Assembly (NCBI RefSeq): GCF_018143015.1
Contig: NC_054758.1
Coordinates: forward strand, 14,116,001 to 14,180,000
Source of the DNA: Lytechinus variegatus
Taxonomy: Eukaryota > Echinodermata > Echinoidea > Temnopleuroida > Toxopneustidae
DNA: 64,000 nucleotides
Reading direction: 5' to 3'
Of this stretch, positions 1-64,000 are shown piece after piece (the first letter of the stretch is position 1; the number at the start of each line of letters is the position of its first letter). The notes under the pieces were generated by a model. It ran no database searches and was not told the origin of the DNA. It was given only the letters and a program-made list of their open reading frames with translations. The position numbers were made by a program, and so were the translations under genes.

Positions 1-3000
1 TCACCATAATATGTGGTACCGTTTATTCTTTTTCAAAAACCTCCATTGAAACCTGCCTCACCTCCTTTTAAATTGGCTTCACCATCATTTGTAGTAGTTA
101 TAAAAAACTCCATTGGAACTTGCCTCACCTCCTTTTAAATTGGCTTCACCATCATTTGTAGTACAGTTATAAAAACCTCCATTAAAACTTGCCTCACCTC
201 CTTTAAAATTGGTTTCACCATAATACCAGTACAGTTTTTTAAAAACCTCCATTGAAACTTGCCTCACCTCCTTTTAAATTGGCTACACCATAATTTGTTC
301 TTTTTTAAAAACCTCCACTGAAACCTGCCTCGCCTCCTTTTAAACTGGCTTCACCATGATATGTGTGGTACATTTATTCTTTTTAAAAAACCTCCATTGA
401 AACTTGCCTCACCTCCTTTCAAACTGGCGTCACCATAATGTGTGGTACCCTTTATTCTTTTTAAAAAACCTACATTGAAACCTGCCTGACCTCCATTTAA
501 ATTGGCTTCACCATAATTTAGAGTACAGTTATAAAACCTCCATTGAAACTTGCCTCACCTCCTTTTAAACTGGCTTCACCATAATGTGTGGTACAGTTTA
601 TTCTTTTCAAAAAACCTCCATTGAAACTTGCCTCACCTCCTTTTAAATTGGCTACACCATAATTTGTTCTTTTTTAAAAACCTCCACTGAAACCTGCCTC
701 GCCTCCTTTTAAACTGGCTTCACCATGATATGTGTGGTACATTTATTCTTTTTAAAAAACCTCCATTGAAACTTGCCTCACCTCCTTTCAAACTGGCGTC
801 ACCATAATGTGTGGTACCCTTTATTCTTTTTAAAAAACCTACATTGAACCTGCCTGACCTCCATTTAAATTGGCTTCACCATATATAATTTAGAGTACAG
901 TTATAAAACCTCCATTGAAACTTGCCTCACCTCCTTTTAAACTGGCTTCACCATAATGTGTGGTACAGTTTATTCTTTTCAAAAAACCTCCATTGAAACT
1001 TGCCTCACCTCCTTTTAAATTGGCTACACCATAATTTGTTCTTTTTTAAAAACCTCCACTGAAACCTGCCTCGCCTCCTTTTAAACTGGCTTCACCATGA
1101 TATGTGTGGTACATTTATTCTTTTTAAAAAACCTCCATTGAAACTTGCCTCACCTCCTTTCAAACTGGCGTCACCATAATGTGTGGTACCCTTTATTCTT
1201 TTTAAAAAACCTACATTGAAACCTGCCTGACCTCCATTTAAATTGGCTTCACCATAATTTAGAGTACAGTTAATTATAAAACCTCCATTGAAACTTGCCT
1301 CACCTCCTTTTAAACTGGCTTCACCATAATTTGTTCTTTTTTAAAAACCTCCACTGAAACCTGCCTCGCCTCCTTTTAAACTGGCTTCACCATGATATGT
1401 GTGGTACATTTATTCTTTTTAAAAAACCTCCATTGAAACTTGCCTCACCTCCTTTCAAACTGGCGTCACCATAATGTGTGGTACCCTTTATTCTTTTTAA
1501 AAAACCTACATTGAAACCTGCCTGACCTCCATTTAAATTGGCTTCACCATAATTTAGAGTACAGTTATAAAACCTCCATTGAAACTTGCCTCACCTCCTT
1601 TTAAACTGGCTTCACCATAATGTGTGGTACAGTTTATTCTTTTCAAAAAACCTCCATTGAAACTTGCCTCACCTCCTTTTAAATTGGCTACACCATAATT
1701 TGTTCTTTTTTAAAAACCTCCACTGAAACCTGCCTCGCCTCCTTTTAAACTGGCTTCACCATGATATGTGTGGCACATTTATTCTTTTTAAAAAACCTCC
1801 ATTGAAACTTGCCTCACCTCCTTTCAAACTGGCGTCACCATAATGTGTGGTACCCTTTATTCTTTTTAAAAAACCTACATTGAACCTGCCTGACCTCCAT
1901 TTAAATTGGCTTCACCATAATTTAGAGTACAGTTATAAAACCTCCATTGAAACTTGCCTCACCTCCTTTTAAACTGGCTTCACCATAATGTGTGGTACAG
2001 TTTATTCTTTTCAAAAAACCTCCATTGAAACTTGCCTCACCTCCTTTTAAATTGGCTACACCATAATTTGTTCTTTTTTAAAAACCTCCACTGAAACCTG
2101 CCTCGCCTCCTTTTAAACTGGCTTCACCATGATATGTGTGGTACATTTATTCTTTTTAAAAAACCTCCATTGAAACTTGTCTCACCTCCTTTCAAACTGG
2201 CGTCACCATAATGTGTGGTACCCTTTATTCTTTTTAAAAAACCTACATTGAAACCTGCCTGACCTCCATTTAAATTGGCTTCACCATAATTTAGAGTACA
2301 GTTAATTATAAAACCTCCATTGAAACTTGCCTCACCTCCTTTTAAACTGGCTTCACCATAATGTGTGGTACAGTTTATTCTTTTTAAAAAACCTCCATTG
2401 AAACTTGCCTCACCTGCTTTTAAATTGGCTTCACCATAATTCAGAGTACAGTTATAAAAACCTCCATTGAAACTTGCCTCGCCTTCTTTTAAACTGGCTT
2501 CACCATGATATGTGTGGTACAGTTTCTTTTGAAAAAACCTCCATTGAAACTTGTCTCACCTCCATTTAAACTGGCGTCACCATAATGTGTGGTACCGTTT
2601 ATTCTTTTTAAAAAACCTCCATTAAAACCTGCCTCACCTCCTTTTAAATTGGCTTCACCATCATTTTGTAGTAGTTATAAAAAACTCCATTGGAACTTGC
2701 CTCACCTGCTTTTAAATTGGCTTCACCATAATTCAGAGTACAGTTATAAAAACCTCCATTGAAACTTGCCTCGCCTCCTTTTAAACTGGCTTCACCATGA
2801 TATGTGTGGTACAGTTTATTCTTTTGAAAAAACCTCCATTGAAACTTGTCTCACCTCCATTTAAACTGGCGTCACCATAATGTGTGGTACCGTTTATTCT
2901 TTTTAAAAAACCTCCATTGAAACCTGCCTCACCTCCTTTTAAATTGGCTTCACCATCATTTGTAGTAGTTATAAAAAACTCCATTGGAACTTGCCTCACC

Positions 3001-6000
3001 TGCTTTTAAATTGGCTTCACCATAATTCAGAGTACAGTTATAAAAACCTCCATTGAAACTTGCCTCGCCTCCTTTAAAACTGGCTTCACCATGATATGTG
3101 TGGTACAGTTTATTCTTGGTATACCTTTATTCTTTTGAAAAAACCTCCATTGAAACTTGTCTCACCTCCATTTAAACTGGCGTCACCATAATGTGTGGTA
3201 CCGTTTATTCTTTTTAAAAAACCTCCATTGCATGCAACCTGCCTCACCTCCTTTTAAATTGGCTTCACCATCATTTGTAGTAGTTATAAAAAACTCCATT
3301 GGAACTTGCCTCACCTCGATCCTTTTAAATTGGCTTCACCATCATTTGTAGTACAGTTATAAAAACCTCCATTAAAACTTGCCTCACCTCCTTTAAAATT
3401 GGTTTCACCATAATACCAGTACAGTTTTTTTCTTTTTAAAAACCTCCATTGAAACTTGCCTCACCTCCTTTTAAATTGGCTACACCATAATGTGTGGTAC
3501 CCTTTATTCTTTTTAAAAAACCTACATTGAAACTTGCCTGACCTCCATTTAAATTGGCTTCACCATAATTTAGAGTACAGTTATAAAACCTCCATTGAAA
3601 CGTGCCTCACCTCCTTTTAAACTGGCTTCACCATAATGTGTGGTACAGTTTATTCTTTTTAAAAAACCTCCATTGAAACTTGCCTCACCTGCTTTTAAAT
3701 TGGCTTCACCATAATTTAGAGTACAGTTATAAATCCTCCATTGAAACGTGCCTCACCTCCTTTTAAACTGGCTTCACCATAATGTGTGGTACAGTTTATT
3801 CTTTTTAAAAAACCTCCATTGAAACTTGCCTCACCTCCTTTTAAATTGGCTTCACCATCATTTGTAGTACAGTTATAAAAACCTCCATTAAAACTTGCCT
3901 CACCTCCTTTAAAATTGGTTTCACCATAATACCAGTACAGTTTTTTAAAAACCTCCATTGAAACTTGCCTCACCTCCTTTTAAATTGGCTACACCATAAT
4001 TTGTTCTTTTTTTAAAAACCTCCACTGAAACCTGCCTCGCCTCCTTTTAAACTGGCTTCACCATGATATGTGTGGTACATTTATTCTTTTTAAAAAACCT
4101 CCATTGAAACTTGCCTCACCTCCTTTCAAACTGGCGTCACCATAATGTGTGGTACCCTTTATTCTTTTTAAAAAACCTACATTGAAACCTGCCTGACCTC
4201 CATTTAAATTGGCTTCACCATAATTTAGAGTACAGTTATAAAACCTCCATTGAAACTTGCCTCACCTCCTTTTAAACTGGCTTCACCATAATGTGTGGTA
4301 CAGTTTATTCTTTTCAAAAAACCTCCACTGAAACCTGCCTCGCCTCCTTTTAAACTGGCTTCACCATGATATGTGTGGTACATTTATTCTTTTTAAAAAA
4401 CCTCCATTGAAACTTGCCTCACCTCCTTTCAAACTGGCGTCACCATAATGTGTGGTACCCTTTATTCTTTTTAAAAAACCTACATTGAAACCTGCCTGAC
4501 CTCCATTTAAATTGGCTTCACCATAATTTAGAGTACAGTTATAAAACCTCCATTGAAACTTGCCTCACCTCCTTTTAAACTGGCTTCACCATGATATGTG
4601 TGGTACATTTATTCTTTTTAAAAAACCTCCATTGAAACTTGCCTCACCTCCTTTCAAACTGGCGTCACCATAATGTGTGGTACAGTTTATTCTTTTTAAA
4701 AAACCTCCATTGAAACTTGCCTCACCTGCTTTTAAATTGGCTTCACCATAATTCAGAGTACAGTTATAAAAAACCTCCATTGAAACTTGCCTCGCCTCCT
4801 TTTAAACTGGCTTCACCATGATATGTGTGGTACAGTTTCTTTTGAAAAAACCTCCATTGAAACTTGTCTCACCTCCATTTAAACTGGCGTCACCATAATG
4901 TGTCGTACCGTTTATTCTTTTTAAAAAACCTCCATTGAAACCTGCCTCACCTCCTTTTAAATTGGCTTCACCATCATTTTGTAGTAGTTATAAAAAACTC
5001 CATTGGAACTTGCCTCACCTGCTTTTAAATTGGCTTCACCATAATTCAGAGTACAGTTATAAAAACCTCCATTGAAACTTGCCTCGCCTCCTTTTAAACT
5101 GGCTTCACCATGATATGTGTGGTACAGTTTATTCTTTTGAAAAAACCTCCATTGAAACTTGTCTCACCTCCATTTAAACTGGCGTCACCATAATGTGTGG
5201 TACCGTTTATTCTTTTTAAAAAACCTCCATTGAAACCTGCCTCACCTCCTTTTAAATTGGCTTCACCATCATTTGTAGTAGTTATAAAAAACTCCATTGG
5301 AACTTGCCTCACCTGCTTTTAAATTGGCTTCACCATAATTCAGAGTACAGTTATAAAAACCTCCATTGAAACTTGCCTCGCCTCCTTTAAAACTGGCTTC
5401 ACCATGATATGTGTGGTACAGTTTATACCTTTATTCTTTTGAAAAAACCTCCATTGAAACTTGTCTCACCTCCATTTAAACTGGCGTCACCATAATGTGT
5501 GGTACCGTTTATTCTTTTTAAAAAACCTCCATTGCATGCAACCTGCCTCACCTCCTTTTAAATTGGCTTCACCATCATTTGTAGTAGTTATAAAAAACTC
5601 CATTGGAACTTGCCTCACCTCGATCCTTTTAAATTGGCTTCACCATCATTTGTAGTACAGTTATAAAAACCTCCATTAAAACTTGCCTCACCTCCTTTAA
5701 AATTGGTTTCACCATAATACCAGTACAGTTTTTTTCTTTTTAAAAACCTCCATTGAAACTTGCCTCACCTCCTTTTAAATTGGCTACACCATAATGTGTG
5801 GTACCCTTTATTCTTTTTAAAAAACCTACATTGAAACCTGCCTGACCTCCATTTAAATTGGCTTCACCATAATTTAGAGTACAGTTAATTATAAAAACCT
5901 CCATTGAAACTTGCCTCACCTCTTTTTAAACTGGCTTCACCATAATGTGTGGTACAGTTTATTCTTTATAAAAAACCTCCATTGAAACCTGCCTCACCTC

Positions 6001-6100
6001 CTTTTAAACTGGCTTCACTATAATGTGTTGTACAGTTTATTTTTTTAATAACCTCCATTGAAACTTGCCTCACCTCCTTTCAAATTGGCTTCACCATGCA
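1..6100. repeat. Satellite array, ~70-78 bp monomers with ~360 bp higher-order structure
   Basis: The whole stretch is tandem copies of a monomer containing (plus strand) CCTCCATTGAAACTTGCCTC, then CACCTCC, TTTTAAA, TGGCTTCACCATAAT and a variable linker. Two linker types alternate: a longer one with GTGTGGTAC and TTTATTC, and a shorter one with TTTAGAGTACAGTTAT. A distinctive monomer variant with CCTCCACTGAAACCTGCCTCG recurs near 312, 673, 1052, 1345, 1726, 2087, 4018 and 4321. In the first 2.4 kb its spacing is 361, 379, 293, 381 and 361 bp, so about five monomers form a higher-order unit and one unit has lost a monomer. Divergence increases toward 5900-6100, where the array decays into unique sequence. 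The left edge is outside the window. Short ORFs on the minus strand are by-products of monomers whose length is near a multiple of three. Confidence 0.95.
2455..5850. repeat. ~2.3 kb internal duplication of the satellite
   Basis: The block around 2455-3540 recurs at about 4769-5850 with an offset of 2304-2315 bp. Rare private variants are shared, including an inserted CATGCA near 3228 and 5533 and a GATC insertion in the CACCTCC motif near 3318 and 5622. Shared private mutations show a recent copy event of many monomers at once, as expected from unequal exchange or replication slippage. Confidence 0.85.
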
Positions 6101-7225
6101 GGTATATTCCATTGTTTTTAAAAAAAACATTATTGTTCACTTCCCTTACTTAGATCAATTGGCTATAATTATACACTATTCTTCCCTTACAAAAAGAAAA
6201 CCTGATTGTACTCCAGCCTCCCCTGATCTGACATTTGCCTCTATTACAGTATACGTCTACTGTACATAGAGTAATTATCTCTTTATATCGGAAACTTCGT
6301 TTAACCGAATTGCCATGCACTCTCTCCCACGCGGACAGCATGGAATAGTACACACACGTTATTGACAACTTCTCTCTGGAGCCAATGTTCCTCTCATATA
6401 ACTCTCTGCATGCATGCACTTCTGTGTGCATGTTTGTATGGAACACACACGACCACAATCTAATGAATATTCATCGGCGAGAGTGACGTCATTTTACGAG
6501 TGTCCTTTCAAACTGAAGTATTAAGTCTCGCCTACCCAGAGAGTCAACTAAATGAATCTAGAAATTAAAATCACGATGTCCCTAATTGCCCACTCAGTGA
6601 TCCGCCAGGCATGATCTCGGCCTACTTACCTTTTTTTCCTTTTGGAAAGAACACTCACAAACACCATAGTAAGCACGGCGCATCTCACTGCACTTTGGTA
6701 AAGTCGAGTAAAAAAGTTGAGTAAAAAACAGGCACGATGACGGCATTTGTGCGGTCCCTGAATGCTCTTCGGGGAGGTATCTCTTGTAGGTTCAACGCAG
6801 AGATCGGTAAGATTTTGAATAGATTTACAAACTTGATTATAAGTACTCAAAATTGAGAAAATCATACCTAAATGTGCATTAAATTTAGCAGATTTCGGCT
6901 CAGTCCCACATGTAGACCAAAAGCTTCGGTCTCTTGTCATGTTGGTTGTTCAGCTGAACTCCGTTTGGCTTCACTCACCAAATACAGAGACCGAAGTTCT
7001 AGCGCGATCTGTACAGGGGACTCAATGGCCATATGTTTATGTACTTAAGATCGGATAAAACGGGGAAGTGAATTTGCGCGACAGTCGAGGGAAGTCACTG
7101 TTTTTGTTCCTTTTAACATGTTTAATTCTCAGTTTTTTGGCAATCAATGCCAAGGCAAGAGGGAATAGGCCTATTACTTTGCATTTTGGTTGTGTTAACT
7201 TTCAAATTTTTTATTCATTTTAAAG
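6101..7225. other. Unique intergenic sequence, no gene recognised
   Basis: I find no protein motif, RNA gene or clear repeat here. Two minus-strand ORFs of about 100 codons (6150-6458, 6626-6940) show no recognisable domain and no supporting splice structure, and I do not call them genes. The last seven bases, TTTAAAG (7219-7225), are the left target-site duplication of the neighbouring transposon. Confidence 0.6.
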
Positions 7226-7240
7226 TAGGGTGTCTGGACG
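7226..7240 (+). repeat. Left terminal inverted repeat of the 8.1 kb transposon
   Basis: TAGGGTGTCTGGACG, the exact inverse of 15305-15319. It directly follows the TTTAAAG target duplication. Beyond 15 bp the two ends diverge. Confidence 0.85.
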
Positions 7241-10200
7241 TTTTTCAGAAATCACCTATTTTGTGAATTTAATCACTGTCTCGTAGCAGAAAGTGAAGAG
7301 AATATCTTAAATAACATGTAAATCAAGTTTCATAACTCACAAGCATTTAAATCCAGAGATATTTGCTTCTAAAGTTTGGCATATTTTCAGATCAAAACGC
7401 AAGCGATATCACACCGATAGTGGCACATTTTGCTTGACCGAAAACACACACAGAACTGCTATACGCCGCATTGAAGGGGCGGAGTTGAAAGGGCGCGCAG
7501 TACGATCATTACCGCTTGGGTTGTCAAGTTTGCCTTTCAAATACGCAACTTTACAACTGCTCATGAATAATGCGTTCGTAGACGGACACGTTTAGGTCAC
7601 TGCTCTAGTTGAAAGGTCACAGATACGTCACAATAGAGATTACTGGTACTCGTATAATGGCAATGCATAAACCATCGGACTTGCAATTAGTACATGTATT
7701 ATGTGCACACAATAATGGTGTGTGAATGTATGTGATTTACGTGCACCGTGCCGTACCGCTATCCCTGATATTATGCAATTGCCATTGTTTTTGTGTACCA
7801 CCAGGAATTCCCTGATTCAGTGATTGTGTGTGCGACGGCAACCCACGTGCAGCATGGAGTGATGCATCTATAGAGACATTTAGTATACATCTCTATGGAG
7901 TGATGAGTCATTAATATGACGTACCAGAATGACATTGCAATACGTCATAGTAATGTCTTATCCACCATAGGCGGCGAAGCGGGGGGGGGGGGGGGGGGGG
8001 GGGCTGGGGGTGGCGGCGGGGAACAGGTTCTCTCCTTAATTTGAGGTGGATGGTTTCCCCTAAATTTTAGTTGATAATCTGTTTTAGTTGATCTATTTTT
8101 TTTCTGCTTGTCAATTTTATTTCTTCCGACTTCATAACGATCATGATTGCTGATTTGATTTATACCCCCCCCTCACCCCACATACATAGAAGTCTTACGT
8201 TATTTATCATCATTGTCAACCACCATCGAACACGCGTCACGCACTATGTCATTTTTTTATAGGGCAATTTCATAAAATGTACCTTCAACCCTCTACATTT
8301 GGGATCTTCATTAAGTTTTCTATCTCTATAAATTTTGGGTTCTTTAACGCTGTCAACTGACCATGACTTGGCCATTTTATTAAGTGATGTAAAACTTTAG
8401 AAAAATGGGGGTCGAATGTACAAAGAGCTTGATCATTTTATGGAATTGCCCATTATTCAAACCATCATGCAATCATAACCATACACACCCAATCGTACAT
8501 CATCACCTTGAGTTCATTTATCACAAAGGCCAGTCATCATCGTGAATCCATTTCATCACTTAGGGGGAAAAAAGGAAATAGTCATTAAAACCATGCATTG
8601 TGGAAAGAAATGTAGCATTGATTTTCTTGACTTTTTTCTCTGTTAGTATATTCATCACACGGAATGTCATAAAACCATAAACATCCACATCCACACTTCA
8701 TTCCATGCAGGCAAATCATCTCCATCAAAACACACTTCATCATGATGCATTATGTTTACCATCATTTTTAGATGCACAATTCAAGATGAAAATATAACTT
8801 TATTCTACTTTTCTTTATTTCAGATTTATTAGGAAACGATCAGGGGTTTCGATCGTCGGACCTAAGAAATGAGAATCAGCGAGAACTCAAAATAACACGC
8901 GTATATAGACCTTGTATTTCTGTTTTCTTGTCAACTGTTCAAGTCATCTTTATTCTAAAATCGAGTTGACATATATATGCTGTTTCATTTAATGATGTTA
9001 ACTCACAAAATGACGAAATATTACCAAGTGAGATATTATAAACCGTTCACAATTGTAATAATTATGTCCACAAGGTTTTTCTGAAGAATCTGTAGATAAT
9101 ATACGACTGAGAGTAACTGCCTCAATATTTTGTCAACTTTCAATTAGGGAAACATTGAACACATGAACTACCATACGCATTATTCTTTGCATGAAAATTG
9201 CTGTATTATTTGGAAGTTCAGCTAAATATTAAGCATAATTTGGGACATGACGTGGTTATCATAAATAGGCCTTTCAAGCCACTTGCTTAATATCTCTCAT
9301 TGTATTGTGTTTTCTGTATCCCCAATTATTAATTTTCATAACATTGAGTTCCCCATGAAATTGGCGGCATCACAGATCGATCACCGCAAGGGGCTTACAG
9401 AGTGTATAGTTTATATACCTTTCATACCGTTATGACTCTATATACATTCATATAGACTCCTTATCACGGAGTATATAATTATCGTATCATAATGGCCATA
9501 CAGCCGAGGCAATAATAGGTTATGAAAAACAGTATCCCTACCCGACTGCTCTACCTTATTTTGTTAACATATATACATATTATATATTTACACAGGCATT
9601 TATTCATTTACAAAAGTCAATACATTTATAGAATAAACTCGTCGTTCTATAAGAGTAAAAGTTCTGTTCAATATGTGCATAATTCACGCAATTGATTACT
9701 TCGTAATTACTGCGTAAGGGCCTATACTCCCAATTGAGAATGTTCAAAATGTATAATTATATTTGCCAAGAGCTTGCTTGATTACTGCTGTGTTGTATAA
9801 TAAATAACAAAAAGAGCTCCAGTGTTGACAGTCTTCGGTTTATACTTATACCGCGTTGACCTTCCACCACAAGATAACAACTTGCTGAACTCAAAAGGTA
9901 AGTCCACTCTTCATGCTCTTTATTTTTGAGCGTCTGTTCAACTATAATTATAGCTCTCATATGGCTGCATGAATTGTGTTTACACTAAATTCATATTTAC
10001 AAATAAAGCGTTCACACGTGGGTTCATGATGATCATTACGTCAAAGGTCATCTATTGGTCAACATTATCATGTTGTAAATATGCAATATCAGGCGAGACC
10101 ACAGACCCGTGAACGACCATGTTCATGAATGGATGTTTATAGCAGAACAAAAAGATCAGTCACTATTTTCTCCTTCCGGAAAAATAAATGTAATCGAGCA

Positions 10201-10344
10201 CTCATTGCAACTCGATATTCAATACTAGTATATAGGAATATGTTATAATAACTACGTAGTTATGTTCCTTTTTATAATTCCATGTACTGCAATCAAGTAT
10301 ACATTGTAACTCGATTTATGCAGCCATAAAGCTATATTCATATA

Positions 10345-10375
<31 letters not shown>

Positions 10376-10454
10376 CACTTGCTGTTTTCTTGCATTTATT
10401 AAAATAAGCTCATTCTGGCAATTATACCTTATATAATTCGATTTATAGGCCCAA
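7241..10454. other. Non-coding 3' region of the 8.1 kb transposon
   Basis: I find no convincing gene in these 3.2 kb. The stretch includes a run of 23 G at 7981-8003, a GT/AT microsatellite at about 10344-10374, and one member of an 18 bp inverted-repeat pair at 9536-9553. On the minus strand an AATAAA signal (plus-strand TTTATT near 10395-10400) lies about 55 bp past the transposase stop and could terminate its transcript. A 67-codon minus ORF at 9757-9960 has no recognisable features. Confidence 0.55.
9536..9553 (+). repeat. Inner 18 bp inverted repeat, left copy
   Basis: CCCTACCCGACTGCTCTA matches 14526-14543 in perfect inversion. The similarity continues weakly inward through a T-rich stretch ending near GTTAAC/GTCAAT. 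The pair brackets the ORF symmetrically but has no matching target duplication, so I read it as subterminal repeats or the ends of an older nested unit. Confidence 0.7.
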
Positions 10455-13400
10455 CTAAACTTTCTCAAAAATTCGCACATCTCCTTTCCAATAATCTTCC
10501 AGCAATGCTCCCTCCCATGTATTTTCTTCGTCATCGCTTTCATCATTTAAACTCTCGTATTCCACCTTGCAAGTTTTATCTACACCATAGCCATCTTCTG
10601 CCTCAACTACATAACCGGTAAACCATACCTTTGCGTTGTCTACTTCCCATTTGTGTCTTATCTTATACCCTACTAATTCTCTTGCTGATATATCTTTAAC
10701 ATACATATCCCCACTGTTCAAGTCTTCAACTACATCATTTTTGGGATACGAGTATACAGTTTGTGTATTGGACAAATAGACAAAATTCATCGACTCATTG
10801 TTTTTACTGAGGACGAATGCGGAGTACCAATTTTCTCCTTCATCATCTTCTGTTAAATGTTGAACAATTTTACCAACTAAATCATTGTACTCCACGTGTC
10901 GGCCTCTTTTTACTCTTTTTCTTGACTTGTTTTCTATCTCAGATCTCTTCCTTTTCATTTCTTCTTTGAACTGGTATACCCTCTCCTCTGGTGCGAGCAG
11001 GATTTCCTCTACTTCGTTGTCATCCTTGTCAATCTCTTGAGTTCTTTCTCTGCTCCTTCTCACGACTGAAATCAACTGTTCCTTTAACTCCTCCCAAGTC
11101 TTCACTCTGCCCCTTTCTGTGAAATTGAAGATACCTTCTGTGTTTTTCTCTCCGAACACATATCGTCTAGCTTTCAATTGTACTTTCAGCATTTCCAATT
11201 TAATGTCATTGTTCTTCCTAGCGAGTCCTTGATCTATTTCATCTTCTGACATCCATATACCACCACATACATTTCTGACTTCCTCATATATATTTTCCTT
11301 TCTTACCGTTTCCTTTTCTTCTTTTTGGACCTTGCTATCTCTCCTTTCTCTTACTTTTTTCTCCCTTTCTTCCCAAATTTGCTTCGCCCTCTGACAATAT
11401 TCCTTTCTTTGCTTGACAACATGCTTTCTAGCTATACTCATGTACTCCGCCCTTTTCTCTTCTTCCAATTCTCTGACCCATTGGTTTGTATTGTTCTTAG
11501 TGTACATTATAATGCTTTCCACTGCATAAATACTCGCCCTTGGCTTCTCTCTCATTATTCTATCCATCATTCCGAAATCTCTTTCAACGGACACATTTGT
11601 CTTAGGTACCCCACTAACTTCGTTTTCATTAACATCACTATAATGAGAAGAAATGTGCTCCCCAAGAAGCCTACTCGTAATCATGACATAACTACTGAAT
11701 ATAAGTTCGAGAACTTGTTTTGTAACTGCATCGTCTCCTGTGAGAAGTGATTCATATACTTCATCTCTTTGAACTGGTATATCGTGGAATAACACGGCTG
11801 TGCCGTCCAGTAATGGCGATGAGTCGACTGCCCATTCTTCAAATTTTGACAACATGATCTTGTATCTTTCGTCCATTGTCGTTATTTTCTCCTTACCCTC
11901 CAACACTCGCCACAATGGGGCTGTTACAAACTTATTTACGAGGCCTAAAGCCCTACAACCAGTTAAAAACTGGGGAACATTTATATCTGAGTCAACTGCT
12001 TTAATTAATAAGTTGTCTTCCCTATGATCTGCAAAGAAATCCTGTAAATCGTGTCTTAAATAATAAACACCTCCTCCATTGTGAAATAAAATATTAAATC
12101 TATTACCCTTAAAGGGAGCTAACGGAATTAACGTTTTGCCCCTTTCCTTCAGAAATGCTCGGAAATGTACGGGCTTCCCTGATTTTTCACATCCTCTGTC
12201 TTGAATCGATTTACACACCGTTCTTACTAACCGTACTACACCACCTTCTCCACCTTTTGGCGCCACTCCAACCTTCTGTGCCCCTACCTGTTCCCCATTA
12301 AATATCATATCTTCCCACACTTTCAACGTTTGCCCCGCCTGATCTGCCAATCCGACTATAAAATGTAATCCGCAAAAGTAATTATTCATTTTTGAAAGTG
12401 ATTCCCTTTCCAGGTCTGATAATTGTGCCCACTCTCTAACAACTGCTGGCAATATCTCTCTCCTATAATTTTGTAGTAGTTCATTGAATTTCTTCTGTAC
12501 TATGTGCCTATCACTGATTGTGTTTTTTATTCTTTTAATTACATTATTTATCTTACTTCCATCATTAGTAACCAAACATACATCTTCTATTACCGTCTTC
12601 ATTGTTTCTAACATTTCCTCCGCTGTACCTCCAACCCCTGCTCTGACGCCTAATACCAAACACTCCCCACTACTTAAATGAATATCATACGCCCCATAGT
12701 GATGACCATACTTGGTCGTACCATCTCCTCCAACTGTCATATCAACCTCCTTCTCATCTAAGATTTTATTTGCCGCTTGTATTAAACTGAGCGCTCTGGC
12801 TTCCATATACATAGCAGATCCAAAATCCTTCTTTGGTACAGACTTAATATTTACATTACAGAGCCCTTCTAGTACAGTTTTCACAACCTCACCACCTTTC
12901 CTTGTACTAACACCCATTGAACAAACTAATTCTTGTACTACTGAACGAACTTCATCACTGTATCTCCCTCCTTCCTTTAACTCAACAACGTGCGAATCTG
13001 CCTTCAATCTTTCTTCTAATTTGTTGATCTTATCAGTCATTTTTTCCATTTTCTTTTTCATTCGATTGTTTTCTTTTCTAAGCATGTAATTAATCTTGTT
13101 CTTCGCTTTCAAATAACTTCGGCTCTGTTGCCTTCGTCTTACTAAGTCACTGTCTCTTCTCACAATTTTTTTAAGCATGAATATTCTATTCTCAAGGCTA
13201 GTGATTACTTTCCTTTTTTTGCACAATTCTATGTTCAATCTTATGATGGTTTCTTTTCTAACTTTCATCGCATTCAACATCCTATCATTCCGCTTCTTTA
13301 TATTCCTATTTTTAGCACATGCCTTTACAAACCTTACGCTGCATGCATCTATTTTTTCTTCAAGTTTTTCAATTTTTTTCTTCAACCTTAAAACAACTTT

Positions 13401-14168
13401 CTTCATATATGATGCATCTACTTTAAATCCACTTCTCTGACGAGGTCTAACACAGTTCCGTCTACACTGACGGCACACCCTTGAATTGGTACTCTTTCTG
13501 AATTCTATTCTGATATTTTTTTTCTGTTTCTTTTTCATTTCTTTTCTAGCGAACACAAACACATCATCCATTATACCTTCATTCTTGTTTACTCTTTTCT
13601 TGTTTCTTACACTATCACACAAACTTCTTATCTTTTTGTACAAATTCTGATTTGAGATTAGCGTCGTATCTACATCAAAAAAACCTTCTAATAGAACCTT
13701 AAATTGTCCAGTCGTCATATCTCTCTTTCTTCCCCATGAAAATAATTCTATGACAGCACCGTTTGTGAGACCCTCCCATCCAATCTTTTCCCTATTATAT
13801 TCTCCACACAACACGGCCTGTACATCTTCCTCGTAAATTCCCAAACTATTACAAAATGACCCTATTTCTGACAATGTTTTGAACTCTTTAGTTTTTTCAT
13901 TACCCCTCCCCTGATTACATTTTTTTTCGGCCTTTCTTTTCAAATTACCCAGATGGACGTGATGGTATTTATTGTTTGGAAACATATTTACATACGACAG
14001 CAGACAGTGCTGCCGTGACTCATCGCGAGGTCTTTGCTGCTCGGCATCATAGTAATCGAAAAAATGCTTGATGTCTCGATATCGGAGACAGGGATCATCT
14101 TTATTGGGCCTACAGTTGTAACATGAGGTTGCGAATGATCGTGAATCCGACATGGTATGATGGAGCAA
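10455..14168 (-). CDS. hAT-like DDE transposase with coiled coil and two Tudor-like C-terminal repeats
   Basis: A single-exon ORF of 1237 codons. The start may be residue 1 or Met6 (MSDSRSF). Seen in order: a Cys-containing N-terminus (C16xxC19, C27); a basic region with C232xxC235 and C239; a long Lys/Arg/Glu coiled coil at about 250-395; an RNase H-like core with D482 (GGDGTTKYG), D553 (SDRHIVQKKFN), C599xxH602 (CGLH) and E862 (VERDFG); a charged helical segment at 895-950; a basic Lys/Arg stretch near 1070-1090; and two related modules at about 1097-1157 and 1165-1235. Each module has LVGxxIxH, an aromatic W-Y/F, a Y/V-rich strand and an acidic VEDL/LEDYWxGD end, resembling SH3/Tudor-type barrels. 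A large insertion between the second Asp and the Glu, the CxxH pair and Glu followed by R-x-F are known hAT traits. Similar long proteins recur, in my memory, among unnamed marine-invertebrate predictions. It sits inside matching inverted repeats and a target duplication. Superfamily and reader function are inferences. Confidence 0.8.
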   Translation of the reverse strand: MLHHTMSDSRSFATSCYNCRPNKDDPCLRYRDIKHFFDYYDAEQQRPRDESRQHCLLSYVNMFPNNKYHHVHLGNLKRKAEKKCNQGRGNEKTKEFKTLSEIGSFCNSLGIYEEDVQAVLCGEYNREKIGWEGLTNGAVIELFSWGRKRDMTTGQFKVLLEGFFDVDTTLISNQNLYKKIRSLCDSVRNKKRVNKNEGIMDDVFVFARKEMKKKQKKNIRIEFRKSTNSRVCRQCRRNCVRPRQRSGFKVDASYMKKVVLRLKKKIEKLEEKIDACSVRFVKACAKNRNIKKRNDRMLNAMKVRKETIIRLNIELCKKRKVITSLENRIFMLKKIVRRDSDLVRRRQQSRSYLKAKNKINYMLRKENNRMKKKMEKMTDKINKLEERLKADSHVVELKEGGRYSDEVRSVVQELVCSMGVSTRKGGEVVKTVLEGLCNVNIKSVPKKDFGSAMYMEARALSLIQAANKILDEKEVDMTVGGDGTTKYGHHYGAYDIHLSSGECLVLGVRAGVGGTAEEMLETMKTVIEDVCLVTNDGSKINNVIKRIKNTISDRHIVQKKFNELLQNYRREILPAVVREWAQLSDLERESLSKMNNYFCGLHFIVGLADQAGQTLKVWEDMIFNGEQVGAQKVGVAPKGGEGGVVRLVRTVCKSIQDRGCEKSGKPVHFRAFLKERGKTLIPLAPFKGNRFNILFHNGGGVYYLRHDLQDFFADHREDNLLIKAVDSDINVPQFLTGCRALGLVNKFVTAPLWRVLEGKEKITTMDERYKIMLSKFEEWAVDSSPLLDGTAVLFHDIPVQRDEVYESLLTGDDAVTKQVLELIFSSYVMITSRLLGEHISSHYSDVNENEVSGVPKTNVSVERDFGMMDRIMREKPRASIYAVESIIMYTKNNTNQWVRELEEEKRAEYMSIARKHVVKQRKEYCQRAKQIWEEREKKVRERRDSKVQKEEKETVRKENIYEEVRNVCGGIWMSEDEIDQGLARKNNDIKLEMLKVQLKARRYVFGEKNTEGIFNFTERGRVKTWEELKEQLISVVRRSRERTQEIDKDDNEVEEILLAPEERVYQFKEEMKRKRSEIENKSRKRVKRGRHVEYNDLVGKIVQHLTEDDEGENWYSAFVLSKNNESMNFVYLSNTQTVYSYPKNDVVEDLNSGDMYVKDISARELVGYKIRHKWEVDNAKVWFTGYVVEAEDGYGVDKTCKVEYESLNDESDDEENTWEGALLEDYWKGDVRIFEKV

Positions 14169-14438
14169 TATACTGGCAAGTCAATTTTTTTTGCAAGATT
14201 AAACTTAATCTATACAAAATTTGAGACCAAACCTATTATTGACTTGCAGTTGCACGAACGGCCGGATATGTGGACTTGCGGAAGTATGAGGGCGTTGAGG
14301 CTGAGTAACGGGCTGGTACTCGGGTGCGTAGACGAAGAACGCGGGAGGAGAAAACCGGAGAAGCACAGCCACAGAATATCAAAGAAAGGGATGATATATC
14401 ACGAAATATTGATGATCCGAGTAGCAAAGACCTCGCGA
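14023..14438. repeat. Inverted duplicate of part of the transposase 5' end
   Basis: TCGCGAGGTCTTTGCTGCTC (14023-14042) continuing to 14050 is matched in inversion at 14412-14438 with a few differences, and weaker similarity extends outward. One arm lies in the coding region near codons 40-49, the other about 260 bp upstream of the start. A transcript beginning further upstream could fold here. Confidence 0.6.
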
Positions 14439-15304
14439 ATCGCAATTACATCACACTCGATGTACAAATCAGTGGATGCTTGAAGAACAACACACTCGAT
14501 AAAAAGAGTGAAATTGACAAAAATATAGAGCAGTCGGGTAGGGAAATCCTCTACACAAAACATGCACAAATTATATGAACATAAAATCTCAACGTTTACA
14601 CATATCGTCAATGAATGCACACACAACAACAACACAACCGCGTGGTATTTCTCATCATAGCCAACGTACATGTTCCACCTCTACACACAAACATTCACAC
14701 ACCAAGTCGTAGTCATGCGGACTCCACATTCACTCATGTGTTTTCAAACTCGCGCGCTTGTGCTCACGTGGACGGCTTGCCGCGAATTTGCATATGATGC
14801 AAATTAATTTGGGATTTACGCGCTCTACGTATGGCTTCGTTGTCAAGAAAATAGACGCGTACGCCACGCCTCTAGATTTCGCTTGTCTGCACAAGGGTAT
14901 TTTCAAATTGATTTTGCATTGTGATCTCGTGTAATCAGCTCAAAACTGAGTGCACCATCGAAATCAGCGATCCCGGAAATGCTTAAGTCCAGCTGGACAA
15001 GTTTGTAGCAACCTCGATCGCTGTGCTGTCGAAAGGGTAAGCAGCAATTTCGTATTATCTTGACTTCATGATATAAGAGAAAACTTGTCCTTAGAAGCAT
15101 ATTATAGGAAATTTAATTCCCTTTCGAACCATATCATTTTTGTTTTTAAAAAATGATCAGATCACAATTTTCTGAGCTTTCAAAGGGGACCTTGTATTCA
15201 AAAAGTGTGTGCCATTTTCGCTTCAGTACGCGACGCGCATTGCCGTGCGTGTATTAGGTATGGGCAAAGAGCTCCCGCAGCTATCGCTGAGGCTATCGTT
15301 TGAT
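14169..15304. other. 5' region of the 8.1 kb transposon
   Basis: The minus-strand leader and presumptive promoter region of the transposase. It contains the inner inverted repeat (14526-14543) and the inverted duplicate at 14412-14438. I cannot point to a definite TATA box. Several overlapping short ORFs on both strands (14157-14797) show no recognisable protein. Confidence 0.5.
14526..14543 (-). repeat. Inner 18 bp inverted repeat, right copy
   Basis: TAGAGCAGTCGGGTAGGG, the inverse of 9536-9553. It lies about 360 bp upstream of the transposase start codon, where it could serve as a protein-binding site or mark the end of an inner unit. Confidence 0.7.
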
Positions 15305-15319
15305 CGTCCAGACACCCTA
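15305..15319 (-). repeat. Right terminal inverted repeat of the 8.1 kb transposon
   Basis: CGTCCAGACACCCTA, the exact inverse of 7226-7240, followed at once by the second TTTAAAG (15320-15326). Confidence 0.85.
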
Positions 15320-15501
15320 TTTAAAGACAAAAATTAAGGAGCCCCGACGGGGGGATTTTGCATTGCAAGTCCCCTAATGGTGGCTGCACGATAGCGAGCC
15401 GTCGCCGTCTGTGTACGAGGAGAAATAAAAAAAATAAAATGTTAAAAAAACTCCTCGAAACAGACGGCTGCCAGCTGTCTATCCCACATGTAGAGTTTCC
15501 T

Positions 15502-15556
15502 GGGGCCGATTGCACGAAAGGGTCTTTCCAAGGACCGTCTTTCGTGTCGCCCATCT
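15502..15556. repeat. Palindromic element end, also present at 16316-16372
   Basis: Begins GGGGCCGATTGCACGAAAG and ends CTTTCGTGTCGCCC, with the arms CACGAAAG/CTTTCGTG and GGTC/GACC forming a hairpin. The same ~53 bp occurs inverted at 16316-16372 in the loop of the neighbouring foldback element. Such self-complementary ends are common in short DNA elements. Just upstream, 15401-15421 and 15451-15469 form another inverted pair. Confidence 0.6.
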
Positions 15557-15783
15557 TTTATACGCTATAAGTGAGTATAAGCGGGGTGTTTCTGAAATTT
15601 ATGATAAAGAATAAGATTCGTTAGCTTGCTTTTAAATCAAATTTTATACAATTTCGCGATATATCACATCATTTTATAAACAAATATTTTGTTAATTTTA
15701 ACGGATGTCCGAATGAAATATGTTTGCAGGTAATTTATTTAAAATGCGTTTCACATGGCGTATCATAAAAGATGGGTGACACC

Positions 15784-15845
15784 ATTATAACCTTGTTCAT
15801 TGAATGAGTGGGCGACACCACTCATTCAATGAACAAGGTTATAAT
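15784..15845. repeat. 62 bp palindrome at the left end of the foldback element
   Basis: Two 27 bp arms (15784-15810 and 15819-15845, containing CTCATTCAATGAACAAGG) separated by GGCGACAC. The right arm is also the left end of the large foldback element. A short inverted copy of the element tip therefore lies head to head with it. Confidence 0.85.
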
Positions 15846-16975
15846 ATAACCTTGTTCTCACTTATATCTCCATGTGTGGCAAAATAAGGGTGGCAAAGTT
15901 TGGCTTATTTCCTCTTTTTCTTTGGAGTAAACGCTTGATTTTTTTTACACCGACAGTTTCCATTACACCTATTTTTCATACAACTCGACTCTTATTTAAA
16001 TTTGATTCTTTGAATTATTTTTTTCTTTATTAAAAATAGAGATCAAAAAATGAAAATTTTCTTGCCATATTACTTTCCACCAATAGGGCATACAAAAAAT
16101 ATGCCCAAAATTCAAGTTTTTGAGCGCTCTGGTGAATACAAAAATTATTCCCAAGTTACTAATGAAAAATAACTTGCAACTGTATGGAAATTAGTAATTT
16201 TGGTCACAAAAGTGATATTTTAATGATTTTTTTAAGTGTGCGCTCTATACAACATTGGCATACCATAGTCTATAGTCCTAGATTCCCCACAGGCAGAGTG
16301 GTAGCAGTGAACAAGTGGGCGACACGAAAGACGGTCCTTGCAAAGACCCTTTCGTGCAATCGGCCCCTGTATACCTATCTCTCTCTTGGCTGATCCCTCC
16401 ACTATTTGGAGATTCCTAGGGTCCAAGGAAAACAGATTTGTTCCTTGTACACTGTCAATCTGGCTTAGGAGGCACTTGTTCACTGCTACCACCCTGCCTG
16501 TGGTGAATCTACAGGTAGGACTATGGTATGCCAATGTAGTACAGGGCACACACATCAAAAAATCATTAAAATATCACTTTTGTGACCAAAATTACTAATT
16601 TTCATACAGTTACAATTTATTTTCATTAGTAACTTGGGAATAATTTTTGTATTCACCAGAGCGCTCAAAAACTTGAATTTTTGGCATATTTTTGTGTACG
16701 CCCTCTATTGGTGGAAAGTAATATGGCAAGAAAATTTTCATTTTTTGATCTCTATTTTTAATTAAGAAAAAAATGATTTATATAAAGAATCAAATTGAAA
16801 TAAGAGCCAAGTGGTATGAATAACAGGTCTAATGGAAACTGTCAGAATAAAAAAATCAAGCATTTGCCCCAAAGAAAAAGAGAAAATAAGCAAAAAATCG
16901 CCACCCTTATTTTGCCACACATGGAGATATAACTGAGAACAAGGTTATATTATAACCTTGTTCATTGAATGAGTG
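15819..16975. mobile_element. Foldback-type element with ~500 bp inverted arms
   Basis: The left arm (about 15819-16325) and right arm (about 16465-16975) are near-perfect inverses. Both outer tips read CACTCATTCAATGAACAAGG. Further shared blocks include the GTGTGGCAAAATAAGGGTGGC stretch, ATCAAAAAATGAAAATTTTC and GAGCGCTC. The loop holds the palindromic block seen at 15502-15556. There is no coding capacity. An intact hairpin of this size is either young or maintained by gene conversion. I find no clear target duplication because the left tip is embedded in an extra palindrome. Confidence 0.85.
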
Positions 16976-17439
16976 TTAGGAGGTTTGAACAATATCAGAA
17001 CGGAATACGTCAAATTTGTGGAGGAAAAAGAGAGATAATAGTATAGAAGTAGGCAGTTCACTCGGGCGAGTGATCTCGCGGGCACAGTGCTAGACGTAGA
17101 TTTTTGCATTGCAGTGAATGGCGAGTGCATTAGTAACACACACAGTTCGCTCTGCTCGGCACTTTGGCCGAGCGCTGGAGTTGTATTCAGCATTGGTCGA
17201 AAAGACAGTCAGTTTATTCCACTGATTTTGATAGGTCAAAAATTACTGCGGTTGCTTCGTACATCTTCGGTAAACATAGGAAATATACAACACGGAGTTT
17301 CATTTACCTTCATGCCAGGGAAGGACCTAATATTCAGGTGTTTATTTTCATTTGCTTGAAATTACCTGCTTGTAATCATCAGATCCCTTATGCTCGGTTC
17401 CCACTGCCGATCAAACCAACCCAACCAAGCCCGATCACC

Positions 17440-17700
17440 CATTTTTCCCCGACCAATCCCGACCACATTCCTAAACACGAGCTCTTCCCGACCGCTATTT
17501 GACCATTCACGACCCATATTCGACCATTCACGACTCCTTCACGACGTACAGTCGACCACTACTTAGATCTCTTCTCGATCATTCCGATCTACATACGATC
17601 CCAACGCGATCCCTACTCGACTAGCTGGACGTCCATCCGATCTCTACACAATCTAGACCCAAGCAGATCAACTTGTTCGAAAAGAGATCCAAGATCAGCG
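17440..17700. repeat. Left subterminal GATC/CGACC motif array
   Basis: Short motifs of the type CGACC, CGATC and GATCT recur roughly every 10-16 bp between the inverted repeat and the MADF gene. The same motifs appear in the opposite sense at 19915-20350. Symmetric subterminal arrays usually bind transposase or its partner; that role is inferred here. Confidence 0.7.
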
Positions 17701-17832
17701 GTGAATTGACTGTGGTTGCACAAACATTATCGTCAGCTGATGGTACAGTACTCATTTTTTTTTACCAGGGTTCAGTTCATCTCAAACTTGAAAGAGATGG
17801 AAATCGAACAGTTACAGTTGTGGGCTAGGTGG

Positions 17833-18231
17833 TTAGAGCTCCAGAGAAACAGGGTAATGGCTGTGGTTCAGCTCGAAAAAGAAGAAGTTGATGAACGTAG
17901 ATGCAGGAGGACGCGTAGGCAGCAATTTCTCCCCTCGGCTCTCATCCACAAGGTCGAGAGCCTGCCTAGTGACTCGGGTGATGAACGAATTCATCCTTTG
18001 CTGATCCATTTGGCGCATCAAGTACACCAAAAACTGGCCACCCTGAGAAGCTGCATCCCGTGCACCTGTAATGGCACCACGCACGGACTCCAACTCGGAT
18101 GTCAGCGAGGAGATTGCACTAGCTGCTTTTTGACCGCCTCCAGATGAAGTTGATGGTGCTGACAAATCAGAAGCGGCATCACCATCATCATCTGTTTCCT
18201 CTGGGGCAAGCTCCTTCCTCTTTTCAGCAAA
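17833..18231 (-). CDS. MADF-protein gene, C-terminal exon
   Basis: Acceptor TTTGTAG| at 18232-18233; the stop codon TAA is at 17833-17835. It encodes a charged KRKELAPEETDDDGD stretch, a Ser/Gly-rich linker, then an amphipathic region (FLVYLMRQMDQQRMNSFITR) that may form a BESS-like or dimerising helix pair. The coding frame is open throughout. It lies just inside the left motif array of the element. Confidence 0.6.
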   Translation of the reverse strand, partial: FAEKRKELAPEETDDDGDAASDLSAPSTSSGGGQKAASAISSLTSELESVRGAITGARDAASQGGQFLVYLMRQMDQQRMNSFITRVTRQALDLVDESRGEKLLPTRPPASTFINFFFFELNHSHYPVSLEL

Positions 18232-18553
18232 CTACAAATATATTGGACATAAAGTAAATGGAAATATCTGTATATCCATCCATATTATGCACAATGTGAA
18301 CATTCATTAGAGTTGGACTACAATATCAACATTTTTATAATTGAAAAGCACACTGTAATTAGCACTAAATCTCATTGTCCCATGGTCTTTTGGCATTTTG
18401 TTTTTATCTTATAGAGTATGTTTTCAGGTTATCTGGAGTACTTATTTGATAAAAGGGTTTACTGGGTGATATTCCAAAAGCCTCTTGCCGAAAAATTGAA
18501 AAAGGAAAAAAGAAAGGAAAAAGAAAGAGAGAGAGAGAGAAAAAAAATCTTAC

Positions 18554-18917
18554 ATTGGATCCTCTCTGATGACGCAACTGATTGAACCAGGTATGGCCGG
18601 ATTAATTCAAATTTGTTCAGAATCCATTCCTGTCTTGCTGTTCGCTCTGCAGCACCAGATCCTGACTTGCGAGATGTCTTGATGAGTCTGGAAAACAGGG
18701 TTCTCATGTTGAGATACCAAATCGATGACAGATCTCCGGGATTCAAGTCCAATGCGTCCTTCTTTTCCCGCCATGTCCTGCTCTTTTTTTCTCTCATTTT
18801 GAACTGGGCAGATGACTTATCGTACAGAAAGGTGTGCTCCCTCAGCCACGTCACGAGATCGTCCTCTTCATCCTGAGTGAGCATTCGACGCATGGACTTC
18901 CGGGTTTTGAATTCAGT
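18554..18917 (-). CDS. MADF-domain exon
   Basis: Bounded by acceptor TTATTCAG| (18918-18919) and donor CCAAT|GTAAGA (18552-18553). The encoded segment has the MADF pattern: LVTWLREHTFLYDK near the start (cf. LI..v..rp.LyD), then WREKKDAL, a central region, and LFSRLIKTSRKSGSG before a downstream helix with WILNKFELIRPYL. MADF domains are Myb-related DNA-binding modules; in Harbinger elements the second protein helps nuclear import and DNA recognition of the transposase. The reading frame is intact. Confidence 0.7.
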
Positions 18918-19206
18918 CTGAATAAAATCAATGTTCATAAATTATAGGCCTACCACTGTAAATGATCATTCATTCTCTCTTTCTCTCTCTCTCTCTTGGG
19001 GGCGGGTATATTACAAGGAAATTATACATTTATTTATTTTTTTGCCACTTGTGGGACGGAAGCACCCTCATCAGCAAAAGATGCTGTTTTTCATAGGGGT
19101 CCACGTTTAATGTATAAGGAATTTATAGAATTGCTCTTACTGATATTTTTTTATATACAAAAGTAAAAAGAAAAAAAAATGCATCAATACAAGTATTTAG
19201 GCCTAC

Positions 19207-19632
19207 CTCTTTCTGCGGGAAGCGAGGCTGTTCCTGCTCTTGACTTTCTGTGCTATTGCTTGGGGATTGGTTCCGAGGTGGAGGAGCTGCCGATTGCTGC
19301 ACGTTCGTTTTTTTCTTGGTCAACCGAGGGATTTCTACAGGAGGTGAGATGGCCGAGGTTGTAGCTACATTATCACTTTCAGTCACATCAGATGACGCAG
19401 CAGTAGCACTGACACTTCTTTTCATGTGCTCTTGTCTTCGGGTGTGTTTGGCAGGGGAGTCTTCGGTTTGAGGTGCTGCTGTACGCTTTTGGGGCCTTGT
19501 GACTGAAGATGTTGAAGATGTCGATCCATCGCCATCATCTGTATCAGCAGCTGTCACAGCTTTACGTTTAGTTCTACGCGGCACGTTGGAGTATGTGAAG
19601 AGCTGCAAGTAGTCACCTGTTATCACTCCCAA
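19207..19632 (-). CDS. MADF-protein gene, upstream exon
   Basis: A minus-strand open segment of low-complexity Ser/Thr/Glu-rich protein with basic patches (RRTKRK, KRTAAP) followed by a Pro/Gln-rich tail ending QEQPRFPQKE. The 3' boundary is a good donor, AGAG|GTAGGC, at 19207. The 5' limit is uncertain: the frame opens at a TTG near 19632, no ATG is evident, and an acceptor-like AACAG lies a few codons inside. Either an earlier coding exon exists or the gene starts at a non-standard site. It resembles the disordered linker regions common in Harbinger Myb/MADF partner proteins. Confidence 0.55.
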
Positions 19633-19829
19633 TTCCAGAACTGATTAATTTTAATATCAATAATAGGCCTACTGGTACGAAGAAAATGTGATAAGATCAG
19701 CACGTAATTGTGTCTTTGCCCTTTTTTTAAAAAAAAAACAAGTGCACACCTAGTTACCAACAATGCATACAGCATTTCCATTTATTTGAAAGCAGGATAA
19801 AAGAGCATCTTTTTGTAGATTAAATGCCT

Positions 19830-19901
19830 TGCCGCGGCCGGGGATCGAACCCGGACTTTCCATGTATAGCCAGGCGCCTTAGACCACTCGGCCACGGCAC
19901 C
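19830..19901 (-). tRNA. tRNA-like sequence, probable SINE head or pseudo-tRNA
   Basis: On the minus strand: 5' TGCCGTG pairs with 3' CGCGGCA (7 bp acceptor with one G-T pair). The A box TGGCCGAGTGG and B box GGTTCGATCCC are perfect, and the T stem CCGGG/CCCGG is perfect. The anticodon arm does not form a proper 5 bp stem, so a functional isotype cannot be read. It lies inside the Harbinger-type element. A SINE head derived from a Ser/Leu-type tRNA, or a decayed tRNA gene, is the best reading. Confidence 0.55.
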
Positions 19902-19914
19902 TCCACTGGCTTCC

Positions 19915-20350
19915 TTGGTTGAGTTGCGATCCGAAAGATCGAGTGCGGTCGAGAAGTGATTGGGTTGTGATCGTAAAGCAGTCGAGAAGTGAGCGAGTTC
20001 GGTCGAGTAAGTGTTCAGGGCAGACATGTATCGATCGTGAAGCAGTTGAGTTGTTGATCGAGTTGATCGGGAACCAATCGTGTAGAAGTTGTGTGTGAAT
20101 CGAGATGATCGGGTAGTGATCGGCGGAAAAAATCCACCTCGACCAAACTAGACCTCTACACGATCGATTTTAGATCAACTCGATCTCTACTCGATCAGTA
20201 CACGATCGCTATACGATGGCTTGCCTTCACGACTCCTACACGATATTTTTTGGCATGCCAAAAAATGTCGTGTAGGAAGCCAGATCGATACCGATCAAGG
20301 TAGACCGACCCCGATCGCCCTTGCCGACCGAGCCCGACCAGGCCAAAATA
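19915..20350. repeat. Right subterminal GATCG/GGTCG motif array
   Basis: GATCG, GGTCG and TCGAG motifs recur every 10-20 bp, inverted relative to 17440-17700. A perfect-looking hairpin with CTACACGA arms and a TTTTTTGGCATGCCAAAAAA core lies at about 20234-20273. Confidence 0.7.
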
Positions 20351-20747
20351 GCTTGATCGGGCTTGGTCGGGCTGGTTTGATCGGCAGTGGGAACCTAGCA
20401 TTAAGAACTCGGTCAGTAATAAAATTGTATATTTGAGAATAATTTGTTAAATTCTGATCAAATTTGGTTCGTAGAGAGTCTGCGGATTTGAGCTTCAGTT
20501 TTGAGTGTTGTGAGGTGTTTGTGAATCTGACTCGGCCGATCGAGCAGGGTTGTTTTGAGTGTATACGAACTGCTGTGCGTGATGTCATCCCCGCTGCATT
20601 GAGCTTGAGATTAGTCTTGGTATTCAGACACAGTATGTTTCAGCCGTTGTATATATTTTTTTATTACGATTTAAGCTCTGTTAATTATAAAAATTACATT
20701 TTCATTTTGAAAATAATTTTGTAGGATTCGTGCAAAATAAGTATTAA

Positions 20748-21245
20748 AGGGGAAGTTCACCCTGAAGAAAAGTTTGTTGTAAAAATAGCAGAAAAAATAA
20801 TAAAAAATATTGGTGAAGGTTTGAGGAAAATCCGTTAAAGATTAAGAAAGTTATTAGAATTCAAAGTTTTGGATTTGTGACGTCATATGCGAGCAGCATT
20901 CCTACATAGCGAATGGTAAAAAATCAATGAATTTCAAATTTTGTACGGTTCCTGATAACTTTATTTTGTTTTCTATTTATGATCGGGTGTGAAATGATTT
21001 GTCTATTGATATACAAAAGGCACAGTAAAAAACATTTTCAATTTTCTGAGAAAATGACATTTCATATATTTTTTTACCATTCGCCTTGTAGGAATGCTGC
21101 TCGCATATGACGTCACAAATTCAAAACTTTGAATTCTAATAACTTTCTTAATCATTGACGGATTTTCCTCAAACCTTCACCAATATTTTTTATTATTTTT
21201 TCTGCTATTTTTACAACAAACTTTTCTTCAGGGTGAACTTCCCCT
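20748..21245. mobile_element. TTAA-flanked short inverted-repeat element, family 1, copy 1
   Basis: Flanked by TTAA on both sides (20744-20747, 21246-21249). The inverted ends begin AGGGGAAGTTCACCCTGAAG, and inverted similarity extends over most of each half, including GACGTCATATGCGAGCAGCA near the middle. There is no coding capacity. A TTAA duplication is typical of piggyBac- and Kolobok-type elements. A second copy lies at 37687-38172. Confidence 0.85.
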
Positions 21246-21459
21246 TTAAGAGCAAAACTACAATTAAACTTCAAGAATTTGATAAGTGATTTTTTGTTGG
21301 AATGCATCTGAATGTCTAGAATATGGTATTAATGAAAGTCATATTTTTGAATGGCACAGAAAGCTCCTTTCATGAATTTAATTTAGAAATAGGTTTGCTT
21401 GAATGAGATATGTTTCATGAATTTGATTTCAGATTTATGGACCTTTGTTATGGTGTTAA

Positions 21460-22100
21460 TTATTATTTTGAAGATATGAAAAAATAAGAGAAGACAATAA
21501 TGAGGCAATAGTGATGATGAGACATTAATAATAATGAAACAATAAGTATTGAGACAATTATAATAATTATTATTACAATAATAATTATCATAAAATGATT
21601 ATGATAAGAATTATAATTATAATGATAGTAATTATAATTGTAATAATTATTGAGACAATGTTAATGAGACATCAGTAATGATTATAAAAATAATTATAAT
21701 TACATAGATAATTACAATTCTAGTATTTATTGACAATAATTATTATTACAGTAATCATTATTATAATAAAATAATTGTAATGATAACAATTATAATGATA
21801 GTAATTATACTTGTAATAATTACTGAGACAATAATATTAATGATATATCAATAATAATCATAATTATGATTATAGGCCTTATAATTATTGAGACAATAAT
21901 AACTATTATTACAATACTAATGATTATTATAAAATAATTATAATGATAACAATTATAAGGAAATTAATTATAATTGTAATAATTACTGAGACAGTAATAT
22001 TGATAAGTCATCAATAATAATTATTATTATCATACAAATTATTATAATTATAATTATAAAAACAATTATAATTAAAGAATTAAAATAGTTATAATTAAAG
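21460..22100. repeat. A+T-rich low-complexity tract
   Basis: About 640 bp of ATAATTAT/ATAATAAT-like sequence with recurring blocks GAGACAATAAT and ATAATGATAACAATTATAA. It looks like a decayed microsatellite or minisatellite. No gene. Confidence 0.8.
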
Positions 22101-22107
22101 GCCTTAT

Positions 22108-23140
22108 AATGAGACTATAGGCGCCGCTTTTTCGACGGCGGTGTCAACATAAAATCTTAACAATGAGGTTAAGTTTTTGAAATGACATCATAACTTAGAA
22201 AGTATATGGACCTAGTTCATGTCACATGACAAAGGTCAAAGGTCATTTAGGGTCAATGAACTTAGACCATGTTGGGGGAATCAACATCAAAATCTTAACC
22301 TGAGGTTTTTGAAATGTCATCATAAATTAGAAAATATATGGACCTAGTTCATTAAACTTGCACATAAGGTTAATCAAGTATCACCAAACATCCTGCATGA
22401 ATTTCACATCACATGACCAAGGTCAAAGGTCATTTAGTGTCAATGAACTCTGGCTGATTTGGGGGTATCTGTTGAATTACAATCAAACCTTAACATTTTT
22501 GGGATCTGATTCATGAAACTTGAAAATAATAGTAATCAAGTATCACTGAACATCCTGTGCAAGTTTTCAGGTCACATGATCAAGGTCAAAGGTCATTTAG
22601 GGTCAATGAACTTTGGCCGAATTGGGGGTATTTGTTGAATTATCATCATAACTTTGAAAGTATGTTGGTCTAGTTCATAAAACTTGGACATAAGAGTAAT
22701 CAAGTATCATTGAACAATCTGTGCGTATTTTAGGTCACATGACCAAGGTCAAAAGTCGATGAACTTTGGCCATAATTGGGGTATATGTTGAATTACAATC
22801 ATAACTTTGCATGTTTATTGAAATCTGTCTTTTGAAACTTGGACATAAGAGTAATCAAGTATCACTGAATATCCTGTTCAAGTTTCAGGTCACATGATCA
22901 AGGTCAAAGGTCATGTGAGGTCAATGAACTTTGGCCACATTCGGGGTATTTGTTTAATTACCATCCTACATGTACATGTATCTCTGTAAGTGTATTGGTC
23001 TAGTTCATAAAATGTAGAAGAGTAACCAAGTATCACTGAACATCTTGTGCGAGTTATATTAGTTTTCAAAGTCAGCACTGCTGCTATGTTGAATCGCGTG
23101 ATGCAGGTGAGATGGCCAGAGGCATTCCACTTGTGTCTAG
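22108..23140. mobile_element. GTCTCACC-family element, copy 1 (left-truncated)
   Basis: Starts within TGAGACTATAGGCGCCG and ends GCAGGTGAGATGGCCAGAGGCATTCCACTTG (about 23105-23135). Inside are about six diverged ~160-195 bp tandem units, each with GACCAAGGTCAAAGGTCA, GGTCAATGAACTTTGG and AGTAATCAAGTATCACTGAA. A full copy is at 34341-35414. The left GTCTCACCTGC end is missing here. No protein is encoded. Confidence 0.8.
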
Positions 23141-23759
23141 TCTTTTCCTTGTAGTGTCTTTGATATGAAGATAAATAGCACGCTCTCTTTCGCTCATTAG
23201 ACAAGAAATTTGAGAACTCGCAAGGTTGGTTTGTATTTTGTCAACAAGAAGAAAAATCAACGCTTAAATGACGCTATTTGAGGGACATTCATCATATTAG
23301 GAGGAATTGACTTCACATCGTTTGGTAAGATTCGTAGGAGGACGTCATTCTGTAAGTCCTCTTATTAAATTTGCGGGAATTTATGGCATTGTTGAATGCA
23401 CCGTGCCTTCAATTTTCCTGTACACCACGGCAGAGATGCACCCATGGTTTGCCTTGGTCCTATTCCTACTAGGCCCTACGGATTAAATCGGGCTCATAAT
23501 TGCTCATAATTTCGATGATTGTAATTAACACACTTGTAACTGACAGTCATGCGGCCACTCGATAGTGTGCTACTCTCTTGTCAATGCAAATGTCTATCAC
23601 TGACATTGTCAGAAATCATCAGCGTCCAGCGATTAGCTGTTTTCTGTAGAAATAAAAATTACACGTCTATAAAAAGTAAAAGTTACAGGTACAGTACTTA
23701 TTCAATGAACAAGGTCATGATCACTCATTCAATATTAATATTTCTCTTTTTCTTTTCAG

Positions 23760-23865
23760 GGAAATGTTCACCAATCGAGTGGTCGTCCCGAGTGCTTTCT
23801 ACTATGAATCTTGCCAATCGATATCAACAAATCGGCCAACATCACTCTGTTCTATCCAGGACCAT
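23760..23865 (+). CDS. MRPL21: MRPL21 exon (N-terminal / targeting region)
   Basis: Acceptor TTTTCAG|GG at 23758-23759 and donor ACCAT|GTAAGC at 23866. The frame gives KCSPIEWSSRVLSTMNLANR and then YQQIGQHHSVLSRT, basic/Ser-rich and suitable for a mitochondrial presequence, which is poorly conserved in this family. The exon is assigned by phase: its last two bases AT join the next exon's G. If no upstream coding exon exists, the Met in STMNLANR could be the start. Confidence 0.55.
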
Positions 23866-24085
23866 GTAAGCAAAAAAAAAAGAAAGTTAATTCATGATTA
23901 CTGGTCCAAGACCCCAAATTTATATTCTCTTATTTTGTGGGCATGTGTTGGTCCTGAAAAGGACCACCCAGTAATAAATGGTGTACCGTGAAACCTCTTC
24001 CCTCTTTCTTCTTCGCCATGGAAACCTTCAGAAGTTAGACTGTAGAGTTAGCATACACACTTATTTTCATATATATCTACACTCT

Positions 24086-24396
24086 GGCCCGTATTCTGAA
24101 GTTGGGTTTAACTTAAACTCAGGTTTAAAGTTGTGGTTTAAGTATGGACAGCCAATTGTAACATAATCACTAACAGTAGAGATATCATACTTACAGCTCA
24201 TTCGGCTCTCTAATCATTCATAATTGTGTAGGAAGTATAAATAGATGATTGTCTTCACCATCGATGAATCAGAAAAGAGCACAGTAAACATAAGAAACAT
24301 ACATCTTAATAAAAATTTTGATACTTTTGGCTTCCCATACTTAAACCACAACTTCAAACCTGAGTTTAAGTTAAACCCGACTTCAGAATACGGGCC
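24086..24396. mobile_element. Short Harbinger-type element with GGCCCGTATTCTGAA ends
   Basis: The left end GGCCCGTATTCTGAAGT (24086-) is inverted at the right end (to 24396), with ~60 bp arms that include GTTTAACTTAAACTCAGG. TCT is duplicated on each side (24083-24085, 24397-24399). It is non-coding and lies in an MRPL21 intron. Diverged relatives of its interior and right end occupy the sialyltransferase introns near 50320-50590 and 53090-53365. Confidence 0.85.
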
Positions 24397-24587
24397 TCTG
24401 TGTATACTTTCCACCATTCAGATTTATTCATATTTTTTTGGTTAAAATATTGGTATGTATAATGCCAAATAGCAAGTTCTTTCGCAATTCATATGAGTTT
24501 ATTATTTTATATTTAAAGATTGCACTGTGAGCAATACTTTTGTTCACATCAACTTTGTCTAATATTTATCTTTGATTTATACAATAG

Positions 24588-24646
24588 GTGTATGTCAACA
24601 GAACAGAGCTCTTCTCTCCTCAGCGTTCCTCCTCATCAGAAATCAG
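24588..24646 (+). CDS. MRPL21: MRPL21 exon
   Basis: Acceptor AATAG|G (24586-24587) and donor AATCAG|GTTAGC. It encodes CMSTEQSSSLLSVPPHQKS and ends with one base that joins AT of the exon at 29542 to make Asp. There is no conserved domain; the call rests on exact phase agreement on both sides and the coding length. Confidence 0.55.
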
Positions 24647-24649
24647 GTT

Positions 24650-25630
24650 AGCATATAAACATTCTTCCAGTAACATCAATTCAGACAAGATGAAGGAACT
24701 TGCTTTTATAATAGTATGCATTTTATGTTTTGTAAATTTGTCCTAAGTTGCTTTGAATTATGACATTTGATTTTATTGTGATGCAATGAGTCATGCTTTA
24801 CTATGAACTTTACTCTAAAGCCCAGATAAAGCTTTGATAAAGGGTAACTATTGTATTGTATTTATTTTCTGTCAAATAAAATTTACAACAAGTTACAACG
24901 ATAGATATACTTACAATTACAAAGAAATTATCATTAAAAAGACAGAGGGATTGCCCTACTCAACACTGTTTTACAGAGGGGTCCCTTACATAGATATGCA
25001 TGCGACAGTAAATAGAGAGAAATTACCACATCAGATTGGGCTGCAAAATGAACACCTTTATTCAACAAGGCCTAGGCTAAACATGCCGGCTAATATTCAT
25101 ACAATCATATGGTATCTTCAAACAAACCAAACACAAACATTGGCATGATACATTCTTCTTTCTTCCATCTTCATCTATGGAGTGCGAATTACATAAACAC
25201 TGTGCAGCACAGACTTACAAGCACTACATTCTGGACTAAACAACCCCACAAATCACATGATTCGAATATCTAAAATAGTTCAAGTATTTCACTAGAAATC
25301 TGCCTTAAAAGAACAAACTAGTATGTGATAACACTACATGTATAGCCATGAACAAGTTAAACAACAAACCTACATACTCAAGTGAAAAACTACAATACAC
25401 ATATCTGCATAACTCTAGTTAGTCTAGTATACTACAATAATCAATATAAATATGCAAGTTTAAAGGCATGTAAACTATTCGTTAATGTTATATGAACAAA
25501 CAATGACTCCAATAACCAACACATGAATGCTTCTTCATTAACTTCTTGCCACTTGACGCAAGTGCATGACCACAAACAAATTAAACAAAGGCCAAACATA
25601 TGCTAAAGAAACATCTGTAAGTTATTTCTA
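24650..25630. other. MRPL21 intron sequence, nothing recognised
   Basis: A+T-rich intronic sequence without a recognisable gene or clear repeat. A 104-codon plus-strand ORF (24834-25148) has no family features. Confidence 0.5.
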
Positions 25631-25632
25631 CA

Positions 25633-26145
25633 TTAATAATAATAATGGGTATTTAGAGGCGCTAAAAACAAAAAAAGTACCATAGCGCGTACAAAAGTAG
25701 GAAACAATTTAATGTTTGCAATGGTTACTACAATATTCAAGATAAAAAGGAAAATATTATTGAGGAAAAGGTATGTCTTAAGGGATGATTTGAAACCAAG
25801 AACACTGGAAACATTTCTTATTGAAAGAGGGATAGCATTCTAAGTCCTGGCAGCTGCTACAGCAAACCATTTTTCGGCAGAGGAGAGTTTTGACAAGGGA
25901 ATGTAAAGTCTGCATGTGTCAGTGATTGAACGAAGATTACGAGAGGGTGTGTATAATTTGATGGTATTATTACGATATTCAGGTGCTTTAGAGTTTTGTA
26001 TACATATAAACAGACATTAAACTGAATGCGTTGGAATAGAGGTAACCAGTGGAGTTCCTTAAGTAGGGGTGTAGTATGAGTTCGGGATCCAAAGCCAAAA
26101 ATTAAACGAGCGGCACGATTCTGTATAACCTCAAGTTTTCTTCTA
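25633..26145 (-). mobile_element. LINE 3' fragment (reverse transcriptase C-terminus)
   Basis: On the minus strand from about 26140 the frame gives LEVIQNRAARLIFGFGS, then HTTPLLKELHWLPLFQRIQF, followed by weaker similarity to the usual LINE end (RNLRSITDT, AEKWFAVAAAR, a stop in place of the usual Trp before N-A-I-P-L, then FKSSLKTYLF). These are the QNRAARLI and LHWLP motifs at the end of CR1/jockey/L2-like reverse transcriptases. The 3' end runs into GAGGCGCT on the plus strand and an ATT microsatellite near 25635-25650. It is 5'-truncated and damaged by stops and indels. Confidence 0.8.
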
Positions 26146-27225
26146 CATTGACCAATATCTACTCACATTTCCATAACAACGTTCCACTGCAGGTAAACAC
26201 GATAGTCAACCAATAAATCCCAATCAAAAGTTATTCATTCCAATAGTTAAAAAAATAATGGTGATCTATATTACTATCTTCTTTAATAAAAGTAAATTAT
26301 ACAGAGTAACTATAAACCAAAATTCACAACCATAAAATTCAGGCATGTTGGGTAAAATAGTTCACTTTTCCACTTTGCCTACACTAATAAACCGTGTAAA
26401 ATAGCTTTATCACAACCTAACTATGATATGAACTGTTGAGTCTCCTGTATATCATAATTGTGAGTAAGGAACAATACAAAGTTATAATTATAACAGGGCA
26501 TATACAAGCTAAAAAAAGAAGAAAGACAAAACCTAAAAGGCATAAACAAAAATTGTGCACACAGAAATAGCTACACCATGAGGCGAACGAATACATTGGA
26601 AATATCGCAAATGAGGCGTACATATAAAATACTTGTCACCAATAAAAGCCTAGAGGTAAAATCTAGATTATCAGTATTAAACAAGGCCATAAAATTCCAT
26701 TATGCAAAAAGCTTAGGGCCCACATCAGTATCCCCAAAATAAAAATAGCACAATCATAGCAAACACAATTACTCACTCAAGGAATATTCAGACAATTTTT
26801 TTTTTGTACATAACTTCACTGGTCAGTCCAATGAAATCATACATGAGTACACATGGCTATAAAAAAACAACAGATATTACAAATATAACCAACTTAAGTA
26901 ACTGTAAATAAATTAAACTATCTGTGTTCAACCGAAGGCCCACTGCACAATCAACTGGTAAAAATGAAAAAAACAATACCAGGATGGATAAGATTAAAAC
27001 ACGGCTAAGATACTAACAGATCATGTAGTCATGGCATTAACATTAAACATGATAAAGAAACCAACACTTTCATAAATATATAAAGACAAAAATTACAAAT
27101 GGGCACAGAATAAATCACCATCAATACAGTCAATAACTGTGAATGTTCAAAGGAATAGTAAAATGGTCAATTTATAGCAGGAAAAACAGTTCAACATTTC
27201 TTGTGGCGTAGAATGTGACGTGACC
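26146..27225. other. MRPL21 intron sequence, nothing recognised
   Basis: A+T-rich sequence with no recognised gene. It may be part of whatever element contains the minus-strand coding-like block at 27232-28668, but I see no boundary. Confidence 0.45.
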
Positions 27226-27231
27226 GACTTA

Positions 27232-28668
27232 CTAACTAGAAAACACCAATGCAGGGGACAGGCTGGGGTGTGGAGGGGCCGGGGGAGGTGGGGTATTAGC
27301 TGGTGTATAGCTAGCAAAGCGACCTATGTCTGGGCCTGTGTCTGGACAACCGATGCTGCTCTGAATCAGTCCAAGTAGCAACGAGGGGTTAGCTGGAGGA
27401 TCATAGATAGCAGATGACATGTAGAACCATATATGCGAAAGTCCATAGGTGAGTAGTAGTTAGGCCATCAAAAGTTCTGTAGTAGGGCCCATCTTGAGGG
27501 CAGTGTGATAACAATCTTGGGCAGGTCCACTGGTACAAGAAGAAGAGACATCGCGAACATGCTGAATGTCAGGGGGTCGACCAATGGGAGCACAGGTGGT
27601 GGTACCCACAAGAACTGCACCCAGGCTGGCCGGGATCACATCAGAGGCATTCTCCCCCGCAGGCTGGTAGATAGAGTCATCATGGTGTTGGTCCAGGGGA
27701 CAATGGGATTCCTTATCCTTGACAGTGGTTGCTATGACATCAATCACAAAAGAGCCAGAGTGAGTAACACCATGCTGGCAAATATGGACATCTAGGGGGC
27801 GTCCTTGGAGGACCAGGGTATCATCAACCTGAAGAGAATGTGGTGGATCCCGACGTAGATCAGGGATGGTAATTTGCTCAAAGCAGTCCATGGTGAACTT
27901 TCGATCAGCACCTGGATCAATGACTCGAGTTGGGTTATCTGGAGATATAACTGAATGCGAGACGCTGGCTTGAGCATGTACAGGTGGAGTTGACATGTTG
28001 TCATGTCAACGGAGGTACTGCTAGCTTGGCTGATAGCGAGATCAAGATCGGCTATTCTATCATTCGAACATGCGAACCGAACGGAGGTATTGTTAGTTTG
28101 GCTGATAGCGAAATCGAGAACGGCTAGCCTATCACTCCAATGTGTGAATCGAAAACAAGCGCTTGTATGCTTAGAATGGTGCATGCACTGTTCAGGCATG
28201 AGATGAGAGAACAGTGTATCAGAGCGCAAGAGCCTATCAGCTCTGTCAATGCAAGTAGAAGTTGGCATAATCTGGAAACCAGGAGTACTGCCAGGGATAA
28301 CTGACAAGTCTTTGTACGTTTCATCTCTATGATGAACCAACATAGCGAACATTGCTATCAACATTAGCACAGAAATCAATCTGATCTTTATTTGCACCGA
28401 GTGCGCAAGTGCCTGATAAGATATCAAATATAGGGGGATCACATCCCAGTCCAACAGTGAGTTCATGACCTTGGAAACAATCAGGCCCTGATGAACAATT
28501 ATCATCGGGAGGAATACCCAGATTACACATCACATCATTGTGAGACCCATGATCATCACTAGCTACATGCGTTGCTGACAACTCAGTAGCGCAACCATCA
28601 AGACTAACAGACTGTGTTACAAGGTCGGTTAAATCTAAATCTCCGAAAGGATTTAGCTCTAGACCCAT
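27232..28668 (-). pseudogene. Unidentified minus-strand coding-like block inside MRPL21 intron
   Basis: A G+C-richer island with four consecutive or overlapping minus-strand ORFs: 28327-28668 (starts MGLELNPFGDLDLTDLVTQS, Asp/Cys-rich), 27792-28505, 27460-27996 (Pro/Asp/His-rich) and 27232-27420 (Pro-rich end). The middle part contains two similar copies of a motif around DRLAVLDFAISQ and DRIADLDLAISQ. Composition and length are unlike the A+T-rich surroundings, suggesting an inserted element or a retained coding fragment. No catalytic motif, zinc knuckle or transmembrane segment is visible, and I do not recognise the family. It may be a decayed mobile-element gene. Confidence 0.4.
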
Positions 28669-28699
28669 CTAACTCAACGCTAAACCTCGAAGTATTGCT

Positions 28700-29384
28700 A
28701 GTGTGAACAGGCCTACTCCAATCATCTACATCTATCACTCCGATGTTACAACCACAATGAAACATGTCATGACTACTTCTTCCATCTTCAATGTAAATAT
28801 AATACAGGAATAGAAAAGCTTAGTTGACTTACGATAAAGACGTTGACAAAATGTGAAAAAAAAATTAAAAAGATGTAAAATAAAAGAAAAAAATAAATAA
28901 AAGTATGATAAAAAAGAGTCTGTAATATGAATAATAATTCATGCCAAAGAATCATTCATAATGCCAATCCTATAACATGTTCATGTAGCTTGGAAATCTC
29001 TTTTTAACCAATTCTTCTATGTATTCAGTTATTAGCTATCTATGCTTTCTCTCTCTCTCCTTTCTCTCTTGGTGATGTGTTCGTATTCTTCAAAAAGGGT
29101 TCTTATCAGTATCACTTGTCTTTTTTTGTAAGGGGGCAGGTGTGAGCTTAGGCCATTAACTAATTTGTCTTGACTATTTATTTGAATATCAAAACAAAAT
29201 TCACAGTCAAATGAACATTCAAATAGTAAAAAAAGTGCAATTTTGAAAAAGGGTGCAATTTTGATTCATAGTGAGCTATTCAAATGGTATTAATATTTGA
29301 ATAGTATTTTCATGCCAAGAGCACAGAGTTCTTAGTACAATGCCTCTAAGCACTGCATAGTAATACACTGACGTTAGCACGGCA
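28700..29384. other. MRPL21 intron sequence, nothing recognised
   Basis: A+T-rich, with a CT-rich stretch near 29050. No gene or clear repeat. Confidence 0.45.
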
Positions 29385-29475
29385 ACCCTGATCGATCCGT
29401 CAAGGGATTCCTTCTTACTGGTTACCCATTTACTACACCTGGGTGGAGGGTGGCAAATTCGTATATATCATCATA
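29385..29475 (-). mobile_element. SINE fragment (central/3' domain)
   Basis: Contains ACCCATTTACTACACCTGGG and TGGAGGGTGGCAAAT on the plus strand, the same block as in the SINE at 32270-32545. The tRNA head is missing. It lies just upstream of the MRPL21 core exon. Confidence 0.7.
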
Positions 29476-29541
29476 AACACATGGAAAAAGAGCTACATTA
29501 TATGAATGCATGTAATATTGTCATTGATATCTGTATTGTAG

Positions 29542-29696
29542 ATGTGCTGTCAGCAGTGAGGAGCGATATTAACCAAGGGAGAATGTTTGCAATCGTCTAT
29601 ATATCAGGCGCCCAGCACAAAGTGACGACAGGCGACCTTGTTCTCCTTCAGAACCACATCAAGGCCGACGTAGGAGATAGAATCAGATTAGAAAAG
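29542..29696 (+). CDS. MRPL21: MRPL21 exon (core bL21 fold)
   Basis: Acceptor TATTGTAG| and donor GAAAAG|GTAAGA. It encodes DVLSAVRSDINQGRMFAIVY and then ISGAQHKVTTGDLVLLQNHI, KADVGDRIRLEK. This matches the bL21 core: an F-A-V/I-V strand, a Q-x-K-V motif, the G-D/E-x-I-x-L-E-K strand. Bacterial L21 and human MRPL21 have the same order. A SINE fragment lies immediately upstream (29385-29475) and a GAT-rich repeat immediately downstream. Confidence 0.9.
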
Positions 29697-29709
29697 GTAA
29701 GATATGTTG

Positions 29710-30600
29710 ATGAGGAGGAGGATTATTGTGAGGAGGGAGGGGGTAGGGGAGGAGGGAGAGGAAGGGGGGATAGAATGATGATGATGGGATCATTAGGAAC
29801 AGGATATGATAATGATGATGGTGGTGGTGGTTGTGATGGTGCTGGTGATGGTGATGGTGATGGTTGTGATGATGAAAGATATTGTATGTTTGAATTTGCC
29901 AGTGCCATTATGAGGCTGTGATGAATGCAAGGAATGCTCCCCAGGGAGTGACAATTGTGCTCTTTTCAAGCGGGATTGAAATGAGTCCTATGACCGGGGT
30001 AATAATATGCTGTATAGCGCTTTGAGCCATACTCGGAAAAGAGTGATATAAAAATTGGCTATTATTTTGATGATGATTATGGTGATGATGGTGATGATAA
30101 TGATGATGATTATAATGATGGTGATGACGATGATGATAATGATGATGATGGGATTATTAGGAACAGGATATGATAATGATGATGGTGGTGGTGGTTGTGA
30201 TGGTGCTGGTGATGGTGATGGTGATGGTTGTGATGATGAAAGATATTGTATGTTTGAATTTGCCAGTGCCATTATGAGGCTGTGATGAATGCAAGGAATG
30301 CTCCCCAGGGAGTGACAATTGTGCTCTTTTCAAGCGGGATTGAAATGAGTCCTATGACCGGGGTAATAATATGCTGTATAGCGCTTTGAGCCATACTCGG
30401 AAAAGAGTGATATAAAAATTGGCTATTATTTTGATGATGATTATGGTGATGATGGTGATGATAATGATGATGATTATAATGATGGTGATGACGATGATGA
30501 TAATGATGATGATGGGATGATTATGATGATGGGATGATGATGATGATGGGATGATGATGATGCGATGATGATACGGATGATGATGATGATAATGATGTGG
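29710..30600. repeat. GAT/GGT microsatellite with a 364 bp tandem duplication
   Basis: GATGAT- and GGTGAT-rich DNA. The segment from about 29787 to 30150 is repeated at 30151-30515 (offset 364 bp), including the non-repetitive part with TATAGCGCTTTGAGCCATAC and GAGTGATATAAAAATTGGCT, which resembles the 3' tail of interspersed elements. The two copies are nearly identical. ORFs across it are repeat artefacts. It lies in an MRPL21 intron. Confidence 0.9.
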
Positions 30601-30785
30601 TGACTCAACATTTGCTCCTGCAAAATTTGCTCCTGTCTCAATATCTCAGAAGGCATAGGGTTAGAGTTAGGATGGTAATAGAGGTTTTGGTTCAAAATAT
30701 TGTAAAGATAAGATTAGGGTTCATTTAGTTGGAGATTATGTGCAGATTTACCATCGAGCAAGTGTCGGAGCAAGCGTCATTGAAC
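30601..30785. mobile_element. Short GCTCC-ended dispersed element, copy 1
   Basis: Begins near ATTTGCTCCTG and ends near CGAGCAAGTGTCGGAGCAAG; shared interior CAATATCTCAGAAGGCAT. A second copy is at 36312-36512 with clearer inverted ends (GCGACAATTAATTGCTCC / CGGAGCAATTGTCGC). Non-coding. Confidence 0.65.
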
Positions 30786-30907
30786 CAATGATGGTGGTGA
30801 TAATGAAGATGGTGATGGTGATGAGTATGGTCATCACAAAGATTATAGAAATGGTCTAAGGTGATTATTTTCTTATTTTTGTCTCCATATTTTTGTCTTT
30901 TTCTTAG

Positions 30908-30959
30908 ATACTTCTACTTGGAGGAGAAAATTTACTCTCATAGGTAAACCAATGCTGAG
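30908..30959 (+). CDS. MRPL21: MRPL21 exon with an apparent one-base deletion
   Basis: Acceptor TTCTTAG| (30906-30907) and donor CTGAG|GTACGT. The frame opens as ILLLGGEN, matching human VLLVGADN, but then AATTTACTC runs into a TAG. The expected family continuation F-T-L-I-G-K-P is present one base out of frame, and the exon is 52 bp where 53 bp would keep phase with the next exon. The shift lies in the AAAATTT homopolymer (30927-30933). A sequencing or assembly error is the simplest explanation, because the exons on both sides are clean; a true allele-specific or pseudogene lesion is the alternative. Confidence 0.75.
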
Positions 30960-31039
30960 GTACGTTCTCAAATTCTACACCTTTTTAAATATCTACATGT
31001 ATGCGCTTTCAAAGTGGCTTGGATATATTATAAACCTTG

Positions 31040-31245
31040 CTTAAGCCCGCCTAGCCTTAACAGCACACAAGCATTTCAAGGAATAAAAATTCCTGCCAGG
31101 TACCCACTCGCCCTACCTGGGTTGAGTGCAGCAAGATTGGATCAATTTCTTGCTGAAGGAAATTACACCATGACTAGGATTCAAACCCATGACCCTCTGT
31201 TTCGAAGTAAAGTAACTAATCCAGTCGGCCACAACCAGCATAGGA
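31040..31245 (-). mobile_element. tRNA-derived SINE
   Basis: On the minus strand: an A box-like GTTGTGGCCGACTGGATTA (about 31235-31217), a B box GGGTTTGAATCC, then a central block with CTTGCTGCACTCAACCCAGG and ACCTGGCAGGAATTTTTATTCC. The same family occurs at 47455-47645. It lies in an MRPL21 intron. Confidence 0.75.
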
Positions 31246-31634
31246 AGTACATGATGGTAACGGGTGATTTTGCCCCCATCGCACCCTTTAAGTGCTCCGA
31301 GTAATGCTTTGGGGTGACCGTCTTTTCTAGAGTTGTCCGTTGATCTGTAATTATTGCCAAATATAAAATTAAAACTGCAGAATGATGATGCATTTATCGC
31401 ATATTTGCTCATCATGAAAAATTGTAGACCTGTGAAATTAAAAAGAAAATACCCCCTAAATCAAAATGATCGCCCCATCCCCTTCCTCCCCCCCCCCCCC
31501 CCCCCCCGCAAAAAAACCCCTAAATAGTATTTCCTACCCCGGCCAGAACTCTCCTCAAATTTCATGCTTTGATGTTAAACCGAACTTTACTTCTTTACAT
31601 GGATTTATGTTTCATTTTTGACTTGTGATTTTAG

Positions 31635-31738
31635 CTTGGACACAGTGCGAGTGGAAGCCACCGTGATCGAAAAAACGGTCAGCGAGAAGAAGGTCCACTT
31701 CAGATTTAAGAGGAGAAAGAGATTTTCTAGCTACCGAG
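31635..31738 (+). CDS. MRPL21: MRPL21 exon
   Basis: Acceptor TTTTAG| and donor ACCGAG|GTAAGT. It encodes LDTVRVEATVIEKTVSEKKV and then HFRFKRRKRFSSYR. VEATVIEKT and the F-x-F-K-R-R-K basic stretch are hallmarks of mitochondrial L21, where the basic segment contacts rRNA. Confidence 0.9.
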
Positions 31739-32126
31739 GTAAGTCAATGGACAATGGAAATGAAAAAAATAAGTAGATTAGAGAAAAGAAATTGCTCCAG
31801 AAGTTTCATATAAAGATAAAGTTTAACCCTAAGAAGTAGTTTAACCCTAAGAGGACTTTTGTGATAAATTTACCACGCAAAGTTTTGGCTTACTTATGAT
31901 GAAAATGAAAAAAACGATGGAAATCCATTTTGTTGAAAATAGACATGAAATGAAATACTCCGAAAATTTGCTTTGCCCAGTTGATCGTGGGCCCGGCAGC
32001 CGCTGTGCAGCGCCAGATCGACGAGGCTCTGTCCCTTTAATCGTTGAACGCCAAACAGGGTAGCCGCAACTCCCATCTATTATAATGCACTTTATAATTT
32101 TTCTATGTCTCTCCCCCCCCTTCCAG

Positions 32127-32185
32127 AGAGACAGACAGACTTGACCGTTTTGAGGATTAACAGCATCGAAGCCCAGCTGAGGTGA
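32127..32185 (+). CDS. MRPL21: MRPL21 terminal exon
   Basis: Acceptor CCCTTCCAG| after a C-rich polypyrimidine tract. It encodes RQTDLTVLRINSIEAQLR and stops at TGA 32183-32185. The T-x-L-R-I-N-S-I motif is the conserved C-terminus of MRPL21. Confidence 0.9.
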
Positions 32186-32269
32186 CATCGACCTACAACA
32201 AACTCGTGCTCAGTCACGACAAGAAAACCGACTCCACATCAATCAAGCCTATAATAATAACAATAGTAT

Positions 32270-32545
32270 GCAACAGTTTTATAGTGCTTCAATACAAATG
32301 TTTTTAAGTGCTGCATACTTATTACCCTGGTATTAGCTCGACTACCTTGATCGGGTGCTGGAACATTCATGGAATACCTACCTACCAGGTACCCATTTAC
32401 TACACCTGAGTGGAGAGTGGCAAATGTTGATAAACACCTAGCCAAAGGACGCGAGTGCTGCAATGGGATTTGAACCCTGGACCTTGTGGTTTTAATGTTC
32501 AGAGATTTATCCACTTTGCCAGAACACCTCTCTGAAAGTGAGCGA
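32270..32545 (-). mobile_element. tRNA-derived SINE, second family
   Basis: On the minus strand: an A box-like GGCAAAGTGGATAAATCTCT, a B box GGGTTCAAATCCC, a central block with ACTCAGGTGTAGTAAATGGG and ACCTGGTAGGTAGG, and a tail with GAAGCACTATAAAACTG. It lies immediately 3' of MRPL21. Confidence 0.7.
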
Positions 32546-33064
32546 CTCTCTGTTGGGATAGCCGCTTTGTAGCCCTTTTGAAAAATGGCTAGAAAGCTGT
32601 GATTTTTTTCTCCATTTATTATGTTTTTCTCCACAGTAATGTGGACATTAAATGGCAACAAAGTGGCTACAAATCACAGAATCGGTTTAGTTGTAAAATG
32701 TTGTTTCAAATTGTTTTACAGTCTCTGTGCATTATTTTCAAGACAATAGCAATTGAGGTACACACTGAATATGTACTCGATGGTCATCCATACTGTCAAA
32801 AATACCCAAAGAAGTTTCTTAAAATCTGTAAGACACTTTTTATAAATAAACGTTTTAGAAAGGTGTGGATGTCGCTGCTCTTCGAGCACGGATGCATAGT
32901 GCAGCTTACCTATTTGTATAGTATGGAATTTAGACTGCTGGGCATGAGTGGGAGCTGCTTGCATGTGGCATTAAAAAATCATCAAATATCCACACCTGCA
33001 TCAAGGATCAGAGGCGGATCCAGGTGAGTGCGCAAGGAACACTTTTTCCCCCTCTATGAATTAA

Positions 33065-33639
33065 AGGACACGTCCATCCCAACAAAAAGTTGATTTGAAT
33101 AAAAAGAGAAAAATCCAACAAGCATAACACTGAAATTTTCATCAAAATCGGATGTAAAATAAGAATGGCATTTCAAAGTTTCGCTTAATTTCACAAACAG
33201 ATATATGCACATTTTGGTGGGTATGCAAATGAGGAGACTGATGACGTCATCCACTTACTATTTCTTTTGTAATTTACTAATGAAATATTCTGATTTTCTC
33301 CTCATTGCCAAGTGAAACAAAGATTGATTCCTCCCTGAACATGTAGAATTAGCATTGTTTTACTACTATATTGTTCAGTCAAGTTGGTCCTTATTGTGAA
33401 ATCTGCAAAAAGTTAAATATTGTGTAATTCAAACAATAAAAAAAAAATAGTGAGGGACCTCGTTGACTGTCTCATTTGCATGTCGCTGAGTTGTGTATAT
33501 CTCTGTTTTGTGAAAAATAAGCAAAATTTTAAAATGTCATAATTTTCTTATTTTACATCTCATTTTGATGACATTTTCAGCATTATGCTAATTTGATTTT
33601 ACTCTATTTATTCAAATCAACATTTTTCAGAGGTGGACT
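33065..33639. mobile_element. TTAA-flanked short element, family 2, copy 1
   Basis: TTAA at 33061-33064 and 33640-33643. The ends AGGACACGTCCATCCC and AGTCCACCTCTG are imperfect inverses, and long inverted similarity includes AAAGAGAAAAATC and ATCAAAATCGGATGTAAAAT with its inverse. Related copies are at 44559-45452. Confidence 0.75.
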
Positions 33640-33990
33640 TTAACTTTGTGAATTATCCTATGAACATACATATATTGACATACATGTAGCTACATATGCA
33701 AATATTGTCCTGTGCATGACATTTTTCAAAATTGTGGATCCGCCATTGTTCATATATGTTTATTTTTCATTTTCTCCGTTTTAAGATGATTTTGTCCCTT
33801 TGGAGGGAATTTCCTTTTATAGATAAACGTGAATGGCCAGACTGTTCTTTGTTCGCTCTTGTCGTATCTGGAATGTCAATCCTCTTGTTATGGTGAAATG
33901 AAATGGACTTTGGTTTACTCATCATCATTACTTTATCTTTTACAAGCAAACCAGCTACATGCAACTATAGATAACAGATAACTTGCTTGG

Positions 33991-34146
33991 GGCCCGTTGC
34001 ATTGAAGTTACCATTACGGTCACTTTGCCATCTATTAGTAACCTACATGGAATCCGTGATTCCGATTGTCTGTTTATCATCATTACCATTGTAGTTGCCA
34101 TTGGATGGCAAAGTTACCATAATAGTAACTTTTATGCAACAGGGCA
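33991..34146. mobile_element. Short Harbinger-like element with GGGCCCGTTGCA ends
   Basis: The left end GGCCCGTTGCATTGAAGTTAC and right end GTAACTTTTATGCAACAGGGC are inverses, and the arms continue with ACTTTGCCATC/GATGGCAAAGT. 156 bp, non-coding. GGSCCCGTTGCATAAA-type ends are widespread in animals as Harbinger derivatives. Confidence 0.75.
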
Positions 34147-34189
34147 CTGGTTGTTGAAATGTTGGAACATAATTTGCTACTTTTGGGAA

Positions 34190-35790
34190 AGGGCAAGGTT
34201 TCAAGGGGTGGGGGGATGTTTCAAGGAAGTTTGCCATGATTTTCATTGACTCATTTATTTTGAGCCAATCAGATGCAAGGATTTCAGTAGCCTGTACCAG
34301 TTTTCAGTGAAAATCACGTCATGTGGTTTTTGTCTCACCTGCGAAGCAAAGTGAGACTATAGGCGCCGACGGCGGCGGCGTCAACATCAAATCTTAACCT
34401 GAGGTTAAGTTTTTGAAATGACGTCATAACTTAGAAAGTATATGGACCTAGTTAATAAAACTTGGCCATAAGGTTAATCAAGTATTACTGAACATCCTAT
34501 TAGAGTTTCATGTCACATGACCAAGGTCAAAGGTCATTTAGGGTCAATGAACTTAGACCATGTTGGAGGGATCAACATTGAAATCTTAACCTGAGGTTAA
34601 GTTTTTGAAATGTCATCATAACTTAGAAAATATATGGACCTAGTTCATGAAACTTGGACATAAGGTTAATCAAGTATCACTGAACATCCTGCATGAGTTT
34701 CACGTCACATGACCAAGGTCAAAGGTCATTTAGGGTCAATGAACTTTGGCCGAATTGGGGATATCTGTTGAATTCCCATCATAACTTTGAAAGTTTATGG
34801 ATCTTATTCATGAAACTTGGACATAATAGTAATCAAGCATTACTGAACATTTTGTGCAAGATTCAGGTCTCATGATTAAGGTCAAAGGTCATTTAGGGTC
34901 AATGAACTTTGGCCGAATCGGGGGTATCTGTTGAATTACCATCATAACTTTGAAAGTTTATTGGTCTAGTTCATTAAACTTAGACATTAGAGTAATCAAG
35001 TATCACTGAACATCCTGTGTGCGTTTCAGGTCACATACCAAGGTCAAAGGTCAATGAACTTTGGCCGAATTGGGTGTATCTGTTGAATTACCATCCTAAC
35101 TTTGAAAGTTTATGGATCTGATTCATGAAACTTGTACATAAGAGTAATCAAGTATCACTGAACATCCTGTTTGAGTTTCAGGTCACATGATCAAGGTCAA
35201 AGGTCATGTAAGGTCAATGAACTTTGGCCATGTTGGGGTTTTTTGTTGAATAACCATCATATCTCTGTAAGTTTATTGGTCTAGTTCATAAAAAGTGGAC
35301 ATAAGAGTAACCATGTATCACTGAACATCTTGTGCGAGTTAGAGTAGTATTCAAAGTCAGCACTGCTGCTATATTGAACCACGTGATGCAGGTGAGACGG
35401 CCAGAGGCATTCCACTTGTTTTTCTATGAAGTGCACCCATGGTGTATATGCTAGTCTGCTGGACTAGGGATGGGGGTGTTTCAAGGAAGTTTGCCACGAT
35501 TCCACTGACTAATTTATTATGTGCCAATAAGATGCAAGGATTTCAGTAGCCTGTACCAGTTTTCAGTGAAAATCATGTCGTGTTTTTTTTCTATGAAGTG
35601 CACCCATGCTGTATATGCTAGTCTGCTGGACTAGGGATGGGGGTGTTTCAAGGAAGTTTGCCACGATTCCACTGACTAATTTATTCTGAGCCAATCAGCT
35701 GCAAGGATTTCAGTAGCCTGTAACAGTTTTCAGTGAAAATCACGTCATGTGGTTTTTTTCTATGAAGTGCACCCATGGTGTATGTGATAG
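34190..35790. repeat. ~170 bp tandem array interrupted by a mobile element
   Basis: Units contain GTTTCAAGGAAGTTTGCCA, GCAAGGATTTCAGTAGCCTG and TTTTCAGTGAAAATCA, then TCTATGAAGTGCACCCATG. Units lie at about 34200-34333, 35417-35585, 35586-35755 and a partial to 35790. The first is separated from the rest by the element at 34341-35414. Confidence 0.85.
34341..35414. mobile_element. GTCTCACC-family element, full-length copy
   Basis: The left end GTCTCACCTGC is inverted as GCAGGTGAGAC (35389-35399), followed by GGCCAGAGGCATTCCACTTG. The interior is tandem ~160-195 bp units with GACCAAGGTCAAAGGTCA. It is inserted in a T run of a tandem array: flanks carry 5 T on each side while the uninterrupted array copy at about 35753 has 7, consistent with a 3 bp TTT duplication. 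Non-coding; its transposition source is unknown. Confidence 0.8.
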
Positions 35791-35799
35791 TCTGCAGAA

Positions 35800-36180
35800 C
35801 CAGACCCTGATCTAGAACCTTCCATAATGGTGAATACTATATAGAAGCCTCTAGAATAGTGAATACTAGAATGATCTAGAATAGTTGAAATGTGCATATA
35901 AAAGCTGCAGTTTTTACAAGGACATCATCACATCATATGAGATCACATCATACCAGATCACTTCATCAGATCAGAGCTAAGAGTTTCACACCTGATCTGA
36001 AACTCTGATCTACACGTGGGTCTTCACACAAGACTAACACAAATACAACTTGCCGTTTCAAATTTCAATTTCTGAATGAGATTGACCTTCTGTGCACAAG
36101 GGTCTTTACACTGTATATTCAGACCTTTGTCCTTAGTTGTGCTTATGTTTGATTAGAGGCAGAATAAATATCAAAGGGTC
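35800..36180 (+). promoter_or_regulatory. Promoter-like block: heat-shock-like motifs, TATA box, poly(A) signal
   Basis: Contains TAGAACCTTCC (GAAnnTTC type), several CTAGAA motifs, then CATATAAAAGCTGCAG (about 35894), and AATAAA near 36163. No ORF follows. Spacing of TATA box to AATAAA (~270 bp) would fit either a small transcription unit or a solitary long terminal repeat fossil; I see no decisive ends. Confidence 0.35.
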
Positions 36181-36311
36181 ATGTCATTGAAGTGTCCATG
36201 TTGATTTGTTTTAATTTCATATTGTATTTTATCTCTGAGAAAAAAATTAAAGTAGGGCACCATTTTAAACCCTATTGGTAAACATGTACATTGTTTGCTG
36301 GGTGACGTGAC

Positions 36312-36512
36312 ATATGCTCCTGCGACAATTAATTGCTCCGGTTCCAATATCTCAGAAGGCATGGGGTTGCAGTTAGGACTTCATAGAGTTTTTTTTTGTT
36401 CAGAATAATGTAAATATGAGGATAAGGGATTATTTAGTTTTGGAGGTTTGATTTTATGTTTGGCTTAACATGCAAGTTTTCCATCGGAGCAATTGTCGCT
36501 GGAGAAAATGTT
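36312..36512. mobile_element. Short GCTCC-ended dispersed element, copy 2
   Basis: Ends GCGACAATTAATTGCTCC and GGAGCAATTGTCGC are inverses. Interior CAATATCTCAGAAGGCATGG matches the copy at 30601-30785. Non-coding. Confidence 0.65.
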
Positions 36513-37682
36513 GTGAAGCTGTAAACTTTTTTCGGCAAGGGGGTGTTCATACCCTCCTGATCACAGAAAATACCTGTTATTTTCTGATCAGGGGTTCTCT
36601 CCAATTCAGGAAAAAAAATAGGGATTATTTTGCCAATGTGATAGCAAATTGCTTGTGATGTCCTGAAAAGGAAATGCCCTCAAGTTAAGAGGTATCATTA
36701 AAAAAATTATGAGAACTTTGGCAAGAATTTCTCTGGGTTTGCAGGGTAGTTATGTGAGCAAATTATGGATGTGAGGCAATATATGTATATTTTGTGGAGA
36801 GAAAAGTGAGACGTTTCTTGCTTGTTCTTAACCAAGAGATTTTTTTTTAAATGCTCGAAAAAATAGCATGTTAATAAAAAAAATATGGGGGCAATACTCA
36901 CAGGAGTCTCTCCAAGCTCTAAATTGATAACTTTACTTAGGAGGCCAATATAGTGTATCCTTTGTGTGGGATCTACTGGAATCTTATTTCTGGCTCATAA
37001 CTACAAGAAATTAATCTGGTTTAGGTGAGAGTTAAACGACTCCAAGTTACACTTCATGGAAGACTGAGGGTGAGAAACAGGGAGAGAGAGAGGGAGAGGG
37101 GGAAGGGAGGAGGGGGGGGGGGGAGAAAGAAAGAAGAAGAGGTGGTCAAGAGTGTGAGGTTTAATAAAGTAGAAAGTCTATGGACATAATAAATGTTCAA
37201 GGGAATAAGCTCAACCATGCATCAAACTTAACAGCAAATGGGGAGAAGAAGAGGAAGTGAACTCAGTAGACACAGGAACAAAATATAAGACTGAACTTGT
37301 AGTCTGGTAGTGCATAAATTAATTAAATGGGCTGCTTTGCCACATCAGAACTAAATCATATCTACAATTTACAAATAAAGGAATAACAACTAATCAAAAT
37401 AAAAAAAATGAAAGGATCGAATTGAAATATAGGAGTCTCATTCATAAAAATAACCCAAAAAAGAGATAGAGGATGGAGATGAATGAGATGTTGGGATGGT
37501 TACATAATCTAATAATAAGAATGTTGAACAAAAGAATCAGATGTGAGAATGTAATGAATGAACACATCTGAATAGGATAAGAATGGCAGAAGAGGCAGTA
37601 TAAAAGGAAAGCAAATGTCAAGCAAGTGGGGGGGGGGGCAATGAAATGCATAGAAAAGCGGAAGAGATAAAAGGGGGTAGAA
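36513..37682. other. Intergenic sequence, low-complexity patches only
   Basis: No gene recognised. A GAGA/G-rich purine tract lies at about 37070-37140. Confidence 0.5.
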
Positions 37683-37686
37683 TTAA

Positions 37687-38172
37687 AGGGGAAGTTCACC
37701 CTGAAGAAAAGTTTATTGTAAAAAATAGAAAAAATGAAAAACATTAGTAAAGCTTTGAGGAAAATCCGTCAAAGATTAAAAAAGTTATTAGAATTCAGGT
37801 TTTGGATTTGCGATGTCATTTGCGAGCAGCATTCCTACATAGCGAATGGTAAAAAATCAATGAAAGGTCATTTTCTCAGAAAATTGAAAATAGTTTTTAC
37901 TGTGCCCTTTTGTATATCAATAGACAAATCATTTCACACCCGATCATAGATAGAAAACAAAAAGTCATCAGGAACCATACAAAATTTGAAATTCATTCTT
38001 TTTACCATTTGCTATGTAGGAATGCTGCTCGCATATGACGTCACAAATCCAACACTTTGAATTCTAATAACTTTCTTAATCTTTAACGGATTTTCCTCAA
38101 ACCTTCACCAATATTTTTTATTTTTTTCATGCTACTTTTACAACAAACTTTTCTTCAGGGTGAACTTCCCCT
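37687..38172. mobile_element. TTAA-flanked short element, family 1, copy 2
   Basis: TTAA at 37683-37686 and 38173-38176, and the same AGGGGAAGTTCACCCTGAAG ends as 20748-21245. The central GCGAGCAGCATTCCTACATAG block is present and inverted. Confidence 0.85.
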
Positions 38173-38176
38173 TTAA

Positions 38177-40540
38177 AAGATATAAAGGGCAGATGGAGAT
38201 GAGGAATGACAACCAGAAAGGATTCATCCCACTGAAAATAAAATATAATTGTGTGTGTGTCTGTGAGGGTGTGTGTCCGCCCGTGTATGTGTAAGATTAA
38301 ATGCCATTGGTAGGCAATAATTGAAGAGTTCTACAACACGGACCTCTCTTTGGCATTCCTTGTTTTTGTTTCTTTCTCCAATCAACTCCTACCCTCTCCC
38401 CCAAATTTCTGTTTTTTATAATTTTGGGGTTAATCGTGAGCTTAAAATTTTCAGACTAGAAAACCAGAAATTTACTTTTCGTAATCATAAAGAAGATAGG
38501 TATCTAACTAAAAAATTGTGAGCGCGAGCTAAATATTGTTTTACTTTCCAACTTTTAACCCGAAATTTTAGCACTTTTTGTAACCATGAACAGAATGGGT
38601 ATCTGACTAAGCAACCGATGAGAGAGTGAGCTAAATATCCTTTGTTTTCCTACTTTTAAAAGCGCGAGATATTATTATTATTTTTTTTTTTTGGGGGGGG
38701 GGGTAGATTTTGATCCGAAAATGGGACATCCTGCGTACTTCTTGATATTTCGATCTGAAAAAAATCAATCGTCTTTTGATAAAGAACTAACTGTCTAGCC
38801 CGAAAAATTGATAAATGCTATCACGAAGCGCGAGCAGAATTTTTTCATATACTGACTTAATAAGGACTTATAAGCTCTGATTCTTCTAATTGTTTTCCCC
38901 CCTTTTCTCTTATTCAAATCCTTTTCTTTCCTTTTTTTGCACCGTCATTTGGAGAATTAAGGCAGCCACTTCGCCCCCTGGAGCCATCTATGTATACTAA
39001 CCTGACAAAAAAAGAACATTGTAAGGACTGATGTACATGGGATCTATATAGAGGATACGAAAATCACGAATCACTAATTTGCACCTGCTAATTTTGATAT
39101 TCAACCCTTTTTGTGATCCTGATCAGCATACCTTTCTCGCTTCCCTGAGCTTAAGATCAATTTGGTGCCCTCGGTTGAATATAAATTTGGCACCCCTATG
39201 TGAAATATGAGTTGCCCCACTCCCCTTTCCTCTGAAACATGAATTTATTGCCACTGGTCATACATCAGTCGGCGCTCAAAAGGTCTAACATCGATTTTGC
39301 ACCCCCTGGAATTTAAGGTCAAGTTGGTGCCCCTCATTTCAGATCAATTTGGTGTCAACCCCCCCCCCCCACGAAGAACATAAATTTAGCGCCCCTGGAT
39401 TAAACATCAATTTGCCCCCCCCCCCTCCTCTAGTTCGAACATCGATTCGGCGCCCACTAATTCAAACATCAATTCGGTGCCCCCTAGGTTGAAAATTATT
39501 TTGGTGCCCCCCCCCTATGTCGAACATCGATTTGGCGCCCCTATAGGTAGAACATCAATTTGGCGCCCCCTAGGCTCAACATAAATTAGGCGCCCCTATT
39601 ACGAGACGGACCAATAAAAATGGAAAAATTTATTAACTCTTTTTTTAACCAACTAAAAATTTGCCACCGATCTTTCGTTCATCATTTTCATCAAACCCCT
39701 TTTTATTCATTTGTATTTCATTAATCAATCTATTCCATACGTATTATTCTATGATATAGACTTTGCCACCAGAAATTGCATTGTTCCAACCAACATCTAG
39801 AGATTATTATAGACTTTAACCCGAAATCTATTTTTTGGTTTATTTCATTGTCCTTGGTCATGTACATGTATGTTACCTGAAATCGGTCATCGAGCAAATG
39901 CCCCTTGCAGTGACAGCATGAGCTAGGGAGGGGAAGAGGGCAGCTCCCCCTCTGTAGTAATCTTGTATAAAAATGTGAAAATTACCATCGAACAGTAATT
40001 TTTTTTTGCACGTTCAACCCCCCCCATGCACCCCCACCATCACCAACACTTTTTAAAACGGTTCCGGCGGGTCCTGTCTTGTCCCTATACCACACACACA
40101 CACACACGCACTCACACACCCACATACACCCCACACACGTTTGTAACATGGCGTTGGCAAATGGAGCGTCATTTCGATTCACCAACTTGTTCTGACGTGT
40201 AATCGCAAAATGGGCGTCGCTTTCACATTTTGATGATTGGGGGGGGGGGGGCTAGATTTTATCGACAACCGTCAAGATGTTGCCGAACAAAATTAATGTC
40301 TAATCTCTTTATCTTTGTTCGACATGCAATAGTCGTCATAGTGCGATGGGGGGGGGGGGCAGGCGCGGATACAGTGCGAGCCTTCTATAACGACGACCCC
40401 GTACCCAACATCCGTCAACAAGTTCGGCAGACACACACAAAAAAAAACGTCGTTTGCTATCGACCTTGCTTAATAATTGTGGAATCATTAACTTAGTCAC
40501 CTGGCGACCCCTGGCAAATAAAGGCCACTGTTCAGCAAAT
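38177..40540. other. Intergenic sequence with a degenerate ~30 bp GGCGCCCC repeat
   Basis: No gene recognised. At about 39270-39600 a degenerate tandem repeat of the type AACATCAATTTGGCGCCCC(C)TAGG recurs about ten times. A CA/CACACA tract lies near 40090-40140, and G runs lie near 38693, 40240 and 40349. Confidence 0.55.
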
Positions 40541-40550
40541 CATTTAGAAT

Positions 40551-40701
40551 ATGGCGAGCATACTAGGCCCACGCTTTTTGCCATTTCTTTTCTATGTTCT
40601 GGCATTTTCTATGTGGTTATTTCTCTCGTTTGCAGAAGATGCTTTGACCGTGTTTCATCAAAAACCTCTCATCTTTTCACCAATAAGGGCAGTTTTGAAA
40701 G
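40551..40701 (+). CDS. ST8Sia gene A exon 1 (signal anchor)
   Basis: ATG at 40551; donor AAAG|GTGGGT. The residues MASILGPRFLPFLFYVLAFS followed by MWLFLSFAEDAL give a short cytoplasmic tail and one hydrophobic segment at about residues 9-28, the type II signal anchor of Golgi glycosyltransferases. The 151 bp length and phase equal those of exon 1 of gene B (57349), and the two proteins share RFLP-LF-VLA--MWLFLS and FHQKP, confirming that this is a true exon. Confidence 0.85.
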
Positions 40702-41374
40702 GTGGGTCAAGTGATAATCTAGCTTCTTTGTTCAATCATTCTAGAATAATTGTGTTTTCAATCAGTATTAATATAGAAACCGCACAACAGCTGTTGTATT
40801 CGATATGTGTTGGTACTAGGCGTCGGATCGCCTCCCAAACGAAAAAAAGGGGGTGATTTAAAAATTTCCCTTTGCTTACGTATATTTTTTAAACAACTTG
40901 GAAAATAAATGTATTATGCAATTGTATTCCCTAAAAAAGAATTGGGAGCATTATTAAACCATTAAATGTCGCAGAAAAATTCGATTAAACATTCAACATT
41001 GTCATTTATCGATTTGGCGCGAAGATTTTTTTTTTTTTTTTTTGTAATTTCTGATTTTTCATTTTTTCTACTTTTGCCCGTTCCCTCATCCAGAACATGG
41101 ATCGACGCCGCTAGGAATATGCTAAAGGCAGTGTATATGGTCCCTTAATTGCAACCCATAAAATTATAAAATACGCTTTCAAAATAATAATAAAAACTAT
41201 TTTCCACGCAAATATTATACTCTCCATACTGATACTCCGATTATATTATTTTGTTGAACGGAAATAAATGAATCTAAATTGTGCACTATACATATAGGCC
41301 TTAGTAAATGTTGATTGTGATGACGATAGAAGAATATATACAGTGCGTATAAAAAAACGAGACAGATTTGATAA

Positions 41375-42630
41375 GTCTTTTTTTTCAAATTATGATCGCT
41401 ATGTTTTGGTGTCAATAGGTGATTTGAAGTCTTATCCTTCAAATGCCATTAAAATTATTTTCATTCATGCTTGAGCGAACACGGAATGTTTTTGTGTAGG
41501 GTTAAAAAGGAGGCTTGCGCCTAAGTGGCATAAAATGAAAAATATAATGGTCGGACTTCTTGCTAATGAGCAGACTTCCTCTTAACCATTTCATTATCTT
41601 TGCCATAATTTTCGAATTATCCGGTCAAAATTCATTTACAAATCTACTTATTTGCTTGAATATTTCTGCTGTTGTTCCATTTTATTATGTTCTCTTTTAG
41701 CTTTGAATATTTCTTCATTAGGCAAGAATTTTTTTTTAAACCGAAGTTTCGGGAAGCGTGTTTTTTTTTTTTACAAATCCTTCCATTGTGTGCTACAAAG
41801 GTTATGGTGCCTTTGAACAGTGGCATACTGATGGGTGGGGGCTAGGGGTGCTTCCCCCCCCACCAAATAAAACAAATCATGACCAAGAAAAAAAGTGGAG
41901 AGAATAAAACAGAAAACATGAAATATGATATCCTTTACTGAATATTATGTCAAAATCACAAAATATTGGATATTTTAATTTAAAAAGTGGGAAATTGTTG
42001 CTTGCTCGCTTCACAACTTTTTGATACATTTTACCCGATCTGCCATATCTTACTCCTTCAAAATTGACTGAATACACCATTGCCATAGAAAGACATAGAT
42101 CCTTTTCTGTTTGTCCTGTCAAGAGCATAATTATACTTGGTGAAGGAGTCAATAACCCCTTGAAAATAGGATTCATGTCTTTTACAGGTACCACAACATA
42201 ATTTGTTTCACATAATAAAAGGATTTGAATAATTACAAATTCTCCGAATTAATAATGCAAATCTTCTTACTTGGGTTGACATAAAGTCTTATCTTACTTA
42301 TGAAGGAAAATTCCGAGGTAAAAGAAGTTTAAATGAAAAGCAAAATAATTCAGGTAAATAAATAAATTTGTAAATGAAATTTGACATAATTCGAAAATTA
42401 TGACAAAGATAATGAAAAGATTAAGAGAAAGTCTGCTGATTAGCCAAAGTTCTAATCATCAAATTTCTCATTTCTGTCATTTTGGCGCAAGCCTCTTTGA
42501 ACCCCCGACTAAAAAAAACCCGTGTTCGCTAGAGCATGAACAAAATTTATTTTTTTAAACGACATTTAGAGCACCTATTAACATCAAAATATAGATATCA
42601 TAATTTGAAACAATTTATTTATAGACTTTT
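41375..42630. mobile_element. Foldback-like inverted repeat with ~280 bp arms
   Basis: Left arm 41375-41660 and right arm 42345-42630 share, in inversion, TTCAAATTATGAT, GAGGCTTGCGCC, TCATTATCTTTG and CATAATTTTCGAATTAT, at roughly 75-80 percent identity by eye. The loop (41661-42344) encodes nothing recognisable. Confidence 0.75.
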
Positions 42631-42645
42631 CAAAACGGCTCGGTG

Positions 42646-42897
42646 TAAAAATGGCAGAGGTAGAAATAGCAGAAGTGAAAATGGCAAAGGTAAAAATGGC
42701 AAAGGTAAAAATGGCAGAGGTAAAAATGGCAGAGGTAAAAATGGCAGAGGTAAAAATGGCAGAGGTAAAAATGGCAGAGGTAAAAATGGCAGAGGTAAAA
42801 ATGGCAGAGGTAAAAATGGCAGAGGTAAAAATGGCAGAGGTAAAAATGGCAGAGGTAAAAATGGCAGAGGTAAAAATGGCAGAGGTAAAAATGGCAA
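42646..42897 (+). repeat. 15 bp minisatellite array 1 (TAAAAATGGCAGAGG)n
   Basis: About 16 nearly perfect units. The left edge is AACGGCTCGGTGTAAAAATGG. Units are a multiple of three, so every frame is open; the resulting peptides are artefacts. The array is followed by a short TTAA-family core. Confidence 0.95.
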
Positions 42898-43300
42898 GAT
42901 TTAAAAAGCTACTAAAATTTTAGGTTGACGAGGACGTCATTTGCGAGCAGTTTTCTCCATATATGGTGTACTAAAAATATCAATGAAATGTCATTAAAAA
43001 AGTAATAAAATGGTTTTTATTGTACCTTAAGTTTATTGACATACAAATAATTTCACATCTGCTCCTGAAAGATTTTTTTATTAGCAATCATGAACCACTG
43101 ATTAAAAAAAAAATGAAAAGTAGACATTATGGTGCATAAAATATGGGGTGGTTACTAGTAAATATGACGTCACAAATCAAAAACTCAAACTTCTAATAAC
43201 TTTCTTAATCTTTGATGGGTTTTCCGAAAACCTTCATCAATATACTTTTTCTGCTATTTTAACAGTAAACCATTTATCAGGGTGAATTTCCCCCTTTTTC
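42898..43300. mobile_element. TTAA-family 1-related core flanked by minisatellites
   Basis: Contains GACGTCATTTGCGAGCAG and, inverted, GACGTCACAAATC; right end TCAGGGTGAATTTCCCCC, a diverged form of the AGGGGAAGTTCACCCTGA end. The left end is replaced by minisatellite. Confidence 0.7.
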
Positions 43301-43685
43301 TGTTATCCAAGTTATGCAAGTGGTTCAAAGAAATCCCGAACTCGTCTATTTCAGTGTGTTGATGGTAGCCCACATTGGTATTTACATTACAATAATTCAT
43401 TTGGTATGTATGTGACGAAGTGTTGTTCTACTATACGAACTGGCCAAGATAAATCCTTTCATCACTCATTAATTGAAATCATTTTGGCATGAACATGTTT
43501 GAGTTTAATCAATATCAACAATAAAGTATAGATCTAAAAATGATTTTTTTTTTAAAATCCAAATAATATCTTATCAGATAATAATACTAACTTTGTGGAT
43601 AGGAGTCCATTCAAGGTCAATAATTGTCACCGATATTAACTGGAAAGGCTCTATATTTTCCTTTTAGATCTAGCATGTCATGATC

Positions 43686-43798
43686 ATTACCTCTGTCATT
43701 TTTGCCTCTGCCATTATTACCTCTGCCATTTTTACCTCTACCATTTTTACCTCTGCCATTTTTACCTTTGCCATTATTACCTCTGCCGTTTTTACCCG
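43686..43798 (-). repeat. 15 bp minisatellite array 2 (inverted)
   Basis: About seven units of CCTCTGCCATTTTTA on the plus strand, inverse of array 1. Its inner edge carries TAGCATGTCATGATCATTACC, the same edge sequence as array 3 (61384-). Confidence 0.9.
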
Positions 43799-43911
43799 GC
43801 ACCTTCAAAACTGTCCCGTTTTTTAATACGCACTGTATATATTCTTCTATCGTCATCACAATCGGCGCAGACGTTTATGTCCCTTACTTTTACTAAGGCC
43901 TATTCTTCATA

Positions 43912-44554
43912 ATTTTGTTGTGTTTTCTTTTTCTTTTCTTTTTAAAGAAGGAAGAATAACAAATAACATAGTTTGATTTTTAAAATCCATAAAAGGGCAT
44001 ACTAGTTAAGTATTTCCAAATCTTGTAATTTTTTACGTTACAGCTCCCCTTAAACGCAAATGTAGTTGGTATCCTCACGATATATTATATATGTACACGC
44101 ATAAGTTATCATTTTCATTTTCCTTTATAGATCTTTTAGCTGAAATGACCGTTTCCTTTAATTTCTATTTATATAAGTTTTTCATTATGTTACAGAGTTG
44201 TATACTTTTGCTTGTCTTTCTATCACATGCCTCATTATTTTCGTTATTATATACCTATCATTTTTATTCTTTTGCTTCCCTAAAGCCATGGTGAAGACTA
44301 GCAAATAGGTCGAAAACTTGGAAATAAAAGGAGCTGGACCAATTGCTTTGTCCCGCATCCGCTTTCCTTTTTTTCTATCTGTCTCGCCTAATACCGATAA
44401 TAATGATAATGACAATAGTAATTGTAATAATAATAATAATGATACTACTAATAATAACGGTGTATTTACCCAGGGTAGCCACTTCAGTTCCGAAAACTTT
44501 GCTCCCCTGCTATCATTATTTCCCCGATGAGTCACGTTATTACGGTTACTGACG
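43912..44554. other. ST8Sia intron 1 sequence, nothing recognised
   Basis: A+T-rich; a short ATAATGATA-type low-complexity stretch near 44395-44455. No gene. Confidence 0.45.
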
Positions 44555-44558
44555 TTAA

Positions 44559-45640
44559 AGGACAAGTTTACCCCCCACCAAAAAAATGATTTCAATAAAA
44601 AGAGAAAAATCAAACAAGCATGACAGAAAATTTAATCAAAATCGGATGTAAAATAAGTAGGATATGACATTTTAAATTTTGGCTTATTTTCACAGAACAG
44701 TCTATATGCACACCCCGGTCATGATCATGATCATAAAATGCTTCATTTAAAAATCTTACACTATCTACATGATCTGAAACATACGAAGAAGTCTTACACG
44801 AAATAGCGACAAGACATTATGAGATGTCTATTTCATGAAGATGTCATCAGAAATGTGTTTCTTAAGAAAAAAATTGAATGTCAAGCCTAAAATTTTTATT
44901 TGAATAAAAAGAGAAAAATCTAATAATCATAACAGAAAATTCAACATAATCAATCGAATGTAAAATAAGAAGGTTATGACATTTGTAAGTTTGGCTTAAT
45001 TTTACAAAACAGTTATCCCGGTCGGTATGCAAATGAGGGGACTGATGACATCATTCACTCACTATTTCTCTTGTATTTTATTATCTGAAATATTATTTTT
45101 TTTTTCATCATCGTCTTGTGAAACAATGGTTTATTTTTCCCCTGAACATGACTTGTGGATTTACCATCGTTTAACATTTTACGGTTCAGTCAAGTTGGTC
45201 CTAGTTGTCAAATCTGTAAAAATTGAAATTTTGTTTACTTCAAACAATAAAAAAAAGAGAGTGAGGGACATCATAGACTCTGTAATTTGCATGCAGTTAA
45301 ATTTTGCATATAACTATTTTGTGAAAGTAAGCGAAACTTTAAAATGTTATAATTTTCACATTTTACATTCGATTTTGATGGAATTTTCAGCATTATGCTA
45401 GTCTGATTTTTCTCTATTGATTCAAATCAACATACTGGGGTGGACTTGGTCTTTAAATTTTGTCTGAAGAGACACATTTTTTATGACATTTTCATGAAAT
45501 AGACAATTCATATATTGTCGCTATTTCGTGTAAGAACGTGATTGATATAATAACACTTCCTCATACATTTTAAATCATGTAGATAGTGTTGGATTTATTA
45601 TGTGAAACATTTTATGATCATCATAACTGATCGCTGCTGA
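44559..45640. mobile_element. Nested TTAA-family 2 elements
   Basis: TTAA at 44555-44558 and 45453-45456; left end AGGACAAGTTTACCCCCC. A second start of the same family appears near 44895 (AATAAAAAGAGAAAAATC repeated). An independent inverted pair, about 44719-44860 and 45475-45635 (CTATTTCATGAA / TTCATGAAATAG, CGAAATAGCGACAA and its inverse), straddles the inner copy, so one element interrupts another. Confidence 0.65.
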
Positions 45641-46440
45641 TACTGCTAGATGTGTGCATTACAGAAGAGAAATTCATGGTAGATATTTTGACCCGACGTC
45701 TCTTTATGAGCCATGGCCGCGGTCCGATTCATAAAAATGTAACATTATATGAGCTAGATAAAAGTCAATTTATCTAGCACGTGGTTCGTTTATTAACCTG
45801 ACAGTTCATTTCGATTTATGGATTTTTTTTTATAGCAGTTTAAGATGGTTAATGATTAACATTATATATTTATGCACTAGTATAATTATGTGTACAGTGA
45901 GAATTTGCCTTGGTCTCTTACGTGTGAGGTGCAGCATCATAATATCATATGGTGTATGTGTGAAAAGTCCCGTCGCAATATAAATTTGTTCAGCTCCTTA
46001 TATTTCGGGTCAAGCTTTCGACCAGGACCGTCGCTAAAGGGGGAGGGTGCGACCGGGGGTGCGACCCCCCCCCCCACTAATTTGGATGTCGTCGGAACCA
46101 AAAAGGGGGAGGGCGAGAAGAAAAAAAAGGAAGAAAGAGGAAAGAAAAAGTGGACGAAAATAAAAAGCAAAAGAAAGGGGGAAAAGAAAGAAAAAAAAAT
46201 GAAGGATAGAAGAAAGAAAGAAAGGGACAGAGAGGAAGAGGAAAACAAAAGGAAATAGAAAATCAGAACGAGGAGAGAATGGGGAAGACAAGGTTTTGAT
46301 TAAGTAAACCTTTGTGTAATTAAAGATGTGGAGTCTGAGATGTTGGAAAAAATATAAATTGTCTGTTACCATGGTTACGTAAGCGCAGGGCTGTTGGACT
46401 GACGCTTGTCGGGAAAATGACAAACTGTCGATCCACACAG
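45641..46440. other. ST8Sia intron 1 sequence with polypurine tract
   Basis: A GA-rich strand-asymmetric tract of about 230 bp lies at 46085-46310. ORFs through it are Lys/Glu low-complexity artefacts. No gene. Confidence 0.6.
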
Positions 46441-46451
46441 GGCTGTTAACA

Positions 46452-46485
46452 GCATGGAGCAGTTAGAATTCTAACTGCTCCATGC
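46452..46485. repeat. Perfect 34 bp palindrome
   Basis: GCATGGAGCAGTTAGAA directly followed by its exact inverse, with no spacer. The adjoining GCTGTTAACAGC is also self-complementary. Confidence 0.95.
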
Positions 46486-46854
46486 ACATGTACCTTTTCT
46501 TGCTTGGTCTTTGAGTTCGATTTTCTTTGTCGGTAAAAAAATGTCAAATTGCATATTAATCATTACCGGTAAATTGTGATTTTTTTTCGCAATGCGGTCG
46601 TGGGGAGCTATCTGTAGAATACCGACAATGATTAGAAAGTCCTAGTTTAATTAAGGTCTAAAGTTACTTATACATGTAGCATTTGTTATTACCATGATAC
46701 CCAAGAATACACATCTAATTATTATCGATTATTATCATTTCCCTATATGACACTGCTTATTAGTATTAATATTGATACAATTCTTTAAATTTAGGCCTTT
46801 TCCTGTTTTAACGTAATTTCATGTCGATGTACAAACCTCTTTCATTTTCTTTTA

Positions 46855-47300
46855 AAGACATAGACATTCCAGTTCAACCACTAAGGATTTAGGAGTTGTT
46901 TTTGATAGTGAAATGAAAATGACTGAACATGTGACATACTTGTGTCGTACTATCAACTGGCAAATATACAATTCAAGGAAGTGATGTAGGTGTGCTGGAG
47001 ATGCAGCAACAAAGCACTTTCTTTTACAAGAATTTAATTTCAATCTATTATCATCAAGCCACGATTGAATGTCAGACAAACATTTTGAAATCCAAAAATA
47101 CGCGCAGGCTGCATCTCAAGGCTTGGTAGGAACAAACATGGTGAACATCTGATTGCCATCGGCATAAGCATGATACTGTGCCGACTGATGATGTTCCCAA
47201 TATTACCGATGTGGTATGTAAACAACTGAGGCCCGATAATTGACCCTTGCGGTATACCATATTCTAATGGTTCTTACTTGAAAGTTACCCTTATTTATGT
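46855..47300 (-). mobile_element. LINE reverse-transcriptase fragment with an internal inversion
   Basis: Minus strand from about 47276: YGIPQGSIIGPQLFT, then a frame change before YADGNQMFT, then DIQSWLDDNRLKLNSCKRK, matching PQGS, YADD and LKLN motifs of CR1/L2-like LINEs. The next expected segment, STTKDLGVVFDSEMKMTEHV and TYLC, is on the plus strand at about 46857-46983, abutting the first. The piece is therefore rearranged as well as truncated and frameshifted; YADG replaces YADD. Confidence 0.8.
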
Positions 47301-47454
47301 GTACTCGACTAGACCTGTTGCTAAGATACGATTTGTACCAGGAAAGAGCATTATTAGGCTAAGGCTAAGATGCCCTTTAGCACATTTTGTAACAAATTTC
47401 TTTTACCAAAATGTGTAATTTACCAAGATGTGCCTTAACACCCCAGCTACTACG

Positions 47455-47645
47455 CGCGCTGCGTTTCAAGGAATGAATCCCTACCAGGTAGGCATTCACC
47501 TCGCCTGGGTTGAGTGCAGCACAATGGGGGGTAAATTTCATGCTGAAGGGAAAAAACGCCATGGCTTGTGATCGAACCGTCACGTCCGTCCCTCATTGCA
47601 AACCGAGAGTCATAACCACTAGACCACGACGCCCGCTCTGCACAT
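47455..47645 (-). mobile_element. tRNA-derived SINE
   Basis: On the minus strand: an A box in GTCGTGGTCTAGTGGTTATG, a B box GGTTCGATCAC, then a central block with TGCTGCACTCAACCCAGGCG and the tail GATTCATTCCTTGAAACGC. Same family as 31040-31245. Located in ST8Sia intron 1. Confidence 0.85.
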
Positions 47646-47879
47646 AAATGGCCAAAAGTGTGCGTTAAAGGAGGCCCAGAAAACATGATTTGTGCACAAT
47701 AACTTTCTTAAATTTTTCTCTTAAAAAATAAATCAGGGCACGGGCGTAAATCCTAGCCAAGGGCGGAAATCTCTCCCCAAAGGTAGGGGGACCAGTGGCT
47801 GGAAAATTTGACAAGCAAAAAAAGAAAAAAGAAAGATTATCAGCCAAAAAGTAAGGTTATCTCGTCCAACATACATGTT

Positions 47880-48025
47880 TTATTTCGATTTTGAATGATA
47901 AATTTCTTTCCATCATAAACATGATAAAAGACCAAAAATAGAAGAGGGGATATTTGATATTGTGTTCCCCTACTATTTTGGGTAGGGGGGACGCGTCCCC
48001 CTGTCCCCTTGGGATTTCCCTGTTG
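47880..48025 (-). repeat. Dispersed repeat, also at 62915-63045
   Basis: Minus strand contains GGGACAGGGGGACGCGTCCC and a diverged match to TATTCCCTCTACTATTT and TCTTTTATCATG; the second copy is in the plus orientation near 62930. Family unknown. Confidence 0.6.
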
Positions 48026-48157
48026 GGGGTGATCTGTTGTGTCGTCCCTCTCCCAACCTGAATGATGTCACGGATTTTACGCCAATGCGTCATGGTGGAC
48101 ATCTTCTTCAAGTAAAGTCAATTTTAATTCAATGCAATATACTATTTCTTATTTCAG

Positions 48158-48218
48158 ATACTGTAGGCATTAACACTACCCCGGCTGTAAATATTTCGCC
48201 TCCAAACTTCTATGTCAG
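48158..48218 (+). CDS. ST8Sia gene A exon 2 (stem region)
   Basis: Acceptor ATTTCAG| and donor GTCAG|GTAGGT. It encodes DTVGINTTPAVNISPPNFYV with two N-glycosylation sequons (NTT, NIS). The PPNFY motif matches exon 2 of gene B (57902-57995). It lies in the stem between the membrane anchor and the catalytic domain. Phase joins exon 1 (G|AT) and exon 3 (AG|A). Confidence 0.8.
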
Positions 48219-49514
48219 GTAGGTGATAGGCCTATATACTTAACATCAATATCAGACAAATTTCCGTGTAGGCCCTAGTTGAAAGAAATTGATTGGGGAG
48301 CATGGGGTAGATCAGTGATATATTTATGTTCAAAATAATATTCGGGTTTATTTGAAGACTAAAAATATATTATCTTGTATAACAACCTCGTCGACTAGTG
48401 TTTTAAGACTAGGCCCATAGATGAGAAGCCGAAAGAAGGGGGGGGGGGGGGGCTGGGGTACCCTATATAGCAACTAAGGATAATTAAGTCCAAATCTATC
48501 ATAAATTATAATCAATATTTCTTTTTTGAATAGGTCTTGTGTTAGGAATTCACTGTTTCTTTTTCTGTTTTGTTTCGCATGATAGAGAAATTTAATGTTA
48601 ATAACTTTGGTGGCACGAATTTAGCTATTCACTTTGATAGAAGTGAATAATCCCCCCCAAATTAGAATATCTTTTGCAGTTTTCATGTACACCGCGAGCT
48701 CCCTTAGTTTTTTCTGAACTTTATTTTCCACCCCCAAAACCTTTTTGCATTCATCAACTAGTTTGGGGTGCTAAGTTGTAGACATACCCTACACTCTTAA
48801 AATAGTTGGGCAAAAAAAATGCCCAACTTTTAACCAACCCTGGGCACCATACTGTCCTCAAAACTATTGGTTAAAATCAGTCAAACTGAGTAATGAAAAC
48901 TAATAATTATAGGAATAAATTTTGCTCAATTGGATAATAATTACCCAGAATATATATATTTACCAACATACATTACCCAACACAGTGGACAGTATGTGGC
49001 CCAACATTTTAAGTGTGTAAGTGTGCACCCGCCTTTTCGAACGCAAAAATGAATGTACCCTTACAGGTCGCAAACAGGTACAACATTTTTACCTCTGTAT
49101 CACTAACGGCAGGGGCCTGGGAACTATTTTTACTGGGAGTGCAGAGTTTTCACTGAAAAAATGGAGGCCATTTTGGTAGCGAGGAATTTGAAAAGCAAAA
49201 AAAAAAGGTTTTTAGTACAAATGGACGTCATTTTTGGTAACATTTTTATTCATCTTTCAGAAGACATGGGGTTTCTGTCTGTGGAGAATAATACACGCGT
49301 CACCCCCAAAGAAATTTTTATAGGTGCTTTAGACCCCCGCTTCCCAGGTTCATGACCAAGGGTGCAAAATTGCACCCCAAAATGAATTGTGCGACAAGTT
49401 TCGCATTTACTGTATTTAGGGTGCAAAGTTAATTTATTCTTAATATGTTTATACGGCAATCCTTATCAAGGATTCAGCATTTACAGTCATAATTCCCTTT
49501 CTTCCATATTGCAG
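48219..49514. other. ST8Sia gene A intron 2
   Basis: No separate gene. It contains a run of G at 48438-48452 and the left edge of the segmental duplication (48602). GTTGGGCAAAAAAAATGCCCAAC at about 48802-48826 is a short hairpin present in both duplicate units. Confidence 0.7.
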
Positions 49515-50048
49515 AGACAGAGTTTCAAAGCGATTAAAGAAATGGCAAATCATCCAAATCTACAAGACGGACGTGAAACCGGAAGACTTTGATTTCCAAG
49601 TCAATGAAACTTTGTTGCTTCGGGATGGTAAAACAGAATCGATTCCTGCGCAACAGACATGCGCAGTAGTTGGAAACTCTGGAATTCTTTCCAATAGTTC
49701 CTGTGGGAAGATGATTGATAGTCATGATTTTGTCTTTAGGATGAACCTGTCTCCATTTGGTTTTAAATATGGCAAGGACGTGGGATACAAAGCTAATATC
49801 ACGACGTTAAATTATTCACAACTGAAGTCTGCGGCTAAGTGTGCAAAGAAACATTTTCCTAACATATCTGTTGGATGTCAGGATATGTTGACAAATTTGA
49901 AATTGTATAACAATTCTGTGGTATGGTACCCGAAAGGAGGTTCTCGTCAAGGAAACATGAATGTTTTATCACGAGGAATGATCGATAACTTCACTTTTAA
50001 CGCCAGATGGGCTTATAGTCCCGCCAGCTTGTTTGGTGTTGTGCCCAG
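49515..50048 (+). CDS. ST8Sia gene A exon 3 (sialylmotif L)
   Basis: Acceptor TATTGCAG| and donor CCCAG|GTAAGT. Sialylmotif L runs from [17 protein letters not shown] through [15 protein letters not shown] to [11 protein letters not shown]. It binds the CMP-sialic acid donor; the VVGNSG loop and the S-x-C-G Cys are intact. Numerous sequons (NET, NSS, NLS, NIT, NYS, NIS, NNS, NFT) suggest heavy glycosylation. The exon starts [11 protein letters not shown], a common lead-in to the ST8Sia catalytic domain. Confidence 0.92.
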
Positions 50049-50319
50049 GTAAGTGTTAAAAGGGCGAGGTGATGATAATCACACCATCGATGTAGAAACG
50101 AAATGGATAGAGCAATGATGCTCTGTGTTTGAGGCCACCGGAAACGCTAAAAAGTACTCCAAATATTAAACTCCTAATAACTTTCTTAATTTTTGATAGA
50201 TTTGCTTCAAATCTTAACCAATAGTTTTAATTTTTCCCTAACGTCGTCAGATATCCTTTTTGTGTGTGCAATCATCGGTAGAAATATAAAGTCATGCTTT
50301 TAGCTAAACAATAGCCAAC

Positions 50320-50593
50320 TGAAGTCGGGTTTAACTTAGACCATGGTCTCACTCTGTGCTGAAATTATGGGAAGCCAAAAATGTCAATTTTTTATTAAGT
50401 TGTATGTTTCATATGTTTTCTGGGCTCTTTCCTGATTCATCGATGGTGAAGAAAATCATCTATTTAAACTTCCTAGACAATTATGAATGCTTTTAGAGCC
50501 AAATGAGCTGAAATATGATATCTCTACTGTTAGTGACTTCTGTAACAATTGGCTATTCATACTTAAACCACAACTTTTTCATTTATTCAACAG
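50320..50593. mobile_element. Decayed Harbinger-type short element at the intron 3 acceptor (copy A)
   Basis: GAAGTCGGGTTTAACTTAGA and, near the other end, TACTTAAACCACAACTT match the element at 24086-24396, as do AAAATCATCTATTTAAACTTCC-like and ATTATGAATGCTTTTAGAGCC interior parts. The copy ends about 15 bp before the exon 4 acceptor. The duplicate lies at 53090-53366. Confidence 0.75.
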
Positions 50594-50852
50594 GATTTGG
50601 AGAAAGCGAACTCCGTCTACGGGTCTTCTCATTATGTCAGCAGCATCATTATTTTGTGAAAGGATTACGATGTTTGGATTTTATCCCTTCTCCGTCGATG
50701 CACACAACAGAACGTTAACGTACCACTACTACGACTCGTTTCCGATGAATTACTCCACAAATGCCCACAAAATGCCAGTAGAATTCAAAATCTATCGACA
50801 GTTAGAGAATCAAAGTGCCGTTGAGCTGCAGCTGGGGGAGTGCAATTCGTAA
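50594..50852 (+). CDS. ST8Sia gene A exon 4 (sialylmotifs S, III and VS)
   Basis: Acceptor TTCAACAG|. Motif S is PSTGLLIMSAASLFCERITM followed by FGFYPF, with the Cys that pairs with motif L. Motif III is YHYYDS. Motif VS has His and Glu in HKMPVEF, and the end VELQLGEC matches ST8Sia C-termini. Stop TAA 50850-50852. The preceding intron ends in sequence derived from a short Harbinger-type element. Confidence 0.92.
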
Positions 50853-52281
50853 TCAGGAGAGCATACGTCTTTCATGGAACATATAATATAGTCAACGGTT
50901 TTCACTGGCTAATTTTCCCCGAACCAATCCAATTTGGTTATTTCCGCAGCTTATAACAACCGTCAGTATAACTTGCTGACAATTGTTTGCATGAAATGCT
51001 ACACGGAAACAAAGCAGAATAGTTGATTCATGTTTTTCACAAGTTGCCATAAATCTTGCAAGGAAACTCCCTTAGACTTAAAAAAAAATTCCTTCATCAC
51101 TTTTCTAGACAGCTTTATTCCAAACTCAAATTGTTGACGCCCTCTACGTTTTATTTGGTGCCTCTATCATGTACGTTCACTTTATGGAACTTGTTGGTTT
51201 CGGATGACTGAAATATATTTATGCAAAATTACAATTATTATTTACAGAAATAAATGAGACGTGCCGACACTTACTCGCTAACCTTACCTGTTTGAATGAA
51301 TACAGTGCGTTCACTATGCTAAAAGTTACCAGTGTGAAAACAATTTCACAATTTTCACAATTTTATAACTTTGGTGGCACGAATTTAGCTATTCACTTTG
51401 ATAGAAGTGAATAATCCCCCCAAAAAAATTAGAATATCTTTTGCAGTTTTCATGTACACCGCGAGCTCCCTTAGTTTTTTCTGAACTTTATTTTCCACCC
51501 CCAAAACCTTTTTGCATTCATCAACTAGTTTGGGGTGCTAAGTTGTAGACATACCCTACACTCTTAAAATAGTTGGGCAAAAAAAATGCCCAACTTTTAA
51601 CCAACCCTGGGCACCATACTGTCCTCAAAACTATTGGTTAAAATCAGTCAAACTGAGTAATGAAAACTAATAATTATAGGAATAAATTTTGCTCAATTGG
51701 ATAATAATTACCCAGAATATATATATTTACCAACATACATTACCCAACACAGTGGACAGTATGTGGCCCAACATTTTAAGTGTGTAAGTGTGCACCCGCC
51801 TTTTCGAACGCAAAAATGAATGTACCCTTACAGGTCGCAAACAGGTACAACATTTTTACCTCTGTATCACTAACGGCAGGGGCCTGGGAACTATTTTTAC
51901 TGGGAGTGCAGAGTTTTCACTGAAAAAATGGAGGCCATTTTGGTAGCGAGGAATTTGAAAAGCAAAAAAAAAGGTTTTTAGTACAAATGGACGTCATTTT
52001 TGGTAACATTTTTATTCATCTTTCAGAAGACATGGGGTTTCTGTCTGTGGAGAATAATACACGCGTCACCCCCAAAGAAATTTTTATAGGTGCTTTAGAC
52101 CCCCGCTTCCCAGGTTCATGACCAAGGGTGCAAAATTGCACCCCCAAAATGAATTGTGCGACAAGTTTCGCATTTACTGTATTTAGGGTGCAAAGTTAAT
52201 TTATTCTTAATATGTTTATACGGCAATCCTTATCAAGGATTCAGCATTTACAGTCATAATTCCCTTTCTTCCATATTGCAG

Positions 52282-52815
52282 AGACAGAGTTTCAAAGCGA
52301 TTAAAGAAATGGCAAATCATCCAAATCTACAAGACGGACGTGAAACCGGAAGACTTTGATTTCCAAGTCAATGAAACTTTGTTGCTTCGGGATGGTAAAA
52401 CAGAATCGATTCCTGCGCAACAGACATGCGCAGTAGTTGGAAACTCTGGAATTCTTTCCAATAGTTCCTGTGGGAGGATGATTGATAGTCATGATTTTGT
52501 CTTTAGGATGAACCTGTCTCCATTTGGTTTTAAATATGGCAAGGACGTGGGATACAAAGCTAATATCACGACGTTAAATTATTCACAACTGAAGTCTGCG
52601 GCTAAGTGTGCAAAGAAACATTTTCCTAACATATCTGTTGGATGCCAGGATATGTTGACAAATTTGAAATTGTATAACAATTCTGTGGTATGGTACCCGA
52701 AAGGAGGTTCTCGTCAAGGAAACATGAATGTTTTATCACGAGGAATGATCGATAACTTCACTTTTAACGCCAGATGGGCTTATAGTCCCGCCAGCTTGTT
52801 TGGTGTCGTGCCCAG
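52282..52815 (+). CDS. ST8Sia duplicated exon 3' (sialylmotif L)
   Basis: Copy of 49515-50048 with few differences (for example SSCGRMID for SSCGKMID). All motif L residues are intact. The donor is CCCAG|GTTAGT, where the first copy has GTAAGT. If not spliced, the frame runs 23 codons further to a stop at 52883-52885, which would remove motifs S, III and VS. There is no nearby copy of exons 1-2, so use requires splicing from exon 2 at 48158 or a new promoter. Confidence 0.85.
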
Positions 52816-53089
52816 GTTAGTGTTAAAAGGGCGAGGTGATGATAATCACACCATCGATGTAGAAACGAAATGGATAGAGCAATAATGCTCTGTTTTTGAG
52901 GCCACCGGAAACGCTAAAAAGTACTCCAAATATTAAACTCCTAATAACTTTCGTAATTTTTGATAGATTTACTTCAAATCTTAACCAATAGTTTTAATTT
53001 TTCCCTAACGTCGTCAGATATCCTTTTTGTGTGTGTAATCATCGGTAGAAATATAAAGTCATGCTTTTAGCTAAACACAATAGCCATCT

Positions 53090-53366
53090 GAAGTCGGATT
53101 TAACTTAGAACATGGTCTCACTCTGTGCTGAAATTATGGGAAGCCAAAAATGTCAATTTTTTTATTATTAAAGTTGTATGTTTCTTATGTTTTCTGGGCT
53201 CTTTCCTGATTCATCGATGGAGATGAAGAAAATCATCTCTTTAAACTTCCTAGACAATTATAAATGCTTTTAGAGCCAAATGAGCTGAAATATGATATCT
53301 CTACTGTGACTTATGTAACAATTGGCTATCCATACTTAAACCACAACTTGTTCATTTATTCAACAG
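53090..53366. mobile_element. Decayed Harbinger-type short element at the intron 3' acceptor (copy B)
   Basis: Duplicate of 50320-50593 within unit B, with small indels. Shares GAAGTCGGATTTAACTTAGA and TACTTAAACCACAACTTG. Confidence 0.75.
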
Positions 53367-53625
53367 GATTTGGAGAAAGCGAACTCCGTCTACGGGTCTT
53401 CTCATTATGTCAGCAGCATCATTATTTTGTGAAAGGATTACGATGTTCGGATTTTATCCCTTCTCCGTCGATGCACACAACAGAACGTTAACCTACCACT
53501 ACTACGACTCGTTTCCGATGAATTACTCCACAAATGCCCACAAAATGCCAGTAGAATTCAAAATCTATCGACAGTTACAGAATCAAAGTGCCGTTGAGCT
53601 GCAGCTGGGGGAGTGCAATTCGTAA
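53367..53625 (+). CDS. ST8Sia duplicated exon 4' (sialylmotifs S, III, VS)
   Basis: Copy of 50594-50852 with an intact frame, the same acceptor TTCAACAG| and stop TAA 53623-53625. The only residue difference I see is RQLQNQ for RQLENQ. All catalytic motifs are intact, so purifying selection or recency has kept it functional in sequence. Confidence 0.85.
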
Positions 53626-54560
53626 TCAGGAGAGCATACGTCTTTCATGGAACATAATATAGTCAACGGTTTTCACTGGCTAATTTTCTCTGAACCAATC
53701 CAATTTGGTTATTTCCGCAGCTTATAACAACCGTCAGTATAACTTGCTGACAATTGTTTGCATGAAATGCTACACGGAAACGAAGCAGAATAGTTGAATT
53801 CATATTTTTCACAAGTTGCCATAAATCTTGCAAGGAAACTCCCTTAGACTTAAAAAAAAATTCTTTCATCACTTTTCTAGACAACTTTATTCCAAACTGA
53901 AATTGTTGACGCCCTCTACGTTCTTTTTGGTGCCTCGATCATGTACATTCACTTTATGGAACTTGTTGGTTTCGGATGACTGAAATATATTTATGCAAAA
54001 TTACAATTTGATTCTCAGAAATAAATGAGACGTGCCGACACTTACTCGCTAACCTTACCTGTTTGAACGAATACAGTGCGTTCACTATGCTAAAAGTTAA
54101 CAGTGTGAAAACAACTTCACACTTTGGACATGTGGACAGTGTGAGTGCTCATCTCAGTGTATTCACAACACGCGATATTAATTTTGAGATTGTGATACGC
54201 TTGGACTGTTAGATCAAATTAAACAAGACGAAGATAACCATAACTATGGATTTTTAGTGTGAGCTAGTGTCCACACTCCACATATGTCCGAATCTGGTAA
54301 ACACTGCAGTGTTAAAATGTGTAATAGTGTGAGGAAAATTCACACTGTGGTAACATCGACAAATGTGTTCACAGTGTGTTCCCTGCATGTGAAAATTTCA
54401 TACTTTAGAAATATTCATATTTCATATGTGATACGCACGGACTGTTAAAATGTTCAAATATATTAACTATGAAGGTAATTCAAAACTGCGTTCACCTCGA
54501 TAGGATGGGTATCCACGGTGTGTTTTTAGATTCACACCATTAAATTACTCAAAAATTTAA

Positions 54561-56895
54561 ATGGATGGTCCAGGTTGGAAATATTTAGATCCCAATAAAA
54601 AGAGTAAGATTCACAAAGCAAAATGCTGAAAATTTGATCAAAATCGGATAACAAAATTAAAGTTATTGAATTTTAACCCTAAATCTCCCGGGGTATTTTT
54701 ATTCTTGTCATTCCGGGGGGGGGGGGGGGCATTATGGCCCCCTTAAGATCTCAGCCGCGGATTGCACGATCACAACGAAAATTTGCATGATGGTAGGGAA
54801 TGACGTAATCTACGCAGGTGCATTGGTAAATTTCACTGAATTCATATATTTTTATTTTGTATGAATTAATTATGCTAATTTATTCATGAAATCATACTTT
54901 TTGCTCTGATTCACTAAATAAAGCTCTTAGAATGCTATTTTTGGTGAAAATATTCTTTATAGCATTCCTAACTATTGTGAATGAAAGAAATTTGGTACCA
55001 AGAACGATTTCTTATGTATTTTATTGTTTTTTTTTACTTTTTGTTTTTTTTATTGTTTGTTCGATGGAAATCGTTCCAGACTTAATTCTGATCATAAAGA
55101 AGGCAAAATTAATTAAGTTTAATCAGTAAAAGTTGAAATTATGATACATTTATGAATTTTGGCTAAATACACAATTTGCATTGGATTTGTACATGAAATC
55201 ACGTTTATGAGCAATTTTGGGTCTGACATGCACTTACATAATGTTGCGTAATGTCGTAACCACGTACCCCGGCTGCGCGTTTCCGTTTTACACCCTGGCG
55301 AAGGCATTTTCCGCAAAAATAGCTAAAAAGCGACTAGTGAAGAGTCTACGTGTGTTTACATTATCAGCTGGGCGCGCGATGCAAAAGTCCGCACCGAAGA
55401 AAACAACAGAATCATAGAGCTCTATGTTGAATGTTTGCCTTGATCATTTGCCTTTGCCGTAATTTGCACCAAGGACCCATTAACGTAGTGGTATAGTTCA
55501 GTGGTAATTTGCCCCTCACTATCATGGAAGAAGATGATATTCACCGTTGTATGACACTGCATTCTATGAGTAGGATGTAAACTAGACCTATTAAAGTTTA
55601 TTTTTTTGATGAAAGAATAACAATCATTATAGCCTATAGGGTATACGTAAAACAATGTTTGTTGATCACCGCATTATTAATGTAAGATTTTTTCTTATCA
55701 TCATCACTATTATTATTATGTATTTATTTTATTATTATGTATTATTATTAGTATTATAATTATTGTTATCATCATTATTAGTAGTAGTAGTAGCAGCAGC
55801 ATCAGTAGTAGTTGCAACAGTACATAGTATAGTACTCAGTAGTTAATAGTATCGGTGGTAACTAGTATATTTTAATTCATCGTAACTTAAAATCATTTTG
55901 AAACAATTATAAGTTGAAACAACTGGACTTCTTTCTACATGCTGTAGATTCTCTTTCGTTTGGTACTATATAGTATTGTTGCATTTGTTGCTATTCTTGT
56001 CTTATCATTATTCTGCTTACTAAATTAATTTTGGCTATTGCCCAAATTCTAAGTTTCTCACATCCCTGAGTCACTATGCAAGACAAACTAGACATGTTCT
56101 GTGTACATATGAAGTTATGTGGCCGTGTAGCCACTGAGATTGATTGCGGTTGTGTGTGGGGAAACTTGCCAGTGTCGGACTCTCAATAACCAGCGACGTG
56201 TATAGACTCTTCACTAGTCGCTTTTTAGCTATTTTTGCGGAGAATGCCTTCGCCAGGGTGTAAAACGGAAACGCGCACCCGGGCGTCACAAATTTGGTCT
56301 CAAAATTTGCGCGAGACTTGAAAGTAAAAAGTCAGTGAGCGGCGAGGTAAAAAAAAAAGATCTGCGCAGCAGATATATCGCGAAAATTGTCGAAGGAGGG
56401 GCATTATGCCCCGCCCGCGGGAGAATTATGGGTTAAAGATTTGCATTATCCGGTGAAACAGTTCTAGGCATGTCTTTATGAATATTCATTAGGTGGGCTG
56501 ATGATGCCATATCCCCACTTGCTCTTTGTATTTTATTATATGAAATTAGATTTATTCAGAAAATTTCTACCAAGAACTAAAACAATTGGATTGAAAACTG
56601 ATTAGGTGCATTATTTATTCATTGCCGAAACTTATTTCATCATAATGGAGATACATCATTTACACGTTCATGTAATAATATAAGAAAAAAGCAAGCGGGG
56701 ATGTCACATCATCAGCCCACCTAATGAATATTCATGACGATGTGCGTATAATTGTTTTCACAAAATATTGATAAACTTTAAAATTCAATAATTTAATTAT
56801 TTGTTATCCGATTTTGATGAAATTTTCAGCATTTTGCTCTGTGAATTTTACTCTATTGAGTTAGATATAAAATATTTTCAGCCCGGACCATCCCT
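54561..56895. mobile_element. TTAA-flanked element, family 3, with an inner insertion
   Basis: TTAA at 54557-54560 and 56896-56899; ends ATGGATGGTCCAGG and its approximate inverse CCCGGACCATCCC. Inverted interior blocks include AAAATTTGATCAAAATCGGAT and its inverse near 56810. An inner pair of perfect or near-perfect 74 bp arms lies at 55275-55348 and 56203-56276 (GCGCGTTTCCGTTTTACACC at the tip). A second outer pair GAATATTCATTAGGTGGGCT (about 56479) and its inverse (about 56716) also exists. No coding capacity. Confidence 0.7.
55275..56276. mobile_element. 1.0 kb element with 74 bp inverted ends inside the family 3 element
   Basis: Arms 55275-55348 and 56203-56276 match over 74 bp. The interior includes ATTATTATT and AGTAGT microsatellite near 55700-55810 and no ORF of note. 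Confidence 0.8.
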
Positions 56896-57348
56896 TTAAG
56901 TGTGGAGATATTTTCACACCGGTCACCTCAAGTGTGAATTTTCAAGTGTGTTCACGTAGTGGAGCATATATGAAAATGTGATTCACATTGTTTAAATACT
57001 CACATTTGATACTGTGGCGGTGATTTTCATCGTGTACCACAATGTGAACACAATAAACACAATCTGGAACACAGTGTGTAAAAAAATGTATTCTTTCGGG
57101 GAGCTATTATCATGATGTGATTTATCTTCATTGTTTTTTTTTTCTTTCTTTAAAGAGAGATGTTTAAAGAGAGAGGCTTCCGTAACAAAGCTTCTCCCAG
57201 ATCATTTATTGTCCCACTCGCATCAGAAAAGGTATTGTTCTCCTTTTACTCCGAGGCCAGAGAGCTATCATTGCGAATGTTTGCGAACACTCCAGTCATT
57301 TGGTATGGATTGAGGCGACTTTCTCGTCAAAATACAGTACATTAATTA

Positions 57349-57499
57349 ATGGCGGCACCCAAGGCGTCGAGATTTTTACCCGTTCTTTTCTGCGTATTGG
57401 CGTTATGCATGTGGTTGTTTCTCTCGGTAGCTGAATATGTATTGTCAGAATTTCATCAAAAACCTTCATTAATACCGCCAAGAAAGATCACTTTAAAAG
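57349..57499 (+). CDS. ST8Sia gene B exon 1 (signal anchor)
   Basis: ATG at 57349, donor AAAAG|GTAAGT. MAAPKASRFLPVLFCVLALC and then MWLFLSVAEYVLSEFHQKPS give a type II anchor closely related to exon 1 of gene A, with identical length and phase. Confidence 0.8.
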
Positions 57500-57901
57500 G
57501 TAAGTTATGTATATCGTTGTTCCGATCCTGAAGGCCAATTTATTATTTTTTGTGTGTGGACATAATAAATATCTTAACTGTTTAAAATCTAAGCAACGCT
57601 GTTAAAGCCCGTCACTCTATAGGCCTAAACTGTTTAAATTTTAAATTGTCTCCTTTACATTCAGTTGAAATTGTTTGACGGGCATGCCTTTTGCAAATTG
57701 AAATATATTAGTGTGAGACAATTATTTTTTTCCGTCGACAACACCAACAAATTGTTCCAAAAGGGAAGATAGCTCTGGGGTATTCAGATTTAAGATACGC
57801 CTTCCATTATTCTATTATCATCTCTTTCACAGTTGTTTCGTTGTAATAAATGTTTAATAATCCACGAAAGAGTACCATCTTATAATCTTTCAATATTTCA
57901 G

Positions 57902-57995
57902 GTCCAATAAAAGATATTTGGTCTATGGAAGCGATATCAGACCCATTTAAAGAAAATCGAGCTTTGAAATTGCCACCTCCGAATTTCTATATCAT
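57902..57995 (+). CDS. ST8Sia gene B exon 2 (stem)
   Basis: Acceptor ATTTCAG| and donor ATCAT|GTAAGC. It encodes GPIKDIWSMEAISDPFKENR and then ALKLPPPNFYI; PPNFY is shared with gene A exon 2, but the exon is 33 bp longer. Confidence 0.75.
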
Positions 57996-58269
57996 GTAAG
58001 CTTGACTCATTTATTTCGATTTAAAGGGTTAATATTCCTCTTGGGTAACTATGGCAACTGACTAAACAACGCAAAAATTGTACATTTAACACAGGGCTTT
58101 GTGACTATTCGGCCATTAACATTTTTCTTTTGCTGTATATGGGACCAAGTAAATATCCATGCTCCCAATTGAACGAAAATTCGGTTTACCTTAGTTATAT
58201 TGTAGTTGATGCTGATGTCTATATGGGCCTTTATTTTAGATGAACTAATTCAATATATGAAGAGCTCAC

Positions 58270-59065
58270 TTGCAAAAGGGGTAAGGTACATTTTTCATCA
58301 AATTGATTTTTTTTTCTCAATGTATAGATTTTTAGTACCTTTATGAGATGATACCAAAGAAAATGTTGAAATTCTCATTAAAAAGTGATCTTTAAAAAAT
58401 GGCAATGAAAAATCACTTTTTTTTCAAAAGGGGTTAAGTTCATTGCAGTTTGGTCACAGAATTTTTTTGGAAAAGAATTTATTTAAAAGAGATGAAGGAC
58501 AGGTAGATTTCTTTTATACCCAATTTCCTTTCTCATGGTAGAATATCGTGAAAATTCAGTTTCACATAAGTATGTTGCAATATGGGAGAATAAAAAGAAT
58601 GGTTTTCTTGGAGTGGACCTAACCCCCTTTGTAAACAAACTCTTCTGAAGTGCTCATTTGTCAAAAGGGGTTAGGTCTATATTGTTCATAAATGTTGTTT
58701 TCTGTCTCAAAACCTCTAAATTTTTAGTCGCTCTGATGAAAATAAAGAAAATTTGACATTCACATGAAAACGTGAATAAAATTGGCAAAGAAAAATCACT
58801 CCATTTTACTTAAAATAGATTTATTTCAGTTTGCTTGCAAAAGGGATCAGGTCCACAAAGATAATTAAAAAAACATATAGAAAAAAATGAAGACAGGTAG
58901 ATTTCTTTTATACCCAATTTATTCTATGTTCAAATGATAGGGTAGTGCATCATGTCAATTTAGTTTCTCAAAAGAATATTGTAATAAGTGAGAATAAAAA
59001 ACATGGTTTTTCTCGGAATGGTCCAAAGTGAACCTAACCCCTTTTGCAACTAAACTCTTCATAAT
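58270..59065. repeat. Two diverged ~390 bp repeats in ST8Sia gene B intron 2
   Basis: The order GCAAAAGGGGTAAGG ... AGGTAGATTTCTTTTATACC ... CCTAACCCC is seen at 58270-58640 and again at about 58650-59045, at moderate identity. Non-coding. Confidence 0.7.
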
Positions 59066-59367
59066 GAAATGAAGGAAAGTCTTTGGATTCCAAAACCACA
59101 AGCACTCGAAGTGATTGTCCTTATCAATTTGTCAAAAAGAAATTTATTTTTTGACGTGAAGTATTTTCATCTGTCTTGCTCATCGCGGGCTATAATGTTT
59201 TGAAGCACAACGCCAATGTTGAAGTGTCCTCTACACATTTCGAAGTATTATAACAGTTGCTCCAAAGATTTTAACTTGGGCATATACGATTAAACTATCA
59301 AAGTAATTGATATTTCCTTCCTTCTGAACTGTACTGTACTATTGGCAACATAGAAGTTTGTCAATAT

Positions 59368-59891
59368 CCCGGGGGGAATTTACGACTGGATACCACGCGC
59401 TACCCCAAAAAACACGTAAAAAGGATGTCTTTTTCACGATAGGGCACGTTACGTACGTAACGTGATAAGGGTGTCTAAAACACAAAATCAATGAAAAAGG
59501 GTATCTATTTCGCTAGGAAAATTACGTGTTTAGGGTCGAATTTGCGGGGATGATAAAACAAAATTGAAATGTTTTATAAAGGATGTCCTTTTTGCCCCAA
59601 CATTTCGTGTTTAGAGTCCGATTTGCGCGAGGTGTAGAAGGTGCAGTCGTACTAAACCAAATAAGGTAAAGCCGACGACCGAAGGACCTGTAACAATAAA
59701 ACATTCCTGTACTTGTTTAGGGGTTCAATTCAGGGAATATTTCCAAGAGTATCGTTTTGTTTCCAATTTAGGGTTTCACACGCCAATAAGGGGTGCATTT
59801 TCAGAATATGGAAATTACGTGTTTAGGGTGCTTTTCGAGACCCCATGGTCGCGCATGGTATCCACTCGTGAATGGAAGTGGCCCCCGGGGA
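59368..59891. mobile_element. CCCGGGGG-ended short element in gene B intron 2
   Basis: The left end CCCGGGGGGAATTTACGACT and GGATACCACGCGC is inverted at the right end (GCGCGCATGGTATCCACTCG ... CCCCCGGGG). CAATAT lies just outside both ends (59362-59367, 59892-59897), a possible target duplication. Internal palindrome GTTACGTACGTAAC near 59449-59462. A lone left end of the same family is at about 60561-60640. Confidence 0.75.
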
Positions 59892-60117
59892 CAATATGCC
59901 TTTGATGAAGGTCAATAGAAATAGTTTAGGTCTTCTAGTTTAGGATATGTATTAATTGGACTGAAAAATAGATCAAAACGAATTTTATAAAGAGAAGAAA
60001 AAACTTGTTATTGCATTTTTGCCTATTATTATATGTATGAAGATGAATGCCAGGCCTGGTAAATGCCACATTATGACGTTTATTAAGATACTATTATTTT
60101 TTTCCTCCATATTGCAG

Positions 60118-60460
60118 AACTAAAGTTTCGAATAAACTGAAAAAATGGCAGGCGATTCAGATTTACAAGAGAAACGTTAAACCAGAAAACTTTGATTTCA
60201 AAGTTAATGAAACCTTGTTGCTTCGGGATAATAAAACGGACTCGATTCCTGCTCAACAGACATGCGCAGTGGTTGGAAGCTTCGGCATATTATCGGGCAG
60301 CAGCTGTCGAAAAGCATTAGATGACCATGACTTTGTATTCAGGATGAACTTAGCGCCGTTTGGGCACGACTATGGAAAAGATGTAGGTTACAAGGCCAAT
60401 ACTACGACACTGAACTTCTCGAGTTGCGCTAAAAGACTCTTCAAGAAAATGTCTTCCTAA
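60118..60460 (+). CDS. ST8Sia gene B exon 3 (truncated motif L)
   Basis: Acceptor ATTGCAG|; begins TKVSNKLKKWQAIQIYKRNV. It keeps [18 protein letters not shown] and KDVGYKAN but loses the motif N-S pair and the C-G pair, and ends prematurely. The C-terminal half of the catalytic domain is absent. Confidence 0.8.
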
Positions 60461-60560
60461 TGAATATACATGAATCATGATATTACCCATTTACTGGTGA
60501 CCTAGTAAACCAATGAAATGTCAAAGCTGTTTCGTCCGGAGTTCGGAATACTATAGTAGT

Positions 60561-60640
60561 CGGGGGGGGGGGGGGCACTTACATCCACGATAGGATACCA
60601 TGCGCGACCAAAAAAAAAACACGTAAAAGGGATATGTCTT
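60561..60640. mobile_element. Solitary end of the CCCGGGGG family
   Basis: A G run followed by CACTTACATCCACGATAGGA and TACCATGCGCGACC with AACACGTAAAAGGGAT, matching the left part of 59368-59891. Only about 80 bp remains. Confidence 0.65.
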
Positions 60641-60829
60641 TGTTGCGCAACCATTCACTCATCAAGGGCGACAAGAGAAGAACAGATGAGAGCGAAGGGA
60701 CAGGCAGATAATGCGTTGTGTAGTGTTTATTAATCATAAACAGAACAGAAATAACGGAACCCCCTAGTAAAATAAGATTCCAGGAATATATGTCTCCCGG
60801 TCAGCTGCGCCCATGGTCACGCAGAAGGA

Positions 60830-61075
60830 AAAACCAGTTCCACTGGACCGGTAGAATTTTAGCTGGTAAATCTGGAAATTGGAGCATCGGTTTACTTGTC
60901 TACCTGGTCATACTGGTCCAGTTAAAATTTTAATGGTCAAGTTGAAAATTAAACTGGTCTTGAATGACTGGAATTTTACACTGGTCTTGCTTGTTTCTGG
61001 TGGTTGTTACTAGTCCCACTGGTCTTCATACTGGTATCCAATTTAAGCTGGTCTTTACTGGTATGTTCTTATGGT
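60830..61075 (+). repeat. Degenerate ACTGGTC repeat, left cluster
   Basis: ACTGGTC/ACTGGAC/ACTGGTA recur about fifteen times at irregular 10-25 bp spacing, immediately left of minisatellite array 3. A second cluster is at 62165-62220 right of array 4. Confidence 0.75.
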
Positions 61076-61077
61076 GC

Positions 61078-61383
61078 TAGGTAAAAATGGCAGAGGTAAA
61101 AATGGCAGAGGTAATAATGGCAGTGGTAAAAATGGCAGAGGTAATAATGGCAGAGGTAATAATGGCAGAGGTAAAAATGGCAGAGGTAATAATGGCAGAG
61201 GTAATAATGGCAGAGGTAAAAATGGCAAAGGTAAACATGGCAGAGGTAAACATGGCAGAGGTAATAATGGCAGAGGTAATAATGGCAGAGGTAATAATGG
61301 CAGCTAGAGGTTAATAATGGCAGCTAGAGGTTAAAACTGGCAGATGGAGGTAAAGGTGGCAGAGGCAAATATGGCAGAGGTAA
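61078..61383 (+). repeat. 15 bp minisatellite array 3
   Basis: About 20 units of GGTAAAAATGGCAGA with an AATAAT variant interspersed and a few longer degenerate units at the end. Inner edge TAAAGATCATGACATGCTA, as in array 2. Confidence 0.95.
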
Positions 61384-61660
61384 AGATCATGACATGCTAA
61401 AAAAATCTTTCAGGAGCGGATATGAAATTATTTGTATGTTGACATACTTAAAGTACAATAAAAGACATTTTCATTTTTCTTTATTAAACCATATATGGGG
61501 AAAAAAACTGCTCGCAAATGACATCACCATTAAGATACAAAATTTTAGTAGCTTTTGAAATCTTTGATGGATTCCCTAAAACTCTCATCAATATCATGTT
61601 AATAATTTTCTGCATTTTTTTACAATAAACTTTATTATGTCAGAGTGAATTTCCCCTTTA
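61384..61660. mobile_element. Half of a TTAA-family 1-related element between minisatellites
   Basis: Contains CTTTCAGGAGCGGATATGAA, CTGCTCGCAAATGACATCA and right end GTCAGAGTGAATTTCCCCTTTAA. Corresponds to one half of the core at 42898-43300. Confidence 0.7.
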
Positions 61661-61897
61661 ATTAATTAATTACAATACTTGGGATTCAAAGTGAGCTTCA
61701 AATTTGAGTATTAGAAGAGCGAAAAAATAAGAAATACCAACTCAAGTGTTATCAATTCGGTGTGATTTAGATATGTAATCCTTTCCATTAGTCCAACATT
61801 ATAATTCTTATTTTCTTCTCCAAACCTTTCTTATTGAATATACTGTACATGGAGGGGCTTTGGGAATTTTTGGCATGGGAGTTTAAGACTCGACATT

Positions 61898-62157
61898 TAT
61901 ACCTCTGTCATTTTTACCTCAGCCATTTTTACTTCTGCCATTCTTACCTCTGCCATTTTTACCTTTGCCTTTTTTACCTCTGCCATTTTTACCCTTGCCA
62001 TTTTTACCTCTGCTAGTTTTACCTCTGCCATTTTTACCTTGGCCATTTTTACCTCTGCCATTTTTACCTCTGCCATTTTTACCTCTGCCATTTTTACCTT
62101 TGCCATTTTTACCTCTGCCATTTTTTACCTCTGCCATTTCTACCTCTGCCATTTTTA
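61898..62157 (-). repeat. 15 bp minisatellite array 4 (inverted)
   Basis: About 17 units of CCTCTGCCATTTTTA on the plus strand. Outer edge TTTTTACACCGAGCCGTT is the inverse of the outer edge of array 1. Confidence 0.95.
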
Positions 62158-62229
62158 CACCGAGCCGTTCTTCTGGTCTGACTGGTCCGCAAACTGGTCC
62201 TTATACTGGTCTTTCTGGATCAATTTAAT

Positions 62230-64000
62230 ACATGCACTTGGTTTGTTATATACCGTGGTCAGCGATATGTGACGTAAAAGATGGTTAGTAAATTAATCTT
62301 TTTGCTGTTATTTGAAATGTGATATATGAAATTACACATTTTCATTGTGATATTTCATTCTAAATCCTGATTTTTCTTTTAAAGACAGGAAATATGCAAA
62401 TGAGGTAAACCACGCGATCAGCATCATCAGAAGCAGGCGCGCCGGAACACTTTCATTTTTTTTTTTGGGGGGGGGGCAAAATCCCGAAGGGGGCACAATA
62501 TTTTTGACAGCGTGAGTTACCGAAGCGATCGAGCGGGAGAGGGTGTGGGACCCCCCACTTTAAGGACTTTGTGTAAAAATGAAGGATAAGCGTTGCGTTT
62601 CTAAGAGCATTCAAAAATAAGTTCTTTGAGAATTCAACAATCTTGGAGTTCATTTTGCTCCTTCTGTTTCCTCACTTCTGACCCAGACTGGTGTATCTTC
62701 ATGATCAGGGTCGCAGTTCCAGCAAATTACGAGCCTTATTGCAAACGAAATTGTTTCAAACCAATGTAATATAGGCCTTTTAAAGGCTTTAAGATGACAA
62801 ACATGACCGTACACAGCCGGGGCCGCCGATCGAGATGGCAAAATTCACAAATTCACCAAAAGTGTGCTCGAAATCCTTCAATTTTATAGAAAATGCAAAA
62901 TCTCCCCCATCACCATGGGCGGAAATCCCAGGGGGACAGGGGGACGCGTCCCTCCTACCATTTTGGAAAGGGGGACCTAATATTCCCTCTACTATTTGTG
63001 CTCTTTTATTATGGAAAAAATACATAATTCAAAATCGAAATTATACACATTTCGAAATATATATAAACAGATAGCTTTTTGTTAAGAACTTGGTTAGGAA
63101 AAGAAAAGGCATACCGGGATGTTCTCGAACTCGAATCTAGCCATATATGCCAGCCAAAGAGTGATGACATCGATGGCCATTGTCAATTTCACAACTAATA
63201 GAAATGACGAAAAAAGAAAATCGCCTCTGGATACTTTTATAAGTAAATTTAGTGCATAAATGGTTAGACTAGAATGTTCTATACCCAGTAAAATCATACC
63301 TTTAAGCCAATTCACTTTCCCTTTATTCCAAATTTACTTGGAATATAAGAATATTTTCATTGTTCGCGTACTCAGTACAAAGAATAGTTTTCATGAATTA
63401 TGATTGATCTTTCACAGTGAAGTTTAACTATGTTTAATCCCCTAAAATTTGTTTTTAAACACTCTATTAACGAGACTTTTATATTCCATTTTTACACAAA
63501 ATTCCTGCCGTGAGAGGGTTCATCATAGGCAGATCAAGGGGGTGAAGCGGCGGAAGGTGAGGAGAAAAATAAGAAGAAAGATAGGTCCGGGAAGAAAGTT
63601 GAATGATGGAAGGGAGGGGAAGAATTGGAAAAAGAGACAACTTTCAGGTCATAGTATAAAAATAAAAAAAATCGCTCGCGCTTTGCATAAATCCACAGTC
63701 ATCTTTTTCAGAACGTACTTGATTTTTGTTTTCAATTTTTAGATCGAAATATATAAAATGAAATCATTTATCTAAGAACATATCCATCTTTTTTCATAAT
63801 TTGTAGGTTTAGATATAAAAAAAAACTAGCTTGGCATTCGGTTTTAGTCTGAAATGTATTCATTATAAGGTTAAACGTTATCACACTGTAATAAGATGGA
63901 AAAGGGGCTTATCAAAGGTATGTTTCACAGAGGAACTGTTCGTCAAAAGACGCAAGGCTTACTATGATAATGTAATGTAATTTTTCCCCCCGTCATGGGC
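62230..64000. other. Intergenic sequence, no gene recognised
   Basis: Contains the second copy of the GGGACGCGTCCC repeat near 62915-63045, T and G runs near 62457-62476, and a Lys/Arg-rich ORF (63449-63742) that I regard as spurious. No domain, RNA gene or element boundary is clear. Confidence 0.5.

Follow-up and report, generated by a model that had tools for sequence, protein, structure and literature searches.

Structure of the element

The window, that is, the whole 64-kb stretch of DNA analysed, contains an 8.1-kb transposon in which one long gene lies between perfect inverted ends (Table 1). The ends TAGGGTGTCTGGACG, the flanking TTTAAAG duplication, and the open frame bore out the original prediction of a complete element with 15-bp perfect inverted ends, a 7-bp duplication, and an intact gene. 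When registers up to 4 bp from the ends in Table 1 and lengths of 4–11 were tried, the longest direct repeat at the flanks was 7 bp, and no register within these limits gave an 8-bp duplication. On comparison of the terminal 400 bases of both ends, matching at length was confined to the first 15 positions. A further inverted pair of 19 bp (7716–7734/14686–14704; E 0.44) lies approximately 490 bases in from the left end and 615 in from the right. Outside the two ends, TAGGGTGTCTGGACG had no match in the 64 kb with up to three mismatches allowed, and the joined flanks, queried as an empty site within the window, yielded no match spanning the junction.

Table 1 Positions of the element and its features in the window
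Feature	Coordinates	Strand	Basis or remark
Whole transposon	7226..15319	.	8094 bp; perfect 15-bp inverted ends and 7-bp duplication
Left terminal inverted repeat, TAGGGTGTCTGGACG	7226..7240	+	Exact match
Right terminal inverted repeat, copy of TAGGGTGTCTGGACG	15305..15319	-	Exact match
Target site duplication, left copy, TTTAAAG	7219..7225	+	Direct repeat flanking the element
Target site duplication, right copy, TTTAAAG	15320..15326	+	Direct repeat flanking the element
Transposase gene, 1232 aa, one exon	10455..14153	-	Uninterrupted ORF
D477, proposed first catalytic Asp	12723..12725	-	Position observed; role inferred
D548, proposed second catalytic Asp (alternative, D531)	12510..12512	-	Hermes alignment would favour N530/D531
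CGLH, CxxH motif, residues 594–597 (C594–H597)	12363..12374	-	Sequence
E857, proposed catalytic Glu, aligned with Hermes E572	11583..11585	-	Pairwise alignment
Lysine-rich coiled-coil stretch, about residues 240–395	12969..13436	-	Sub-threshold coiled-coil family matches and composition
C-terminal Tudor/Agenet-like pair, about residues 1085–1232	10458..10901	-	Sub-threshold profiles and internal similarity; weak
AATAAA poly(A)-like signal	10395..10400	-	About 55 bases past the stop codon
MITE-like piece, 190 bases, bounded by 18-bp inverted repeats	8262..8451	.	Probably nested
Hairpin-like palindromic stretch, 78 bases, 76% self-complementary	7893..7970	.	Self-comparison

The element is almost certainly a cut-and-paste DNA transposon. 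A single copy was examinable, which leaves some room for the ends and the gene to be unrelated, with chance repeats surrounding an unrelated gene. However, a 15-bp inverted plus 7-bp direct identity within 20 kb is expected only ~7e-5 times per window (a rough estimate assuming equal base frequencies), and the gene between the ends carries DDE-like motifs and a CxxH; we find this reading hardly credible.

The duplication includes TTAA, and a Kolobok element inserted into TTAA was considered, the 7-bp repeat then being TTAA plus chance matches. In the excerpted text of PMC9587614, C/DxxH is common to five superfamilies, including Kolobok, which produces TTAA duplications and has RR...YY ends; the transposase described here has C/DxxH in common with it. 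A 4-bp register starting at 7224 and ending at 15320 is possible, but its ends read AG...AT rather than RR...YY, its inverted repeat is imperfect at the tips, and three extra matching bases would be needed by chance. A Kolobok origin is very unlikely.

Transposase gene and proposed catalytic motifs

The minus-strand frame is open from stop to stop for 1241 codons (10455–14180), the chance of which at the local composition is ~1e-37. The uninterrupted ORF of 1237 codons originally predicted is intact, but its start is TTG; the first ATG is at 14153 (context ATACCATGT), from which the protein has 1232 aa. Residues are numbered here from this ATG, 5 lower than in the prediction (D482, D553, and E862 become D477, D548, and E857).

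The motifs D477, D548, CGLH, and E857 occur in the predicted order. Their D-D/D-E spacing is 71/309, compared with 68/324 in Hermes, whereas the distance from the second Asp (D548) to the CxxH is 46 residues here and 17 in Hermes. The first Asp begins DGT, where Hermes has DLW; the Trp two residues after this Asp is absent. W613 sits 65 residues past D548 and Hermes W319 sits 71 past D248, a likeness that may serve only as a lead. The order and the Hermes-like distances of the predicted motifs were retained, but the second Asp is ambiguous. D548 is our first choice solely on account of a D-D distance of 71 and an apparent likeness to relatives, and D531, within VTNDGSKINN, is a real alternative.

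The motifs also bear on Dada, a superfamily that has 6–7 bp duplications and targets small RNA genes. According to the excerpted text of PMC3706591, Dada elements measure 4.7–11 kb and carry CxxH/DxxH, so that duplication length, element size, protein size, and this motif all agree with the present element. On the other hand, the same excerpt describes Dada-U6 and Dada-U1 as lacking terminal inverted repeats, which are perfect here, and places Dada elements with clear ends in small RNA genes, whereas no Rfam family matched in the 64-kb window. It further gives a D-E distance of 176 for Dada-U6_DR, as against 309, and introns for Dada genes outside Perkinsus, as against none. With one Cys in residues 1001–1232, the C-terminus here cannot form a CCHC finger. 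Assignment to Dada is accordingly highly improbable.

Comparison with Hermes and profile searches

The Hermes sequence was obtained from the PDB using generic hAT stretches as queries. Aligned against all 1232 residues, the Hermes Glu segment scored best at residues 849–882, with E572 on E857, and this score was reached in 9 of 1000 shuffles for the whole protein and, for residues 801–900, in 4 of 2000. The ungapped segment scored 39 at the E857 site and 11 at the next best position. In a single comparison using phmmer, the segment matched the transposase with E 0.017, and a generic hAT stretch also aligned at the E857 site (23/1000 and 5/2000 shuffles). This likeness lends modest support to a putative hAT-like identity. 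The position of E857 is not independent evidence, because this resemblance may already have guided the choice of the residue in the original prediction.

The Hermes D-D segment was not significant against the whole protein: 185 of 1000 shuffles reached its score, as did 76 of 1000 when gaps were made cheaper. When the alignment was limited to residues 461–610, the corresponding counts were 31 and 5 of 2000. Hermes D248 aligned with N530/D531, and the best phmmer domain for this segment was at residues 152–180.

The Pfam hAT dimerisation model PF05699 recognised the Hermes segment as a positive control and matched neither the whole transposase nor its fragments. The same profile had no match in one viral record and 14 control genomes, an uninformative set. 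For a BED zinc finger, residues 1–240 gave no Pfam family at E up to 10. The predicted hAT-like character was thus supported only in part, by the Glu motif and the D-D/D-E spacing, but not by PF05699, BED, the D-D segment, or the 7-bp duplication.

Pfam returned three families for the whole transposase, every one below cut-off, and no listed match of the seven fragments reached its cut-off (for the coiled-coil fragment, among the best 25 of 30). A CUT domain within residues 440–900 (E 0.17) was discarded as below cut-off. For P element, KDZ, and MuDR, for which Pfam models presumably exist, no transposase family was among the matches listed for the whole protein and the seven fragments, again with the best 25 of 30 for the coiled-coil fragment and with a sensitivity limited by the HMMER filters. 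A PDB sequence search with residues 780–900 gave no match at E up to 10. An AlphaFold model of the catalytic region (residues 380–920), made without an alignment, had a mean pLDDT of 35.5, too poor to use.

These results also bear on whether the element falls outside hAT proper, in an unnamed lineage of its own within the C/DxxH group (which comprises hAT, P, MuDR, Kolobok, and Dada); it would still act by cut and paste. Such a lineage would combine the 7-bp duplication with a catalytic core split as in hAT, an extended coiled coil, and, at the C-terminus, a tandem Tudor-like pair. The absence of a Pfam transposase match to the whole protein or its fragments argues for it, as do the duplication length, DGT in place of DLW, and the long extra C-terminus. 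Conversely, the D-D/D-E spacing is Hermes-like, and the Glu motif is closest to Hermes among the sequences compared, which did not include P, MuDR, or Kolobok transposases. We consider a separate lineage possible, but the less probable reading, and the transposase is probably a divergent hAT-like variant.

Coiled coil and C-terminus

E857 is followed by 375 residues that end in two weakly detected Tudor/Agenet-like repeats. In the last 173 residues, Agenet reached 20.4 bits over two stretches (cut-off 27), and Spin-Ssty and RBB1NT were weaker. The two C-terminal halves, cut by eye, resembled each other with a score of 48, which was reached by 2 of 2000 shuffles. An AlphaFold model of residues 1086–1232, also made without an alignment, had a mean pLDDT of 44.2, too poor to decide on a Tudor-type pair. 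When this model was compared with the PDB by Foldseek, 608 matches fell within E 10 but none within E 0.001; Spindlin1, which we take to be a Tudor-type protein, ranked third at E 0.4, by itself no evidence. A Tudor-type pair at the C-terminus is plausible, though unproven.

Over the coiled coil, NCBIfam gave two matches below cut-off. Two PDB sequence matches were attributed to chance or composition: Myc over the coiled coil (E 0.19), the sole match of the whole protein, and ferritin for the C-terminal 173 residues (E 0.26).

Non-coding part and surroundings

As predicted, approximately 3.2 kb of the element downstream of the gene, on its left, appears non-coding: among the ORFs listed there, none exceeds 76 aa, and the one of 76 aa overlaps the gene end. 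Since the AATAAA signal closely follows the stop codon, most of this part is probably outside the transcript. Judging from the palindromic stretch and the MITE-like piece, some of its length may be due to nested insertion. The element may be young, as originally predicted: its frame is intact, although hairpin- and MITE-like pieces occur in its non-coding part. A run of 23 G (7981–8003) also lies in this part. Two pairs of inverted copies were found inside the element, 14023–14044 with 14417–14438 (22 nt at 95%, E 8e-4) and 9535–9560 with 14519–14544 (26 nt at 88%, E 0.01), and in both pairs one arm falls within a shared 130-base stretch upstream of the gene. Gap repair may have left them as templated filler DNA.

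Just left of the element lies a satellite array of approximately 6 kb (1–6097) with nested periods of 21, 66–78, 146, 224, and 295 bp. To the right, an ORF with a MADF DNA-binding domain (18459–18938, minus strand; 25.3 bits, cut-off 22) may serve another transposon as its helper gene. At 29364–29918 and 29774–30549, a ribosomal L21 piece (32.2 bits) runs at its end into a 364-bp tandem duplication (97%). Two near-identical sialyltransferase (GT29) pieces, 49444–50049 and 52211–52882, lie about 2.8 kb apart as a local duplication. Together with the long satellites and the lack of an Rfam match, the GT29 and L21 pieces are what animal nuclear DNA would be expected to contain. Arrays of a 15-bp minisatellite with a unit like AGAGGTAAAAATGGC occur as two pairs (42645–42896/43687–43796 and 61079–61303/61894–62158), each in inverted orientation with arms about 1 kb apart. 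The arrays of both places match one another at about 82–96% in both orientations, and the pairs resemble the termini of a small non-autonomous element.

Searches for relatives

Pattern searches gave 4, 0, and 17 matching stretches in a viral contig collection and 24 in a genome contig collection, none of which was confirmed, and degenerate patterns had no matches in either. The end sequence TAGGGTGTCTGGACG was found at two loci of the viral contig collection, judged likely chance. A tblastn search of phages and plasmids with the transposase gave no match. The absence of relatives means little, because these collections are not meant to contain animal genomes.

In the literature, no description of such an element was found among titles and the starts of abstracts, a search that did not extend to Repbase and does not exclude publication. 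The end sequence itself appeared in no paper found, and shorter versions of it appeared in two papers, on BDNF mice and on zebrafish sleep. Long animal proteins annotated as uncharacterised, with a similar Glu region and a Tudor-like C-terminus, may be common among fish and marine invertebrates. In that case, the transposase would belong to a widespread but poorly labelled family, which tempers its novelty.

Proposed mechanism and comparison with known transposons

Here, we lean towards an autonomous animal cut-and-paste transposon whose single gene encodes a 1232-aa DD(E) transposase; within the C/DxxH group, this enzyme would most resemble hAT. In the proposed model, the N-terminal part and the coiled coil would serve DNA binding and multimerisation. 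An RNase H-type core (D477, D548 or D531, and E857), interrupted ahead of the Glu by a putative insertion of approximately 300 residues as in Hermes, would cleave at the TAGGG ends and, if truly hAT-like, leave hairpins on the flanking DNA. The ends would then be joined to target strands 7 bp apart, giving the 7-bp duplication observed. More speculatively, the C-terminal Tudor/Agenet-like pair may anchor the complex on chromatin. To judge from the sequence, the element would work by cut and paste of the hAT type; membership in hAT itself is not established.

The lack of a Pfam transposase match to an intact transposase shows that the family models now available have a gap. Should histone marks be read by the Tudor-like end, chromatin targeting would be built into a natural DNA transposase, and, if the separate lineage is true, a chromatin reader on the transposase itself could guide the insertion site. 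An integrase of hAT-like type producing a 7-bp rather than an 8-bp duplication would, in addition, shed light on how active-site distance sets the duplication length.

Compared with Hermes, the transposase shares the Glu motif, a CxxH, and the D-D and D-E spacing, and differs in the greater distance of the CxxH from the second Asp. The excerpted text of PMC4763223 describes hAT transposons with 8-bp duplications and a C-terminal hAT domain, and names W182 of Hermes, the Trp after the first Asp, in place of which DGT is present here. In that of PMC3517528, hAT elements have 8-bp duplications, ends of 5–27 bp, and a length below 4 kb. The 15-bp ends of the present element are within this range, whereas its duplication is 7 bp and its length 8094 bp. 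Finally, the protein differs from hAT (Hermes) in its length of 1232 aa, its lack of a BED or Pfam hAT match, and its putative Tudor-like C-terminus.
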